This document shows, in pieces, positions 1 to 41,112 of a DNA stretch of 41,112 bases (position 1 is its first letter; each line of letters begins with the position of its first letter). Below the pieces are notes generated by a model that worked only from the letters and a program-made list of their open reading frames with translations, was not told the origin of the DNA and did not search any database. The stretch comes from a virus. A program made the translations under genes and the position numbers. The stretch spans positions 1 to 41,112 of the IMG/VR virus record IMGVR_UViG_3300021485_000002; one strand, 5' to 3'.

Positions 1-127
1 CGCTAGGCTTACAGTTCTATTTTAAGAAAAAAGATAGTGATGCGTTTCAAAAGGCGCTAGAGGGTGGCTTATCGCCGGAAATGGCTTTGAAAGCTAAGGA
101 TTCGAGCCTATGAGTCGCTTAAAAAAA
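1..127. repeat. Terminal direct repeat, left copy (circular join)
   Basis: Bases 1-127 are identical to 40986-41112: both run from the last third of the holin gene into the first codons of the endolysin gene and end in the same run of seven A. No gene content is duplicated beyond this. The natural reading is a circular (or circularly permuted) molecule that was linearised by the assembler. A length of exactly 127 matches a common assembler k-mer size, so the repeat is probably an assembly overlap rather than a biological terminal redundancy. Confidence 0.95.
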
Positions 128-694
128 ATGGTGTGTTCGGTCGGGGCAATCATTGCGATTGTGACCGGTGGCGCCGTGGTTTCAACGGACGGCTACCCGC
201 CGCCCGTTGGTGCGGTGGTTATCGATGGTGAGCATATTGGAGATTTAAAGATCTCCAAACGCGCGCTTGAGGTAATTGGCAACGCGGAGGGATGCCGGCG
301 CAATCCTTACCAATGCCCCGCGGGATTGCTAACCGATGGCATAGGCAACACGCACGGCGTGACCGGTCAGGTTAAAACGGACAATCAAATTGCGGCCGAT
401 TGGGTGCGTAATATCCTCGCCGCTCAAGCGTGTTTAGCCAAGGAAACCGCCCTCAATTCACTCAGGCAAGGCGAAATTGATTCGTTGGTGTCTTTCATCT
501 TTAACACCGGTTGCACCACGTACCGGCGCAATAAGGACGGCTCAAGCACTCGCATTGCAAAGTATGTGCGCGCCGGTGATATGACCGCCGCGTGTAATGA
601 GTTTCAGTTTTGGGTGTACGCCGCCGGAAAACGTCTTGCGGGATTAGTGACGCGCCGTCACCTCGAATTTGAAATGTGTATAGGGAAAGTTTGA
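110..694 (+). CDS. SAR endolysin, glycoside hydrolase family 24 lysozyme
   Basis: Muramidase that cuts the peptidoglycan glycan backbone at lysis. The catalytic triad E-x8-C-x5-T of the phage P21/P1 type is visible at E60, C69 and T75, with an extra cysteine at 62, two residues after the catalytic Glu. Residues 8-26 form a weakly hydrophobic Gly/Ala-rich segment after a basic N-terminus, which is the look of a signal-anchor-release domain. Such enzymes are exported by the host Sec system and stay tethered and inactive until the membrane is depolarised. At 194 aa it is somewhat longer than P21 lysozyme (about 165 aa). The start overlaps or abuts the holin stop across the contig join. Downstream it overlaps Rz in TGATG, giving the order holin-endolysin-Rz/Rz1. 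Confidence 0.9.
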   Translation: MSRLKKMVCSVGAIIAIVTGGAVVSTDGYPPPVGAVVIDGEHIGDLKISKRALEVIGNAEGCRRNPYQCPAGLLTDGIGNTHGVTGQVKTDNQIAADWVRNILAAQACLAKETALNSLRQGEIDSLVSFIFNTGCTTYRRNKDGSSTRIAKYVRAGDMTAACNEFQFWVYAAGKRLAGLVTRRHLEFEMCIGKV

Positions 695-1089
695 TGTTTC
701 AGAAATACAAAGCGCTGCCCTTGATTGGCGCAATCGCCGGCTTGGCTTATTTAAGTTATGACTACGGCCACACGTCCGCGGTGGAGCAGTACCAAGCGGA
801 AAAAATCGAGCTTCAAGCGGCAAAAGATAAGCTCTTGGATAAACTCGCCGACAAAAACGACGAGGCGTATTTATTGGCGTTCCGTCTCGCGACCCAAAGC
901 GAGAGGGTACGAACGGAAGTCAAAGAAATAGAGAAAGAGGTCATTAAATATGTACAAGAAAACCCTGATAATCAGTGTGTTGTTAATGATGGTGAATGGC
1001 TGCGCATCCGAGCCGCCGCCTTGCGAGCGTATAATCGAGCGGTCAGTGTTCACGAACCCACCGCCGCACTTGATGACGCCCCCGACTGA
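694..1089 (+). CDS. Rz-like inner-membrane spanin subunit (i-spanin)
   Basis: 131-residue protein starting at the ATG inside the TGATG overlap with the endolysin stop; an upstream in-frame ATG at 676 would lie inside the endolysin gene and is not needed. It has an N-terminal hydrophobic anchor (about residues 8-25) followed by a long charged, predicted coiled-coil periplasmic region rich in Lys/Glu/Ala (about 33-95). This is the classic i-spanin layout. The protein would pair with the Rz1-type lipoprotein encoded in another frame inside its 3' half and fuse the inner and outer membranes at the end of lysis. Sequence similarity to Rz proteins is generally low, so the call rests on topology and on the nested lipoprotein gene. 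Confidence 0.85.
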   Translation: MFQKYKALPLIGAIAGLAYLSYDYGHTSAVEQYQAEKIELQAAKDKLLDKLADKNDEAYLLAFRLATQSERVRTEVKEIEKEVIKYVQENPDNQCVVNDGEWLRIRAAALRAYNRAVSVHEPTAALDDAPD

Positions 1090-1261
1090 GTTAGAGCAAC
1101 AAGCCGCTTATCAATCCGATGCGGAATTGTTCGCCGAAGATGCGCGGAACCTGAAAGCGGCCACCAATGACGTGTTGCGTTTTGGTGAGTTGCAAGACTG
1201 GATTCGAAAGCAAATCCGGTTGTCGGTCGGTGGTGAGAATACGACCAAAGTCACGCAATAA
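950..1261 (+). CDS. Rz1-like outer-membrane spanin lipoprotein (o-spanin), nested in Rz
   Basis: 103-residue protein that starts inside the Rz gene in another frame and continues 172 bases past it. It begins with Lys-Lys and a hydrophobic stretch ending in a lipobox (V-N-G-C), so lipid attachment is expected at Cys18. The mature part is proline-rich at first (PPP at 22-24 and 38-40), as in Rz1 proteins, then has an unusually long Glu/Ala-rich helical tail; lambda Rz1 is only 60 aa. Expected to sit in the outer membrane and bind the Rz periplasmic coiled coil. The nested arrangement is itself strong evidence for a spanin pair. Confidence 0.88.
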   Translation: MYKKTLIISVLLMMVNGCASEPPPCERIIERSVFTNPPPHLMTPPTELEQQAAYQSDAELFAEDARNLKAATNDVLRFGELQDWIRKQIRLSVGGENTTKVTQ

Positions 1262-1274
1262 CCCCACCAATAAG

Positions 1275-1298
1275 AAAGGGCGCACATTGGCGCCCTTT
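1275..1298. terminator. Hairpin terminator between convergent operons
   Basis: Perfect 9-bp stem (AAAGGGCGC / GCGCCCTTT) with a 6-base loop. It lies between the end of the late operon (Rz1 stop at 1261) and the 3' end of the leftward gene at 1322. The following sequence is pyrimidine-rich but lacks a clean T run, so efficiency is uncertain. It probably serves both directions. Confidence 0.6.
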
Positions 1299-1321
1299 GA
1301 TTCCTTTCCTTATCCCCTTTC

Positions 1322-1468
1322 TTAATTTTCCGTCAATACGATTCCGTTTTCTGTCTCGATTGCACCGGTGATAACTTGGCCGGTTTCCGTCCGAACGAGT
1401 CCGAATTGCTCCGCCTCTTGAATCGCCTGTCTGAGAGTTTCTAGCGCTTGTTTCATTTCTTGAGTCAT
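1322..1468 (-). CDS. Small hypothetical protein, 48 aa
   Basis: 48-residue ORF with a good ribosome binding site (GGGGAA a few bases before the ATG). The first 22 residues are an acidic, amphipathic-looking helix rich in Gln/Glu; the rest is Gly/Thr/Ile-rich and looks like a beta hairpin. I do not recognise the family. Codon choice looks coding. It is the last gene of the leftward accessory group (3858 to 1322) and is followed by the 1275-1298 hairpin. It is too small to assign a function. Confidence 0.6.
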   Translation of the reverse strand: MTQEMKQALETLRQAIQEAEQFGLVRTETGQVITGAIETENGIVLTEN

Positions 1469-1511
1469 ACATTCCCCTTTTTTATTGAAAACCAACAAAG
1501 TTTTGTTGCTC

Positions 1512-1865
1512 TTACCATCGATTGAAAAGCCTTTTTAGCTCTCTAAGAGCTGAATTTAGCTCGTTAATTTCATTTTCTCGTTTAAACATTAAGTCGGTGC
1601 TTTTCTCACTAAAAGCATCATCAATACGCTTGTGTTTCTTGTTGAGCTCGTTAAGGTACTTTTCTACCTCCTTTTTAGTGGCACCAGTGGAAATCGACAG
1701 ATCAACTTCTGTTCGGCCTATCTCCATCATAAGTTCCATTCTCGCCGTCCAATCACACGATAATGTTTCTAGCTCTTTTTGTTCATCTAGCTTTTTTCTA
1801 CGGGTGGCTATGCCTTTTTCAATGGCTGATATCGCCGCGGAATATGGGTTAAATGCTTGAGGCAT
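1512..1865 (-). CDS. Hypothetical coiled-coil protein, 117 aa
   Basis: 117-residue, highly charged protein. After a short N-terminal region (residues 1-12), almost the whole length is Lys/Glu/Leu/Arg-rich helix with heptad-like spacing (about 14-35 and 65-115). There is no signal peptide, membrane segment or metal motif. The ATG is preceded by GAGGAG at slightly long spacing. It follows dam in the same direction and could be cotranscribed. A copy of the dispersed palindromic repeat (1914-1944) lies just upstream. Function unknown; a scaffold or structural role is possible but unsupported. Confidence 0.65.
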   Translation of the reverse strand: MPQAFNPYSAAISAIEKGIATRRKKLDEQKELETLSCDWTARMELMMEIGRTEVDLSISTGATKKEVEKYLNELNKKHKRIDDAFSEKSTDLMFKRENEINELNSALRELKRLFNRW

Positions 1866-1913
1866 ATTTTTTTACTCCTCTCTAAATCATGTCAATTTTG
1901 GATTGGTGGCCAT

Positions 1914-1944
1914 CATAGATAAATGCGTCTATGTCTGTTCGAGC
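1914..1944. repeat. Dispersed palindromic repeat, copy A (diverged)
   Basis: One of four copies of a 20-base imperfect palindrome with the pattern CATAG-N10-CTATR, followed in this copy, after a short insertion, by TTCGAGC instead of CTCGAGCG. It is preceded by GGCCAT (compare GGCCAA in copies B and C). It overlaps the stop codon of dam and lies about 50 bases upstream of the 1512-1865 gene. Confidence 0.6.
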
Positions 1945-2597
1945 ATGGCGGATAAAATGGCGAGTTGTTCGCCGGCTTCCATGGCTTGAAAATTTTTCGC
2001 CCATCGTTCCGCCTTTCTTCCTATTCTTTGCCGGTCGGTGAAGTTTTTCCCCGCGTACGTTGTCCAGTAGGCACTATCCGCCGCGTAATTCATCCAAAGC
2101 CTTTCCGTTCGTACTCCGCCGCGCGTCATAACGTTAAACGTGTACGTTCGCCACCCTTTCAAAATCTGGTCATAAAGCTTAGAGGGATAGCCCGAAATCA
2201 TGATTTTTACACCGGATTCTGACAGCGTGTTAAACCGGTCAAGTAGTGCGATATGGTCGTCGATATCGAACTCTTTTCGATAGCGCTTCGATGAGGTGCG
2301 CGTTTCCGGCAAATAAGGCGGATCAGCATAAATTAAAGTGTGCTCGCTATCGGTAAACTCGAACTCGTCGAGAAAGCGAAAAAAGCATTGGTTAAACACC
2401 TCAATAGAATGAGCCGGCTTGAAATCGCTCAACGTGATTTCGTCGAGCTCTACCCCGATAGAGTGTTGCGCCGGAGGTTTTTTATTAAACACGACGCCCG
2501 TTCCCAAAAATGCCTCAATGTAAATTCGATGATTGGGCATATTGGCAATGATGGCCTGATAGGCGCCGCTTGCCCCTTTTGAACCTAAATAGCTCAT
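1929..2597 (-). CDS. dam: DNA adenine methyltransferase, Dam / D12 class
   Basis: 222-residue amino-methyltransferase that should transfer a methyl group from S-adenosylmethionine to N6 of adenine. Visible motifs are the N-terminal YLGSKG, the AdoMet-binding FLGTG (residues 30-34) preceded by a Glu, and the catalytic DPPY at 92-95. The order (AdoMet loop before DPPY) fits the Dam-like D12 class; target specificity, GATC or otherwise, cannot be read from the sequence. I chose the ATG at 2597 because the first residues (MSYLGSKG) then match the usual family start; an upstream TTG (2606) is also in frame. An orphan methylase with no nuclease nearby suggests protection from host restriction, or regulation. 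Copies of the dispersed repeat lie on both sides (1914 and 2617). Confidence 0.9.
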   Translation of the reverse strand: MSYLGSKGASGAYQAIIANMPNHRIYIEAFLGTGVVFNKKPPAQHSIGVELDEITLSDFKPAHSIEVFNQCFFRFLDEFEFTDSEHTLIYADPPYLPETRTSSKRYRKEFDIDDHIALLDRFNTLSESGVKIMISGYPSKLYDQILKGWRTYTFNVMTRGGVRTERLWMNYAADSAYWTTYAGKNFTDRQRIGRKAERWAKNFQAMEAGEQLAILSAMLEQT

Positions 2598-2616
2598 AAA
2601 ATCCAACCCGCTGCAG

Positions 2617-2644
2617 CATAGTTAAAAGTGTCTATACTCGAGCG
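2617..2644. repeat. Dispersed palindromic repeat, copy D
   Basis: Same family as 1914, 14451 and 27502: CATAG, ten variable bases, CTATA, then CTCGAGCG. It sits 20 bases upstream of the dam start codon, between dam and the preceding small gene, where a promoter or operator for dam could lie. Confidence 0.6.
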
Positions 2645-2673
2645 ATAGTTTAACGGCGGAAACCGTCTCGCTA

Positions 2674-2859
2674 TCACCACCCTTTGCGATATTTCACGCC
2701 GTCAATCATTAGCAATAATTGCTTGTGTTTCTCTGAGTTGTTAAACCAGTTATTGAGCGATTTTAATTTCACGCCTGAAATGTCGGAAAACTCGTTTCTG
2801 GTCATGCCTATCTTTGCTTTTAGCAAGCTAGATAACGACTCGTACTTATCTATATCCAT
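2674..2859 (-). CDS. Small helix-turn-helix-like DNA-binding protein, 61 aa
   Basis: 61-residue basic protein. Residues 10-40 (LLKAKIGMTRNEFSDISGVK followed by LKSLNNWF) read as a helix-turn-helix: a first helix, then a Ser/Gly turn and a recognition helix with the Asn-Trp typical of XRE/Cro-like folds. It lies between the zinc-ribbon-like gene and dam in the leftward operon, with a 9-base gap from the upstream gene. It may regulate the operon or dam, but there is no direct evidence for a target. Confidence 0.6.
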   Translation of the reverse strand: MDIDKYESLSSLLKAKIGMTRNEFSDISGVKLKSLNNWFNNSEKHKQLLLMIDGVKYRKGW

Positions 2860-2868
2860 AATTACCTT

Positions 2869-3123
2869 TTAGAAAAATTCGGGCGCGTAGCCACTTTCGA
2901 TAGGGTGATAAAGCACGCCTTTTTGTTCGGCAAGCGTGATTTTTATGTATGTCTCGCCGCAGTGTGGGCAGTGGGCGACCGTGTCCCAATCTTCGGGCGT
3001 TGGATTGCTGCGAGTTTGTAGGGTTTCACCGCAACAATTGGCCGTGTAATCGGTCATAGGAACGCCGGCTTTAACAAGGGCGCTAATGTGCGTTTGATAG
3101 TTTTGTGTAATTTCTTGATTCAT
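2869..3123 (-). CDS. Hypothetical zinc-ribbon-like protein, 84 aa
   Basis: 84-residue protein with a Cys-Cys-Gly pair near residues 30-32 and a CxxC knuckle (CPHCGETY) at about 52-59, so a small zinc ribbon is likely. An N-terminal helix carries Gln/Thr residues; the C-terminus is Tyr/Pro/Glu-rich. GGAG lies about 10 bases before the ATG. Comparable small Cys-rich proteins are common in phage accessory operons; function unknown. Confidence 0.65.
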   Translation of the reverse strand: MNQEITQNYQTHISALVKAGVPMTDYTANCCGETLQTRSNPTPEDWDTVAHCPHCGETYIKITLAEQKGVLYHPIESGYAPEFF

Positions 3124-3144
3124 TGTGTTGTGCTCCGGTGCGAG

Positions 3145-3164
3145 TGGGGGCGGCTATGCCCCCA
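3145..3164. other. Strong intercistronic hairpin
   Basis: TGGGGGC, a 6-base loop, then GCCCCCA: a perfect 7-bp stem in the 54-base gap between two leftward genes. No T run follows on either strand, so it is more likely an RNA-processing or stability element, or a weak attenuator, than a terminator. A similar 7-bp stem of the same sequence with a GAA loop occurs at 14213-14229. Confidence 0.45.
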
Positions 3165-3177
3165 ATGCCACAAGTCA

Positions 3178-3858
3178 TTAATCGATAGATAGCTTGGTGA
3201 AAAATGGCGGTAAGCCGGCGATTGTCCCGCACCGGTTGATGAGTTGGCGAACAAGTGTCACCGCGTTTTTATGGGTAAAGCCAAGTTTCAATAGTTGTGA
3301 TTGAATCGGCGCAAAGCGAATGTTTAGCTCGTTGGCTGACTGAATATCACCAAGGTTTTTGAAAATGTCCATTGCGTCATCTTCCAAGCGTTTCACTAAG
3401 AACTCCGCCCCTTCGAGCATTTCCTCTTGAGTTGGTTGTGGGGCGTTTTCCGCTTCAAATTTGGTTAGTGCCGCGTCGATAACATCAAGGTTTGCACTTT
3501 GAACCCCAAGAAATCGGCGAGTGATAGGGTTGAAAATCGTGATTTCGTCGTTTGCTTTCATTTCCAAACCTAGCGCCTTGGCTTTGGCTTCGATGCGCTC
3601 GTATTGCTCCGCGCTGTCAAGACGAACAACAAATGAATCCATAAAGTAGTATTTGCCACGCACATAAAAAGCGATGGCTTGGCCGTCAGTGTTGTAAATC
3701 GCCTCAAGGTTAACGCCGTCGTGATATTCCGCTTTGATGAAATCTAAAACATCTTGTGCGGTGGCGGCTTCTTTGTGCGAGTCGAAAGAATCGTCTTGCT
3801 GTGAGGTTTGCACGGTGCGAGTGATGCGCGTTGCATTCGCTAAGAACGTAGCAATCAT
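3178..3858 (-). CDS. Hypothetical phage protein, 226 aa
   Basis: 226-residue soluble, acidic protein, first gene of the leftward operon ending at 1322. The middle part (about residues 48-80) is aromatic- and beta-rich with a YVRGKYYFMDSF stretch. The second half is helical (EEMLEGAEFLVKRLEDDAMD, then repeated Leu-rich helices), ending in a helix-rich tail. I do not recognise the family. No clear Shine-Dalgarno sequence precedes the ATG. A 12-bp inverted repeat at 3882-3915 lies just upstream and may be its operator. Its base composition matches the phage backbone, unlike the transposase block next to it, so it is probably an original phage gene. Confidence 0.7.
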   Translation of the reverse strand: MIATFLANATRITRTVQTSQQDDSFDSHKEAATAQDVLDFIKAEYHDGVNLEAIYNTDGQAIAFYVRGKYYFMDSFVVRLDSAEQYERIEAKAKALGLEMKANDEITIFNPITRRFLGVQSANLDVIDAALTKFEAENAPQPTQEEMLEGAEFLVKRLEDDAMDIFKNLGDIQSANELNIRFAPIQSQLLKLGFTHKNAVTLVRQLINRCGTIAGLPPFFTKLSID

Positions 3859-3881
3859 TTTTGGGGTATACGGATTAAAGT

Positions 3882-3915
3882 GAGTATTGATTAAACTTTA
3901 TACTAATCAATACTC
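3882..3915. promoter_or_regulatory. 12-bp perfect inverted repeat, probable operator
   Basis: GAGTATTGATTA and its exact reverse complement separated by 10 bases. It lies between the transposase 3' end (3924) and the start of the leftward 226-aa gene (3858). On the - strand, TTGATT lies inside the first arm and TATAAA lies in the loop, so promoter elements may overlap it. No T run follows in the transposase direction, so an operator is preferred over a terminator. Confidence 0.5.
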
Positions 3916-3923
3916 TACATCTC

Positions 3924-5243
3924 TTATTTCTTCTTGTGTGTATTTGGATGATTTATGTGCTGTTCAAATAGAGTCCTAACCATGTCATGTCTGAACCCGT
4001 GAAAGGACATTTCAGGCTCATCAATCAAGATCATTTCGTTAGGCTCTGGACGAGGCTGGTTAAGTGAATCAATGGTGGTTTCCAGCCCGCCTTTTGTGTA
4101 AAGCAATTTAGCCCGAAGCACTTCAAAGCTGTATCCCCTACCGTTTCTGAAAGTGCCTTTTATGGAATTGTTCAGACTCTCAGTTACAGCGTTAGTGTAT
4201 GGATAATCCCACCAATTGAAGATTTCCTCATGCCAGTTATCTATCGCACGAATAGCATCACTAAAGTATTTACGGACTGTTGGAGTTGCTACACTTTTCC
4301 AGTTCTCCCAGTAGTCCTCTGCTTCCTTTCTGGTAGGCATATCCCACATACCCAAGAAGCCTTCTTTAGCGTTGTAGACTTCCATTAACTGGGGATATTC
4401 ATTAGTCCAGAATTCAAAAGAAGCCAACTCATTTAATCCCTTGATATTGTCTCTGCGTTTGAGAAGAATTTTACGGTCATTCTTGAGCTTCTTACGCTCT
4501 TTTACTGTCAACTCCGCACGAACAGCTTTGCGGGCTTTCTCCATAGCCTCACCTGCCATTTTCGCAACATGAAATCGGTCTACTACAACTACTGTATTAG
4601 GTATGAGCTGCTTAACTGCACGGTGGTATGGTCGCCACATATCAATACAAACGATCTCTATGTTCTTCCATCCACGAAGACGCATGATCGCCTTTTGAGT
4701 GGCGTCTTGAGATCTATCTTTACGCATATCGAGAAGAGTTCTCTTCTCGATATCAGTCATTACAAGGTGCATTTTCTGGCTAAAGTGCGTCTCATCGATA
4801 CCAAGAACTCGTGGTGCTTGCCAGTCATGTTTGTTTTCGATAGCAGTGACGTAGTTAGCGAACACATTTCTAATCGTCTTCTCATCAACACCAAGCTCAC
4901 TGGCTACGCTCAAAAACGGAACCTTAGCAGCACGCTTAACTATGTAGTCAACAGTGCGCTTTGGCATCCTGAAGTCTTCGTGAAGCCACTCCAAAGGTTC
5001 GAAATACGTCTTACCACAGGGCTTACACTTCAGGCGTTTTCTGGTGAAGCTGATACGGACGGTCTTAGCGTGCATCTGAGTATCAACATAACGTTGAACT
5101 CTCTTACCGATAACAACTGAGTCGGCTGAACGGCATTCAGGGCAATCACGAACAATAACTACCGACTCAGCGTGGATAACATAGCTATCCTCGTGCTCCT
5201 CCAGTTGGAGCACGGATACATTTCGTAAATTAAGCAAAATCAA
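3924..5243 (-). mobile_element. ISL3-family transposase gene, no convincing IS ends
   Basis: 439-residue DDE transposase of full family length. An N-terminal zinc-binding part has CxxC pairs at 34/37 and 73/76. It is followed by a helix-turn-helix-like region (about 110-132) and the RNase-H-like catalytic domain with D150 (GIDET), D222 (VVDRFHVAK) and E355 (NAVTESLNN). Translation appears to start at a TTG only 4 bases after the stop of the PAPS-reductase-like gene, with no ATG available. That is unusual for an IS, which normally carries its own leader. The only candidate ends are imperfect (GTGAGT..TTGATT at 3880 on + and 5251 on -), with no 8-bp target duplication. The frame is intact and the catalytic residues are present. 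Composition is poorer in GCCGG-type words than the phage backbone, which indicates acquisition. Confidence 0.88.
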
Positions 5244-5247
5244 GCAC

Positions 5248-6102
5248 TCACGCCATACAATCTAGGCAGACACCTTTATCGTGTTTTGCAAACATGTCAA
5301 GCTGACAAATTGGAATATCGGCTCTCAGTGCTTTAACCGTTTCTTTTGCGTCATACCAGAACTTAGATGGTGTTACATGCTCAGTAGGTTCGATACCTGC
5401 TTTCTTCATGTCTTCGAACAATGACTCTTTATCTTCCAAGTAGACAGGGCCAAACTCATCCTTGTGGATTGCGTAACCTATTTCATCCTCGGCAACTTTA
5501 GCATCCTCCCAAATATCAGGGCGCTCACAATAGACTATGTACCAATGTTGCCAGCCAGCTTTTAAGCAACCAATGCAATTCGCATGCTTGAATCGGTTGT
5601 AAGTCATCGGTGGGGCTATGCCTATCTCGTTTGTAACGGCGATAGTCTTTTCCTAGCTTATCATTGGAAATTCAGTTTTATAGCCGTCAAGTCCCATGAT
5701 CTGTGCACGACGTTGTGCTCGCTCACGTTCTCTGGTAGAGGCATCAAATCCGTAGATATATGTGTTCTGCTTGTCTGGGTCATTTGTCGTCAGCCAGCGC
5801 TTGAACGGTGCTGTTTTTAATCTATTGGTACAAAGTATTTGACCATTACCAACTTTCCACGCCCCAGCATCAACACAAACATCTATTGGCGTGGCGGTAT
5901 CCCACTGTTCGTGATTTGCATAAGTAATAGGCAGACCTAGATAGTCAGCGACTTCTTGTTTAAATCGCTTAATGTCAGCATCTTCCACTTTCGGAGTGAT
6001 GTCATGATTTAAGAGAATCACGTTTTCCTTGCCGTGTAATCTTACGGCTTCAATTGCACATAAGGCTGAGCTATGCCCACCTGAATAACACACTACGTAC
6101 AT
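5248..6102 (-). pseudogene. PAPS-reductase-like (PP-loop) gene interrupted by one amber codon
   Basis: Reading through a single in-frame TAG at 5653-5655 gives one 284-residue protein. The N-terminal part has the PP-loop CYSGGHSS (residues 5-12) of the adenine nucleotide alpha-hydrolase / phosphoadenosine phosphosulfate reductase family. The part after the stop carries the family's C-terminal Cys region (ANCIGCLKAG and a final CLDC). The TAG falls at codon 150, where I recall homologues having Trp (...FP..xWE.TI...IGI), so a single TGG to TAG change fits. There is no frameshift. I start at the ATG at 6102 (GAGGTG 5 bases upstream). Phage members of this family have no settled function; an ATP-dependent sulfur-transfer or nucleic-acid modification role is often assumed. 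Without suppression only the first 149 residues are made. Confidence 0.8.
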
Positions 6103-6137
6103 AAACACCTCATACTCACTATAATCCGAATTTAACA

Positions 6138-6153
6138 CTTGTGATTATACAAG
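6138..6153 (-). promoter_or_regulatory. Promoter -10 and small operator-like dyad for the PAPS-like gene
   Basis: On the - strand there is a perfect TATAAT (6143-6148) about 40 bases upstream of the ATG at 6102. It sits in the centre of the inverted repeat CTTGT-N6-ACAAG (6138-6153). No good -35 is seen at 17 bases. A repressor binding the dyad would cover the -10. Confidence 0.45.
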
Positions 6154-6198
6154 TAGGTCATTTATTCGTACACACTTAAATCCGAATACCCCATTTTT

Positions 6199-6354
6199 GT
6201 GGCGTTTTTACGGATTGGTTTTCTAAGTGTGTTCATTGCGTATTCTCCGGTGGTGGTAGGCTTGATTGCCTCGGATTTTACGGCGGTCATCGCCTTGGTT
6301 GGCTTTAACTATATGGGTAATAGTTGCCTAAGTAAAATGCAAAATGAGAAATAA
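6199..6354 (+). CDS. Small membrane protein, possibly N-terminally truncated
   Basis: 51-residue frame from a GTG, almost entirely hydrophobic (two putative membrane spans, about residues 4-22 and 24-37) with a short polar tail ending in NEK. The frame stays open upstream to a stop near 6157, with no ATG and no ribosome binding site. It looks like the 3' remainder of a longer gene whose start was lost when the PAPS-like/transposase block was acquired. It could also be chance. Its stop codon overlaps the operator at 6354-6373. Confidence 0.35.
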   Translation: MAFLRIGFLSVFIAYSPVVVGLIASDFTAVIALVGFNYMGNSCLSKMQNEK

Positions 6355-6373
6355 TTACTCACATGTGATTCAT
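6354..6373. promoter_or_regulatory. Phage operator dyad (12 of 14 positions), upstream of higBA
   Basis: Matches the recurring ATGAATC-N6-GATTCAT element: left arm ATTACTC (5/7), right arm GATTCAT (7/7). It lies 33 bases before the -35 of the higBA promoter, so the phage repressor may influence this module. Confidence 0.5.
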
Positions 6374-6405
6374 TTATCATTTTTCCCTTTTTGGAAAAAA
6401 ATTAT

Positions 6406-6439
6406 TTGACTCGGCTTTGATGTGTTCCCATAATGGGAA
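6406..6439 (+). promoter_or_regulatory. higBA promoter with antitoxin-type operator
   Basis: TTGACT (6406-6411), a 17-base spacer, and CATAAT (6429-6434). A palindrome TTCCCAT-A-ATGGGAA (6425-6439) covers the -10, as expected for autorepression by the HigA antitoxin. The promoter is well formed and 16 bases upstream of the higB ATG. Confidence 0.75.
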
Positions 6440-6454
6440 AAAAGAGGGAGAGAT

Positions 6455-6754
6455 ATGCGAGTTTTATCAAAAGCCACGTTGCGCGAGTTTTGGGAACAAT
6501 CGAAATATGCGGATAGCGAAATGTCGCTTAGAGCATGGTATGACGAAGCCAAGATCGCGGACTGGCAGACGCCGCAGGACATTAAAAACCTGTATCGAAA
6601 TGCGTCTTTCGTTGGTAACAATCGCGTTGTGTTTAATATCCATGGCAACAAGTACCGCCTGATTGCAGCGCTTAACTATAAATATTCAATGGTGTATGTG
6701 AGATTTGTCGGCACTCATGCAGAGTATGACAAAGTGGATGCGGCAACCGTTTAA
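6455..6754 (+). CDS. higB: HigB-family toxin, mRNA interferase
   Basis: 99-residue basic protein of the RelE/HigB fold (HigB_toxin family). Recognisable features are the N-terminal RVLSKATLREFWE helix, the DxxKNLYRNASFVG region (about 41-55) and the strand pair RVVFNIHGNKYRLIAALNY followed by VYVRFVGTHAEYDK. The GTHAEYDK end is highly typical. It should cleave mRNA at the ribosome when free of antitoxin. A strong GAGGGAGAG ribosome binding site precedes it. The toxin gene comes first, as is usual for higBA, and higA follows after 12 bases. On a plasmid-like phage such a module would stabilise the replicon by post-segregational killing, or act in phage defence. Confidence 0.88.
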   Translation: MRVLSKATLREFWEQSKYADSEMSLRAWYDEAKIADWQTPQDIKNLYRNASFVGNNRVVFNIHGNKYRLIAALNYKYSMVYVRFVGTHAEYDKVDAATV

Positions 6755-6766
6755 ATAGAGGTCAAT

Positions 6767-7135
6767 ATGAACATTAAACCAATCAAAACTGACAAAGATT
6801 ATCGCGCCGCGTTGGCGCGTATTGGTGAGATTTTCGAGGCGGAACCCGACACGCCAGAGGGTGATGAGTTGGACGTTTTAGCGACGTTGGTCGAGGCGTA
6901 CGAGGAGGTAAATTATCCCATTGCGCCCCCTCATCCTGTTGAAGCGATTAAGTTTCGCATGGAGCAACAAGGATTGGAGCGAAAGGATATGATCAAATAT
7001 TTGGGCTCTAGTAGCCGCGTTTCGGAAGTCTTAAAGCTTAAGCGTGGGTTAACTATGGATATGGTGCGTAAGTTACACGCCGGCCTGAGAATTCCACTTG
7101 AAAGCCTTGTGTCAGAATATCAATTAATTAAGTAA
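6767..7135 (+). CDS. higA: HigA-family antitoxin, XRE-type regulator
   Basis: 122-residue antitoxin. The N-terminal half (MNIKPIKTDKDYRAALARI, then an acidic stretch with DTPEGDELDVL at 28-38) is the hallmark of the HigA / COG5499 group. Residues 58-112 form an XRE helix-turn-helix (KFRMEQQGLERKDMIKYLG, SSSRVSEVL). It should bind HigB and neutralise it, and repress the promoter at 6406-6439. It is cotranscribed with higB. A short hairpin (AAGGG/CCCTT, 7134-7149) at the stop may end the unit. Confidence 0.88.
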   Translation: MNIKPIKTDKDYRAALARIGEIFEAEPDTPEGDELDVLATLVEAYEEVNYPIAPPHPVEAIKFRMEQQGLERKDMIKYLGSSSRVSEVLKLKRGLTMDMVRKLHAGLRIPLESLVSEYQLIK

Positions 7136-7175
7136 GGGGAAACGCCCTTTCATCAACACATAACATCTAGTATCA

Positions 7176-7192
7176 ACCGTATTTGATACGGT
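7176..7192. promoter_or_regulatory. Palindromic operator-like site before the 7217 cluster
   Basis: ACCGTAT-TTG-ATACGGT, a perfect 7-bp dyad, 25 bases before the 7217 gene. It overlaps a second inverted repeat (GTATCA 7170-7175 / TGATAC 7184-7189). A dimeric regulator could bind here to control the small-gene cluster 7217-8608. Confidence 0.5.
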
Positions 7193-7216
7193 CACAACAT
7201 ATAGGAATTAATAACA

Positions 7217-7600
7217 ATGGAACATTATCAACACCTTATTTTGAAAGGCTTAATCAATGGTGGCGGCAGCTCTAGTGAAACGTATGTTTACCAGTTATTA
7301 ACTGGTAATGTTTCTGATCAAAGTGGCTCGGTTTCTCGCATGTGGGGATATTTAGATAACCCACTAAAAGAAATGTTAATAGAGATCTTTTCTGATGTTT
7401 GCTCGCTAGATTTGACCAATAAAACAGACCGTCAAATCGTACCTTTCTTGATTGATTACATGGCGGAAAAATCAGGTCGAAGTGAGTTCTTTAAAGTGAA
7501 TGATCGCCGCGAAATTGAACGTATGAGTGATGACGAATACGAAAACGGAATCAATGAGCTAATTCGAGCGAAAAAAGTTCAGTTGTTAGATCGCGAGTAA
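7217..7600 (+). CDS. Hypothetical protein, 127 aa
   Basis: 127-residue acidic protein. An N-terminal helix and GGGSSS linker (residues 15-20) come before a helical middle (LKEMLIEIFSDVC) and a strongly charged C-terminus with DDEYENG. No metal, nucleotide or membrane motif is visible. It begins the 7217-8608 block of four small genes, which is AT-richer than the backbone and poor in GCCGG words. AGGAAT lies about 10 bases before the ATG. I do not recognise it. Confidence 0.65.
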   Translation: MEHYQHLILKGLINGGGSSSETYVYQLLTGNVSDQSGSVSRMWGYLDNPLKEMLIEIFSDVCSLDLTNKTDRQIVPFLIDYMAEKSGRSEFFKVNDRREIERMSDDEYENGINELIRAKKVQLLDRE

Positions 7601-7643
7601 GCGAGCAAAGCGCCATTTCTTAAACTACTAAAAAATGGAAAGA

Positions 7644-7676
7644 CCAAGGCGGCAGCGTCCAAACTTCCCGCCTTGG
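7644..7676. other. Long-stem intergenic hairpin (9 bp)
   Basis: CCAAGGCGG, a 15-base loop, then CCGCCTTGG: a perfect stem between the 7217 and 7747 genes. It has no T run. It is one of several GC-rich hairpins separating the genes of this cluster (8169, 8624, 8738), so an RNA-stability or attenuation role is possible. Confidence 0.5.
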
Positions 7677-7746
7677 GCTGACAGAACGAATGAGGTTCAA
7701 ACTGTCAGCACATGTATTAAATCAAATAATGAATGAGGATAAAACA

Positions 7747-8160
7747 ATGGCTAAACAATGGTGCTATAGCTTTGACAATGAAAACTATTCAAACGGTACT
7801 TTCAAAACTAAAAAGGCCGCACTAGAAGATGCTCAAAAAGAAGGTGTCGCTAGAAATCAAGAGGAAGAGAATAACAACATAAAGTTCATATACGTTTCGG
7901 AATGTGAGGTTCCGCAGAATGAGCAAATGTTTCCAGATGCAGAAGTCATCATTGAACACATGGCTTGTCAGGCTGAGGATATTGGTCGAGATTACGCCAA
8001 TGGTTATCCTGATGTTACCCAAGAACAAGAAGATGACCTTAACCACCAATTGCATGAGCTTCTGAATAACTGGTGTAAAAAGTGTGATGTATCACCATCA
8101 TTCTTCACAGTTCTAGAGTCAAGAAAATATGACTTAAATACTTTGAAGCTAGTTAAGTAG
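7747..8160 (+). CDS. Hypothetical protein, 137 aa
   Basis: 137-residue acidic protein starting at the ATG of MAKQWCYSFDN, with GAGGAT 6 bases upstream; a longer in-frame start at 7690 would run into the hairpin region and is not favoured. Residues 1-50 look like a small beta-rich domain with a YVSECEVP strand. The remainder is helical and acidic, with NWCKKCD (CxxC) near 110 that could bind metal. Family not recognised. Second gene of the 7217-8608 block. Confidence 0.65.
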   Translation: MAKQWCYSFDNENYSNGTFKTKKAALEDAQKEGVARNQEEENNNIKFIYVSECEVPQNEQMFPDAEVIIEHMACQAEDIGRDYANGYPDVTQEQEDDLNHQLHELLNNWCKKCDVSPSFFTVLESRKYDLNTLKLVK

Positions 8161-8168
8161 TATTACTC

Positions 8169-8193
8169 GATGCGCTCCGATTTGTAGCGCATC
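8169..8193. other. Intergenic hairpin (8 bp)
   Basis: GATGCGCT, a 9-base loop, then AGCGCATC: a perfect stem between the 7747 and 8226 genes, followed by CGGTAAAG rather than T. It belongs to the series of hairpins punctuating this cluster. Confidence 0.45.
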
Positions 8194-8225
8194 CGGTAAA
8201 GTTTCTTACTCAAGGGGAAAAGGTA

Positions 8226-8396
8226 ATGGGTAACGCTATTTTACACGCAGTGCTCAACGGTGTTGAAAACACTACTGATTTAGGTGTTCCTCAACAGGAA
8301 TTTGAAGCAATGAGTGCTATCGAACAGCAACAACTTATCGGCGAATACTTAGCTGATGTCGTTGAAATTTTCGTCAAAGAAGAACAACCAGAGTAA
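8226..8396 (+). CDS. Small hypothetical acidic protein, 56 aa
   Basis: 56-residue acidic protein with AAGG 4-7 bases before the ATG. It is mostly helical: an N-terminal hydrophobic helix (NAILHAVLNGV), a Gln/Glu-rich middle and the helix IGEYLADVVEIFVKEE. Small size, acidity and clustering resemble phage inhibitor or anti-defence proteins, but that is only an analogy. The stop lies 14 bases before the next ATG. Confidence 0.55.
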   Translation: MGNAILHAVLNGVENTTDLGVPQQEFEAMSAIEQQQLIGEYLADVVEIFVKEEQPE

Positions 8397-8410
8397 GCGG
8401 GGGAAAGTTA

Positions 8411-8608
8411 ATGGAATATGATTATAAGAAAATGCTGATCATGCACCTAGCAGCCGTTCATCAATCTGATGGTCGTAATTTTATTGATGATACTCCGATG
8501 TTTGGAGCGACACCAAAAGAAGTTAAAGAGTTGGAAAAGTTAGCCGATGATGCTGAGCGAATGAGAAGAGGGTTGGCCGGTTTACCCTTCATTGGAAACG
8601 ACAATTAA
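8411..8608 (+). CDS. Small hypothetical protein, 65 aa
   Basis: 65-residue protein, last of the 7217-8608 block, with GGGGAAAG before its ATG. Residues 1-20 are a helix, 20-35 a loop with DDTPMFG, and 36-55 a charged helix (KEVKELEKLADDAERMRRG). Unrecognised. The close spacing to the 56-aa gene suggests joint translation. Confidence 0.6.
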   Translation: MEYDYKKMLIMHLAAVHQSDGRNFIDDTPMFGATPKEVKELEKLADDAERMRRGLAGLPFIGNDN

Positions 8609-8976
8609 AGATAAACTTGATCTTTTGGCGGTTTCGATGCAAATCGACCGCCAAATCATACCGATATATTTTACGCTCAAACTTTCGCCTTTTTGAAACA
8701 AACTTACAACATCAAAAAGCGCACCTCGATCAGAACTAAACCGTCACTTTTGACGGTTTGACAATTTCAATCCGTCAGAACTGGCGAAACTTGGCCTAAA
8801 ATCACCTATTTAACATATAGCGCATAATCCGCCCTGCGATTCCTCGCCTCTTTCTTTATTTCCTCATAATGCCGTGTTAGCGGTTTTTGCCCTCATGTTT
8901 TGAATCATCAATTTTGTTTTTGGGTTTTAATTTGTGTAAAGTGAATCAAATAGTATTCATTATTTGGTTTTTCGTT
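8609..8976. other. Intergenic region with two strong hairpins
   Basis: About 370 bases without a credible gene. It holds two hairpins, 8624-8655 (TTTGGCGGT / ACCGCCAAA, with an inner CGAT/ATCG pairing) and 8738-8759 (AAACCGTCA-CTTT-TGACGGTTT, a perfect 9-bp stem). Neither has a full T run, but the first directly follows the last gene of the block and may end its transcript. An operator dyad at 8941-8960 precedes the next gene. The middle could encode a small RNA; nothing more can be supported. Confidence 0.45.
8941..8960. promoter_or_regulatory. Phage operator dyad (12 of 14 positions)
   Basis: GTGAATC-N6-TATTCAT, 16 bases before the ATG of the 8977 gene. It is the same 7-6-7 architecture as the perfect copy at 20695-20714. 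It would let the phage repressor shut the 8977-10777 operon during lysogeny. Confidence 0.65.
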
Positions 8977-9372
8977 ATGAGCATTCAAGATTTAATTCAT
9001 ATTCAAGAGACATCAAGCATTGAGAGCCCTTGCTTTGCCTATGGAATGGCAACCGGCGAGGGCTTCTTTTTTTACGATGACCGCACCAAAGAGCAAATTA
9101 CCTTTGGAATTCAGATCGGCGACGGCTCGCGTTTTGGCTATCGCGTGGACGTGAGAAGTTTATTGATTGGTCAAAAAGAGATAAGCGAAATCCAACAAGC
9201 CACAACCAAGCTTTACGAGGACGAAAAAGGCACCTCGATCACTCAGAACGTCGAAGCGCTTCGATTGGCTAAAAGTAACGTGACGTCGTCACTTCTAGCG
9301 GCTCATGCATTAAATGGAAACCGCCCAATCGGTGAGATTGTTAAGCCGGCGTTGGGTTTGTCTATTCAATAA
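8977..9372 (+). CDS. Hypothetical protein, 131 aa
   Basis: 131-residue protein starting at the ATG of MSIQDLIHI; longer upstream starts would run through the operator at 8941. A beta-rich N-terminal half (GMATGEGFFFYDDRTKEQITFGIQIGDG) precedes a helical half rich in Thr/Ala/Ser. No membrane or metal motif. First gene of a five-gene set (8977, 9392, 9596, 10054, 10358) of backbone-like composition. Family unknown. Confidence 0.65.
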   Translation: MSIQDLIHIQETSSIESPCFAYGMATGEGFFFYDDRTKEQITFGIQIGDGSRFGYRVDVRSLLIGQKEISEIQQATTKLYEDEKGTSITQNVEALRLAKSNVTSSLLAAHALNGNRPIGEIVKPALGLSIQ

Positions 9373-9391
9373 AATTTAAAAGGGGTGATTT

Positions 9392-9583
9392 GTGGGTTTT
9401 GTGGTTGTGGCGGGTAAATATGAAGACAACGAATTGAATTGTAAATATTCAAGTGAAGAGCATACAACGCTCGACGCGGCAATTGAGGATTACGACCGTG
9501 TGAGCTCTTATCCTTGGTCTTACATTGAGTACAAAGGCCGAATTCTAGAGTTGTGGGCTAAAGGTAACAGCCCGTTTAATTAA
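9392..9583 (+). CDS. Small hypothetical protein, 63 aa
   Basis: 63-residue acidic protein with a GTG start behind AGGGGTGATTT. Aromatic-rich, with alternating strand/helix segments (GFVVVAGKYEDN, LDAAIEDYDRVSSYPW, SYIEYKGRILELW), suggesting a compact alpha/beta fold. Its stop is 12 bases before the next ATG. Unrecognised. Confidence 0.6.
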   Translation: MGFVVVAGKYEDNELNCKYSSEEHTTLDAAIEDYDRVSSYPWSYIEYKGRILELWAKGNSPFN

Positions 9584-9595
9584 TCGGAGATAGCG

Positions 9596-10042
9596 ATGAA
9601 AGTTTTTTATACGTTGGGCGAATTGAAAAAGGCACTTGATGAGCTTGAAAACCAAGGTTTACCGGCTGATACGAAAATTTATTGTACCGGCGAAAATGGT
9701 TTGAAAGTGATGGTTGAAAACGACCGTTTACTTTTTGATGTAGAGGATTTTGAACCCTCACCAAGCGAAATGAACGTCATGTTTTATACGACCTCCGACG
9801 GCGACCCGTGGGGGTTGTTTGTTCATGGTCATGTCGATAAATCGGCGGCTCTTGAAGCTATTAATCGTGAGGCGGAAAAACAGGGCTTTGAGTCAATTTC
9901 TATTGATAGTGTTCAGCATACTTTTGGCGTGCGTGACTTTAATTCACCAAGCGACTTTAATTTTCATCTCGTAACGCAGTCGTCGGGCGCCGCCCTGCCT
10001 ATTACGTATGTTGATGGTGATGAATTGGAATATAAAAAGTAA
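9596..10042 (+). CDS. Hypothetical protein, 148 aa
   Basis: 148-residue acidic protein with GGAGATAGCG before the ATG. The first half (FYTLGELKKALDELENQGLP, DTKIYCTGENG) resembles small phage proteins that begin with a helix followed by a beta meander. The second half has GVRDFNSPSDFNFHLVT. No catalytic motif is seen. It lies in the 8977-10777 operon, with 11 bases to the next gene. Confidence 0.65.
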   Translation: MKVFYTLGELKKALDELENQGLPADTKIYCTGENGLKVMVENDRLLFDVEDFEPSPSEMNVMFYTTSDGDPWGLFVHGHVDKSAALEAINREAEKQGFESISIDSVQHTFGVRDFNSPSDFNFHLVTQSSGAALPITYVDGDELEYKK

Positions 10043-10053
10043 CAGGTGTCCGC

Positions 10054-10365
10054 ATGAGTAAATCAATTGCTTTCGGTGGGCGCTTTGGTGCGGCGAAAAT
10101 TCAGTGTGTTGTGCGTAATGTGGGGTATTTGATGAAGAATGGCCGCTACAGTGGCGAGTCAATCCACGCCGGCACCACGGAGCAAATCGAAGATTATATG
10201 AGCCGGCTTTCTCCGGCTCTTTCGGCCAATGGTTTTAAAGTGGAGAGCTTGCAAAGTCGTGAGCTTTCCAAGGATGAAATTAAGGCGTATCGAGATTGCG
10301 GCACTGAACCAAGTCAGCAACATTTTGCCGTGAGTCTAGCAGTAACGAGGGCGCCGAATGAGTGA
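10054..10365 (+). CDS. Hypothetical protein, 103 aa
   Basis: 103-residue protein. It begins SIAFGGRFGAAKIQCVVRNVGYLMKNGRYSG, which looks like an alpha/beta unit with basic residues, and continues with a helix containing TEQIEDYMSRLSPAL. It overlaps the following membrane-protein gene by 8 bases, so the two are probably translationally coupled. Unrecognised. Confidence 0.6.
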   Translation: MSKSIAFGGRFGAAKIQCVVRNVGYLMKNGRYSGESIHAGTTEQIEDYMSRLSPALSANGFKVESLQSRELSKDEIKAYRDCGTEPSQQHFAVSLAVTRAPNE

Positions 10366-10777
10366 TAAAACTGTCGCCGATCATGTTCATGTGACGAATG
10401 AGTATGATCACGAAAGGGCGTACGATTCAGGCAAACAAAATGCGTACAATCACGCCTCTTATAGCGCGTGGTTTGCTATCCGTTTGAGCGCTCGAATTTT
10501 GCAGCTGTTGGGCTTTATTTTGGGGCTCTTGGTGGCGGCGGGATTGATTAAACACTTTGGCCGCAATGATTGGCTAGACGGTGCGGTGTTTTTCTCCGTC
10601 GTCGGCTTGTTGTCGTGGTGGCGTGTATCTGTAAACTCCGCGGAGGTGATACAGGCCACGATTAATCATGATCAGCCTTTTAAAATGCTGCTAGATAGCC
10701 GGCTTCGATTTTACTCTCACGTTTGCCGTCTTGCGCTGCTTTTAATGGGTATCTGTTTAATAACTGATGTGTTTTAG
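10358..10777 (+). CDS. Hypothetical inner-membrane protein, 139 aa
   Basis: 139-residue protein with a polar, His/Tyr-rich N-terminus (residues 1-35) and three hydrophobic segments (about 45-66, 72-88 and 117-137). Two or three membrane spans are likely. It could be a superinfection-exclusion or membrane-sensing protein, as many lysogeny-expressed small phage membrane proteins are, but the sequence alone does not show this. Last gene of its operon, closed by the terminator at 10794. Confidence 0.65.
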   Translation: MSDKTVADHVHVTNEYDHERAYDSGKQNAYNHASYSAWFAIRLSARILQLLGFILGLLVAAGLIKHFGRNDWLDGAVFFSVVGLLSWWRVSVNSAEVIQATINHDQPFKMLLDSRLRFYSHVCRLALLLMGICLITDVF

Positions 10778-10793
10778 GTCGGTTTCCGACGTT

Positions 10794-10825
10794 AAAGAGC
10801 CTTATTTTAAAGGGCTCTTTTTTTT
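10794..10825 (+). terminator. Rho-independent terminator
   Basis: AAAGAGCC, an 11-base loop, then GGCTCTTT running into eight T. It ends the 8977-10777 operon, 16 bases after its last stop. A small GTCGG-TTT-CCGAC hairpin precedes it. Confidence 0.85.
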
Positions 10826-10865
10826 GTTTTAATCAATGTAATTACCAAGTGGCCGGAGTGGGCTT

Positions 10866-11216
10866 GTGAGCAAAACAGTAGAGCAGCATATTAATAATGC
10901 GCGTCACGATATGGAAAAAGTCGTTTGCCCTGAGATAAAAAAGCGAGGCTTAAAAGAAGTGATTTCGCCGGTGTTTGACGATGAGAAAGAGGCGGTAATG
11001 GTGGCGCTAGTCTGCAAAAATTATATTGAGGCGCTAGGCTTTCAAACGAAACCGGCGCGCTATTCAAAAGCTAATGGTGGGGTTAAATTTGGCTTTGTGG
11101 CCTACAGCGAAAAGCACCTAAAAAGGGCGGCGACGATTAAGCACTGGCAGCGTAAATTGACGGTGTTCTTGCAGTGGTTTTGTGTTGGTTTGGTGGTGTG
11201 GTTTTTGTTTCGCTAA
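10866..11216 (+). CDS. Hypothetical protein with C-terminal membrane anchor, 116 aa
   Basis: 116-residue protein with a GTG start behind GGAGTGGGCTT. The soluble N-terminal 90 residues are helical and basic (SKTVEQHINNARHDMEKVV; LVCKNYIEALGFQTKPARYS). Residues 96-115 are a single hydrophobic span (LTVFLQWFCVGLVVWFLF), so the protein is probably tail-anchored with its domain in the cytoplasm. It is separately transcribed, between two terminators (10794 and 11251). Unrecognised. Confidence 0.6.
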   Translation: MSKTVEQHINNARHDMEKVVCPEIKKRGLKEVISPVFDDEKEAVMVALVCKNYIEALGFQTKPARYSKANGGVKFGFVAYSEKHLKRAATIKHWQRKLTVFLQWFCVGLVVWFLFR

Positions 11217-11250
11217 TCTTTGTTTTTTTGAGCAAAAATAGACAAAAAAA

Positions 11251-11277
11251 AGCGCACTATTAAAAATGCGCTCTTTT
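11251..11277. terminator. Bidirectional terminator
   Basis: AGCGCA and TGCGCT pair around a 10-base loop, with A runs to the left and T runs to the right. It closes the 10866 gene from the left and the leftward 12428-11349 operon from the right. Confidence 0.65.
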
Positions 11278-11348
11278 ATTTTTCTTTTATAACAATGACT
11301 TATCTCATGCTGTCATCGAGATAAACCAGGGGAAAAACCGGATAGTTT

Positions 11349-11731
11349 CTATCGCTTATATTGGGCGATTTCCCGTCCGTTTTTGTCACTAATGATAAGC
11401 TCTATTGGTCGGCCAAAATGCCGGTGAATAAGCTCGGCGAATTCATTAAATTGATACCTGTTAAGCTCACTCGCAAAGCGAAATCGTTTTGCTATTGGCG
11501 CAACTTTTTTGACACTTCTATCGCCTCTTGGGCGGTCATGGGCGCGTAATTAATGGTTTGCTTTTCCTCGCGGCTAAAGTGGAGCTCGTTGATATCAACT
11601 TTTTGCATGATCAAGGTGTAGGCTTTTAATAGCTCCTCGATGGCGTGTTCAAGGTTGCCATTTGCACCGGCAAGCGCCATTGATACGTTTTTTAATTTAT
11701 CCAGTCGTGCGGTGGCTTGGTCAAGGCTCAT
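11349..11731 (-). CDS. Hypothetical protein with predicted -1 frameshift extension (79 aa, or about 127 aa when shifted)
   Basis: The zero frame runs 11731 to 11492 (79 aa, helical: SLDQATARLDKLKNV...). Its start overlaps the upstream stop in ATGA behind GGAGGG. Its last codons are TCA AAA AAG TTG CGC CAA TAG, containing the heptamer A-AAA-AAG, the same slippery sequence as E. coli dnaX. The -1 frame after it has no usable start codon, yet stays open to 11349 and reads like protein (VAPIAKRFRFASELNRY..., FGRPIELIISDKNG). A GAGG lies about 14 bases upstream of the slip site, and a weak hairpin (GCAAA/UUUGC) can form downstream. Either ribosomes shift here, or one A has been lost from a seven-A run, in nature or in assembly. 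Function unknown. Confidence 0.55.
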
Positions 11732-11958
11732 TGCTTGCCCTCCTTGGGTGGGGTTGATTTGCGAAAAAGCGGCATTGTGTCGGCGCATTCTGCATTATAA
11801 AAGCGGACGGAATCCGCCGTTACTAATGTGAGACTCCGCGCTTGTGGGTGGGGTAACTTGGTTTCACTGATCGCGACGTCGTTTAGTTGTGCCGGCGGTG
11901 ATGTGGGATAAAAGCCGTTCTTTGCCATTGTCTCAATGATGTGTTTGGAGGCTTGCAT
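11728..11958 (-). CDS. Hypothetical protein, 76 aa
   Basis: 76-residue protein, middle gene of the leftward three-gene operon. It overlaps both neighbours (TAATG with the upstream gene, ATGA with the downstream one), a sign of translational coupling. Residues 1-12 form a helix; the rest is Pro/Ser/Thr-rich with a VTADSVRFYNAECAD stretch. No motif recognised. Confidence 0.6.
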   Translation of the reverse strand: MQASKHIIETMAKNGFYPTSPPAQLNDVAISETKLPHPQARSLTLVTADSVRFYNAECADTMPLFRKSTPPKEGKQ

Positions 11959-12428
11959 TAGGCGCCCCCCATTAAAGCAAATGCACTTGAAAAAGTGCGC
12001 GGTTTCTCTGTGTTTATCTCACCCTCTAGGCCGTTGAATCGGTATTGGTGGCTGTTGTTTTCGTGCTCTTTTCGCGAGAATGAATAGCCGTCTTTCTCTA
12101 AGAGTAAAATGATCTCATTGGCTCGTGTGCGCTTTATTTTGCAAGCTTTGGCGACGTCTTCGAGTGAGTAATAATTGTCTAAGTCTTTTTTGAAAAACTC
12201 TTTCACTAACTGGATTTTTGATTTGGTTTCTTTGACAGGGACTAAGTAAAAGTTAGCGCCAAGCTCTTTTTTTGTCTTTCGGATTAGATTGCCCACGGTG
12301 AGCTCGGAAGTATTAAACTTTTGGGCAATCTTCTTTTGGGTTTCTTCGGGGTGGTAACGCGCAAACTCAATGATAGCCTTGATGGTTTCGCGTGGTAAGG
12401 GTTTGTTTCTGGCCTGTTGATTGGACAT
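11958..12428 (-). CDS. Putative DNA-binding regulator with two helix-turn-helix segments, 156 aa
   Basis: 156-residue basic protein from the ATG of MSNQQARNK (GGAGCGG upstream); a longer frame to 12470 lacks a ribosome site. Residues 15-55 read as a helix-turn-helix (IIEFARYHPEETQKKIAQKF, TSELTVGNLIRKTKK). Residues 73-118 read as a winged helix (LVKEFFKKDLDNYYSLEDVAKAC, KRTRANEIILLLEKDGYSF). It is transcribed divergently from rep, with an operator dyad (12495) upstream. A role in controlling replication or the adjacent promoters is likely but inferred from position. Confidence 0.65.
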   Translation of the reverse strand: MSNQQARNKPLPRETIKAIIEFARYHPEETQKKIAQKFNTSELTVGNLIRKTKKELGANFYLVPVKETKSKIQLVKEFFKKDLDNYYSLEDVAKACKIKRTRANEIILLLEKDGYSFSRKEHENNSHQYRFNGLEGEINTEKPRTFSSAFALMGGA

Positions 12429-12494
12429 GGTTTCCGCTCCGGTTGTGTGGTGTTGCTTATAGGCTACCAATACACCGGCAATAAAATCAAATTA

Positions 12495-12514
12495 ATGAAT
12501 ATAATGTGATTCAT
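12495..12514. promoter_or_regulatory. Phage operator dyad (13 of 14 positions)
   Basis: ATGAATA-N6-GATTCAT, 67 bases upstream of the leftward regulator gene (start 12428) and on the rep side of it. A repressor bound here could control the leftward operon, the rep leader, or both. Confidence 0.7.
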
Positions 12515-12640
12515 ATAGTGCGACTTTGGTCTTATTGTTGGCCTTGATGGCTTTTTGAGCGTTTGAATTGAGTTGTGTTATAGATTTTGTACATGAAAAG
12601 GCGCGTTAAAATACGCCGGTTTCTTGATTTAATCAAATTT

Positions 12641-12660
12641 AAATATCACATTTGATTCAA
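12641..12660. promoter_or_regulatory. Weak operator dyad (10 of 14 positions)
   Basis: AAATATC-N6-GATTCAA with the same 7-6-7 spacing as the strong sites. It sits 127 bases from 12514, in the rep leader. The match is modest, so it may be a secondary site or chance. Confidence 0.35.
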
Positions 12661-12894
12661 AGCTTGATCGTAATCATATTTGCTCTTTAGGGGATTTTGG
12701 CGGTTTTCGTCAGTAAATATTGCAAAAATGTACTGTTTATCTTGTGTTAGCTCCGCAAGATATTAAAATAGGTCTTGTGGTGTTACGCCTTTCTTGAATG
12801 GGGCGTTGGAGAGATTGAGTTTATTTGATTGGGCGAAATTTCGAAACACAAGGCGGTTTGCTGTGGTGGCATCCGCCGCCAACTCATTTAGAAA

Positions 12895-12921
12895 AGGCTC
12901 GCAACGCGCGAGCCTTTTTTT
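12895..12921 (+). terminator. Strong rho-independent terminator in the rep leader
   Basis: AGGCTCGC, a 5-base loop, then GCGAGCCT and seven T. It lies 133 bases upstream of the rep start, inside the rep leader, with no gene ending just before it. It therefore either ends a small RNA or attenuates rep transcription. Confidence 0.85.
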
Positions 12922-13032
12922 ATGCCTGTTATTTGTAATTCCCCCCGCCGCCGGCCGATCCTTTTTTGCTTGATCCTTTTATTAGTTTTTTGTATTTTGA
13001 TCCTATATCGACGGATTAACCACCCGTTTTGA
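12922..13032 (+). CDS. Possible rep leader peptide, 36 aa, hydrophobic
   Basis: 36-codon frame starting directly after the terminator T run and ending 22 bases before the rep ATG. The encoded peptide is Arg-rich at first, then strongly hydrophobic (ILFCLILLLVFCILILY). Leader peptides whose translation opens the rep ribosome site are known in IncFII (tap) and IncI/IncB (repY) replicons, and rep itself lacks a clear ribosome site here, which fits. However, the leader ORF has no good Shine-Dalgarno sequence either. GATCCTT occurs three times in this stretch (12957, 12972, 12999). Confidence 0.3.
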   Translation: MPVICNSPRRRPILFCLILLLVFCILILYRRINHPF

Positions 13033-13054
13033 ATTCAAGACAATCAATCAAAAT

Positions 13055-13912
13055 ATGACAGAATCAAAAAAAACTCAGCCAGAGAAGATCTGGCGACCTA
13101 ACGAATTGGCCGTGCTTGATTTCGAGAAAGACGCTCGAATCATCAAGAAAACGTTTAATATCGTTCTCCCTGATAACTTCACTAATTACCCGCTTGCTAA
13201 GCTTGTTCGTAAGTTGTGCGATCATGTTAATGATGGTCACGACCTGAACGGCATCAATCGCCGCACGGATCACCGTTGGAATGTTTATCGCCTGTTGGCC
13301 GCTGCGGCACTGAATTACAACTTTAAGCGTAATTTGGTGGTTGGGGCGTTTAAAATCGGCCAACGATGGTTAAAGGCGCCTTGCGATAATAATTACCTGT
13401 CTGACAAGGCCGGTATTGCCGAGCGAACAAGAGACAATTGTATTGCCACCTTGAAAGAGGCCGGTTATTGGTGGTCACAAGAGCGCCGAGAAGTGAGCAT
13501 GGAAGAGGGGTGTTTTGTCTTTTCTGGTAAACACTCCCTGAAGCGTATAAGGCTTGATTCTATCGCTGAGCAACTTGGTGCTGAGTCGGAGCTTTTCCGC
13601 GCGCAAATGTGGGACATTGCCAAAGACAAGAAAGCCGATCATGTTAGTGAGGTTGAAAACAAGCGCTTGAAGCAAGCAGCGCAAGCCAAGAGAAAGCGTG
13701 AAGCTTTGTATAAGCAAAGAGAAGCGACTAGAGCGGCCAAGGCCGAGCAAAAACTAACCCCCGAGCAGCAAGCGCAATCGCAAGAGCAATTAGAGCGCGC
13801 GAATACGCTTCGGGTTAAAGGCTACAGCTGGTCGAAGGTTGAGCAAATCATCAAGCAAGAGTTTGGCTTTGTGCTTGCCTTAATTCGAACCGCTGACCTC
13901 TCCCCCTCCTAG
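13055..13912 (+). CDS. repA: Plasmid-type replication initiator (RepA-like)
   Basis: 285-residue basic protein. Its centre (about 85-175: NVYRLLAAAALNY..., YLSDKAGIAERTRDNCIATLKEAGYW) is a winged-helix domain of the kind found in theta-plasmid initiators: a helix-turn-helix over SDKAGIAERTRDNCI followed by a wing. The C-terminal third is a long Lys/Arg/Glu/Ala/Gln-rich helix (about 190-240) and a second helix-turn-helix-like segment (RVKGYSWSKVEQIIKQEFG). Size and layout resemble IncFII/IncI RepA proteins, although identity looks low. The start lacks a clear ribosome site, and a leader peptide may couple its translation. An origin-like region follows, as in replicons where RepA acts in cis on a downstream origin. 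Confidence 0.65.
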   Translation: MTESKKTQPEKIWRPNELAVLDFEKDARIIKKTFNIVLPDNFTNYPLAKLVRKLCDHVNDGHDLNGINRRTDHRWNVYRLLAAAALNYNFKRNLVVGAFKIGQRWLKAPCDNNYLSDKAGIAERTRDNCIATLKEAGYWWSQERREVSMEEGCFVFSGKHSLKRIRLDSIAEQLGAESELFRAQMWDIAKDKKADHVSEVENKRLKQAAQAKRKREALYKQREATRAAKAEQKLTPEQQAQSQEQLERANTLRVKGYSWSKVEQIIKQEFGFVLALIRTADLSPS

Positions 13913-13928
13913 ATAATCCCTTTATTTT

Positions 13929-13952
13929 CCTCGTCTTGATTGGCGAGGTTTT
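13929..13952 (+). terminator. Weak terminator after rep
   Basis: CCTCG, a 10-base loop, then CGAGG and four T, 17 bases after the rep stop. The stem is short, so read-through is likely; in cis-acting RepA systems a terminator at this place matters for initiator loading. Confidence 0.5.
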
Positions 13953-14450
13953 CGCACGTCTGAACAAAAATAAACCAGTAAAAACAGAAACATAGCCTTG
14001 AATATGGTAAACTATGGCGTGAAATCGAACGTTTTTTGTTCGTTGTACGCTGTGCGGTTTGTTTGCGCCATGTCTCATTTGGCGCGTTGCTTTCCAATAC
14101 AAAGCGAACCCTCCATTTTCCCCTTTTAACTAATAACCTTCGAAGAATGCCCGCCTCTCAAGCATTTTTAGCAAAGCGCACAAGCATTATTCGAACCGGT
14201 GATATTGCTATGTGGGGGCGAAGCCCCCAAACCCCCAAGTCTAGCAGTGTGGCGGGTGGCGAAATCCAAGCATTCGCATCGGCTAACCGCGCCGGCGGGG
14301 TTCGGTGCCATGGTTCAGCATTAGGGGGCGGCTTGGTGTTTCGCTTGCACTTCGTGCTTTGCTTATCCCTGCGGGGCTTTGTTTCTCATGCTCGGATAGT
14401 TTCGCGGGTGCGCTTCATGGGCGCAAAGTGAATTTGTGCGGTGTGGCCAA

Positions 14451-14478
14451 CATAGACAGATGTATCTATACTCGAGCG
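14451..14478. repeat. Dispersed palindromic repeat, copy B
   Basis: CATAG, ten bases, CTATA, CTCGAGCG, preceded by GGCCAA. It matches copies D (2617) and C (27502, other orientation) in spacing. It lies within the origin-like region, about 225 bases before the integrase start. Confidence 0.6.
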
Positions 14479-14605
14479 CTATGCCTGTCTTTTGATTCAA
14501 TAAAAAAACAAAAAAAACTTATTGCGGCCGGAGGCCAAGCCTTAAGCGACCCCGATGTTTGTTAGCGGCTGTGCGTAAAGCATGGGGCAACTTGCTTGTC
14601 CCTGC

Positions 14606-14614
14606 TTTTCCACA
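14606..14614 (+). promoter_or_regulatory. DnaA-box-like sequence
   Basis: TTTTCCACA differs from the consensus TTATCCACA at one position. A single box downstream of rep is the arrangement of IncFII-type origins. One box alone can occur by chance. Confidence 0.4.
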
Positions 14615-14632
14615 GTGAGCGCTTGCTGTTTA

Positions 14633-14652
14633 ATGATTCACAAACGATTCAA
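14633..14652. promoter_or_regulatory. Phage operator dyad before the integrase (12 of 14 positions)
   Basis: ATGATTC-N6-GATTCAA, 51 bases before the int ATG. Good match in both arms with the fixed 7-6-7 spacing; it would place int under the phage repressor. Confidence 0.65.
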
Positions 14653-14703
14653 AGTAGAGATATTCTTGAGATTTGATAACAACCTTAATTAGTTGGTGAA
14701 CCT

Positions 14704-15879
14704 ATGTCATATCTAAGAGTGAACATCTCGGAGGCGGTTTTGCAAAAGCATGTCGAGGACGAGCACATTACCGAACTGAAAGACCCGCGTTACCCGCTTC
14801 GCTTTCGCTATACACGTAACGGCGGTTCGTGGTTTTACGTTCGGGGTGGGAAGTGGAAGAAGATCGGCAACTGGCCGCTTGTTAAGTTCGCGACCGTGAT
14901 TAAAAAACTGCCTTTGATAGAAATCAATCTTGCAAGCGGCATCGATGAGGAAACCGCACACTCTGATTTCATGGAAACGGTCGGCGATGTGTTGGATTGG
15001 CATTTAGTCCGCGTCATGGATTTAGGGACGTTGTCACCAAGGCGGATTGCGACGATAAAGACGGCGGTTAATACCTACCTCAAGCCGCGCATTGGTCAAG
15101 ATTTCTTGTGTGATGTATCAAAACACTTTGTCGATGAAAAACTCATTCGTGGAATGCGTAAAGCCCGATACAGCGCCGCGACGATAAAGCTTGCTTTTGA
15201 GGTGTTCAAAAAGGCATTTTCTCGCGCGGCTGAAATGAAATTGATTGATAAAGACCCAACCGAAAGCATGAAGTTTTCAGATTTCATTGAAGAAGCCATT
15301 AAGCCGAAGCCGGCCAAGATTTCCCCGCGTGAGCTTGCGAGTGTGCTCGATACCATCATGCAAACTAAAAGTGACAACGGCCGAATGCTTGCCGCGTTTA
15401 TGGCGCTGCATGGAACCCGTATCGGTGAAACGTTGCGTTTACGTTGGGACTGGATCGACTTTGAGGCGAAAACGATCTTAATACCGGCGGAAGTGACCAA
15501 GTCCACTAGGTCGCTATTGTTGCCGCTCCCAGAGCTTACAGCGCGACTTTTGCGTGAACATAGAGCCAAGCAAGCGAAAAGAGGCTATCGCGGCGTGTAC
15601 GTGTTTGTAGGGCGTTTTAATAGGCCAATTGATGACAACAAAGCAAGTAAGCTAATTCGTCAGGTCAGCGGCCGAGCGTGGACGTCTCACGATTTGCGGA
15701 AAGCCTTTCGCGGCCTGTTGGGGGTGTTAGGGGTGGAATACCTCACGGCGGAAAGGTTAGTTAACCATTCGTTAACAACCCTCGAAAAAACCTACGACCA
15801 AGAGATAGACTTAATTCGAAAAGCAGACGCGACCAACAAGGCGCACAACTGGATTTTAGAGCGTGTTAGCCACTTTTAG
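14704..15879 (+). CDS. int: Tyrosine recombinase / phage integrase
   Basis: 391-residue site-specific recombinase. An N-terminal basic beta-rich domain (about 1-70, arm-type DNA binding) is followed by a SAM-like core-binding domain (about 85-190). The catalytic domain has the full set: R239 (HGTRIGE), K266, H329 and R332 (SHDLRK), H355 (VNHS) and the nucleophile Y364 (KTYDQ). It should integrate the phage into, and excise it from, a chromosomal att site, or resolve multimers of the circular form. No tRNA fragment or obvious attP core is visible nearby, and no excisionase is recognised. The presence of rep and par on the same molecule makes its role a real question. Confidence 0.92.
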   Translation: MSYLRVNISEAVLQKHVEDEHITELKDPRYPLRFRYTRNGGSWFYVRGGKWKKIGNWPLVKFATVIKKLPLIEINLASGIDEETAHSDFMETVGDVLDWHLVRVMDLGTLSPRRIATIKTAVNTYLKPRIGQDFLCDVSKHFVDEKLIRGMRKARYSAATIKLAFEVFKKAFSRAAEMKLIDKDPTESMKFSDFIEEAIKPKPAKISPRELASVLDTIMQTKSDNGRMLAAFMALHGTRIGETLRLRWDWIDFEAKTILIPAEVTKSTRSLLLPLPELTARLLREHRAKQAKRGYRGVYVFVGRFNRPIDDNKASKLIRQVSGRAWTSHDLRKAFRGLLGVLGVEYLTAERLVNHSLTTLEKTYDQEIDLIRKADATNKAHNWILERVSHF

Positions 15880-16481
15880 GCAAGAGACAAGCTTGAGATC
15901 GTCCGGTGATCTTCTGATAGGACGGAACCCGACGCAATAAGGTGACGTGACACAAGTCGGGTATTTAAGATAGAAGACTATAATAAACTTGAAAAATGAA
16001 TCGAAAGGTATTCAAATTGTCTCCGAGGTAAAAACGACGCAAAGCCCATAGTGCCGTGTGGCAAATTAAATCAACGTGTTGGTTTTGAAATAGTGCAAGC
16101 CTTGCGCCGTCTAGCCTCCCTCTCTGATAAGTGACTTTAAAATTGCCATTGCTACGACCAAAAGCCCCGTTGATACGGGGCTTTTTTATTGGTTTTTGCT
16201 TAAGGTACTTCTGGGGCTTTTGAAGCTTGTCGGTGGGGCAAAGCCTCCGAGTTTGGATACGAGCAAAATTTACTATGCGCGACACCATCGGATCGATTAA
16301 CTGGCTGATCTTTCTAAAAACTGACCTTTGCGCCGTGTTCAATTTTTGTCGGGGATTTTGAACAGCCGCCATAATTCGCGCTATGTCATAAAAGGGCGGT
16401 TTCCGACCGCTTAAAAGTTGCATATCTGATTCATTTGTTATAGTTTTTGTGCAAAAGCCACCACAGCCGGAGATTTAACAA
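15880..16481. other. Intergenic region downstream of int, candidate attP or structured RNA
   Basis: About 600 bases with no credible gene. The first part is rich in pairing: GTCC/GGAC (15901-15922) around a smaller dyad, and ACCCGAC/GTCGGGT (15927-15962). It is followed by a strong bidirectional terminator at 16161-16187 and then, at 16428, a GATTCAT half-site of the phage operator before the next gene. DNA directly 3' of int is a usual place for attP. A leftward frame (16423-15965) crosses the terminator and is not believable. Confidence 0.4.
16161..16187. terminator. Strong bidirectional terminator
   Basis: AAAGCCCCGT-TGAT-ACGGGGCTTT, a perfect 10-bp stem with six T after it and A before it. 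It isolates the integrase region from the 16482 operon. Confidence 0.88.
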
Positions 16482-17102
16482 ATGAGTGACAAAAATTATC
16501 TTGAGCTCAAAGAAGGGTTGCAGAAATCGACCTTTCAGGACATGAATACCAAGTCAATCGCGGACTTGCTCAACTATTCAGAGACGCAAATCAAGAAAGC
16601 CAATCGTGAAGCCAAAGCGGGAAATTGGGACATGCCTGGTCGGTTTGATAGGGCGGTGTTGTTTGCGTTAATGCTTGGTCGTCAAAATGGCTTTGAGTCG
16701 CTTCATGAGTTCATCCCCAAGTTTTCAAAGGGCAGTGCGAATATAAAGTACACGGCCGAAGAGCAAGCCGTCATTGATGCGCAAATGGACTTGGTCGAGG
16801 TCATCGATAGTGCCGAGGGTGGGGCGGAAAACGCCGACCAAAAAACACAAAGTAAGGCGAAAGAGGCCAAGCCAAAGAAAAAGAGAAAGGCGAAAACCGC
16901 CGACCAAAAACAAGAAAAGCCGCCTGAGATTGAAATTGATGGTTTATGTTATCCTGCGACAACGGAGCCCGAATTGTTGGAGAGTATCCGAACTCTTAAG
17001 CCTGAACGTGAGTTGCTAGAGTACGCCCTCGGTTTTAAAGACAGTTCGCCGCTTGCTATGACTCGATTATTGAAAACGGCTATTGACGAGGCGTCACAGT
17101 GA
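16482..17102 (+). CDS. Hypothetical protein with basic linker, 206 aa
   Basis: 206-residue protein. Residues 1-90 are helical and contain a helix-turn-helix-like stretch (SIADLLNYSETQIKKANREAK). Residues 125-150 are a Lys-rich linker (KAKEAKPKKKRKAK). The C-terminal 45 residues form another helical unit (LESIRTLKPERELLEYALGF). DNA binding is likely. It overlaps the next gene by 4 bases and precedes parAB, so it may serve maintenance or copy control. Family not recognised. Confidence 0.6.
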   Translation: MSDKNYLELKEGLQKSTFQDMNTKSIADLLNYSETQIKKANREAKAGNWDMPGRFDRAVLFALMLGRQNGFESLHEFIPKFSKGSANIKYTAEEQAVIDAQMDLVEVIDSAEGGAENADQKTQSKAKEAKPKKKRKAKTADQKQEKPPEIEIDGLCYPATTEPELLESIRTLKPERELLEYALGFKDSSPLAMTRLLKTAIDEASQ

Positions 17103-17332
17103 ACCCTAAATACCTTGCTTTGATTGAAGCAACCCAAAAGCTAATTGATCACCCTCGGAGTGAAAAGGCGCGCGAGAATGCCCAACGGCTGATCAGTCAA
17201 AAGTTTTGCCCGTCGTGCGGCGAATACAAGGACAAAAAGCGCGAATTCACGCCCAACAAGCAAGCCTTTGACGGGTATTGCAACACCTGTAAGTCATGCC
17301 GTGCCGAACAAAGTCGCCAACCACGCGATTAG
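17099..17332 (+). CDS. Small four-cysteine zinc-finger-like protein, 77 aa
   Basis: 77-residue basic protein with a GTG start overlapping the previous stop (GTGA). Cys pairs FCPSCGEYK and YCNTCKSC are spaced about 22 residues apart, the look of a treble-clef or zinc-ribbon, similar to HNH-type zinc loops but without a clear nuclease motif. Followed by a terminator at 17352. Probably a nucleic-acid-binding partner of the 16482 product. Confidence 0.6.
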   Translation: MNPKYLALIEATQKLIDHPRSEKARENAQRLISQKFCPSCGEYKDKKREFTPNKQAFDGYCNTCKSCRAEQSRQPRD

Positions 17333-17351
17333 TTATACGGCTTTGATAGGG

Positions 17352-17390
17352 TAGAGAAATTAGACGGTGCGCTAGTTTCTCTATTTTTTT
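17352..17390 (+). terminator. Rho-independent terminator
   Basis: TAGAGAAA and TTTCTCTA pair around a loop that can pair further (TAG/CTA), then seven T. It separates the 16482-17332 operon from parA. Confidence 0.8.
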
Positions 17391-17392
17391 AC

Positions 17393-17433
17393 TTGATGTA
17401 TAATTATTTAAAAGTATAAATATATATTTATAC
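17393..17433 (+). promoter_or_regulatory. parA promoter and 20-bp perfect palindrome (operator / centromere candidate)
   Basis: TTGATG (17393-17398), a 16-base spacer and TATAAA (17415-17420). The -10 lies in a perfect 20-bp palindrome (17414-17433: GTATAAATAT and its exact complement). The 17-base word AAAAGTATAAATATATA (17410-17426) recurs exactly at 18108-18124, after parA. Repeats on both sides suit autoregulation and centromere binding by the small ParB-like protein. Confidence 0.65.
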
Positions 17434-17462
17434 AAACATACAAAATAACTTAAGGGTACAGC

Positions 17463-18056
17463 ATGGCGATTTATGTAGTAGCAAACAATAAAGGCGGCTC
17501 CAAGAAAACGGCGACCGCTATCAACTTGATCCCGCACTTAGCTTTGGACTTTGTCGCGGATTTGGATAAGTACCACGCGCTTAAAAAAATCTTGGAGCAT
17601 GGCGAGAACCCTATCGAGGTTCGTATTCCCAAGACGCGCCAAGAGATTTTAGATTGGGCGGATGAAGATAAGAATATTCTGATTGATTGCGGCGGCTTTG
17701 ATTCGGATTTCACCCAAGCGGCGATCAGTCAGGCCGATGTGGTCATTACGCCATCAAACGACGACCCAACCGAACAGTTAGGATTAAGCGATTTTAATCA
17801 GACCATGGCGAACGTGTCGAAAATGGTCGGTGAGAAGCTTGTTGCGAAAGTGGTGATTTCTGGGGTGCATCATTCACGCAGTGATTTTTCGATGATGAAA
17901 GAGTTTATTGGTGGATTGTCCCATTTGGAGCTTTTGCCGGTTGTTATCCCTCATTCAAGCAAAATTCCCGCGGCTCAGTTTGAGGGCAAGCCGGTTATGT
18001 CGGGAACCATTGCCGCCAAGTTCCACCTTTTAGCAAAAAGTATAAAAGTAGATTAA
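17463..18056 (+). CDS. parA: ParA-family partition ATPase (short, type Ib-like)
   Basis: 197-residue MinD/ParA ATPase without an N-terminal helix-turn-helix, so it resembles the short type Ib plasmid ParA proteins. The deviant Walker A is KGGSKKT (residues 10-16): both the signature Lys and the P-loop Lys are present, but the usual Gly between them is replaced by Lys. The Walker B-like strand is ILIDCGG, and the DVVITPSNDDP loop is typical. It should form a nucleoid-bound gradient that separates copies of the circular phage DNA at division. It pairs with the small gene at 18139, with repeats on either side. Confidence 0.88.
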   Translation: MAIYVVANNKGGSKKTATAINLIPHLALDFVADLDKYHALKKILEHGENPIEVRIPKTRQEILDWADEDKNILIDCGGFDSDFTQAAISQADVVITPSNDDPTEQLGLSDFNQTMANVSKMVGEKLVAKVVISGVHHSRSDFSMMKEFIGGLSHLELLPVVIPHSSKIPAAQFEGKPVMSGTIAAKFHLLAKSIKVD

Positions 18057-18079
18057 TATCTTTATATGTATATCTATAA

Positions 18080-18132
18080 ATACAAAGATACAAAGATACA
18101 AAGATACAAAAGTATAAATATATAATTATATA
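18080..18132. repeat. Tandem 8-bp repeats and palindrome between parA and the parB-like gene
   Basis: ATACAAAG is repeated three times exactly, plus a fourth partial copy (18080-18110). This runs into AAAAGTATAAATATATA (18108-18124, identical to 17410-17426) and a perfect 14-bp palindrome TATATAATTATATA (18119-18132). It lies directly before the ParB-like gene. A binding array for the centromere protein is the simplest reading. Confidence 0.65.
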
Positions 18133-18138
18133 GGTTTT

Positions 18139-18417
18139 ATGATGGCAAAGAGACAAATAGTAGCAACCACCCAAGCGCCCCTTAAAGACGTAGAGCAAAA
18201 GCCGGAAAGCGGCGGGACGTTCAATCTTCCAGTGAACAAGATCCCGAATCATGTTGAAACGGATTTTCTGAAGCTCAAGCAAGCGGCGAAAGCGCAAGGC
18301 ATCACCAAACTTAAGAATGGGGAACGGTTTTCATTAAGCGGTTACATGAAACAGTGTACTATTGAGCAGTTAGCTAACGACTTGAAAGCACTAGAAAATG
18401 GCGAAAGTCCACAGTAA
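18139..18417 (+). CDS. Small ParB-like centromere-binding protein
   Basis: 92-residue basic protein (the second ATG, 18142, is equally possible). A flexible polar N-terminus (residues 1-35) precedes a compact part with a short strand (ERFSLSGYMKQ) and helices. This resembles ribbon-helix-helix partner proteins such as ParG/ParR of type Ib systems, which have an unstructured arm that stimulates ParA. The call rests on position after parA and the binding-site-like repeats at its promoter, as no family motif is decisive. Confidence 0.6.
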   Translation: MMAKRQIVATTQAPLKDVEQKPESGGTFNLPVNKIPNHVETDFLKLKQAAKAQGITKLKNGERFSLSGYMKQCTIEQLANDLKALENGESPQ

Positions 18418-18762
18418 TACACCGTGAAATTGATCACAGTTGAAAGTTTTTATAATAAGCGCGTTGTTTATAAGCGTGAGTAATTACTCCAAATAAGCCT
18501 ATGAAAAGCAAACAGATGATTTTTTGTACATAGGCCGGAACCCTTGAAAACTATGGGTTTCAATGCCTTTTGTTTCATATTTACAGCGTATATGTGAATT
18601 TACTAAAGTACGAGCCAAACTATAAAGCCCCGCAAAAGTGGGGCTATTAAATGAATACGTCAATTGGCTCTTTAACATTTCTTGAAATCTTCGATAGTGG
18701 CCGCAAGGCTAGGGCGCATAACGGTTTGCGGTGGGCGTCCCTGCTTAGCGGTGAAATCCTTA
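18418..18762. other. Intergenic region between par and the repressor gene
   Basis: About 345 bases with no credible gene on either strand. It contains an AGCCCC/GGGGCT hairpin (18626-18645) that could end transcription from either side, and otherwise AT-rich sequence. An imperfect pairing of GGAACCC with GGGTTTC (about 18538-18562) is visible. Nothing else can be supported. Confidence 0.4.
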
Positions 18763-19323
18763 TTACATTGACCATGTCGCGCCGACCACTCGGCCAACAA
18801 TGCGCGGCTCGTCGATAATGTCGAATTGTTCGTTGTCGGGAATGGCTAAGCCCGTCACGTAACGACGAAAATAATATTGGTTTTTCTTCATAACGATCAC
18901 CAAATCGCCATCACTGGCGACGGTGGCCGGCTCTACGATTAAATGACTGCCGATAGGAAAACACGCCATATCGCTATTCATGGCGGTGTCTTTGACCTCT
19001 AACGCGTAAGCGTGTTCTTTCGCGCCCTTGGTGTAACTAATGAACTTGGTCGGTTTGCGTCGCTTGTAGCGTAGATCGCTAAATTCATAGACGGGTAGGT
19101 AAGTATTGGGTTTGTCTTTGGGTGCGCAGTATGCCGCGTAAAACTCGCCAATGGTCACGCCCATTTTATTTAGGCACTTGAACATTTTGTACGCGCTGAT
19201 TTCCGTCGTGCCGTTTTCAAAACGGTTTAAGGTTGGACGGGAAACAATGCCCTCAAAATCTGACTGATTAAATCCGTGTAATTTGCGCATCTTGGCGAAC
19301 GGTGCGCCTAAATTCTTAATCAT
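18763..19323 (-). CDS. cI: CI/C2-like phage repressor with degenerate S24 peptidase domain
   Basis: 186-residue XRE/S24 protein, probably the master lysogeny repressor. Residues 8-56 form the helix-turn-helix (FAKMRKLHGFNQSDFEGIVS, RPTLNRFENG). Residues 75-186 follow the LexA/CI peptidase fold, with VKDTAMNSDMACFPIGSHLIVEP where family members have V-x-G-[DN]-S-M and a later G-D-x-[LV]. The nucleophile Ser appears replaced by Ala114, and the catalytic Lys in the xxFKR strand by Arg (FRR, 152-154). It should still dimerise and bind DNA but probably cannot cleave itself. It is divergent from the 19539 gene; the dispersed ATGAATC-N6-GATTCAT sites are its likely targets. Confidence 0.8.
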   Translation of the reverse strand: MIKNLGAPFAKMRKLHGFNQSDFEGIVSRPTLNRFENGTTEISAYKMFKCLNKMGVTIGEFYAAYCAPKDKPNTYLPVYEFSDLRYKRRKPTKFISYTKGAKEHAYALEVKDTAMNSDMACFPIGSHLIVEPATVASDGDLVIVMKKNQYYFRRYVTGLAIPDNEQFDIIDEPRIVGRVVGATWSM

Positions 19324-19538
19324 ATTTGCCTCATCTCAGAAAGGTTTTTCAATTTTTCTTTTAATATGATTCATTATCGACTATTTCGAGGTGTTTTTTA
19401 CATGTCACGAATGAGACGGGTGTTAAATGTGACATAAACGATTCATTTAAAATAAATTACTAGAATATGTATCGTATAAGATGCAAATAACCCTTAATAT
19501 AACAATCAATATTCAGTTGGACGTAATAGGCTTAAACT
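19324..19538. promoter_or_regulatory. Divergent switch region between repressor and early regulator
   Basis: 215 bases between divergent genes. It carries one operator dyad (19427-19446: ATGTGAC-N6-GATTCAT, 11/14) and a further GATTCAT half-site (19368-19374). TATAAG at 19475 is a possible rightward -10. This is where the lytic/lysogenic switch promoters are expected. Confidence 0.55.
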
Positions 19539-20096
19539 ATGAGAGAAGACGAAATTATCATTCGTGTGACGCGTGATTTCCTTGAGAATAGCCGCTATTC
19601 ACAAGCGGATTTTGCCGTTGATATGCTCGCCAAAGAGCTAGAGCTTGTCGAGCCCAAAGAGAGCGCCGAGAGCTACACCAAGTATAAAGGCCGCGTAAAG
19701 AAAAACGTCAGTCGCATTATGACCGGCTCGCAGCCTTTCCCCGCCAAATGGATCGATTCATGGGTTGCGGCACTGCCGGAGCAGTACGCCAAACAATGCC
19801 GTGAACTGATCGCCTCAAAAAATGGTTACATGGATTCGATGCCAGATTTAGCCGGCGCGGATAGCACCAAGGCGGAAACCGCCCTGATGATGAACTTGTT
19901 TGCGGATGTGGTCGCGACGAACTCCGCGGCGCACGATGGCGTTTACGATGAAAACGACGACGTGGCCGAGGCGAACGAGAATATCGACGCCAAAATGCGC
20001 TTGGTGATGGAGCTCATTAAGGACGTGCGCCGCATTCATGCCGGCACCGGTGCGACGGGTAAGATCTTTGATGTTAGCGGCCTGATCAAGCTGTAA
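19539..20096 (+). CDS. Putative early transcription regulator (Cro/CII position), 185 aa
   Basis: 185-residue protein, first gene divergent from the repressor. Residues 12-75 contain a helical DNA-binding-like region (YSQADFAVDMLAKELEL; GRVKKNVSRIMTGSQPFPAKWIDSW). The pattern of an N-terminal helix-turn-helix followed by the FPAKW...ALPE segment resembles phage regulatory proteins, though I cannot name the family with certainty. The C-terminal half is acidic, with a DENDDVAEANENID linker and a final helix. Position argues for a Cro- or CII-like role. It is followed by the Q-like gene after 9 bases. Confidence 0.5.
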   Translation: MREDEIIIRVTRDFLENSRYSQADFAVDMLAKELELVEPKESAESYTKYKGRVKKNVSRIMTGSQPFPAKWIDSWVAALPEQYAKQCRELIASKNGYMDSMPDLAGADSTKAETALMMNLFADVVATNSAAHDGVYDENDDVAEANENIDAKMRLVMELIKDVRRIHAGTGATGKIFDVSGLIKL

Positions 20097-20105
20097 GGGG
20101 GCGCG

Positions 20106-20681
20106 ATGGATATCGAAGAGATAAGGGAAAGCATGCGCGCGCGCTTACTCGCCGCGTTTGCGGACTATCACCGGCAAACGAACGGCGCTTATTCGGCGGT
20201 CGGGGTGGTCAACACTAACGGATACAAAGCCGTTGCGGCGGCCATGAAAGGCAAGGAAACCCGAGCAAAAGGAAGCTCAAAAATCCTTTGCTCGGATGAT
20301 GTTTTTGAACACAATCGCCTATTACGTCGTGTAAATGATTTGCCGATATTGTTGAAGTTTTGGGTATTGTATCGTTACACGGAGCAGTTCAGCCCCCGAA
20401 TCAAGGCCGAATTGATCGAGATTGGCCTCGGCGAGTGCGGTTTGCTTTCCGGTCAAATGCGGGTGGTGACTAAGTTGGAGAAAATCGGCGACCGGTTGAT
20501 CATGAACCGCCGAGAGTTTGCCAGTTTGTCGGCGTCCGACTTGGCAAAAGTTGCCGGTGTTCACCCTTCCGTCTATGCGAGAACGTACCAAGAAAAGGCC
20601 GACATGTTCACCGAGTATTTTGACGAGCTTGATAATCAGGCGCTTGATATTTTATTGACCCCTGAAACCCTTATGGCATAA
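20106..20681 (+). CDS. Putative late-gene regulator, Q-antiterminator-like by position
   Basis: 191-residue basic protein with GGGGGCG before its ATG. The centre (LLRRVNDLPILLKFWVLYRYTEQFSP) resembles the region shared by Q-type antiterminators and related phage late regulators. Residues 143-165 form a helix-turn-helix (LSASDLAKVAGVHPSVYARTY). It ends just before a promoter-like region and two tandem terminators that precede the late genes, the textbook position of Q. A Q protein would bind the late promoter DNA and let RNA polymerase read through. The sequence evidence alone is weak. Confidence 0.5.
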   Translation: MDIEEIRESMRARLLAAFADYHRQTNGAYSAVGVVNTNGYKAVAAAMKGKETRAKGSSKILCSDDVFEHNRLLRRVNDLPILLKFWVLYRYTEQFSPRIKAELIEIGLGECGLLSGQMRVVTKLEKIGDRLIMNRREFASLSASDLAKVAGVHPSVYARTYQEKADMFTEYFDELDNQALDILLTPETLMA

Positions 20682-20694
20682 CTAATGCTGATGA

Positions 20695-20714
20695 ATGAAT
20701 CAAAAAGGATTCAT
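20695..20714. promoter_or_regulatory. Perfect phage operator dyad at the late promoter
   Basis: ATGAATC-AAAAAG-GATTCAT, a perfect 7-bp inverted repeat with a 6-base spacer and the best copy of the dispersed operator (14/14). It lies 9 bases upstream of a -35-like TTTACA (20723-20728), with GATAGT as a possible -10 (20745-20750). Confidence 0.75.
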
Positions 20715-20722
20715 ATTAAGTC

Positions 20723-20750
20723 TTTACAAAATGCAAAGCATAGTGATAGT
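20723..20750 (+). promoter_or_regulatory. Probable late promoter (pR'-like)
   Basis: TTTACA and GATAGT with a 16-base spacer, directly after the Q-like gene and before two terminators. The hexamers are only fair matches. The call leans on context: nothing else would explain tandem terminators placed here without a gene before them. Confidence 0.45.
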
Positions 20751-20784
20751 TTTTCCTACCGTGGGACAAGCACCGCATACAAAG

Positions 20785-20807
20785 CCACCTCTTGAGGTGG
20801 TTTTTTT
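20785..20807 (+). terminator. First late-leader terminator (tR'-like)
   Basis: CCACCT-CTTG-AGGTGG followed by seven T. It is about 35 bases downstream of the presumed late promoter. Confidence 0.85.
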
Positions 20808-20843
20808 ATGCCTGTTTGCTGCTCAGCTCAGAAAGACCATTTT

Positions 20844-20874
20844 GCCCTCTCCCCCCTTGGTTGAGGGCTTTTTT
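20844..20874 (+). terminator. Second late-leader terminator
   Basis: GCCCTC, a 13-base loop, GAGGGC and six T, 37 bases after the first terminator. Two terminators in a row before the late operon imply tight control by antitermination. Confidence 0.8.
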
Positions 20875-20877
20875 ATT

Positions 20878-21048
20878 TTGGAAATCGACGCGCACGACAC
20901 CGGATTAACGCTTTGCGATCTCGCCGCGTTTACCGCCTTTGATAACGATCAACTTGCGTCGGTTTCCGACCCCTTAAGCGTTGCCGGTTCGAGGTTATTG
21001 GCAAGCGCCGCCCGAAGAGAAAGAGAACCCAACACCGGCAACGTTTAA
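20878..21048 (+). CDS. Possible small first gene of the late operon, 56 aa
   Basis: Open frame with coding-like composition (MEIDAHDTGLTLCDLAAFTAF...) between the second terminator and the terminase small-subunit gene. The only plausible start is TTG at 20878, without a good ribosome site. A longer version would run back through both terminators and is rejected. It could be a short helical protein or just cos/leader DNA that happens to be open. Confidence 0.25.
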   Translation: MEIDAHDTGLTLCDLAAFTAFDNDQLASVSDPLSVAGSRLLASAARREREPNTGNV

Positions 21049-21065
21049 CTTTAGGAGGTGAAACA

Positions 21066-21635
21066 ATGCCCTCCAAAAAAGAACAGATTTCGATCCCCGT
21101 GAATCAAAAGTATGTCGCCGATTATCTCGGCGTGGCGCGCGGTACGGTGGCGAAAGCCATTAAACAGCACAAAATCGAGCCTATCGGCCGAGAGCGGGGC
21201 GCGGACACTTACGAGTTAAAAGAATTGCTCCGAGTGTTGCAAAAGCCGGCAAAGACCGTTCGCGCCGGTCGTGAAACGTTCAACTCTAACGAAATCAAAG
21301 TGATTGATAGCATTTACGCGCGATTCGAGACGATGAAAGAATATCTCGCCTATCAACAATCACTGGTCAGCGAGCAAAACCGCAAGAAAGCGGCCGGCTT
21401 GCTGATGGAATCTGAGTCGGTGGTCGCCACAATTGGCGCGACCATTTCGCGAGTGCTGCAATTCTCGCAAAAGATGCCCAACGTGGCGCAAGAAATTTGT
21501 CCCGATTTTACCAACCAACAAGCAACCAAGTTCGACGAACGAATAGAAACCGAAATGCGAACATTGTTGCTCGATGCGCAAGGAATGATTGACGATGCTA
21601 ACGAGCGATTACGTGCAGCCGGAGACGGTAGTTAA
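21066..21635 (+). CDS. Terminase small subunit (Nu1-like / DUF1441 type)
   Basis: 189-residue DNA-recognition subunit of the packaging motor. Residues 12-35 are a winged helix-turn-helix like that of lambda Nu1 (QKYVADYLGVARGTVAKAIKQHKIEP). The middle is a long charged helix with YQQSLVSEQNRKKAAGLLMES, and the rest is a helical domain for contact with the large subunit. It has a very strong ribosome site (TAGGAGGTG). Its 3' end overlaps the large-subunit gene by about 40 bases, which ensures coupled synthesis. Confidence 0.82.
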   Translation: MPSKKEQISIPVNQKYVADYLGVARGTVAKAIKQHKIEPIGRERGADTYELKELLRVLQKPAKTVRAGRETFNSNEIKVIDSIYARFETMKEYLAYQQSLVSEQNRKKAAGLLMESESVVATIGATISRVLQFSQKMPNVAQEICPDFTNQQATKFDERIETEMRTLLLDAQGMIDDANERLRAAGDGS

Positions 21636-23706
21636 TCAGGCTTTCGCCATTTTTGACTTTGAGAAAATGACCATTGAGCAGTTTCTAGAGTCAGAGCTTT
21701 ATATTTCGGGCACCTCGGGCGCGGTCAAATATCGCCTTTCTGATGTGCCTTACATGAAAAAACCCATTTACGCCGCGTTTGATCGACGATATCGCGCGGT
21801 GATTGTGGTCATGAGCGCACGCTCATCTAAAACCAAATCGATGCTTGAAGCCGTGACGTCGTATCGCATGGTGTATCAGCCGACCAAGATGTTATTTGTG
21901 TTTGCGACCGGCACCAAAGCCGAGTCTTACAGCCGGTCGGAATACGCCGAAATGGTGCGTCATACGCCGGCCATTAAAAAGATCAGCGGCCGCGACTCGC
22001 ACGGCATACAAAACCGCCAGTATTTAAACGGTGTGTTACAAGAGTTTCGCAGTGGTACAAACGACAGCTTATCCGCCCAAGGTTATGGCGTGGTGGTGTT
22101 TCCCGATTATGACCGTTCGCCCGATGAGGGCACCGGCGCCGGTGGTAAAGAGGGTTCGAAGTTTGACCGCGGATTGATGCGGACATTATCGGAGGGCTCG
22201 ACCGGCATTTGTATTGCGGAAAGCTCACCCTCAAGGGTGCCATTGCGTGATCAAGACGATTTAGAGCCGCACGAGTTGCCCCGTGCCGGTGGCATTACCG
22301 GTTTGTACAATATGGGGGATCGTCAGTGGTATTACTGGCGGTGTCCTAACATGGCCGGTGAGCACTGGATCAAGGCCGGCTTTGATTTGCTTGTTTACGA
22401 CTTTGAAAACGGCATCGAGCCGCACGTTAAATGCCCTCATTGCGGCCGTGAGATTCATTTTCATGAACGCGAATCGCTTGTTGGCGACTTTATGTTTCCG
22501 CTTGAGGTGGATGAAAACGGCATTCGTGACCCTGATTTTGAGCCTATCCCGAACGATTTCGCGTCCTTTCACGCTGACGGGGTAGTGTCAGCTTGGAACA
22601 AGTGGGAACGTCTTGCGCGGGATTTTGAGAAAGCGCAAAAGCATTACAAATCGTCGGGCGACGAATCGTTATTGCAGTCGTTTACAAACACCTCGCTCGG
22701 CAAGCCTTACGTGCCGAAGCTTCGCGAAACCAATCTCACGATTGCGCAATTGATGGAGCGCTCGCACGAATACACGTCATTGCGAAAAGGCGAAGTTCCC
22801 GAGGATACCCGATTCTTGATCGCAACCGTGGACGTTCAAGGCGGCGCCAACTCGCGCTTTGATTTCCAAGTGGTCGCTGTCAATGAGCGCTTGCAGTGGA
22901 TGCCAATTGATGGCGGGGAAATCCTGCTAAGTGATTACCGTTTGGACAATGGCGAGCCGCAGCGTATCCGCCCCCACGTTTACCGTGATGATTGGCGCAT
23001 GATCTACGACCGGATCATGAAACACGAATACATCATTGCCGGCACGAATGGCAAAAAAACCATCATACCGGCGTTGACGTTGTGCGACTCGGGCGGCTCC
23101 GACGATGACAACGGCGAGGGGAATACCACGTTTAACGCTTATCACTTTTGGCGATGGGCGCAAACAAATGGCATCGGGCATCGTCTGATGTTGGTCAAAG
23201 GCAACCCGCGCGCGTTTCGAGAGGGCAGTCATAGCGGTTGGACAATGATCAGCCGACCCAACGCAGAAAATGACCCGAAACACCCCGCTCGGGGCGAAAT
23301 TCCTTTGTTAAACCTGAATTCTAACGTGTTGAAAAACACGGTGTACACCTCCTTACAAACCGAGCACCCGCACGAAGATCAGTATTTCCGACGTCCGTCG
23401 GATGCGTGGAGCCAATTTGATTGGTACGACTCGTTATTGTCCGAACAAATCAACAAGTGGGGCAAATGGGAAAAGATACCGACCAAGTCGAACGAGAATT
23501 TCGACCATGCGCAGTATTTCTTTGCGGCTCTCCACTACATCGGCATTTTTAGCGAGGGGTGGGATTGGAACAAGCCGGAGAGTTACGCGTTACCAATCGA
23601 CCGCGGCAATATCAATGTGAAAGAGCTCGGTAAACACCAACTCAAGCGCGAAGTACAGCCGCGCCGTAGACCTCAACAGACGGGAGATGATGCGGAATGG
23701 CATTGA
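21595..23706 (+). CDS. Terminase large subunit, GpA family
   Basis: 703-residue ATPase/endonuclease that cuts concatemers at cos and drives DNA into the prohead. The N-terminal ATPase domain has the lambda gpA-type P-loop SARSSKTKS (about 74-82), with an A/S-rich form instead of classic GKT. A zinc-knuckle-like pair (CPNMAGEH... and CPHCGREI) sits near residues 243-288. The nuclease region contains the VDVQGGANSRFDFQVVAV strand and the LCDSGGSDDD cluster. I take the ATG at 21595; a TTG two codons earlier is possible. A GpA-type terminase implies cos packaging, but I could not identify the cos site. Confidence 0.93.
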   Translation: MLTSDYVQPETVVNQAFAIFDFEKMTIEQFLESELYISGTSGAVKYRLSDVPYMKKPIYAAFDRRYRAVIVVMSARSSKTKSMLEAVTSYRMVYQPTKMLFVFATGTKAESYSRSEYAEMVRHTPAIKKISGRDSHGIQNRQYLNGVLQEFRSGTNDSLSAQGYGVVVFPDYDRSPDEGTGAGGKEGSKFDRGLMRTLSEGSTGICIAESSPSRVPLRDQDDLEPHELPRAGGITGLYNMGDRQWYYWRCPNMAGEHWIKAGFDLLVYDFENGIEPHVKCPHCGREIHFHERESLVGDFMFPLEVDENGIRDPDFEPIPNDFASFHADGVVSAWNKWERLARDFEKAQKHYKSSGDESLLQSFTNTSLGKPYVPKLRETNLTIAQLMERSHEYTSLRKGEVPEDTRFLIATVDVQGGANSRFDFQVVAVNERLQWMPIDGGEILLSDYRLDNGEPQRIRPHVYRDDWRMIYDRIMKHEYIIAGTNGKKTIIPALTLCDSGGSDDDNGEGNTTFNAYHFWRWAQTNGIGHRLMLVKGNPRAFREGSHSGWTMISRPNAENDPKHPARGEIPLLNLNSNVLKNTVYTSLQTEHPHEDQYFRRPSDAWSQFDWYDSLLSEQINKWGKWEKIPTKSNENFDHAQYFFAALHYIGIFSEGWDWNKPESYALPIDRGNINVKELGKHQLKREVQPRRRPQQTGDDAEWH

Positions 23707-23918
23707 TAGATACTTACAAATCGCAATTGGCGGCTTACGAGGCGGCCGAGAAGCGCATTCTTAATGATGGTCAGTCGTTTACCAGTGAAGACGGCGAATC
23801 GCTTAGAGAGGCGAATCTTTCAACGATTGCCGAGGAAAAGAAACGGCTTCAAGCATTGATTAATAAAATGGAGGGCGGAAACCGTCCGAGGTTCCGACAA
23901 TATCCGGTGGACGTATGA
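23697..23918 (+). CDS. gpW-like head-tail joining protein
   Basis: 73-residue protein, overlapping the terminase stop by 10 bases and the portal start by 4. Size, position between terminase and portal, and the helical layout (LIDTYKSQLAAYEAAEKRILNDGQSFTSEDGESLREANLSTI) match lambda gpW, which attaches to the portal and allows tail joining. The C-terminal GGNRPRFRQYPVDV tail resembles the disordered end of gpW. Confidence 0.75.
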   Translation: MALIDTYKSQLAAYEAAEKRILNDGQSFTSEDGESLREANLSTIAEEKKRLQALINKMEGGNRPRFRQYPVDV

Positions 23919-25378
23919 GTTTAAATTTCTTAGACAAAGCGATCATTGCCGTGAACCCCTCCGCGGCGCCCTACATCATTCAAAAGCGCGAGGTGGTGGC
24001 ACAGTATCAAAGCGTGACGGGTAAACGCCGCGGCCGAAGAAGTACCGCGAGCGTGGCAAATCTCGAAGAAGTGGCGCAATTGCCCCTTGCTGAGCAAGCG
24101 CGTTATTACGATGAAAACTTTCCCGTATTCAAAGCGGCGAATGATGAGTTAGTGAAAAACGTGGTGTCAGATGGGATCAAGGTGAACCCGACGCCAAAAA
24201 TGCTCAATGGTGAGCCGGCAACGGACGTCGCCAAACAGTTAAAAACCGCTTACAACTTATTCGCTCGTCATTTTTGCATGGATGGCCGAACCGATAAGAC
24301 CGAATTCGAGCAATTGACCTTTCGCGCTTTTTGTCGAGATGGCGAGGCGTTCAACCGAATTTATAACTTTGGCGGTCATGACTTTTTAACCAATGTGCAA
24401 TTGGGCTTTGAGCCGTTTGAGTGTGACCATGTGCCGGCGGATTTAACCGACCCCGCGAAGAATATTCACCGCGGTTTCAAGTTGGGCAAGTACAACCGAA
24501 CCCAAGGCATTTATTACAACGCCGACCCGAAAGGATGGAGCCAAACGCCGGAATTCATCCCCAACGGTGAATTTATGCACTTTGCCAACAAAAACCGCCT
24601 TAACTCATTGCGCGGTTTTAGTCAGTTTGCCGCGTCGATGGGCGTGGTGGCGGACTCGGCCAACGTGCAGGAAGCAACGCAGCTCGCGTTAAAAGCCGCG
24701 ACAAAAATCACCATGGTTCACAAGCTCGGTCAGGACACCAATATTGCCGGCTTGGGCGGTGCTGAACCGCCCCCGATGAATATCAGCTTTGCTCACTCCA
24801 ACGTGCTAGAGATTGGCAAAAACGACGAAATCAAAGTGTTTGAGTCGTCGAAAGGCGTCGGCGATACCGTGCGCATTATTCAAGATTATCACCGTCAGAT
24901 TGTCACCAGTGCCGGCGTGAGCTTTTCGTCAACGACGGGCATTTATGACGGCAGTTACTCCGCGCAGCGCCAAGAGTTGATTGATACATGGGCAAACTAT
25001 GAAGTGTTACGAGCGCGGTTTATCGCCGCGATTGTTCGTCCTTGTTACGAAAAATTCGTCAATACGTTGTTTATTCAAAATCAAATCAAATTGCCGGCCG
25101 GCTTTGATATTTCCACGTTGTTTGATGCGGACTTTATCGGCGCGGTCATGCCTTGGATTGATCCGAAAAAAGAAGCCGAGAGTTTAGAGATTCTAATGGA
25201 TATTGGCATGTTGCCGCTTGCATATGCGCTCGCTCAACGTGGCTTTGACATTACGAACATTCTTAACCAGTACCACCAAGACCGAAAACTAGCGAAGAAA
25301 CTGGACTTAAGCGACTTGTTGGAGCTTAACCGGAAAGTTTCCAATGCGCAGAAAGGAGACGAGAAAAATGCCGCGTAA
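23915..25378 (+). CDS. Portal protein, lambda gpB family
   Basis: 487-residue portal protein that forms the dodecameric channel for DNA entry and exit. Typical features are the early basic segment (GKRRGRRSTASVANLEE), the motif region FRAFCRDGEAFNRI, and SYSAQRQELIDTW near residues 348-360, a signature of this family. The C-terminus is Lys/Glu-rich. Overlaps with gpW (4 bases) and with the protease-capsid gene (11 bases) show a compact late operon. Confidence 0.93.
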   Translation: MSLNFLDKAIIAVNPSAAPYIIQKREVVAQYQSVTGKRRGRRSTASVANLEEVAQLPLAEQARYYDENFPVFKAANDELVKNVVSDGIKVNPTPKMLNGEPATDVAKQLKTAYNLFARHFCMDGRTDKTEFEQLTFRAFCRDGEAFNRIYNFGGHDFLTNVQLGFEPFECDHVPADLTDPAKNIHRGFKLGKYNRTQGIYYNADPKGWSQTPEFIPNGEFMHFANKNRLNSLRGFSQFAASMGVVADSANVQEATQLALKAATKITMVHKLGQDTNIAGLGGAEPPPMNISFAHSNVLEIGKNDEIKVFESSKGVGDTVRIIQDYHRQIVTSAGVSFSSTTGIYDGSYSAQRQELIDTWANYEVLRARFIAAIVRPCYEKFVNTLFIQNQIKLPAGFDISTLFDADFIGAVMPWIDPKKEAESLEILMDIGMLPLAYALAQRGFDITNILNQYHQDRKLAKKLDLSDLLELNRKVSNAQKGDEKNAA

Positions 25379-27500
25379 CCAAACCACGCCGCAACGATGG
25401 TTCGATATAGTCGCCAATGCTGAAGAAAAGCCGAAAGTGTACCTTTACGGCAATATTGGCGGTTGGGATATCGATGCTTCGATGTTTGTTGAAGCGTTAA
25501 AACCTCATGCCGGTAAAGACCTCGATTTACACTTTTTATCCAGTGGCGGCAGCGTTTTCGAGGGACAGGCGATTTATTCCGCCTTAAGTGATCACGATGG
25601 CGAAATTACCGCGATTATCGACAGTGTGGCCGCGTCGATTGCGTCATTTATCCTCATGGCGTGTGACAAGATTTTCATTCGCCCTCACGCCCAAATCATG
25701 ATCCACGAATGCCGCGGAGGCTTTCGCGGTACGGCCGACGAAATGCGCACCATGGCGGCGATGTACGACGAAATTAACGACTCGATGGCCGAGGCGATTT
25801 CCGCCAAGTCAGGCAAGAAAGTCGAAGACGTGCGCAATGACATGAAAACCGATTTTTGGATGCGCGGCCAAGCGGCGATTGATTACGGCATTGCTGACGG
25901 TTTTTATCAAAAAGAAAGCACCAAAGCCTCGGCGCTTTCCGCGCAAAACCCCACTCAGGAAGAGCTTGCCGCCGTGACTACGCCAAGCGCCGAGCTCTTG
26001 CAATCTTACGACGCGCCGCTTGAGCTGGTTGCCATGTACGGCACCGCCACGGCGCAAACCGACCCAATCACACCGGTTAAACCGGCTAATAACACACCGG
26101 CCGCGCCGGTAGCTCAAAAAGGTAATACTATGACTGATGAAGAAAAAGCAGCGTTTAAACAAGATATCACCGCGTCAGTGACGGTTGCAGTGATGCAAGG
26201 CGAAACGCAGCGCCGCGAGAGCATTAACGCGGCTTTTAAAGGGCATGAGCACAATGCCGGTGTGAGTGAAATTCTCGCGCAATGTCTTAATGATATGACG
26301 GTGACAGCCGAGCAGGCAAAAGACCGCTTATTGGCGGCGCTGTGCCGCGGTAAGACTGATCAACCTAACGACCCGAACGCCAATGCTAACGCCAATACTC
26401 AGCATTCACCGGCGCCGGTGGTTCAGGGTGCGAGTGACCCGAACGCGCAGCATTTGAGCCAACTTGAAGCCGCGATTCACCACAAAATGGGCGCGGAAAG
26501 TGTCGATATGGGCGAAAATAACCCGTATCGATTCCTACCGGCGACCGCCTCGCTTCGCGCTTACTTTAGCGCAACGGGCGATGTTAACGCCGCCGGCATG
26601 AAAGACACGGATTTGGTTGCCTTTGCGTTTAACAACGGATCGGGCTCTAGTGATTTGGCGCCAATCTTTGAGCGTGGCATTAAGCGCATTATTCGTGATA
26701 ACGAATCGAAGTTTAAGCCGTGGATTCAAAAAGTCGTGACCCGTCAGGCGATGGATATCGGCAAAGCTAACTTGTTGCTAAAAACGCAAGACGTGAAAGC
26801 GCCGCGCGTGAAAAATGAACACGGTGAATTCACTCAAATCAAACTTGGTGCGGATAAAGAAGTGGTTTGGCTTGGTACGTCAGGCTATGAAATCCAAGTG
26901 AGCCGTGAATTGATCATGGCGGATGATTTGGGCTTTATCGGCACGGAAGTCGCGAAATACGTTCGCCGTTGCTCGATGGTGCCGCAAATCACCTTGATTG
27001 AGATGCTCAAGAAAAACGCGAACCTCGGTGATAACAAGCCTATCTTTGCTGACGAGTTTGATAATCTGGTTGAGTCGTCCGAGTTTACGCCAGAGGCCAT
27101 CGATAAGATGAGCTCAAACATGAAAGACATGACCACCTCACAAGGTGAAGATCTTGGTCTGACGCCTCAAGTGTTATTGACGTCGGGCGGTACGCAAAGC
27201 AAAGCGAAAGCGTGCATTAAGGCGGAAACAATCGCCAACGTGCCAAACGTGGCGCATGAAGCGTTTGACGAGGTCATTGGCACCGGTCAGCTTGCGAAAG
27301 CTAACAAAGCGTTTGGCGTGGCCGACCCGATGAGTATCACGGGCATTGTGGAGGGCTATAACGCTCAAGCGCAAGGCGTACAGATGGAAACCAAGGAAAC
27401 TTGGAAATCAGACGGCGCGACGTTCCGCATTTACATTGATTCGGTAATTCAGGTTCGCGACCGCCGCGCGTTGCAATGTTGGTCGAAAAAAGCGGCGTAA
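25368..27500 (+). CDS. Fused ClpP-type prohead protease and major capsid protein
   Basis: 710-residue fusion. The N-terminal S14 (ClpP-like) protease has the nucleophile Ser90 in DSVAASIASF and His113 in MIHEC, with GSVFEG before them. A Pro/Ala linker (about 235-253) and a helical scaffold-like segment (about 255-345, with an Asn/Ala repeat) follow, then the HK97-fold capsid domain (about 370-710: TASLRAYFSA, SDLAPIFERGIKRII, VSRELIMADDLGF). The protease should cut itself and the scaffold away during head maturation. I start at the ATG behind AAAGGAGACG. An internal start at 26130 with its own ribosome site could give capsid precursor without protease (separate entry). Confidence 0.9.
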   Translation: MPRNQTTPQRWFDIVANAEEKPKVYLYGNIGGWDIDASMFVEALKPHAGKDLDLHFLSSGGSVFEGQAIYSALSDHDGEITAIIDSVAASIASFILMACDKIFIRPHAQIMIHECRGGFRGTADEMRTMAAMYDEINDSMAEAISAKSGKKVEDVRNDMKTDFWMRGQAAIDYGIADGFYQKESTKASALSAQNPTQEELAAVTTPSAELLQSYDAPLELVAMYGTATAQTDPITPVKPANNTPAAPVAQKGNTMTDEEKAAFKQDITASVTVAVMQGETQRRESINAAFKGHEHNAGVSEILAQCLNDMTVTAEQAKDRLLAALCRGKTDQPNDPNANANANTQHSPAPVVQGASDPNAQHLSQLEAAIHHKMGAESVDMGENNPYRFLPATASLRAYFSATGDVNAAGMKDTDLVAFAFNNGSGSSDLAPIFERGIKRIIRDNESKFKPWIQKVVTRQAMDIGKANLLLKTQDVKAPRVKNEHGEFTQIKLGADKEVVWLGTSGYEIQVSRELIMADDLGFIGTEVAKYVRRCSMVPQITLIEMLKKNANLGDNKPIFADEFDNLVESSEFTPEAIDKMSSNMKDMTTSQGEDLGLTPQVLLTSGGTQSKAKACIKAETIANVPNVAHEAFDEVIGTGQLAKANKAFGVADPMSITGIVEGYNAQAQGVQMETKETWKSDGATFRIYIDSVIQVRDRRALQCWSKKAA
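26117..26132 (+). promoter_or_regulatory. Internal ribosome site and start within the protease-capsid gene
   Basis: AAAAAGGT lies 7 bases before an in-frame ATG (26130). That ATG begins MTDEEKAAF, exactly where the linker ends and the scaffold-like segment starts. Use of this start would yield a 456-residue scaffold-capsid protein. Compare the lambda C/Nu3 pair, where the scaffold is made from an internal start in the protease gene. Confidence 0.5.
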
Positions 27501-27501
27501 C

Positions 27502-27535
27502 CGCTCGAGCATAGATAAATTTATCTATGTTGGCC
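27502..27535. repeat. Dispersed palindromic repeat, copy C (perfect palindrome)
   Basis: CGCTCGAG followed by the 20-bp perfect palindrome at 27510-27529 (CATAGATAAA and its exact complement) and TTGGCC. It is the only perfectly symmetric copy and the only one in this orientation. It lies between the capsid stop and the terminator at 27565. Confidence 0.65.
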
Positions 27536-27564
27536 ACTTGGCCATTTAGTGTTGAATTTTACTT

Positions 27565-27587
27565 AAGGGCGCCTAGCGCCCTTTTTT
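27565..27587 (+). terminator. Terminator between capsid and decoration genes
   Basis: AAGGGCGC-CTA-GCGCCCTT with six T at its end. Placed inside the late operon, it would lower expression of everything downstream of the capsid gene unless transcription is antiterminated. It supports Q-type processivity control of the late genes. Confidence 0.8.
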
Positions 27588-27613
27588 ATTGAACAAGCGA
27601 AGGAAAGAAAATT

Positions 27614-27952
27614 ATGCAGCATGTAGCCAATGGTGTGACGTTAGCATTAATTGCCCCGACAGGCGGCGTAAAAGCCGGTGTCGCTTACATGCACGGCGAA
27701 ATGTTCGTCGTGCCAACCAAAACCGCGGATGCCGGCGCCAATTTTGAAGCGTACCGCACCGGAAACTATGAAGGGTTTGAAGCTCAGTTAGCCGATGGTG
27801 TGACGCCAGATTTTGAAGGCGAAGCGGCGTATTGGATTCTGGCCGATAACAAACTGACCACGACCAAAACCACCGACAGCAAAAACAATGTGAAAGTGGG
27901 CTATTTTGCCAACCTTCACGGCTTTGATGCACTGCATTTAATCGGTGCGTGA
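27614..27952 (+). CDS. Capsid decoration/cement protein, DUF2190-like
   Basis: 112-residue beta-rich protein. The opening NGVTLALIAPTGGVKAGVAYMHGEMFVVPT, with a hydrophobic strand then a Gly-Gly turn and a second strand, is characteristic of DUF2190 head proteins. Position after the major capsid gene agrees. It would bind the capsid surface and stabilise it. Good ribosome site (GAAGGAAAG) before the ATG. Confidence 0.78.
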   Translation: MQHVANGVTLALIAPTGGVKAGVAYMHGEMFVVPTKTADAGANFEAYRTGNYEGFEAQLADGVTPDFEGEAAYWILADNKLTTTKTTDSKNNVKVGYFANLHGFDALHLIGA

Positions 27953-28226
27953 CGTTAGCAAGATCATTAACGAAAAATTCGGCGCGCCCTGGTCTATCGG
28001 GGACGCCGAAAACGTCATTGCGCAATATGGCTTTGTCGATGGCGTAGAAACCATAAAAACCCACGTCGATAATTGCGGGATTCTCGACAAAAAAACGGTT
28101 TGCGTTAATGGCGCCGGTGAACGTTTCGAGGTGACGGACAGCCGCCGCAAGTCTAAAACCATTTACATACACACCTTAGCCCCTCTAAATACCAACGCCC
28201 CGCCTAAGTGGGAAATGTCACGATGA
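27945..28226 (+). CDS. Hypothetical head completion/joining protein, 93 aa
   Basis: 93-residue protein with a GTG start overlapping the decoration gene by 8 bases. A helical N-terminal part (KIINEKFGAPWSIGDAENVIAQYG) precedes a beta part with GAGERFEVTDSRRKSKTIYIH. Located between decoration and tail-completion genes, so a head completion or head-tail joining role is likely from synteny. No motif is conclusive. Confidence 0.6.
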   Translation: MRDVSKIINEKFGAPWSIGDAENVIAQYGFVDGVETIKTHVDNCGILDKKTVCVNGAGERFEVTDSRRKSKTIYIHTLAPLNTNAPPKWEMSR

Positions 28227-28771
28227 TCAACGTTTACGCCGAAGTCGAAGACGCGAAATATTTTCACCATAAAGACCTAGAGAAAGCGCTCACGCGCGCA
28301 CTCAAAAAAACCTCGACATGGTTAAAGGCGGAATCCGTCCGAGTGCTTGGCCGTGAGTTAGAAATTCGCGCCGGCGCATGGCGTAAACGCATCAAAGTCA
28401 ATCGCATTGATAAAGACACCGGCGGGATTTGGATCGGGATAAACGATTTGAATCTGGCGTATGTTCGCGATTACCACCAAACCGCCACCGGTGTGGTGTC
28501 GGGGGATAACTACTATCACAAAGCTTTTGCTCAGGTCATGAGCGGGAGCCGTGAGTTAATTTGGCGCCGAACAGGTGAGCGCCGCAAAGTTTCCAATCCT
28601 TACGCCAAGCGAAGCCCGAACGGGACAAGAAAATGGCGCAAATCGCCACCGGTCGAAATCGTGCGAGAAGAGATCGCCGATGAGGTGGAAGCGTACACCA
28701 AGCGAGGCGACTTAGAGCGCCGAACTATCGAATATTTTAAAGAGGCATTCATTAATGAGCTCTATGAATAA
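28223..28771 (+). CDS. Minor tail protein Z-like / tail completion protein
   Basis: 182-residue basic protein starting at the ATG of ATGA overlapping the previous stop. Basic helical N-terminus (LEKALTRALKKTSTWLKAESVRVLGRELEIRAGAWRKRI) with a strand GGIWIGINDLNLAY. This matches the minor tail protein Z / P2 gpS-like group that completes the tail end meeting the head. It overlaps the next gene by 17 bases. Confidence 0.68.
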   Translation: MINVYAEVEDAKYFHHKDLEKALTRALKKTSTWLKAESVRVLGRELEIRAGAWRKRIKVNRIDKDTGGIWIGINDLNLAYVRDYHQTATGVVSGDNYYHKAFAQVMSGSRELIWRRTGERRKVSNPYAKRSPNGTRKWRKSPPVEIVREEIADEVEAYTKRGDLERRTIEYFKEAFINELYE

Positions 28772-29258
28772 CACCGGTGATTATGTTGAAGCCCTGATCC
28801 AATTCGTCACGGAAAAAGTCGAAGGGAAAGCGGTCGTTGTTGAAGAGGGCGACGAGCCGGAAAACCCGACCACGCCGCTCATTATTGTGTCAATGCCTAA
28901 GATTTTAGAAACCGGATGGTCTGACGATGGCCGTCATGAGGACGTGCTCGGCGTGACACTTGTCGCTAAGGTGCCGAAAAGCATTGATAAGCCTAACGTG
29001 ACCGCTGTTAATACTGGCGGATTTCTTCGTTATCTCTTGGCAGATAGAGAGATAAACAGCGGCTTTGTGGATTACAACAATATCGATTTGCCGGCCGACG
29101 TGGAAGGGGACTCGGTATTGTGGAAAGAGCGCGACAAGGCCGCCAAAGCGAACTTTTTCGGTTACATGATCACGTTTATTCAAACCGTGCGGTATGGGAC
29201 GGAAGAAAATCCCGCATTCGTTTTGCCCGAAAGTGAAATTAAAGATTTGGCCGGTTAA
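28755..29258 (+). CDS. Putative tail terminator/completion protein, 167 aa
   Basis: 167-residue acidic protein. Layout: helix (DYVEALIQFVTEKVEGK), strand region (PLIIVSMPKILETGW; VLGVTLVAKV) and a C-terminal helix. This alpha-beta pattern and the position after the Z-like gene and before the baseplate genes fit a tail-terminator (lambda gpU / P2 gpR role). Identification is by order only. Confidence 0.5.
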   Translation: MSSMNNTGDYVEALIQFVTEKVEGKAVVVEEGDEPENPTTPLIIVSMPKILETGWSDDGRHEDVLGVTLVAKVPKSIDKPNVTAVNTGGFLRYLLADREINSGFVDYNNIDLPADVEGDSVLWKERDKAAKANFFGYMITFIQTVRYGTEENPAFVLPESEIKDLAG

Positions 29259-29271
29259 CCGAGGCGGTTTT

Positions 29272-30018
29272 ATGTATGAAAAAATTCAAGAGTTTGAAAA
29301 CCGTCTCGATCGTTTAGAGCGCAAGATCAGGAATTTAGTTCGAGTGGGGAACGTTAAGGCGTTGCAAGGGCGCCATGTGGTGATTGATTACGAACCGGAC
29401 ACGGACAACGATTATTATTCGTCGCCAATCCCTTGGTTGCCTATTTTTGCCGGCGACGTGCTTCAGTGGCGCGCGCCAACAATAGGCGAAACAATGATTG
29501 TGATTAACTTATCCGGCGGCGAGACGGAATCCGACTCGATAGCCTTGCCGGCCATGTATTGCGATGCGTTCCAACCGGACGATCTCGACCCGCTCAAAAC
29601 CTACACCCGTTTTTTAGATGTGTTTCGCGTTGAAACCGACAGCGAAGGTAATCACCGCCTATTTGCGAAAAACTCGATTGAGTTTGTCACCAAAACATTC
29701 TCGGTTAACGCCTCTGACTCGGTCAACGTTCAAACCGCCACTTACAACCGCACGGCCGTTTCGGCAAATACAGACGGCAAGCATACGCAGACCGGACAAA
29801 CCACCATCAAAGGCAATACGGACATTAAAGGCAATCTTGATGTGAGCATTAGCATTAAGACGCCGGCCATTGCCAGTTATGCCGCGGGGGCGTTTTCCAT
29901 GAATGCCGGCGGGGCGACCATTAGTAACGCGAAAATTACCTCGTGTCGCGTCAACGGTGAGGTTGTCGAGGGACACACGCACACCGATTCAATGGGCGGC
30001 GATACAAGCCCGTTTTAA
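29272..30018 (+). CDS. Baseplate spike protein, P2 gpV-like
   Basis: 248-residue spike at the tip of the tail. It begins at the ATG behind GAGGCGGTTTT (an ORF extension to 29194 has no start signal). An N-terminal coiled coil (IQEFENRLDRLERKIRNLV) precedes an OB-fold (about 40-110, with GDVLQWRAPTIGETMIVI). A repetitive beta-helix follows, rich in Thr/Asn/Ser with TTIKGNTDIKGNLDVS. It ends in HTHTDSMGGDTSPF, where the H-x-H can bind the iron ion found at the tip of such spikes. First gene of the baseplate set V-W-J-I. Confidence 0.88.
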   Translation: MYEKIQEFENRLDRLERKIRNLVRVGNVKALQGRHVVIDYEPDTDNDYYSSPIPWLPIFAGDVLQWRAPTIGETMIVINLSGGETESDSIALPAMYCDAFQPDDLDPLKTYTRFLDVFRVETDSEGNHRLFAKNSIEFVTKTFSVNASDSVNVQTATYNRTAVSANTDGKHTQTGQTTIKGNTDIKGNLDVSISIKTPAIASYAAGAFSMNAGGATISNAKITSCRVNGEVVEGHTHTDSMGGDTSPF

Positions 30019-30053
30019 TCGAATCCTTTCTCTAACGCACAGAGAGCAATGAA

Positions 30054-30224
30054 ATGAAACTTTCCGACCTTACCGACGGCGAGCGATTCAAAATCGCGCG
30101 CAGCGGCCAAACGGGGCGGCTCATTGGCGTATTTGGCAAGAAATATCGCCGTGTTGTTGTCCTTGATGAATATCCCGACCGATTAACCAATTTTAATATG
30201 CAAATTGCCGTGCAGCGTTTGTAA
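30054..30224 (+). CDS. Small hypothetical protein in the baseplate module, 56 aa
   Basis: 56-residue basic, beta-rich protein (KLSDLTDGERFKIARSGQTG; RRVVVLDEYPDRL) between gpV and gpW, with AGAGAG before its ATG. I did not recognise it from P2, which has no gene here. Coding character and spacing are convincing. It may be a small baseplate or assembly factor. Confidence 0.65.
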   Translation: MKLSDLTDGERFKIARSGQTGRLIGVFGKKYRRVVVLDEYPDRLTNFNMQIAVQRL

Positions 30225-30243
30225 GCCGATTTAAGGGGGCGTG

Positions 30244-30576
30244 ATGCGTGGAATTGACCCACACACTGGTTTAACCGTGTCCGGTGCCGACCAAGCCAAA
30301 CAGCGAATCATTAAAGCCATAACTACCGAGTTAGGAACCCGAAAAAAACGCCGTGACGTGGGCGGGAAAGTTCGGGCGCTTTTTGGTCTGACGACGCGCC
30401 GCAATCAGTTACTTATCGTTAACCGCATTTATCGCATGTTTGCCAATCCCGCCAATGATTTGCTTGATATTGAGCCGACGCATGTCTCAGTCGATATCAT
30501 CAACGCCGGCTTTCGCATTGTGATTAAGTTTACCTATAACAACCAACAAGAGACTTTGACCTATGACAACGCCTAG
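30244..30576 (+). CDS. Baseplate wedge protein, P2 gpW / T4 gp25-like
   Basis: 110-residue protein with AAGGGGG before the ATG. It carries the gp25-like fold signature: MRGIDPHTGLTVSGADQAKQ, then RIIKAITTELGTRKKRRDVG, with the RxxRxxGxxL-type basic stretch, and a final beta sheet. It forms part of the wedge around the spike. It overlaps gpJ by 14 bases. Confidence 0.88.
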   Translation: MRGIDPHTGLTVSGADQAKQRIIKAITTELGTRKKRRDVGGKVRALFGLTTRRNQLLIVNRIYRMFANPANDLLDIEPTHVSVDIINAGFRIVIKFTYNNQQETLTYDNA

Positions 30577-31552
30577 CATTTTGGTGGTTGAGCCGTTTGA
30601 AACGATGCGCGAGCGCTTTATTAACGAGTCATTTTACCCTTACGCAAAGGCGCAAGTGGGTGAAGATATGGCGCAACAGCTTACACGCGCGCTACGCAGT
30701 CCCAATGAAGCCGCGGCGATTTTGCTCGATGTGTTCATCATTTTTCGTCAAGCCGAAGTTCGTCGAGATAATCATAAAGCCTTACAGCAATTTTCAAAAA
30801 CGGCCACGGAAACCGATGCCATTGATTTAATCATCGGTAAATATGGCATGGAGCGACAAGTTATCGAGCCGGCCGACCCGAACGCCTTTCCGCCCAAAGA
30901 AGCGGTAATGGAAAGTAACGAATCGGTGTTACTTCGTTATTCTCTTGCCCCGTTTGGTTTATCGACCACGGGCACCCGCACCGGCTATGAGTTTCATGCG
31001 CTGACTTTGGGCGCGCGCCCTTTGATCGCCGTTGAAGTGATTTCGGAAACGGAAATTATACAGCGTTACAAGTTCCAAAGTACCGACGGAATCCGCCGCC
31101 CGAAAAGCGCCATTGCGCGCATGATTGAAAAGAATTCGGGCAAGGTTGAAATTCGCATTCTTTCGTTTGACGGCGACGGCGTGGCCGATGCGTCATTAAT
31201 TGCGGCGGTGAACGATTACTTAAACCGCCCTGATATCGCGCAAGAGACAGACGAAATCACCGTAAAAAGTGCCGATATCATTCGTTATGAAATTGAAATC
31301 GAAGTCACGGAAATTTCCGAGCCTAACAAGTTGGTGGATAAGACGGCCTTAGATAAAGCTTTGGACGATTACGCCGCCGAACAACACAAGCTTAATGGTG
31401 AAATCAAGCGCTCTCGCTTGGATCAAATTTCACACAATTTCAAAGCGCATGACGTGAAAATTATCAAGCCGGAAACCGACATTGATTGCCAATGGTTCGA
31501 GGCGCCATTTTGTACGGGGATAGTATCCAATGTCCGACCTCATTCATTCTAA
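30563..31552 (+). CDS. Baseplate assembly protein, P2 gpJ-like
   Basis: 329-residue wedge protein of the baseplate_J family. Helical N-terminus (TMRERFINESFYPYAKAQ), a middle segment with LLRYSLAPFGLSTTGTRTGYEFHALT that is highly typical of gpJ, and a beta-rich C-terminal half (VEIRILSFDGDGVADASL). It overlaps both neighbours (14 and 23 bases). Confidence 0.9.
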   Translation: MTTPSILVVEPFETMRERFINESFYPYAKAQVGEDMAQQLTRALRSPNEAAAILLDVFIIFRQAEVRRDNHKALQQFSKTATETDAIDLIIGKYGMERQVIEPADPNAFPPKEAVMESNESVLLRYSLAPFGLSTTGTRTGYEFHALTLGARPLIAVEVISETEIIQRYKFQSTDGIRRPKSAIARMIEKNSGKVEIRILSFDGDGVADASLIAAVNDYLNRPDIAQETDEITVKSADIIRYEIEIEVTEISEPNKLVDKTALDKALDDYAAEQHKLNGEIKRSRLDQISHNFKAHDVKIIKPETDIDCQWFEAPFCTGIVSNVRPHSF

Positions 31553-32141
31553 AACACTACTCAACGACAATCAGACGGATTTTGAGTTTGCCTTTGAGCA
31601 GTCCCTAAAAAAATTGGCCGAGAATGAAGATATTTACGAATGGTTGACCGACCCAAAAAAAACCGATGCGGCGTTGCTCGATATCATGGCCGAGGAGGCC
31701 GGCGTGGTGGATTGGTTCGGCTCGGACTTAGAGTCTGCAAAACGAGACTCTATTGAGCAAGCCACGTTTATTCATCAAAAGTCAGGGACTCGTGAAGGTT
31801 TAAAACAAGCGCTCTCGGCGTTGGGATTCATTGCAACCGTGGAAAAAGGCGCAAAGCCGTATTCTTTGTTGATTGAGGGCTATATCAAAGACAAGCCTTT
31901 TTCCGTTGATATCTCCAAACGAGTCAATGCAAGGGTAAGCAGTTACAAATCCGAGCGCGATTCTTTCGATATTGTCTTAAGCATTGGCCGCGTAAGTAAT
32001 AAATATCATGGCGCTTTACTCCAACAATCCAAAATTAAACGCGTTCAAGCTGCCGAGCTTGTGCCCCCGTTTTTCAGTACAACCAAGCAATTGGCGAAGG
32101 TTGTTTATTCAGTTAAAACAGTGAGAATCAATCATGGCTAA
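31530..32141 (+). CDS. Tail protein, P2 gpI-like
   Basis: 203-residue protein connecting baseplate and fibres. Features of the Tail_P2_I family include the N-terminal FEFAFEQSLKKLAENEDIYEWLTDPKKTDAALLDIMAEEAGVVDWF region and the IHQKSGTREGLKQALSALGF helix. It overlaps gpJ by 23 bases and the fibre gene by 8. Confidence 0.88.
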   Translation: MSDLIHSKTLLNDNQTDFEFAFEQSLKKLAENEDIYEWLTDPKKTDAALLDIMAEEAGVVDWFGSDLESAKRDSIEQATFIHQKSGTREGLKQALSALGFIATVEKGAKPYSLLIEGYIKDKPFSVDISKRVNARVSSYKSERDSFDIVLSIGRVSNKYHGALLQQSKIKRVQAAELVPPFFSTTKQLAKVVYSVKTVRINHG

Positions 32142-33357
32142 TCAGAAAACTGATTTACGTTGCTACCTGACCAATGCAGGGATAGCGGCGGAAAATAACG
32201 CCATTGCTCTCGGTCGAAAATTGCCCATCAAAGAAATGGTCTTTGGTAGCGGACTTTTGCCCGATGGTGATGACCCTCGCCAACAAACCGCGCTCATTAA
32301 AGAAGAGCTCGCCGTCCCTTGTGCGATGGTGACGCATGATGATAACCCAACGCTTTTAACCTTTAAGGGCGATATTCCGGTTGACCAAGGGGGATTTCAT
32401 ATCAATGAGGTCGCCATTCGTCTCGAAGACGGCACTCTCTACAATTACGCTCGAAGTACAGGTGACTATAAACCAACACCGGAGCAAGGCGCGACGGAAT
32501 CCATACGATACGTGGTGGATATGTACACCAATAACGCGGGGACGCTTGAATGCAAAGTCGATTTGTCAGGTGTATATGCGGACTATGAAGACCTTGAAAA
32601 GTGTGTGAAAAAATCGGACGCCGCCACAAATGCTGACATTGATAATGAATCAGTTGCACCAAAGCACGTAAACCTGCCAGAGCTGTGGCGCGCCTTTAAA
32701 AAAGCAATGGTAAGGACATCAACGCCACAAGAAAACCCGAACACGTTGTTGGAGTCAGGGGCGTATCGTGTAGAGCCACACGACAATAATCCAACGCCTG
32801 ACCATTTCTATTCGTATATAGTGTTTGGTAATGGGATCAATGTCATTGGTCAAATTGCTATTAGCGTTAGCAGCTTAAAAGCATATACAAGGACTTACAA
32901 CACGGGGTGGACAGATTGGACGGCGTTGTACTCTTCAGTTAATAAACCGACTAAAAGTGATGTGGGGTTGGATAAAGTCGAGAACTACGAAGCAACCTCG
33001 TCCATCACTGACGGAAGTACGACTAAATATCTTTTAGCGAAAGCGGCAAAGGTCTTAAATGACAAATTAACAACAGGTTTCACCTTATCTGACGCAGGGA
33101 ATGGTTATATCAAATTCCCCGACTTTTTAGGTGGATTTATCATTCAGTGGGGCAAAAGAACAGATAGTACTATAACGGGCAGTGTGAGTTTTCCCATTAC
33201 GTTTCCTGATCTTGCCTACACGGTTATTGGAACAAGTACCTTTGATAATGGCTCGATTGCTGTGATGAACATTGGTGCAGTAGGGTTTTCATACTCTCAG
33301 CTACATGGTGGGCAAAATGGTGCTGGCCCGTTTAACTGGATAGCGATAGGAAAGTAA
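32134..33357 (+). CDS. Tail fibre protein, P2 gpH-like
   Basis: 407-residue receptor-binding fibre. The first 150 residues are the conserved attachment domain of P2-type fibres (RCYLTNAGIAAENNAI; EMVFGSGLLPDGDDPRQQTALI; GGFHINEVAIRLEDGTLY). The middle carries a short TKSDVGLDKVENYEA segment typical of fibre shafts. The C-terminus (IQWGKRTDSTITGSVSFPITFPDLAY; WIAIGK) is the small C-terminal domain common to many Vibrio and enterobacterial fibres. From about 32560 onward the DNA is AT-richer than the N-terminal part, suggesting a swapped receptor-binding end. Confidence 0.88.
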   Translation: MANQKTDLRCYLTNAGIAAENNAIALGRKLPIKEMVFGSGLLPDGDDPRQQTALIKEELAVPCAMVTHDDNPTLLTFKGDIPVDQGGFHINEVAIRLEDGTLYNYARSTGDYKPTPEQGATESIRYVVDMYTNNAGTLECKVDLSGVYADYEDLEKCVKKSDAATNADIDNESVAPKHVNLPELWRAFKKAMVRTSTPQENPNTLLESGAYRVEPHDNNPTPDHFYSYIVFGNGINVIGQIAISVSSLKAYTRTYNTGWTDWTALYSSVNKPTKSDVGLDKVENYEATSSITDGSTTKYLLAKAAKVLNDKLTTGFTLSDAGNGYIKFPDFLGGFIIQWGKRTDSTITGSVSFPITFPDLAYTVIGTSTFDNGSIAVMNIGAVGFSYSQLHGGQNGAGPFNWIAIGK

Positions 33358-33358
33358 A

Positions 33359-33817
33359 ATGGTTGATAGATACTTTTTTTCACCAAGTTTAAAGTCAGCA
33401 TATGATGCAAATTTCAAAAGTACATATGTGAGAAAGAACTCTTGGCCTAATGATGCGATAGCTATTTCAGATGAGGTGTATGCTGAGTTTTTTAGAAGCC
33501 CCTCACCGCCAGCAGGTAAGGAAATTGGGAGTGATGAAAATGGTCTGCCTGTATGGGTGAGCCAAGCTCCTCCATCATTGGGTTTTGCAATAGAATCAGA
33601 AACCCAATGGCGTGATGGAGAACTTGCCAAAGTTTTAAATCGAATTGATCAATACGAGAAAGATCAAAGCTATCCAGAAAGTCTCAGGACATCCCCCATT
33701 AAAACCAATGAAGATTTTCTCATGTTGCTCAACGATAGAAAATTGTTGAGTGACTACCCTGAATCCCAAGATTTTCCTACTGGTGAGCGTCCGATTCTTT
33801 CCGGCTTAGCCACCTAA
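33359..33817 (+). CDS. Tail fibre assembly chaperone (Tfa-like)
   Basis: 152-residue protein directly after the fibre. It starts MVDRYFFSPSLKSAYDANF, contains YAEFFRSPSPPAGKEIGSDENGLPVW (the Tfa hallmark of Pro/Gly followed by G-x-P-x-W), and ends in a helical segment, consistent with Tfa/gpG-like chaperones that trimerise the fibre tip. AT-rich like the fibre 3' half, so the two probably moved together. A terminator follows at 33842. Confidence 0.78.
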   Translation: MVDRYFFSPSLKSAYDANFKSTYVRKNSWPNDAIAISDEVYAEFFRSPSPPAGKEIGSDENGLPVWVSQAPPSLGFAIESETQWRDGELAKVLNRIDQYEKDQSYPESLRTSPIKTNEDFLMLLNDRKLLSDYPESQDFPTGERPILSGLAT

Positions 33818-33841
33818 TCTTGTTTAATTAACCACAAGCCG

Positions 33842-33862
33842 CCGCCCTCAGGCGGTTTTTTT
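33842..33862 (+). terminator. Terminator after the fibre genes
   Basis: CCGCC-CTCA-GGCGG followed by seven T. Like that at 27565, it lies within the late operon and would need read-through. Confidence 0.82.
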
Positions 33863-33880
33863 GTTCCTAAAGGAAATGTG

Positions 33881-34063
33881 ATGACCACGAAAAAACAGAC
33901 CGCCGCGAAGTCGAAAACCGACCCGAACGCGCCGCGCGAATACCTCGTGCTTAAAAACTTTAAATTTCTAGGAATTCGTCACCTAAAAGATAGCACCGCG
34001 ACGTTGATGCCATCTCAAGCGGCGTATTTCCTCCATAACGGCAAACTTGGAGAGCCTAAATAA
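33881..34063 (+). CDS. Small hypothetical tail-module protein, 60 aa
   Basis: 60-residue basic protein (ATG behind AAAGGAA), with a Lys/Ala/Pro-rich start and then REYLVLKNFKFLGIRHLKDSTATLMPSQAAYFLHNGKL. The second part resembles the small proteins found before the sheath gene in many P2/VHML-type phages. Its stop overlaps the sheath start (TAATG). Function unknown, probably tail assembly. Confidence 0.65.
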   Translation: MTTKKQTAAKSKTDPNAPREYLVLKNFKFLGIRHLKDSTATLMPSQAAYFLHNGKLGEPK

Positions 34064-35193
34064 TGACGACTGAATCAACCCAAGTACACAACGGGATCAC
34101 CGTTGAAACGTCAAAGCCGCTTGATCCAATGGTGGTTAACCCGAATCAAATCGGGGCACTACTTTTTCCTGAGAAAAACAAACAAGACGGCGTTCAATAC
34201 AATGAGCCGATTGAGTTGTACACCGTTGATGATTTGGTGAAGCTTGACCCGACCGGTATCGGTTATTTCAATGCGCGCTACTTTTTGGAAGAAACCAAAA
34301 ACAAATTGACGGTTATTCTTTGTGAGCACGACGCCGACCCTGTAGAGCAAGCGAAAAAGCTTGTCGGTGGCATTGACGCGAGCGACGGCGATAAAACCGG
34401 CATTCTCGCCTTTGAGAAATGCAACTTTGATCCGACTCAGGTTGCCGTTATCGGGGGTAAGGGCGTCTCGATTGTTAACCAGTTACAAACCTACGCGCTT
34501 GATTCGCGCTGCATGGCGTGGACAGACGCGACCGACACGACGACCCAAGATGCAATGAATTTTGGCGGCACGATCAATTCGAGCCATGTTTGGGCGGTGG
34601 ATAACAGCGGCGACCGCTATTCGCATCAAATTTCACCGGCAGTGATTGGCATGGCGGCCGCGTGTAAAGTGAAACCATGGGAAACCCCGAACGGGGCAAA
34701 AGTACCGGTTGACCGTATCAGCCGCCCAATTGGTTATCGTGTGACAAAGCAAAATTGTGAGGGCGTGGAGCTCAACAAAAAGGGTATTGCTTGTGTCGTA
34801 AAAGATCCTCACGGCGGCTATATGTTTCTTGGCACCCGCACCAGTTCGGGCGATTTTGGTAACGTCATTGCGGCGGAAAACATGCTTTTGCGTGAAATTA
34901 CTAAAGCTCACCGCGAAACCATGAGTAAAAACCTCAACGTTTCGTTTTTCAAATCCAAAATTGCCGCGCTTAACGATTGGGCGTCAACACTCGTTGCTGA
35001 CGAAGCGGTGATTGGTATGCGCATTTATTTGCACCAGACGCGCAACACACGTTCGCGTTATGAGAATGGTGAATGGGTATTGGTGATTGAATGGGGCGCT
35101 TACCGTCCAAATGAGCATTCCATCGTTGAGTTAAATCAGTCGGGCGAGATTGTCGAAAACTTCGTCGAAAACATTAAAAGCACGTTTAAGTAA
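34063..35193 (+). CDS. Contractile tail sheath protein, P2 FI-like
   Basis: 376-residue sheath subunit. Typical sections are the N-terminal VHNGITVETSKPLDPMVVNPNQIG, the DVAVIGG-like VAVIGGKGVSIVN and a conserved C-terminal domain with RYENGEWVLVIEWGAYRPNEHSIVEL. It forms the contractile outer tube that drives the inner tube through the cell envelope. The tail tube gene follows after 9 bases. Confidence 0.93.
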   Translation: MTTESTQVHNGITVETSKPLDPMVVNPNQIGALLFPEKNKQDGVQYNEPIELYTVDDLVKLDPTGIGYFNARYFLEETKNKLTVILCEHDADPVEQAKKLVGGIDASDGDKTGILAFEKCNFDPTQVAVIGGKGVSIVNQLQTYALDSRCMAWTDATDTTTQDAMNFGGTINSSHVWAVDNSGDRYSHQISPAVIGMAAACKVKPWETPNGAKVPVDRISRPIGYRVTKQNCEGVELNKKGIACVVKDPHGGYMFLGTRTSSGDFGNVIAAENMLLREITKAHRETMSKNLNVSFFKSKIAALNDWASTLVADEAVIGMRIYLHQTRNTRSRYENGEWVLVIEWGAYRPNEHSIVELNQSGEIVENFVENIKSTFK

Positions 35194-35202
35194 GGGTTCA
35201 CA

Positions 35203-35667
35203 ATGACAGATAGAGTTTATCATTCTCAGGTGTTGCAGCTAAACGATATCACCATGCCGCGCGGTGTGGTGGAGTTTGCCGAGCCAACTTACAACCCCAT
35301 CTATGAAGATGTGGACGGCACATTTATCGCGGACGCGGTAGTGGTGGGCTTTGAGCGTGTTGAGGGCAGCGTAAAAATCAAAGGCGTCGGCGCGAGTATC
35401 GCTAAGCGCGCAATTAAAAACGGCGCGAGCAATATTATGATCTTTAGTTCCAATGGTACGGATAAAGGCGTGCGAGTGGACAAAGAACACGTAATTACGG
35501 CGCAAGTTCGCGCCGAGTGGACACCGCACAAAATCAAAGAGCGTCAAGAGCTCACGCTTCATTACATCGTCAGCAAGCACCGCTTTGTCGATGCCGGCGA
35601 CGTGATCACCGACGTAGATATCAAAACCGGTCGTTACCTGATTAACGGCGAAGAATTCAACGTTTAA
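35203..35667 (+). CDS. Tail tube protein, P2 FII-like
   Basis: 154-residue major tail tube subunit. Beta-rich with helix: LQLNDITMPRGVVEFAEPTY, then GFERVEGSVKIKGVGASI, HKIKERQELTLHYIVSKH and a strand ending in YLINGEEFNV. Standard position after the sheath. A strong terminator follows. Confidence 0.92.
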   Translation: MTDRVYHSQVLQLNDITMPRGVVEFAEPTYNPIYEDVDGTFIADAVVVGFERVEGSVKIKGVGASIAKRAIKNGASNIMIFSSNGTDKGVRVDKEHVITAQVRAEWTPHKIKERQELTLHYIVSKHRFVDAGDVITDVDIKTGRYLINGEEFNV

Positions 35668-35687
35668 TTCCTTTCCTACTCACTCAG

Positions 35688-35716
35688 AGAGGGCGTTTTT
35701 CGCCCTCTTTTTTTTT
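35688..35716 (+). terminator. Terminator after the tail tube gene
   Basis: AGAGGGCG-TTTTT-CGCCCTCT running into nine T. Third terminator within the late operon. Confidence 0.87.
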
Positions 35717-35728
35717 GGACTTATCGCC

Positions 35729-36567
35729 ATGAAATCACTTAGCGCCCCGATTACAAAAAGTTACTTGCAGTATTTACACACGCTTTCCGAGCCCGTTGAA
35801 ATCGAACTTAGCGACGACAAAACCGAAACCCGCGACAGCATCATTATTAAGCCGTTCGATGTAGAGAAAAACATTAAAATCTTGCCAAGTGGTGACAAGC
35901 TCAGCTACGACGATCAAATTAACATTGCGTCGGCGTGTACCGGTTGGAAAAAAGACGAGCTCGAAGAGCTTACGACGCAAGATTGGTTAGTGGTGGTCGG
36001 TAAGTCTCACGACTACTACACAAAAACGAGCTATGAGCTAGAGCTTAACGAACAGCTTGCCGTTGTTAATGCCGCCGGCGAAAAGGCAGAGGCAGAAGCC
36101 AAAGACGCGAAAGCGCTACAGGCGGCGCGCCTCAAGCATGATAAAAAAGTGGAGGCTATGACGGAAGCCTATCAATTGGACGCCTCAAAAAAAACCGTTC
36201 GATTGCATTTCGCTAATGATCAGGTCGTGACATTAAAACCGCCAAAACTGAAAGTTTCCCGACTCGCGGAAGATACGTACCCAAACATCATTGAGCAGCG
36301 TTTATTCATCTTAAGCAACATCACCGACCTTTCGGAAACGGAATTGCGCGCAATGCCTTTGCCGGATTACCGTTCTTTAAATGAAGTGGTACACCATTTT
36401 TTGCACACACCGGCGGACTCTTAAAGCCGGAATCTATTGAGCGCATTATCGACGTCGCGCTATTGCGGGGGATTCCCGAGCAGGACGTTTTGAACTGGAC
36501 AACTGAAAGCGCGCTGCGACGTTTCGACATGTTACTTTCTCAGAGTGGAGTAAATCGCCGTGGATAG
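35729..36567 (+). CDS. Tail assembly chaperones gpE and gpE+E' by -1 frameshift
   Basis: The zero frame (35729-36424) makes a 231-residue chaperone. At 36397-36403 the codons CAT TTT TTG contain T-TTT-TTG, the slippery heptamer used by P2 gene E. A -1 shift there replaces the last six residues with a 54-residue extension (AHTGGLLKPESIERII...) that ends at 36567, eight bases into the tape-measure gene. The extension has no start of its own. The two products should coat the tape measure during tail assembly, like lambda gpG/gpGT. The protein is about twice the length of P2 gpE, with an Ala/Glu/Lys-rich insert (about 115-145). Confidence 0.85.
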
Positions 36568-39244
36568 AAAAATTTCGCTCAATATCACCGCGGCCGCTGA
36601 TGGCGCGGTGAAAGAGATAAAAAAGATCACCGCCGCCCAAGACGGGCTAAAAAAATCCGCAAGCGCCTTGCAAGATGAGCTCAGAGAGGCCAATCGCGCC
36701 GCCAAGGACATAGCAGGGCATAAAACACTGCAAAACGCTCACCGGCTCACTCAGAGCGAAATCGAGCACACCAAAAAACAATTGGTTGCCCTTGCGGACA
36801 AGCAAAAACAAAACATTCAGCTTACACAAGCCGAATCGGTCAAATTGGCGCAACACAAAAACGTTCTTGAGAATTTGAACGCCAAAAAATCTCAAGGCTT
36901 AACGCTGACCCTTTCGGAGCAAAACCGCCTCATCAAATCCAAGGCGGTTGTTTCTGAACTGACCGAAAAGAAAAGCTCGCTGTATAAGCTGACCGCGAAA
37001 GAGCAAAAGCAAGTCATTAGCTTAACCAAGCGCATGGATAAGCTCACCGCGCAAGAAAAGCAACAGAATACCGAATTAACCAAGCAAGCGGCCAAGCTCG
37101 ATAAAGCCGGCGTGAATACGCGCAATCTTTCGATGGCAAAAGACATTGCCAATCGTAAAGCGCAAAAAGCCGCGCAATTATTGGAGCGTGAAAACCGCTT
37201 GCTTGATCGTTCTAACAAGCTGCAAGCCAAGCGAAAAGATATGCTTGGCTCGATGCCTGATGCCAACCTTACCGCCGGCGTTTTGTTGGCCGGTGGTGCG
37301 GTGGCCGGTCGTCAGTCCATGACAAACCAATCAGATTTTATTGACGTCCAAAAAACCCTAAAGGCGGTCGATGAAAACGGCAATAGCCGGCAAATCAGCG
37401 AGGCGGAAACCGCCAAGGCGCGCGCCGACTTGAACGCGATTGCGGTCGATATGGCGGGGGTGAGTCAGTCGGATGTAATGAAAATCGCCGCCGGTGGTTC
37501 GCGAGGCGGGATCACGATTGATAAATTGCCGGAGTTTGTCCGCAATACCATCATGACCTCGACCGCGTGGGACATGACCGCGGAAGACGCGGCCAAGAAA
37601 GGCGCCGATTTGCGTAACTCGCTCGGTTACAAAGACGACGTATCCACCAAGGGCGTGGATGAAGGCATGATCAAATACATGCGCATGGCAAACCAAATCA
37701 ACACGATTGCCAACGATACGGATAACGTCGAGGCGCGGGATTTACTCGGGGTAATGAGCCGCCAAGGGGCAACGCTCATCAACTCCGGTTTTAGTAATGA
37801 CCAAGCGCTTGCGCTCTCCGGCGGCCTTTTGTCTAAGGGCGCGACCGAAGAACAGGCCGCCACCGCGGCGAAAAACATTTCGAAAGCATTAACTCGCGGA
37901 TTCTCCGCCAGTGATGCTCAAAAAGACGTGTTTCGCATGATTGGCATGAGTGCCGGCACGGTGGCGCAATCGACGCAAGACGACGCAATGGGCACCTTGC
38001 TCGATGTGTTGGACGGCGTCAAAGACCTAAACGCCGAAGACCAAGCCGCTGCGCTGAATGTGCTTTTCGGTGATGAAGCCGTGGGGCATGTTCAAAAGCT
38101 TTTAAATGATACCGATTCGCTAAGAGCGATTGAGTTACGCGCCCAAAAAGCCCGAAACGATTCGGTTAAAGCGGAATATGAACTTGTGGCAAGTTCCAAC
38201 GCGGCCAAGTACGAAGAAACCGCCAACGCCTTAAACAATTTCGCCATTGTCATGGGGGATCGCCTTTTGCCGATTGTTGAGCCGTTACGAGCCGGCTTAA
38301 CGGACGGCGTTATGGCGCTAACCGAATTCATGGCGGCGAATGAATGGGCGGGAACCGCCATTGCGACCGCCTCGGCGGCTGTGGTGGGGGGGATCGCGGT
38401 TTATAAAGCCTATCACGCGCTTAAATTTGCCAAGGGCTTGATTGGTATTGCCAAGGAAACCGCGGCACTCAATAAGGCCGCCAACGCGCGCGAGCGTTAC
38501 ACCCGTTCATTAAATCGTGAAGCCGTTGCCAATGAAAGCGGAGGGCGTCGAGGTGGCCGCGGTGGTCGCCGTCGTGGTCGTCGTGGCCGTGGTCGGGGTT
38601 TGTTGAAAGTCGGAACGGGATTGCTTGCCGGTGGTTTTGCGAGCTCAGCGTTTGCCGGTGATTCTATGGATGTGGCCGCCGATGGTGTGGGCGCTGTGGG
38701 GGATTTACTCGAAAACGCCCCGAAAGCCGGCGGCATGGTGAAAGGGTTAGCAAAAGGTGTTAGGCCGCTCGCCATGATTATGGATGGCGTCAGCGCTGCG
38801 GGGAGCTTAATCGACGGGGATTATCGCAGCGCGGCCGAAACGGGCGGCGGTTTCCTCGGTGGTATGGGCGGCGCCGCCGCGGGGGCGGCATTAGGCACAA
38901 TGATATTCCCAGGCGTGGGAACCGCGGTCGGCGCGGGGCTTGGTGGTTTGCTTGGAGACAATCTCGGCGCGGACTTATTCGCCGGCGCGTTTGATTGGTT
39001 TTCCTCCGAAGAGGTGCCCGACCATTCAGAGCAAATCATGATTGCTCAACAAAAAGAAGCGACCGCAAGACAAACGCCAGCAAGAAACGAGACGTTTGCC
39101 CCGCAAGTCATTTTGCAAGGGGGCGCAAGCTCAGAGCAAGACATGGAACTGCTTTTAGCCACATTGCGCGAGAAGTGGGACGAGTGGAACGCCGAGCGTG
39201 ACGCCGAATTGAATCAAGATCTTAAACATTCAATGGTGAGCTAA
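36560..39244 (+). CDS. Tail tape measure protein
   Basis: 894-residue protein that sets tail length, with a GTG start overlapping the frameshift product. Residues 1-230 are heptad-rich coiled coil (Lys/Gln/Leu). Residues 240-560 are the conserved TMP domain (DFIDVQKTLKAVDENG; AAGGSRGGITIDKLPEFV; SGGLLSKGATEEQA). A hydrophobic segment near 600-620 follows. An Arg/Gly-rich stretch (about 656-678) comes next, then a long Gly/Ala-rich zone (about 700-815) with GGFLGGMGGAAAG repeats typical of membrane-inserting TMP ends. For 894 residues a tail of roughly 130 nm would be expected (1.5 A per residue rule). Confidence 0.93.
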   Translation: MDRKISLNITAAADGAVKEIKKITAAQDGLKKSASALQDELREANRAAKDIAGHKTLQNAHRLTQSEIEHTKKQLVALADKQKQNIQLTQAESVKLAQHKNVLENLNAKKSQGLTLTLSEQNRLIKSKAVVSELTEKKSSLYKLTAKEQKQVISLTKRMDKLTAQEKQQNTELTKQAAKLDKAGVNTRNLSMAKDIANRKAQKAAQLLERENRLLDRSNKLQAKRKDMLGSMPDANLTAGVLLAGGAVAGRQSMTNQSDFIDVQKTLKAVDENGNSRQISEAETAKARADLNAIAVDMAGVSQSDVMKIAAGGSRGGITIDKLPEFVRNTIMTSTAWDMTAEDAAKKGADLRNSLGYKDDVSTKGVDEGMIKYMRMANQINTIANDTDNVEARDLLGVMSRQGATLINSGFSNDQALALSGGLLSKGATEEQAATAAKNISKALTRGFSASDAQKDVFRMIGMSAGTVAQSTQDDAMGTLLDVLDGVKDLNAEDQAAALNVLFGDEAVGHVQKLLNDTDSLRAIELRAQKARNDSVKAEYELVASSNAAKYEETANALNNFAIVMGDRLLPIVEPLRAGLTDGVMALTEFMAANEWAGTAIATASAAVVGGIAVYKAYHALKFAKGLIGIAKETAALNKAANARERYTRSLNREAVANESGGRRGGRGGRRRGRRGRGRGLLKVGTGLLAGGFASSAFAGDSMDVAADGVGAVGDLLENAPKAGGMVKGLAKGVRPLAMIMDGVSAAGSLIDGDYRSAAETGGGFLGGMGGAAAGAALGTMIFPGVGTAVGAGLGGLLGDNLGADLFAGAFDWFSSEEVPDHSEQIMIAQQKEATARQTPARNETFAPQVILQGGASSEQDMELLLATLREKWDEWNAERDAELNQDLKHSMVS

Positions 39245-39645
39245 TGAGTGAGCTTTTATTGATTGACGATCACATCTTTAACCCTGTGACCTCTCGAAAC
39301 CCTGTAGAGGGTATCGAGAGGACAACAGACGGCGGCTGGACAACGGTTGATACCATTCAGAACCCCAAACAAATCAAAAGCGCTCGCAAGCTCGATACGG
39401 GAAAAATTGATGTAGTGGCGTATAAGGGCGATGGCATGGAAGAGGCGCGCGCGCTTCGATTGATGGCTGATACCGATCAGCCCGTCATGATCACGCTTGG
39501 AACGGGAGAAAGTTGGGGGCAATGGACGATTAAAACCGTAACGACCAAGTACACCAAAATTAAAGAGCGGGGCATTTCTCAAGTGTTGAAAATTTCAATT
39601 TCAATAGAGGAGTATCGCCAGAATGCGCATTCAAGCACAAGGTAA
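39244..39645 (+). CDS. Tail protein, P2 gpU-like
   Basis: 133-residue protein overlapping the tape-measure stop (TAATG). The family pattern includes LLLIDDHIFNPVTSRNPVEGIERTTDGGW and a C-terminal part with GIKE-like RGISQVLKISISIEEY. gpU is needed for tail tip assembly around the spike. It overlaps gpX by 23 bases. Confidence 0.87.
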   Translation: MSELLLIDDHIFNPVTSRNPVEGIERTTDGGWTTVDTIQNPKQIKSARKLDTGKIDVVAYKGDGMEEARALRLMADTDQPVMITLGTGESWGQWTIKTVTTKYTKIKERGISQVLKISISIEEYRQNAHSSTR

Positions 39646-39835
39646 CGACACGGTAAACGACTTGCTTTTTCGTGAGTTAGGCACCGACGATGACCAAACC
39701 GAAGAGGCGTTTTATTTGTTAAATCCGACGATTAACACGCCGTTTCTTGAGCCGTTGCAATGGGTGAACCTACCCGAAAAACAAACCCCGTCGGAAACCG
39801 CCGACGATAAGCATGTGATCGAGGTGTGGGAATGA
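39623..39835 (+). CDS. Tail protein, P2 gpX-like (LysM-type)
   Basis: 70-residue protein with the gpX pattern: QAQGNDTVNDLLFRELG, then EEAFYLLNPTINTPFLEPLQWVNLPE. Tail X proteins have a LysM-like fold and help build the tail tip. It overlaps gpD by 4 bases (ATGA). Confidence 0.87.
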   Translation: MRIQAQGNDTVNDLLFRELGTDDDQTEEAFYLLNPTINTPFLEPLQWVNLPEKQTPSETADDKHVIEVWE

Positions 39836-40785
39836 TTGAACTTTCGGGCGTTTCCGCCGCGGTCATTATGGAAAACTTGATCCGGTGGCGCCTTTCTGAT
39901 GAAAGCGGCATGAGTGCCGACCGGCTTTCCCTCACGATTAACGCCGATGACATGAAATCACCGCCTTTAAAGGGCGGGGATGAAATCAAGGTGATATTAG
40001 GGGGAGAGAAACGAGGGGCGTTTAAGGCTTCGACGGTGTCGCTTAGCTTAAAGCCGGCGCGTGAGTGGGTAATTCAACTCTCGCCGGCTACGTTTCAACG
40101 TACCGACCCGCAAGGATGGCGAGAAAAACGCAAACGCACCTTTCCACCGGCCACGGTGGGCGATGTGGTGAAATCGGTCATGGTCAAACATGGCTACACC
40201 GTCCGAGTTGAGCCGGCACTCGCCGCCCTGCCAACCGATCACCTCAACCAAAACGAAGAAACCGACAAAGCATTTATTAGCCGCTTGGCGGAGGAATTCG
40301 ACGCTATCGCCAAGCCAATCAATGGTTTGTTTGTCTTTGGCACCAAAGGCAGCTTACAAAGTTTGTCAGGGGAAGCAAAAAAGCCGGTCACAATCACGCT
40401 TGATGATTTGAAAACCGGCACCGTGGACTTTCCGACCGATGATAATTTTAAAGGAGTGAAAGCCAGTTGGAGAGAATCGGCGACGGGGCGAAATGGCGAA
40501 ACCGTTATTGGTGGCGCCCCTTTTAGCCGCATGAAACAAACTTTTGCCAATGAAGCCGAGGCCGAGCGCAAAGCCGAGGCGGAATTAAAAAAAATATCCC
40601 GACATGGGCAAGTGTTCACCGGCTCGCTGAAAGGGCGCGCCGGCTTCTTTGCTGAATCGGTTTTAACCTTTGATGAGCCCGACGAAACGTTATTACTTGG
40701 CGCTTGGTCGCTCGATAAGGTGACGCATTCAGGAACGCGAACGGCGCACACCATACAATTCACAGCAACGAGGCCGAAAGGCTAA
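39832..40785 (+). CDS. Tail hub protein, P2 gpD-like
   Basis: 317-residue hub of the baseplate (Phage_GPD family), joining spike and tube. It begins MIELSGVSAAVIMENLIRWRLSDESGMSADRLSLTI, with the family pieces GGEKRGAFKASTVSL, TVGDVVKSVMVKHGY, LNQNEETDKAFISRLAEEFDA and a C-terminal LLLGAWSLDKVTHS. The start inside ATGA is preferred over the GTG two codons earlier. Last tail gene before lysis. Confidence 0.9.
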   Translation: MIELSGVSAAVIMENLIRWRLSDESGMSADRLSLTINADDMKSPPLKGGDEIKVILGGEKRGAFKASTVSLSLKPAREWVIQLSPATFQRTDPQGWREKRKRTFPPATVGDVVKSVMVKHGYTVRVEPALAALPTDHLNQNEETDKAFISRLAEEFDAIAKPINGLFVFGTKGSLQSLSGEAKKPVTITLDDLKTGTVDFPTDDNFKGVKASWRESATGRNGETVIGGAPFSRMKQTFANEAEAERKAEAELKKISRHGQVFTGSLKGRAGFFAESVLTFDEPDETLLLGAWSLDKVTHSGTRTAHTIQFTATRPKG

Positions 40786-40789
40786 ACAG

Positions 40790-41098
40790 ATGGAGGGGGC
40801 GAAAGCCTCTTTTTTTATGGCTAAAACTCGACTTTTTATTGGCGTTTTAATCGGAGTTATCGCGGCTTTTTACGTGGCTAGAGGGGAAAAGTTAACCGCA
40901 ACACTGGGAGGAATTACAGCATTTATGAGCGCAGTTTCTATCAATGAATGGGGCGTGATTGTGGGCATGGTTTCGGTGCCGATCTCGCTAGGCTTACAGT
41001 TCTATTTTAAGAAAAAAGATAGTGATGCGTTTCAAAAGGCGCTAGAGGGTGGCTTATCGCCGGAAATGGCTTTGAAAGCTAAGGATTCGAGCCTATGA
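40790..41098 (+). CDS. Putative holin, three membrane spans
   Basis: 102-residue membrane protein (or 93 from the ATG at 40817). Three hydrophobic segments (about 14-31, 37-51 and 54-72) and a charged C-terminus (KKKDSDAFQKALEGGLSPEMALKAK) give a class I-like holin topology. The endolysin follows immediately across the contig join. It should time lysis and collapse the membrane potential, releasing the SAR endolysin. The ATG at 40790 has a fair ribosome site (AAAGG, 8 bases). The second ATG lies just after the T run of a hairpin and has none. Two in-frame starts recall the holin/antiholin dual start of lambda S. Confidence 0.8.
   Translation: MEGAKASFFMAKTRLFIGVLIGVIAAFYVARGEKLTATLGGITAFMSAVSINEWGVIVGMVSVPISLGLQFYFKKKDSDAFQKALEGGLSPEMALKAKDSSL
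40794..40816 (+). terminator. Terminator-like hairpin over the holin start
   Basis: AGGGGGC-GAAA-GCCTCTT pairs (with two G-T pairs) and runs into T to 40816. It overlaps codons 2-9 of the longer holin frame, so it may both attenuate transcription and modulate start choice. Confidence 0.5.
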
Positions 41099-41112
41099 GT
41101 CGCTTAAAAAAA
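40986..41112. repeat. Terminal direct repeat, right copy (circular join)
   Basis: Identical to bases 1-127; see that entry. The sequence reads from the holin's last third into the first codons of the endolysin, which then continue at base 128. Confidence 0.95.

Follow-up and report, generated by a model that had tools for sequence, protein, structure and literature searches.

The window, the whole stretch of 41,112 nt that was analyzed, carries a direct terminal repeat of 127 bp and, on its plus strand, a tyrosine recombinase gene (integrase or resolvase by family matches, 14704-15879), a conserved gene of unassigned function (16482-17102), and a ParA-like partition gene recognized by family matches (17463-18056). 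A cI gene on the minus strand (18763-19323), encoding a CI-like repressor, is followed by genes for a CII-like regulator (19539-20096, plus strand, phrog_4834) and a Q-like antiterminator (20106-20681, plus strand, phrog_304), and then by the late genes. Virion genes stand in the same general order as in VP882, judging by a terminase match and the gene layout. The direct terminal repeat, the ParA-like gene, and relatives that are circular plasmids would fit a plasmid prophage, and the window appears to be a circular, phage-plasmid-type genome of a virus of Vibrio type that lives as a plasmid. The relatives compared were four other virus contigs, G001 to G004, whose CI proteins are 40-53% identical to that of the window, and four circular Vibrio plasmids with CI about 35% identical. 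Sequence L005 matches the window at 99.99% identity over its 10.4 kb and is not independent evidence. A near-identity search with positions 18000-41112 found no phage record, and no relative came out of genome-collection scans in which the repressor or the terminase served as query.

A 20-bp dyad with two-fold symmetry and 7-6-7 geometry, ATGAATC-N6-GATTCAT, recurs across the window. The earlier note had listed matches at 20695 (14 of 14 letters), 12495 (13), 8941, 14633 and 6354 (12 each), 19427 (11) and 12641 (10), together with half-sites GATTCAT at 16428 and 19368, and every one of these coordinates and scores is correct; sites at 15996 (12), 19467 (11) and 5588 (11) are additional. Intergenic DNA makes up about 15.5% of the window, yet all six matches at 12/14 or better (6354, 8941, 12495, 14633, 15996 and 20695) are intergenic, with none in coding sequence. 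At 11/14 or better the count is eight intergenic to one coding; the match at 5588 lies within a gene of a transposon block and is probably chance. The note had suggested scanning for enrichment in intergenic DNA, and strong dyads do concentrate there rather than occurring equally in coding sequence. Its statement that the dyad occurs only between genes holds for these strong sites, but at 10/14 there are 22 matches in coding sequence and 15 in intergenic DNA.

Permuted half-sites gave a mean of 0.05 matches (maximum 3) at 12/14 or better and 0.51 (maximum 5) at 11/14 or better, and none of 400 permutations equaled the observed counts. When the spacer was varied from 0 to 14, N6 returned eight intergenic matches and every other length returned zero to four. 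Dinucleotide shuffling of the whole window predicts 2.5 matches at 11/14 or better, against nine observed. A single phage genome thus holds the same site repeatedly between its genes, more often than chance would give. Two of the strong sites, 20695 and 15996, fall in mechanical open reading frames (20695-21048, plus strand; 15965-16423, minus strand) and would shift to coding if both frames were counted as genes; we treated the former as a non-gene because terminator-like hairpins lie inside it and the latter because it has no family match. An unbiased palindrome search of whole genomes was drowned by codon-related and AT-rich repeats. The strong dyad set is real, and the matches at 10/14 are mostly noise. 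Because background dominates at that score, the sites at 12641-12660 and 16415-16434 need other support; the relatives back the latter and not the former, and 12641 is doubtful.

The perfect copy, at 20695-20714, lies between the Q-like gene and a late promoter at 20723-20752 (plus strand) that we place by comparison across relatives, with a -35 of TTTACA (20723-20728) and a predicted -10 of either GATAGT (20745-20750, N16) or TAGTTT (20747-20752, N18). Two terminator-like hairpins follow in the late leader (20785-20867, plus strand; stems 20785-20800 and 20854-20867), and the scan that shows them also lists TTTACA-N16-GATAGT. The site has counterparts in G001 to G004 and in the plasmid relatives, and in each of the late promoters compared, 4-8 bp separate the dyad from the -35 that follows it, promoter positions here and below being judged by eye. 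This is an unusual position, and one where an activator could also sit. Lambda is not known to have a CI operator at its Q-dependent late promoter. The gap between cI and the CII-like gene contains two sites of 11/14, at 19427-19446 and 19467-19486, and a possible weak site of 9/14 at 19355-19374, which includes the half-site at 19368 and is not significant alone. The two 11/14 sites are 40 bp apart; similar pairs, 40-42 bp apart, occur in G002 (2893/2934), G001 (8460/8501) and plasmid L025 (26177/26219), a spacing that may reflect cooperative dimers. Both the late promoter and the switch region had been named as targets, and recurrence of both sites in the relatives supports that view.

Flanking the recombinase gene are two sites of 12/14. 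The one directly preceding it, at 14633-14652, supports the proposal that the recombinase is a target, with a counterpart among the relatives only in G003 (L023:971). Whether this amounts to control of integration functions, as had been claimed, is uncertain because a tyrosine recombinase of this kind is also present in the related elements, which are circular plasmids; instead of integrating, the enzyme may serve to resolve plasmid dimers. The other, at 15996-16015, starts 117 bp after the gene and just downstream of a TATAAT-like -10 (15979-15984), and all relatives have a site of their own in this gap. Farther along, the weak dyad at 16415-16434 (10/14, with one perfect half-site at 16428) overlaps the -35 and spacer before the 16482 gene, the first gene after the post-recombinase sites. 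The same overlap is seen by eye in G001, G002 and G004. The 16482 gene is conserved by synteny, and family searches with its product gave no confident match.

This region has further features. The TATAAT-like -10 and a terminator-like hairpin (16160-16185) flank a possible transcript of about 200 nt within 15979-16190, with the dyad at its start, and the -10 stretch aligns in G001 to G004. Lying between the recombinase gene and the 16482 gene, such a transcript could possibly be a small RNA or encode a small protein; an Rfam search returned nothing at gathering thresholds. Non-coding positions 16159-16277 are 77% identical to G002, the sequence AAGGTACT is common to five genomes, and this stretch might be a recombination site. 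Hairpins of the type GGTCGG-N3-CCGACC are repeated at 10777 and 16396-16410, with similar ones in G001 and G002.

The remaining strong sites lie at 12495-12514 (13/14) before a regulator-like gene on the minus strand (11958-12428), at 8941-8960 (12/14) before an accessory operon that starts at 8977, and at 6354-6373 (12/14) about 100 bp before higB, identified by Pfam. The last two are real by sequence and were seen in this genome only. Control of HigBA by the dyad regulator is doubtful because some 80 bp lie between the 6354 site and the apparent higBA promoter downstream of it, and this target is not supported in the form proposed. Control of parA is likewise doubtful, and in the window no dyad was found directly upstream of that gene.

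Dyads in the relatives keep the 7-6-7 form, but their letters differ (AAGTTAA, ATTGATC, AAGAGAC and AAAGCTC), and they occupy matching places: the late promoter after the Q-like gene, the gap between cI and the CII-like gene, and the gap between the recombinase and the conserved gene. The late site reads AAGTTAA-N6-TTAACTT in G001 and G004, AAGAGAC-N6-GTCTCTT in G003, ATTGAAC-N6-GATCAAT in G002, and TAACTC-N6-GAGCTT or GAGCCT in the plasmids. Searched with its own spelling at 11/14 or better, the window has eight intergenic matches, G001 seven, G002 six, G003 nine, two plasmids three each, and G004 two, this last genome being a 10-kb fragment whose own count is not significant alone (reached by 11 of 104 permutations). 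Off the diagonal of the genome-by-spelling table, foreign spellings give zero to two. In seven genomes we then considered the two gaps away from the late promoter: the one separating the recombinase from the 16482-type gene (or its equivalent) and the one separating cI from the CII-like gene. A site in the genome's own spelling is present in 13 of these 14 gaps, which were picked after initial scans had shown sites there, and in 10 of 11 when we set aside three cells, those of G002 and the two plasmids, for which the spelling was fixed after viewing the cI-gap site; the two plasmids are closely related and not independent. The cI gap of G004 has no own-spelling site at 11/14 or better. Permuted half-sites fill a mean of 0.37 of the 14 gaps (maximum 3 in 1000 trials), and foreign spellings fill 3 of 56.

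Recurrence at the same places with a genome-specific spelling effectively excludes both chance and a shared host regulator, and points to a phage-encoded protein whose specificity diverges with the phage; the reader of the dyads has to be one that changes specificity between relatives. Chance matching in AT-rich intergenic DNA could account for much at 10/14, where many matches are in coding sequence, but for the strong sites it is refuted by the permutation, spacer and cross-genome tests, and we give it a negligible probability. A host regulator such as ArgR, CRP or LexA is very improbable as well: the ATGAAT/ATTCAT arms resemble an ARG box, but they stand 8 bp apart rather than 4, and the relatives, including four Vibrio plasmids, differ in spelling at the same places, for which a conserved host protein would not account. 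Somewhat less remote, though still unlikely, is the idea that the dyads form RNA hairpins (terminators) or block transcription in the manner of stoperators, rather than serving as promoter operators. In G001, G003 and G004 the perfect dyads directly behind Q are followed by T-runs and do look hairpin-like; the late copy of the window has no T-run, and other copies have imperfect arms and precede genes, where the sequence is promoter-like. At the late site alone, the dyad may still act as a roadblock.

Which phage protein reads the sites is a choice mainly between the products of two adjacent genes. The CI-like repressor (18763-19323), whose gene adjoins the sites at 19427 and 19467, has HTH_3 and S24-like domains, that is, a Cro/CI-type helix-turn-helix and a lambda-like C-terminal domain, and its model resembles the lambda and 186 repressors. 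Its recognition helix differs between genomes in the alignment. It is the most likely binder, and the dyads are probably the operator set of this one phage-encoded regulator. The CII-like protein (19539-20096) is a distinctly less probable reader, either alone or sharing the sites with CI as Cro and CI share lambda operators, and it may activate the late promoter. Its N-terminal domain model bears a weak likeness to Cro/CI-type helix-turn-helix proteins (C.Esp1396I, Z 6.3), as does the complete model to phage 186 CII (Z 5.2), but Z values of 5 to 6 are weak for a helical model, and Foldseek found no match at E of 0.001 or below. Between the window and G002, whose dyads agree in five of seven half-site letters, the CII-like recognition stretches are close (KNVSRIMTG and QNVSRIMTG), closer than those of CI, where the recognition helices are very different. 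The window shows no separate cro gene; in PY54 and similar plasmids, which do carry cro, a CII-like gene is present in addition to it. The position of the dyad upstream of the -35 at every late promoter compared would also suit an activator, but the same dyad overlaps the -35 and spacer at 16482-type promoters and follows the -10 after the recombinase, so the position is not that of a fixed activator; such variable placement would fit a repressor better. The relatives cannot separate the two proteins because the genes are adjacent and diverge together, and VP882, PY54, and other phages and plasmids with a CII-like gene and a different CI did not settle the choice. The earlier claim of one repressor acting at scattered sites thus stands as to a single phage-encoded regulator, which the relatives strongly support, while the CII-like protein may yet be the binder and silencing is the presumed outcome.

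Taking CI as the binder, with repression upon binding and cooperativity at the spacing of about 40 bp, all of which we infer from sequence, each 7-6-7 site would be occupied by a CI dimer. While the phage is a prophage, CI would shut off the CII-like/Q operon at its promoter and dampen the late promoter, and it would also restrain transcripts near the recombinase and the 16482 gene as well as those of some accessory genes; all these targets would be released jointly once the repressor is lost. Repression at the late promoter, where the dyad is upstream of the -35, might work by denying RNA polymerase its upstream contacts or by blocking Q read-through. Relative to lambda CI, the catalytic serine of the S24 domain is alanine in the window (DTAM) and the lysine is arginine in the whole group, all five relatives aligned included, so the window repressor lacks both catalytic residues of the self-cleaving LexA/lambda CI type. 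Self-cleavage on DNA damage is not expected because of these replacements, and induction may need an antirepressor instead. A more tentative and rather improbable reading has CI and the CII-like protein contending for the same scattered dyads. The site upstream of the Q-dependent late promoter would then be repressed in the prophage and switched on during lytic growth, and the spelling of the entire operator set would change with the phage, so that each had an immunity type of its own.

Scattered repressor sites are of a known kind. P1 C1, a plasmid-prophage repressor, has 22 dispersed operators and controls replication and late genes among its targets (PMC8546580). The likeness is one of site layout, a single plasmid-prophage repressor with many scattered sites; P1 sites are 17 bp and asymmetric whereas those of the window are 20 bp and two-fold symmetric. 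The CB repressor of N15 and phiKO2 binds five symmetric operators of 16-18 bp (OR1-3, OL1-2) in the cB-cro gap and before repA, and lacks self-cleavage residues (PMC4997575). It thus resembles the window CI in those residues and in having symmetric operators next to the repressor gene; N15 and phiKO2 differ in having a linear telomere prophage and a separate cro, with no late-promoter or recombinase site described. Stoperators of the mycobacteriophage L5 type are also numerous in each genome, with a motif that drifts with the repressor between relatives, but they have an asymmetric 13-bp core in one orientation and stop transcription along the genome (PMC6550527), whereas the window sites are symmetric and, at 12/14 or better, intergenic. 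VP882 has virion genes similar to those of the window and likewise carries a CII-like and a Q-like gene. It differs in its protelomerase, its only distantly matching CI, and a single perfect dyad copy with no excess of near-copies: TGTTC-AAAA-GAACA, at 36378-36397 of L008, which immediately precedes a promoter-like TTGACA ahead of the lysis genes.

What appears to be new is the occurrence in this Vibrio group, a 7-6-7 dyad whose form stays constant while its letters vary over five spellings, and the recurrent site at the Q-dependent late promoter; a search of open-access literature, which takes in few subscription journals, gave no paper describing such dyads. The set gives this phage-plasmid group a testable, genome-wide map of its switch from sequence alone, late-promoter dyad included, and at least five spellings of one layout provide a natural set for following how repressor and operator specificity change together and for predicting immunity groups. 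Two minor observations concern genome structure. Circular Vibrio plasmids L026 and L032 are annotated with duplicated virion-gene blocks, which represent either true duplication or assembly error. In the window, the ISL3 transposase block at 3864-6195 is 95% identical to a Vibrio anguillarum plasmid, a sign of recent insertion.
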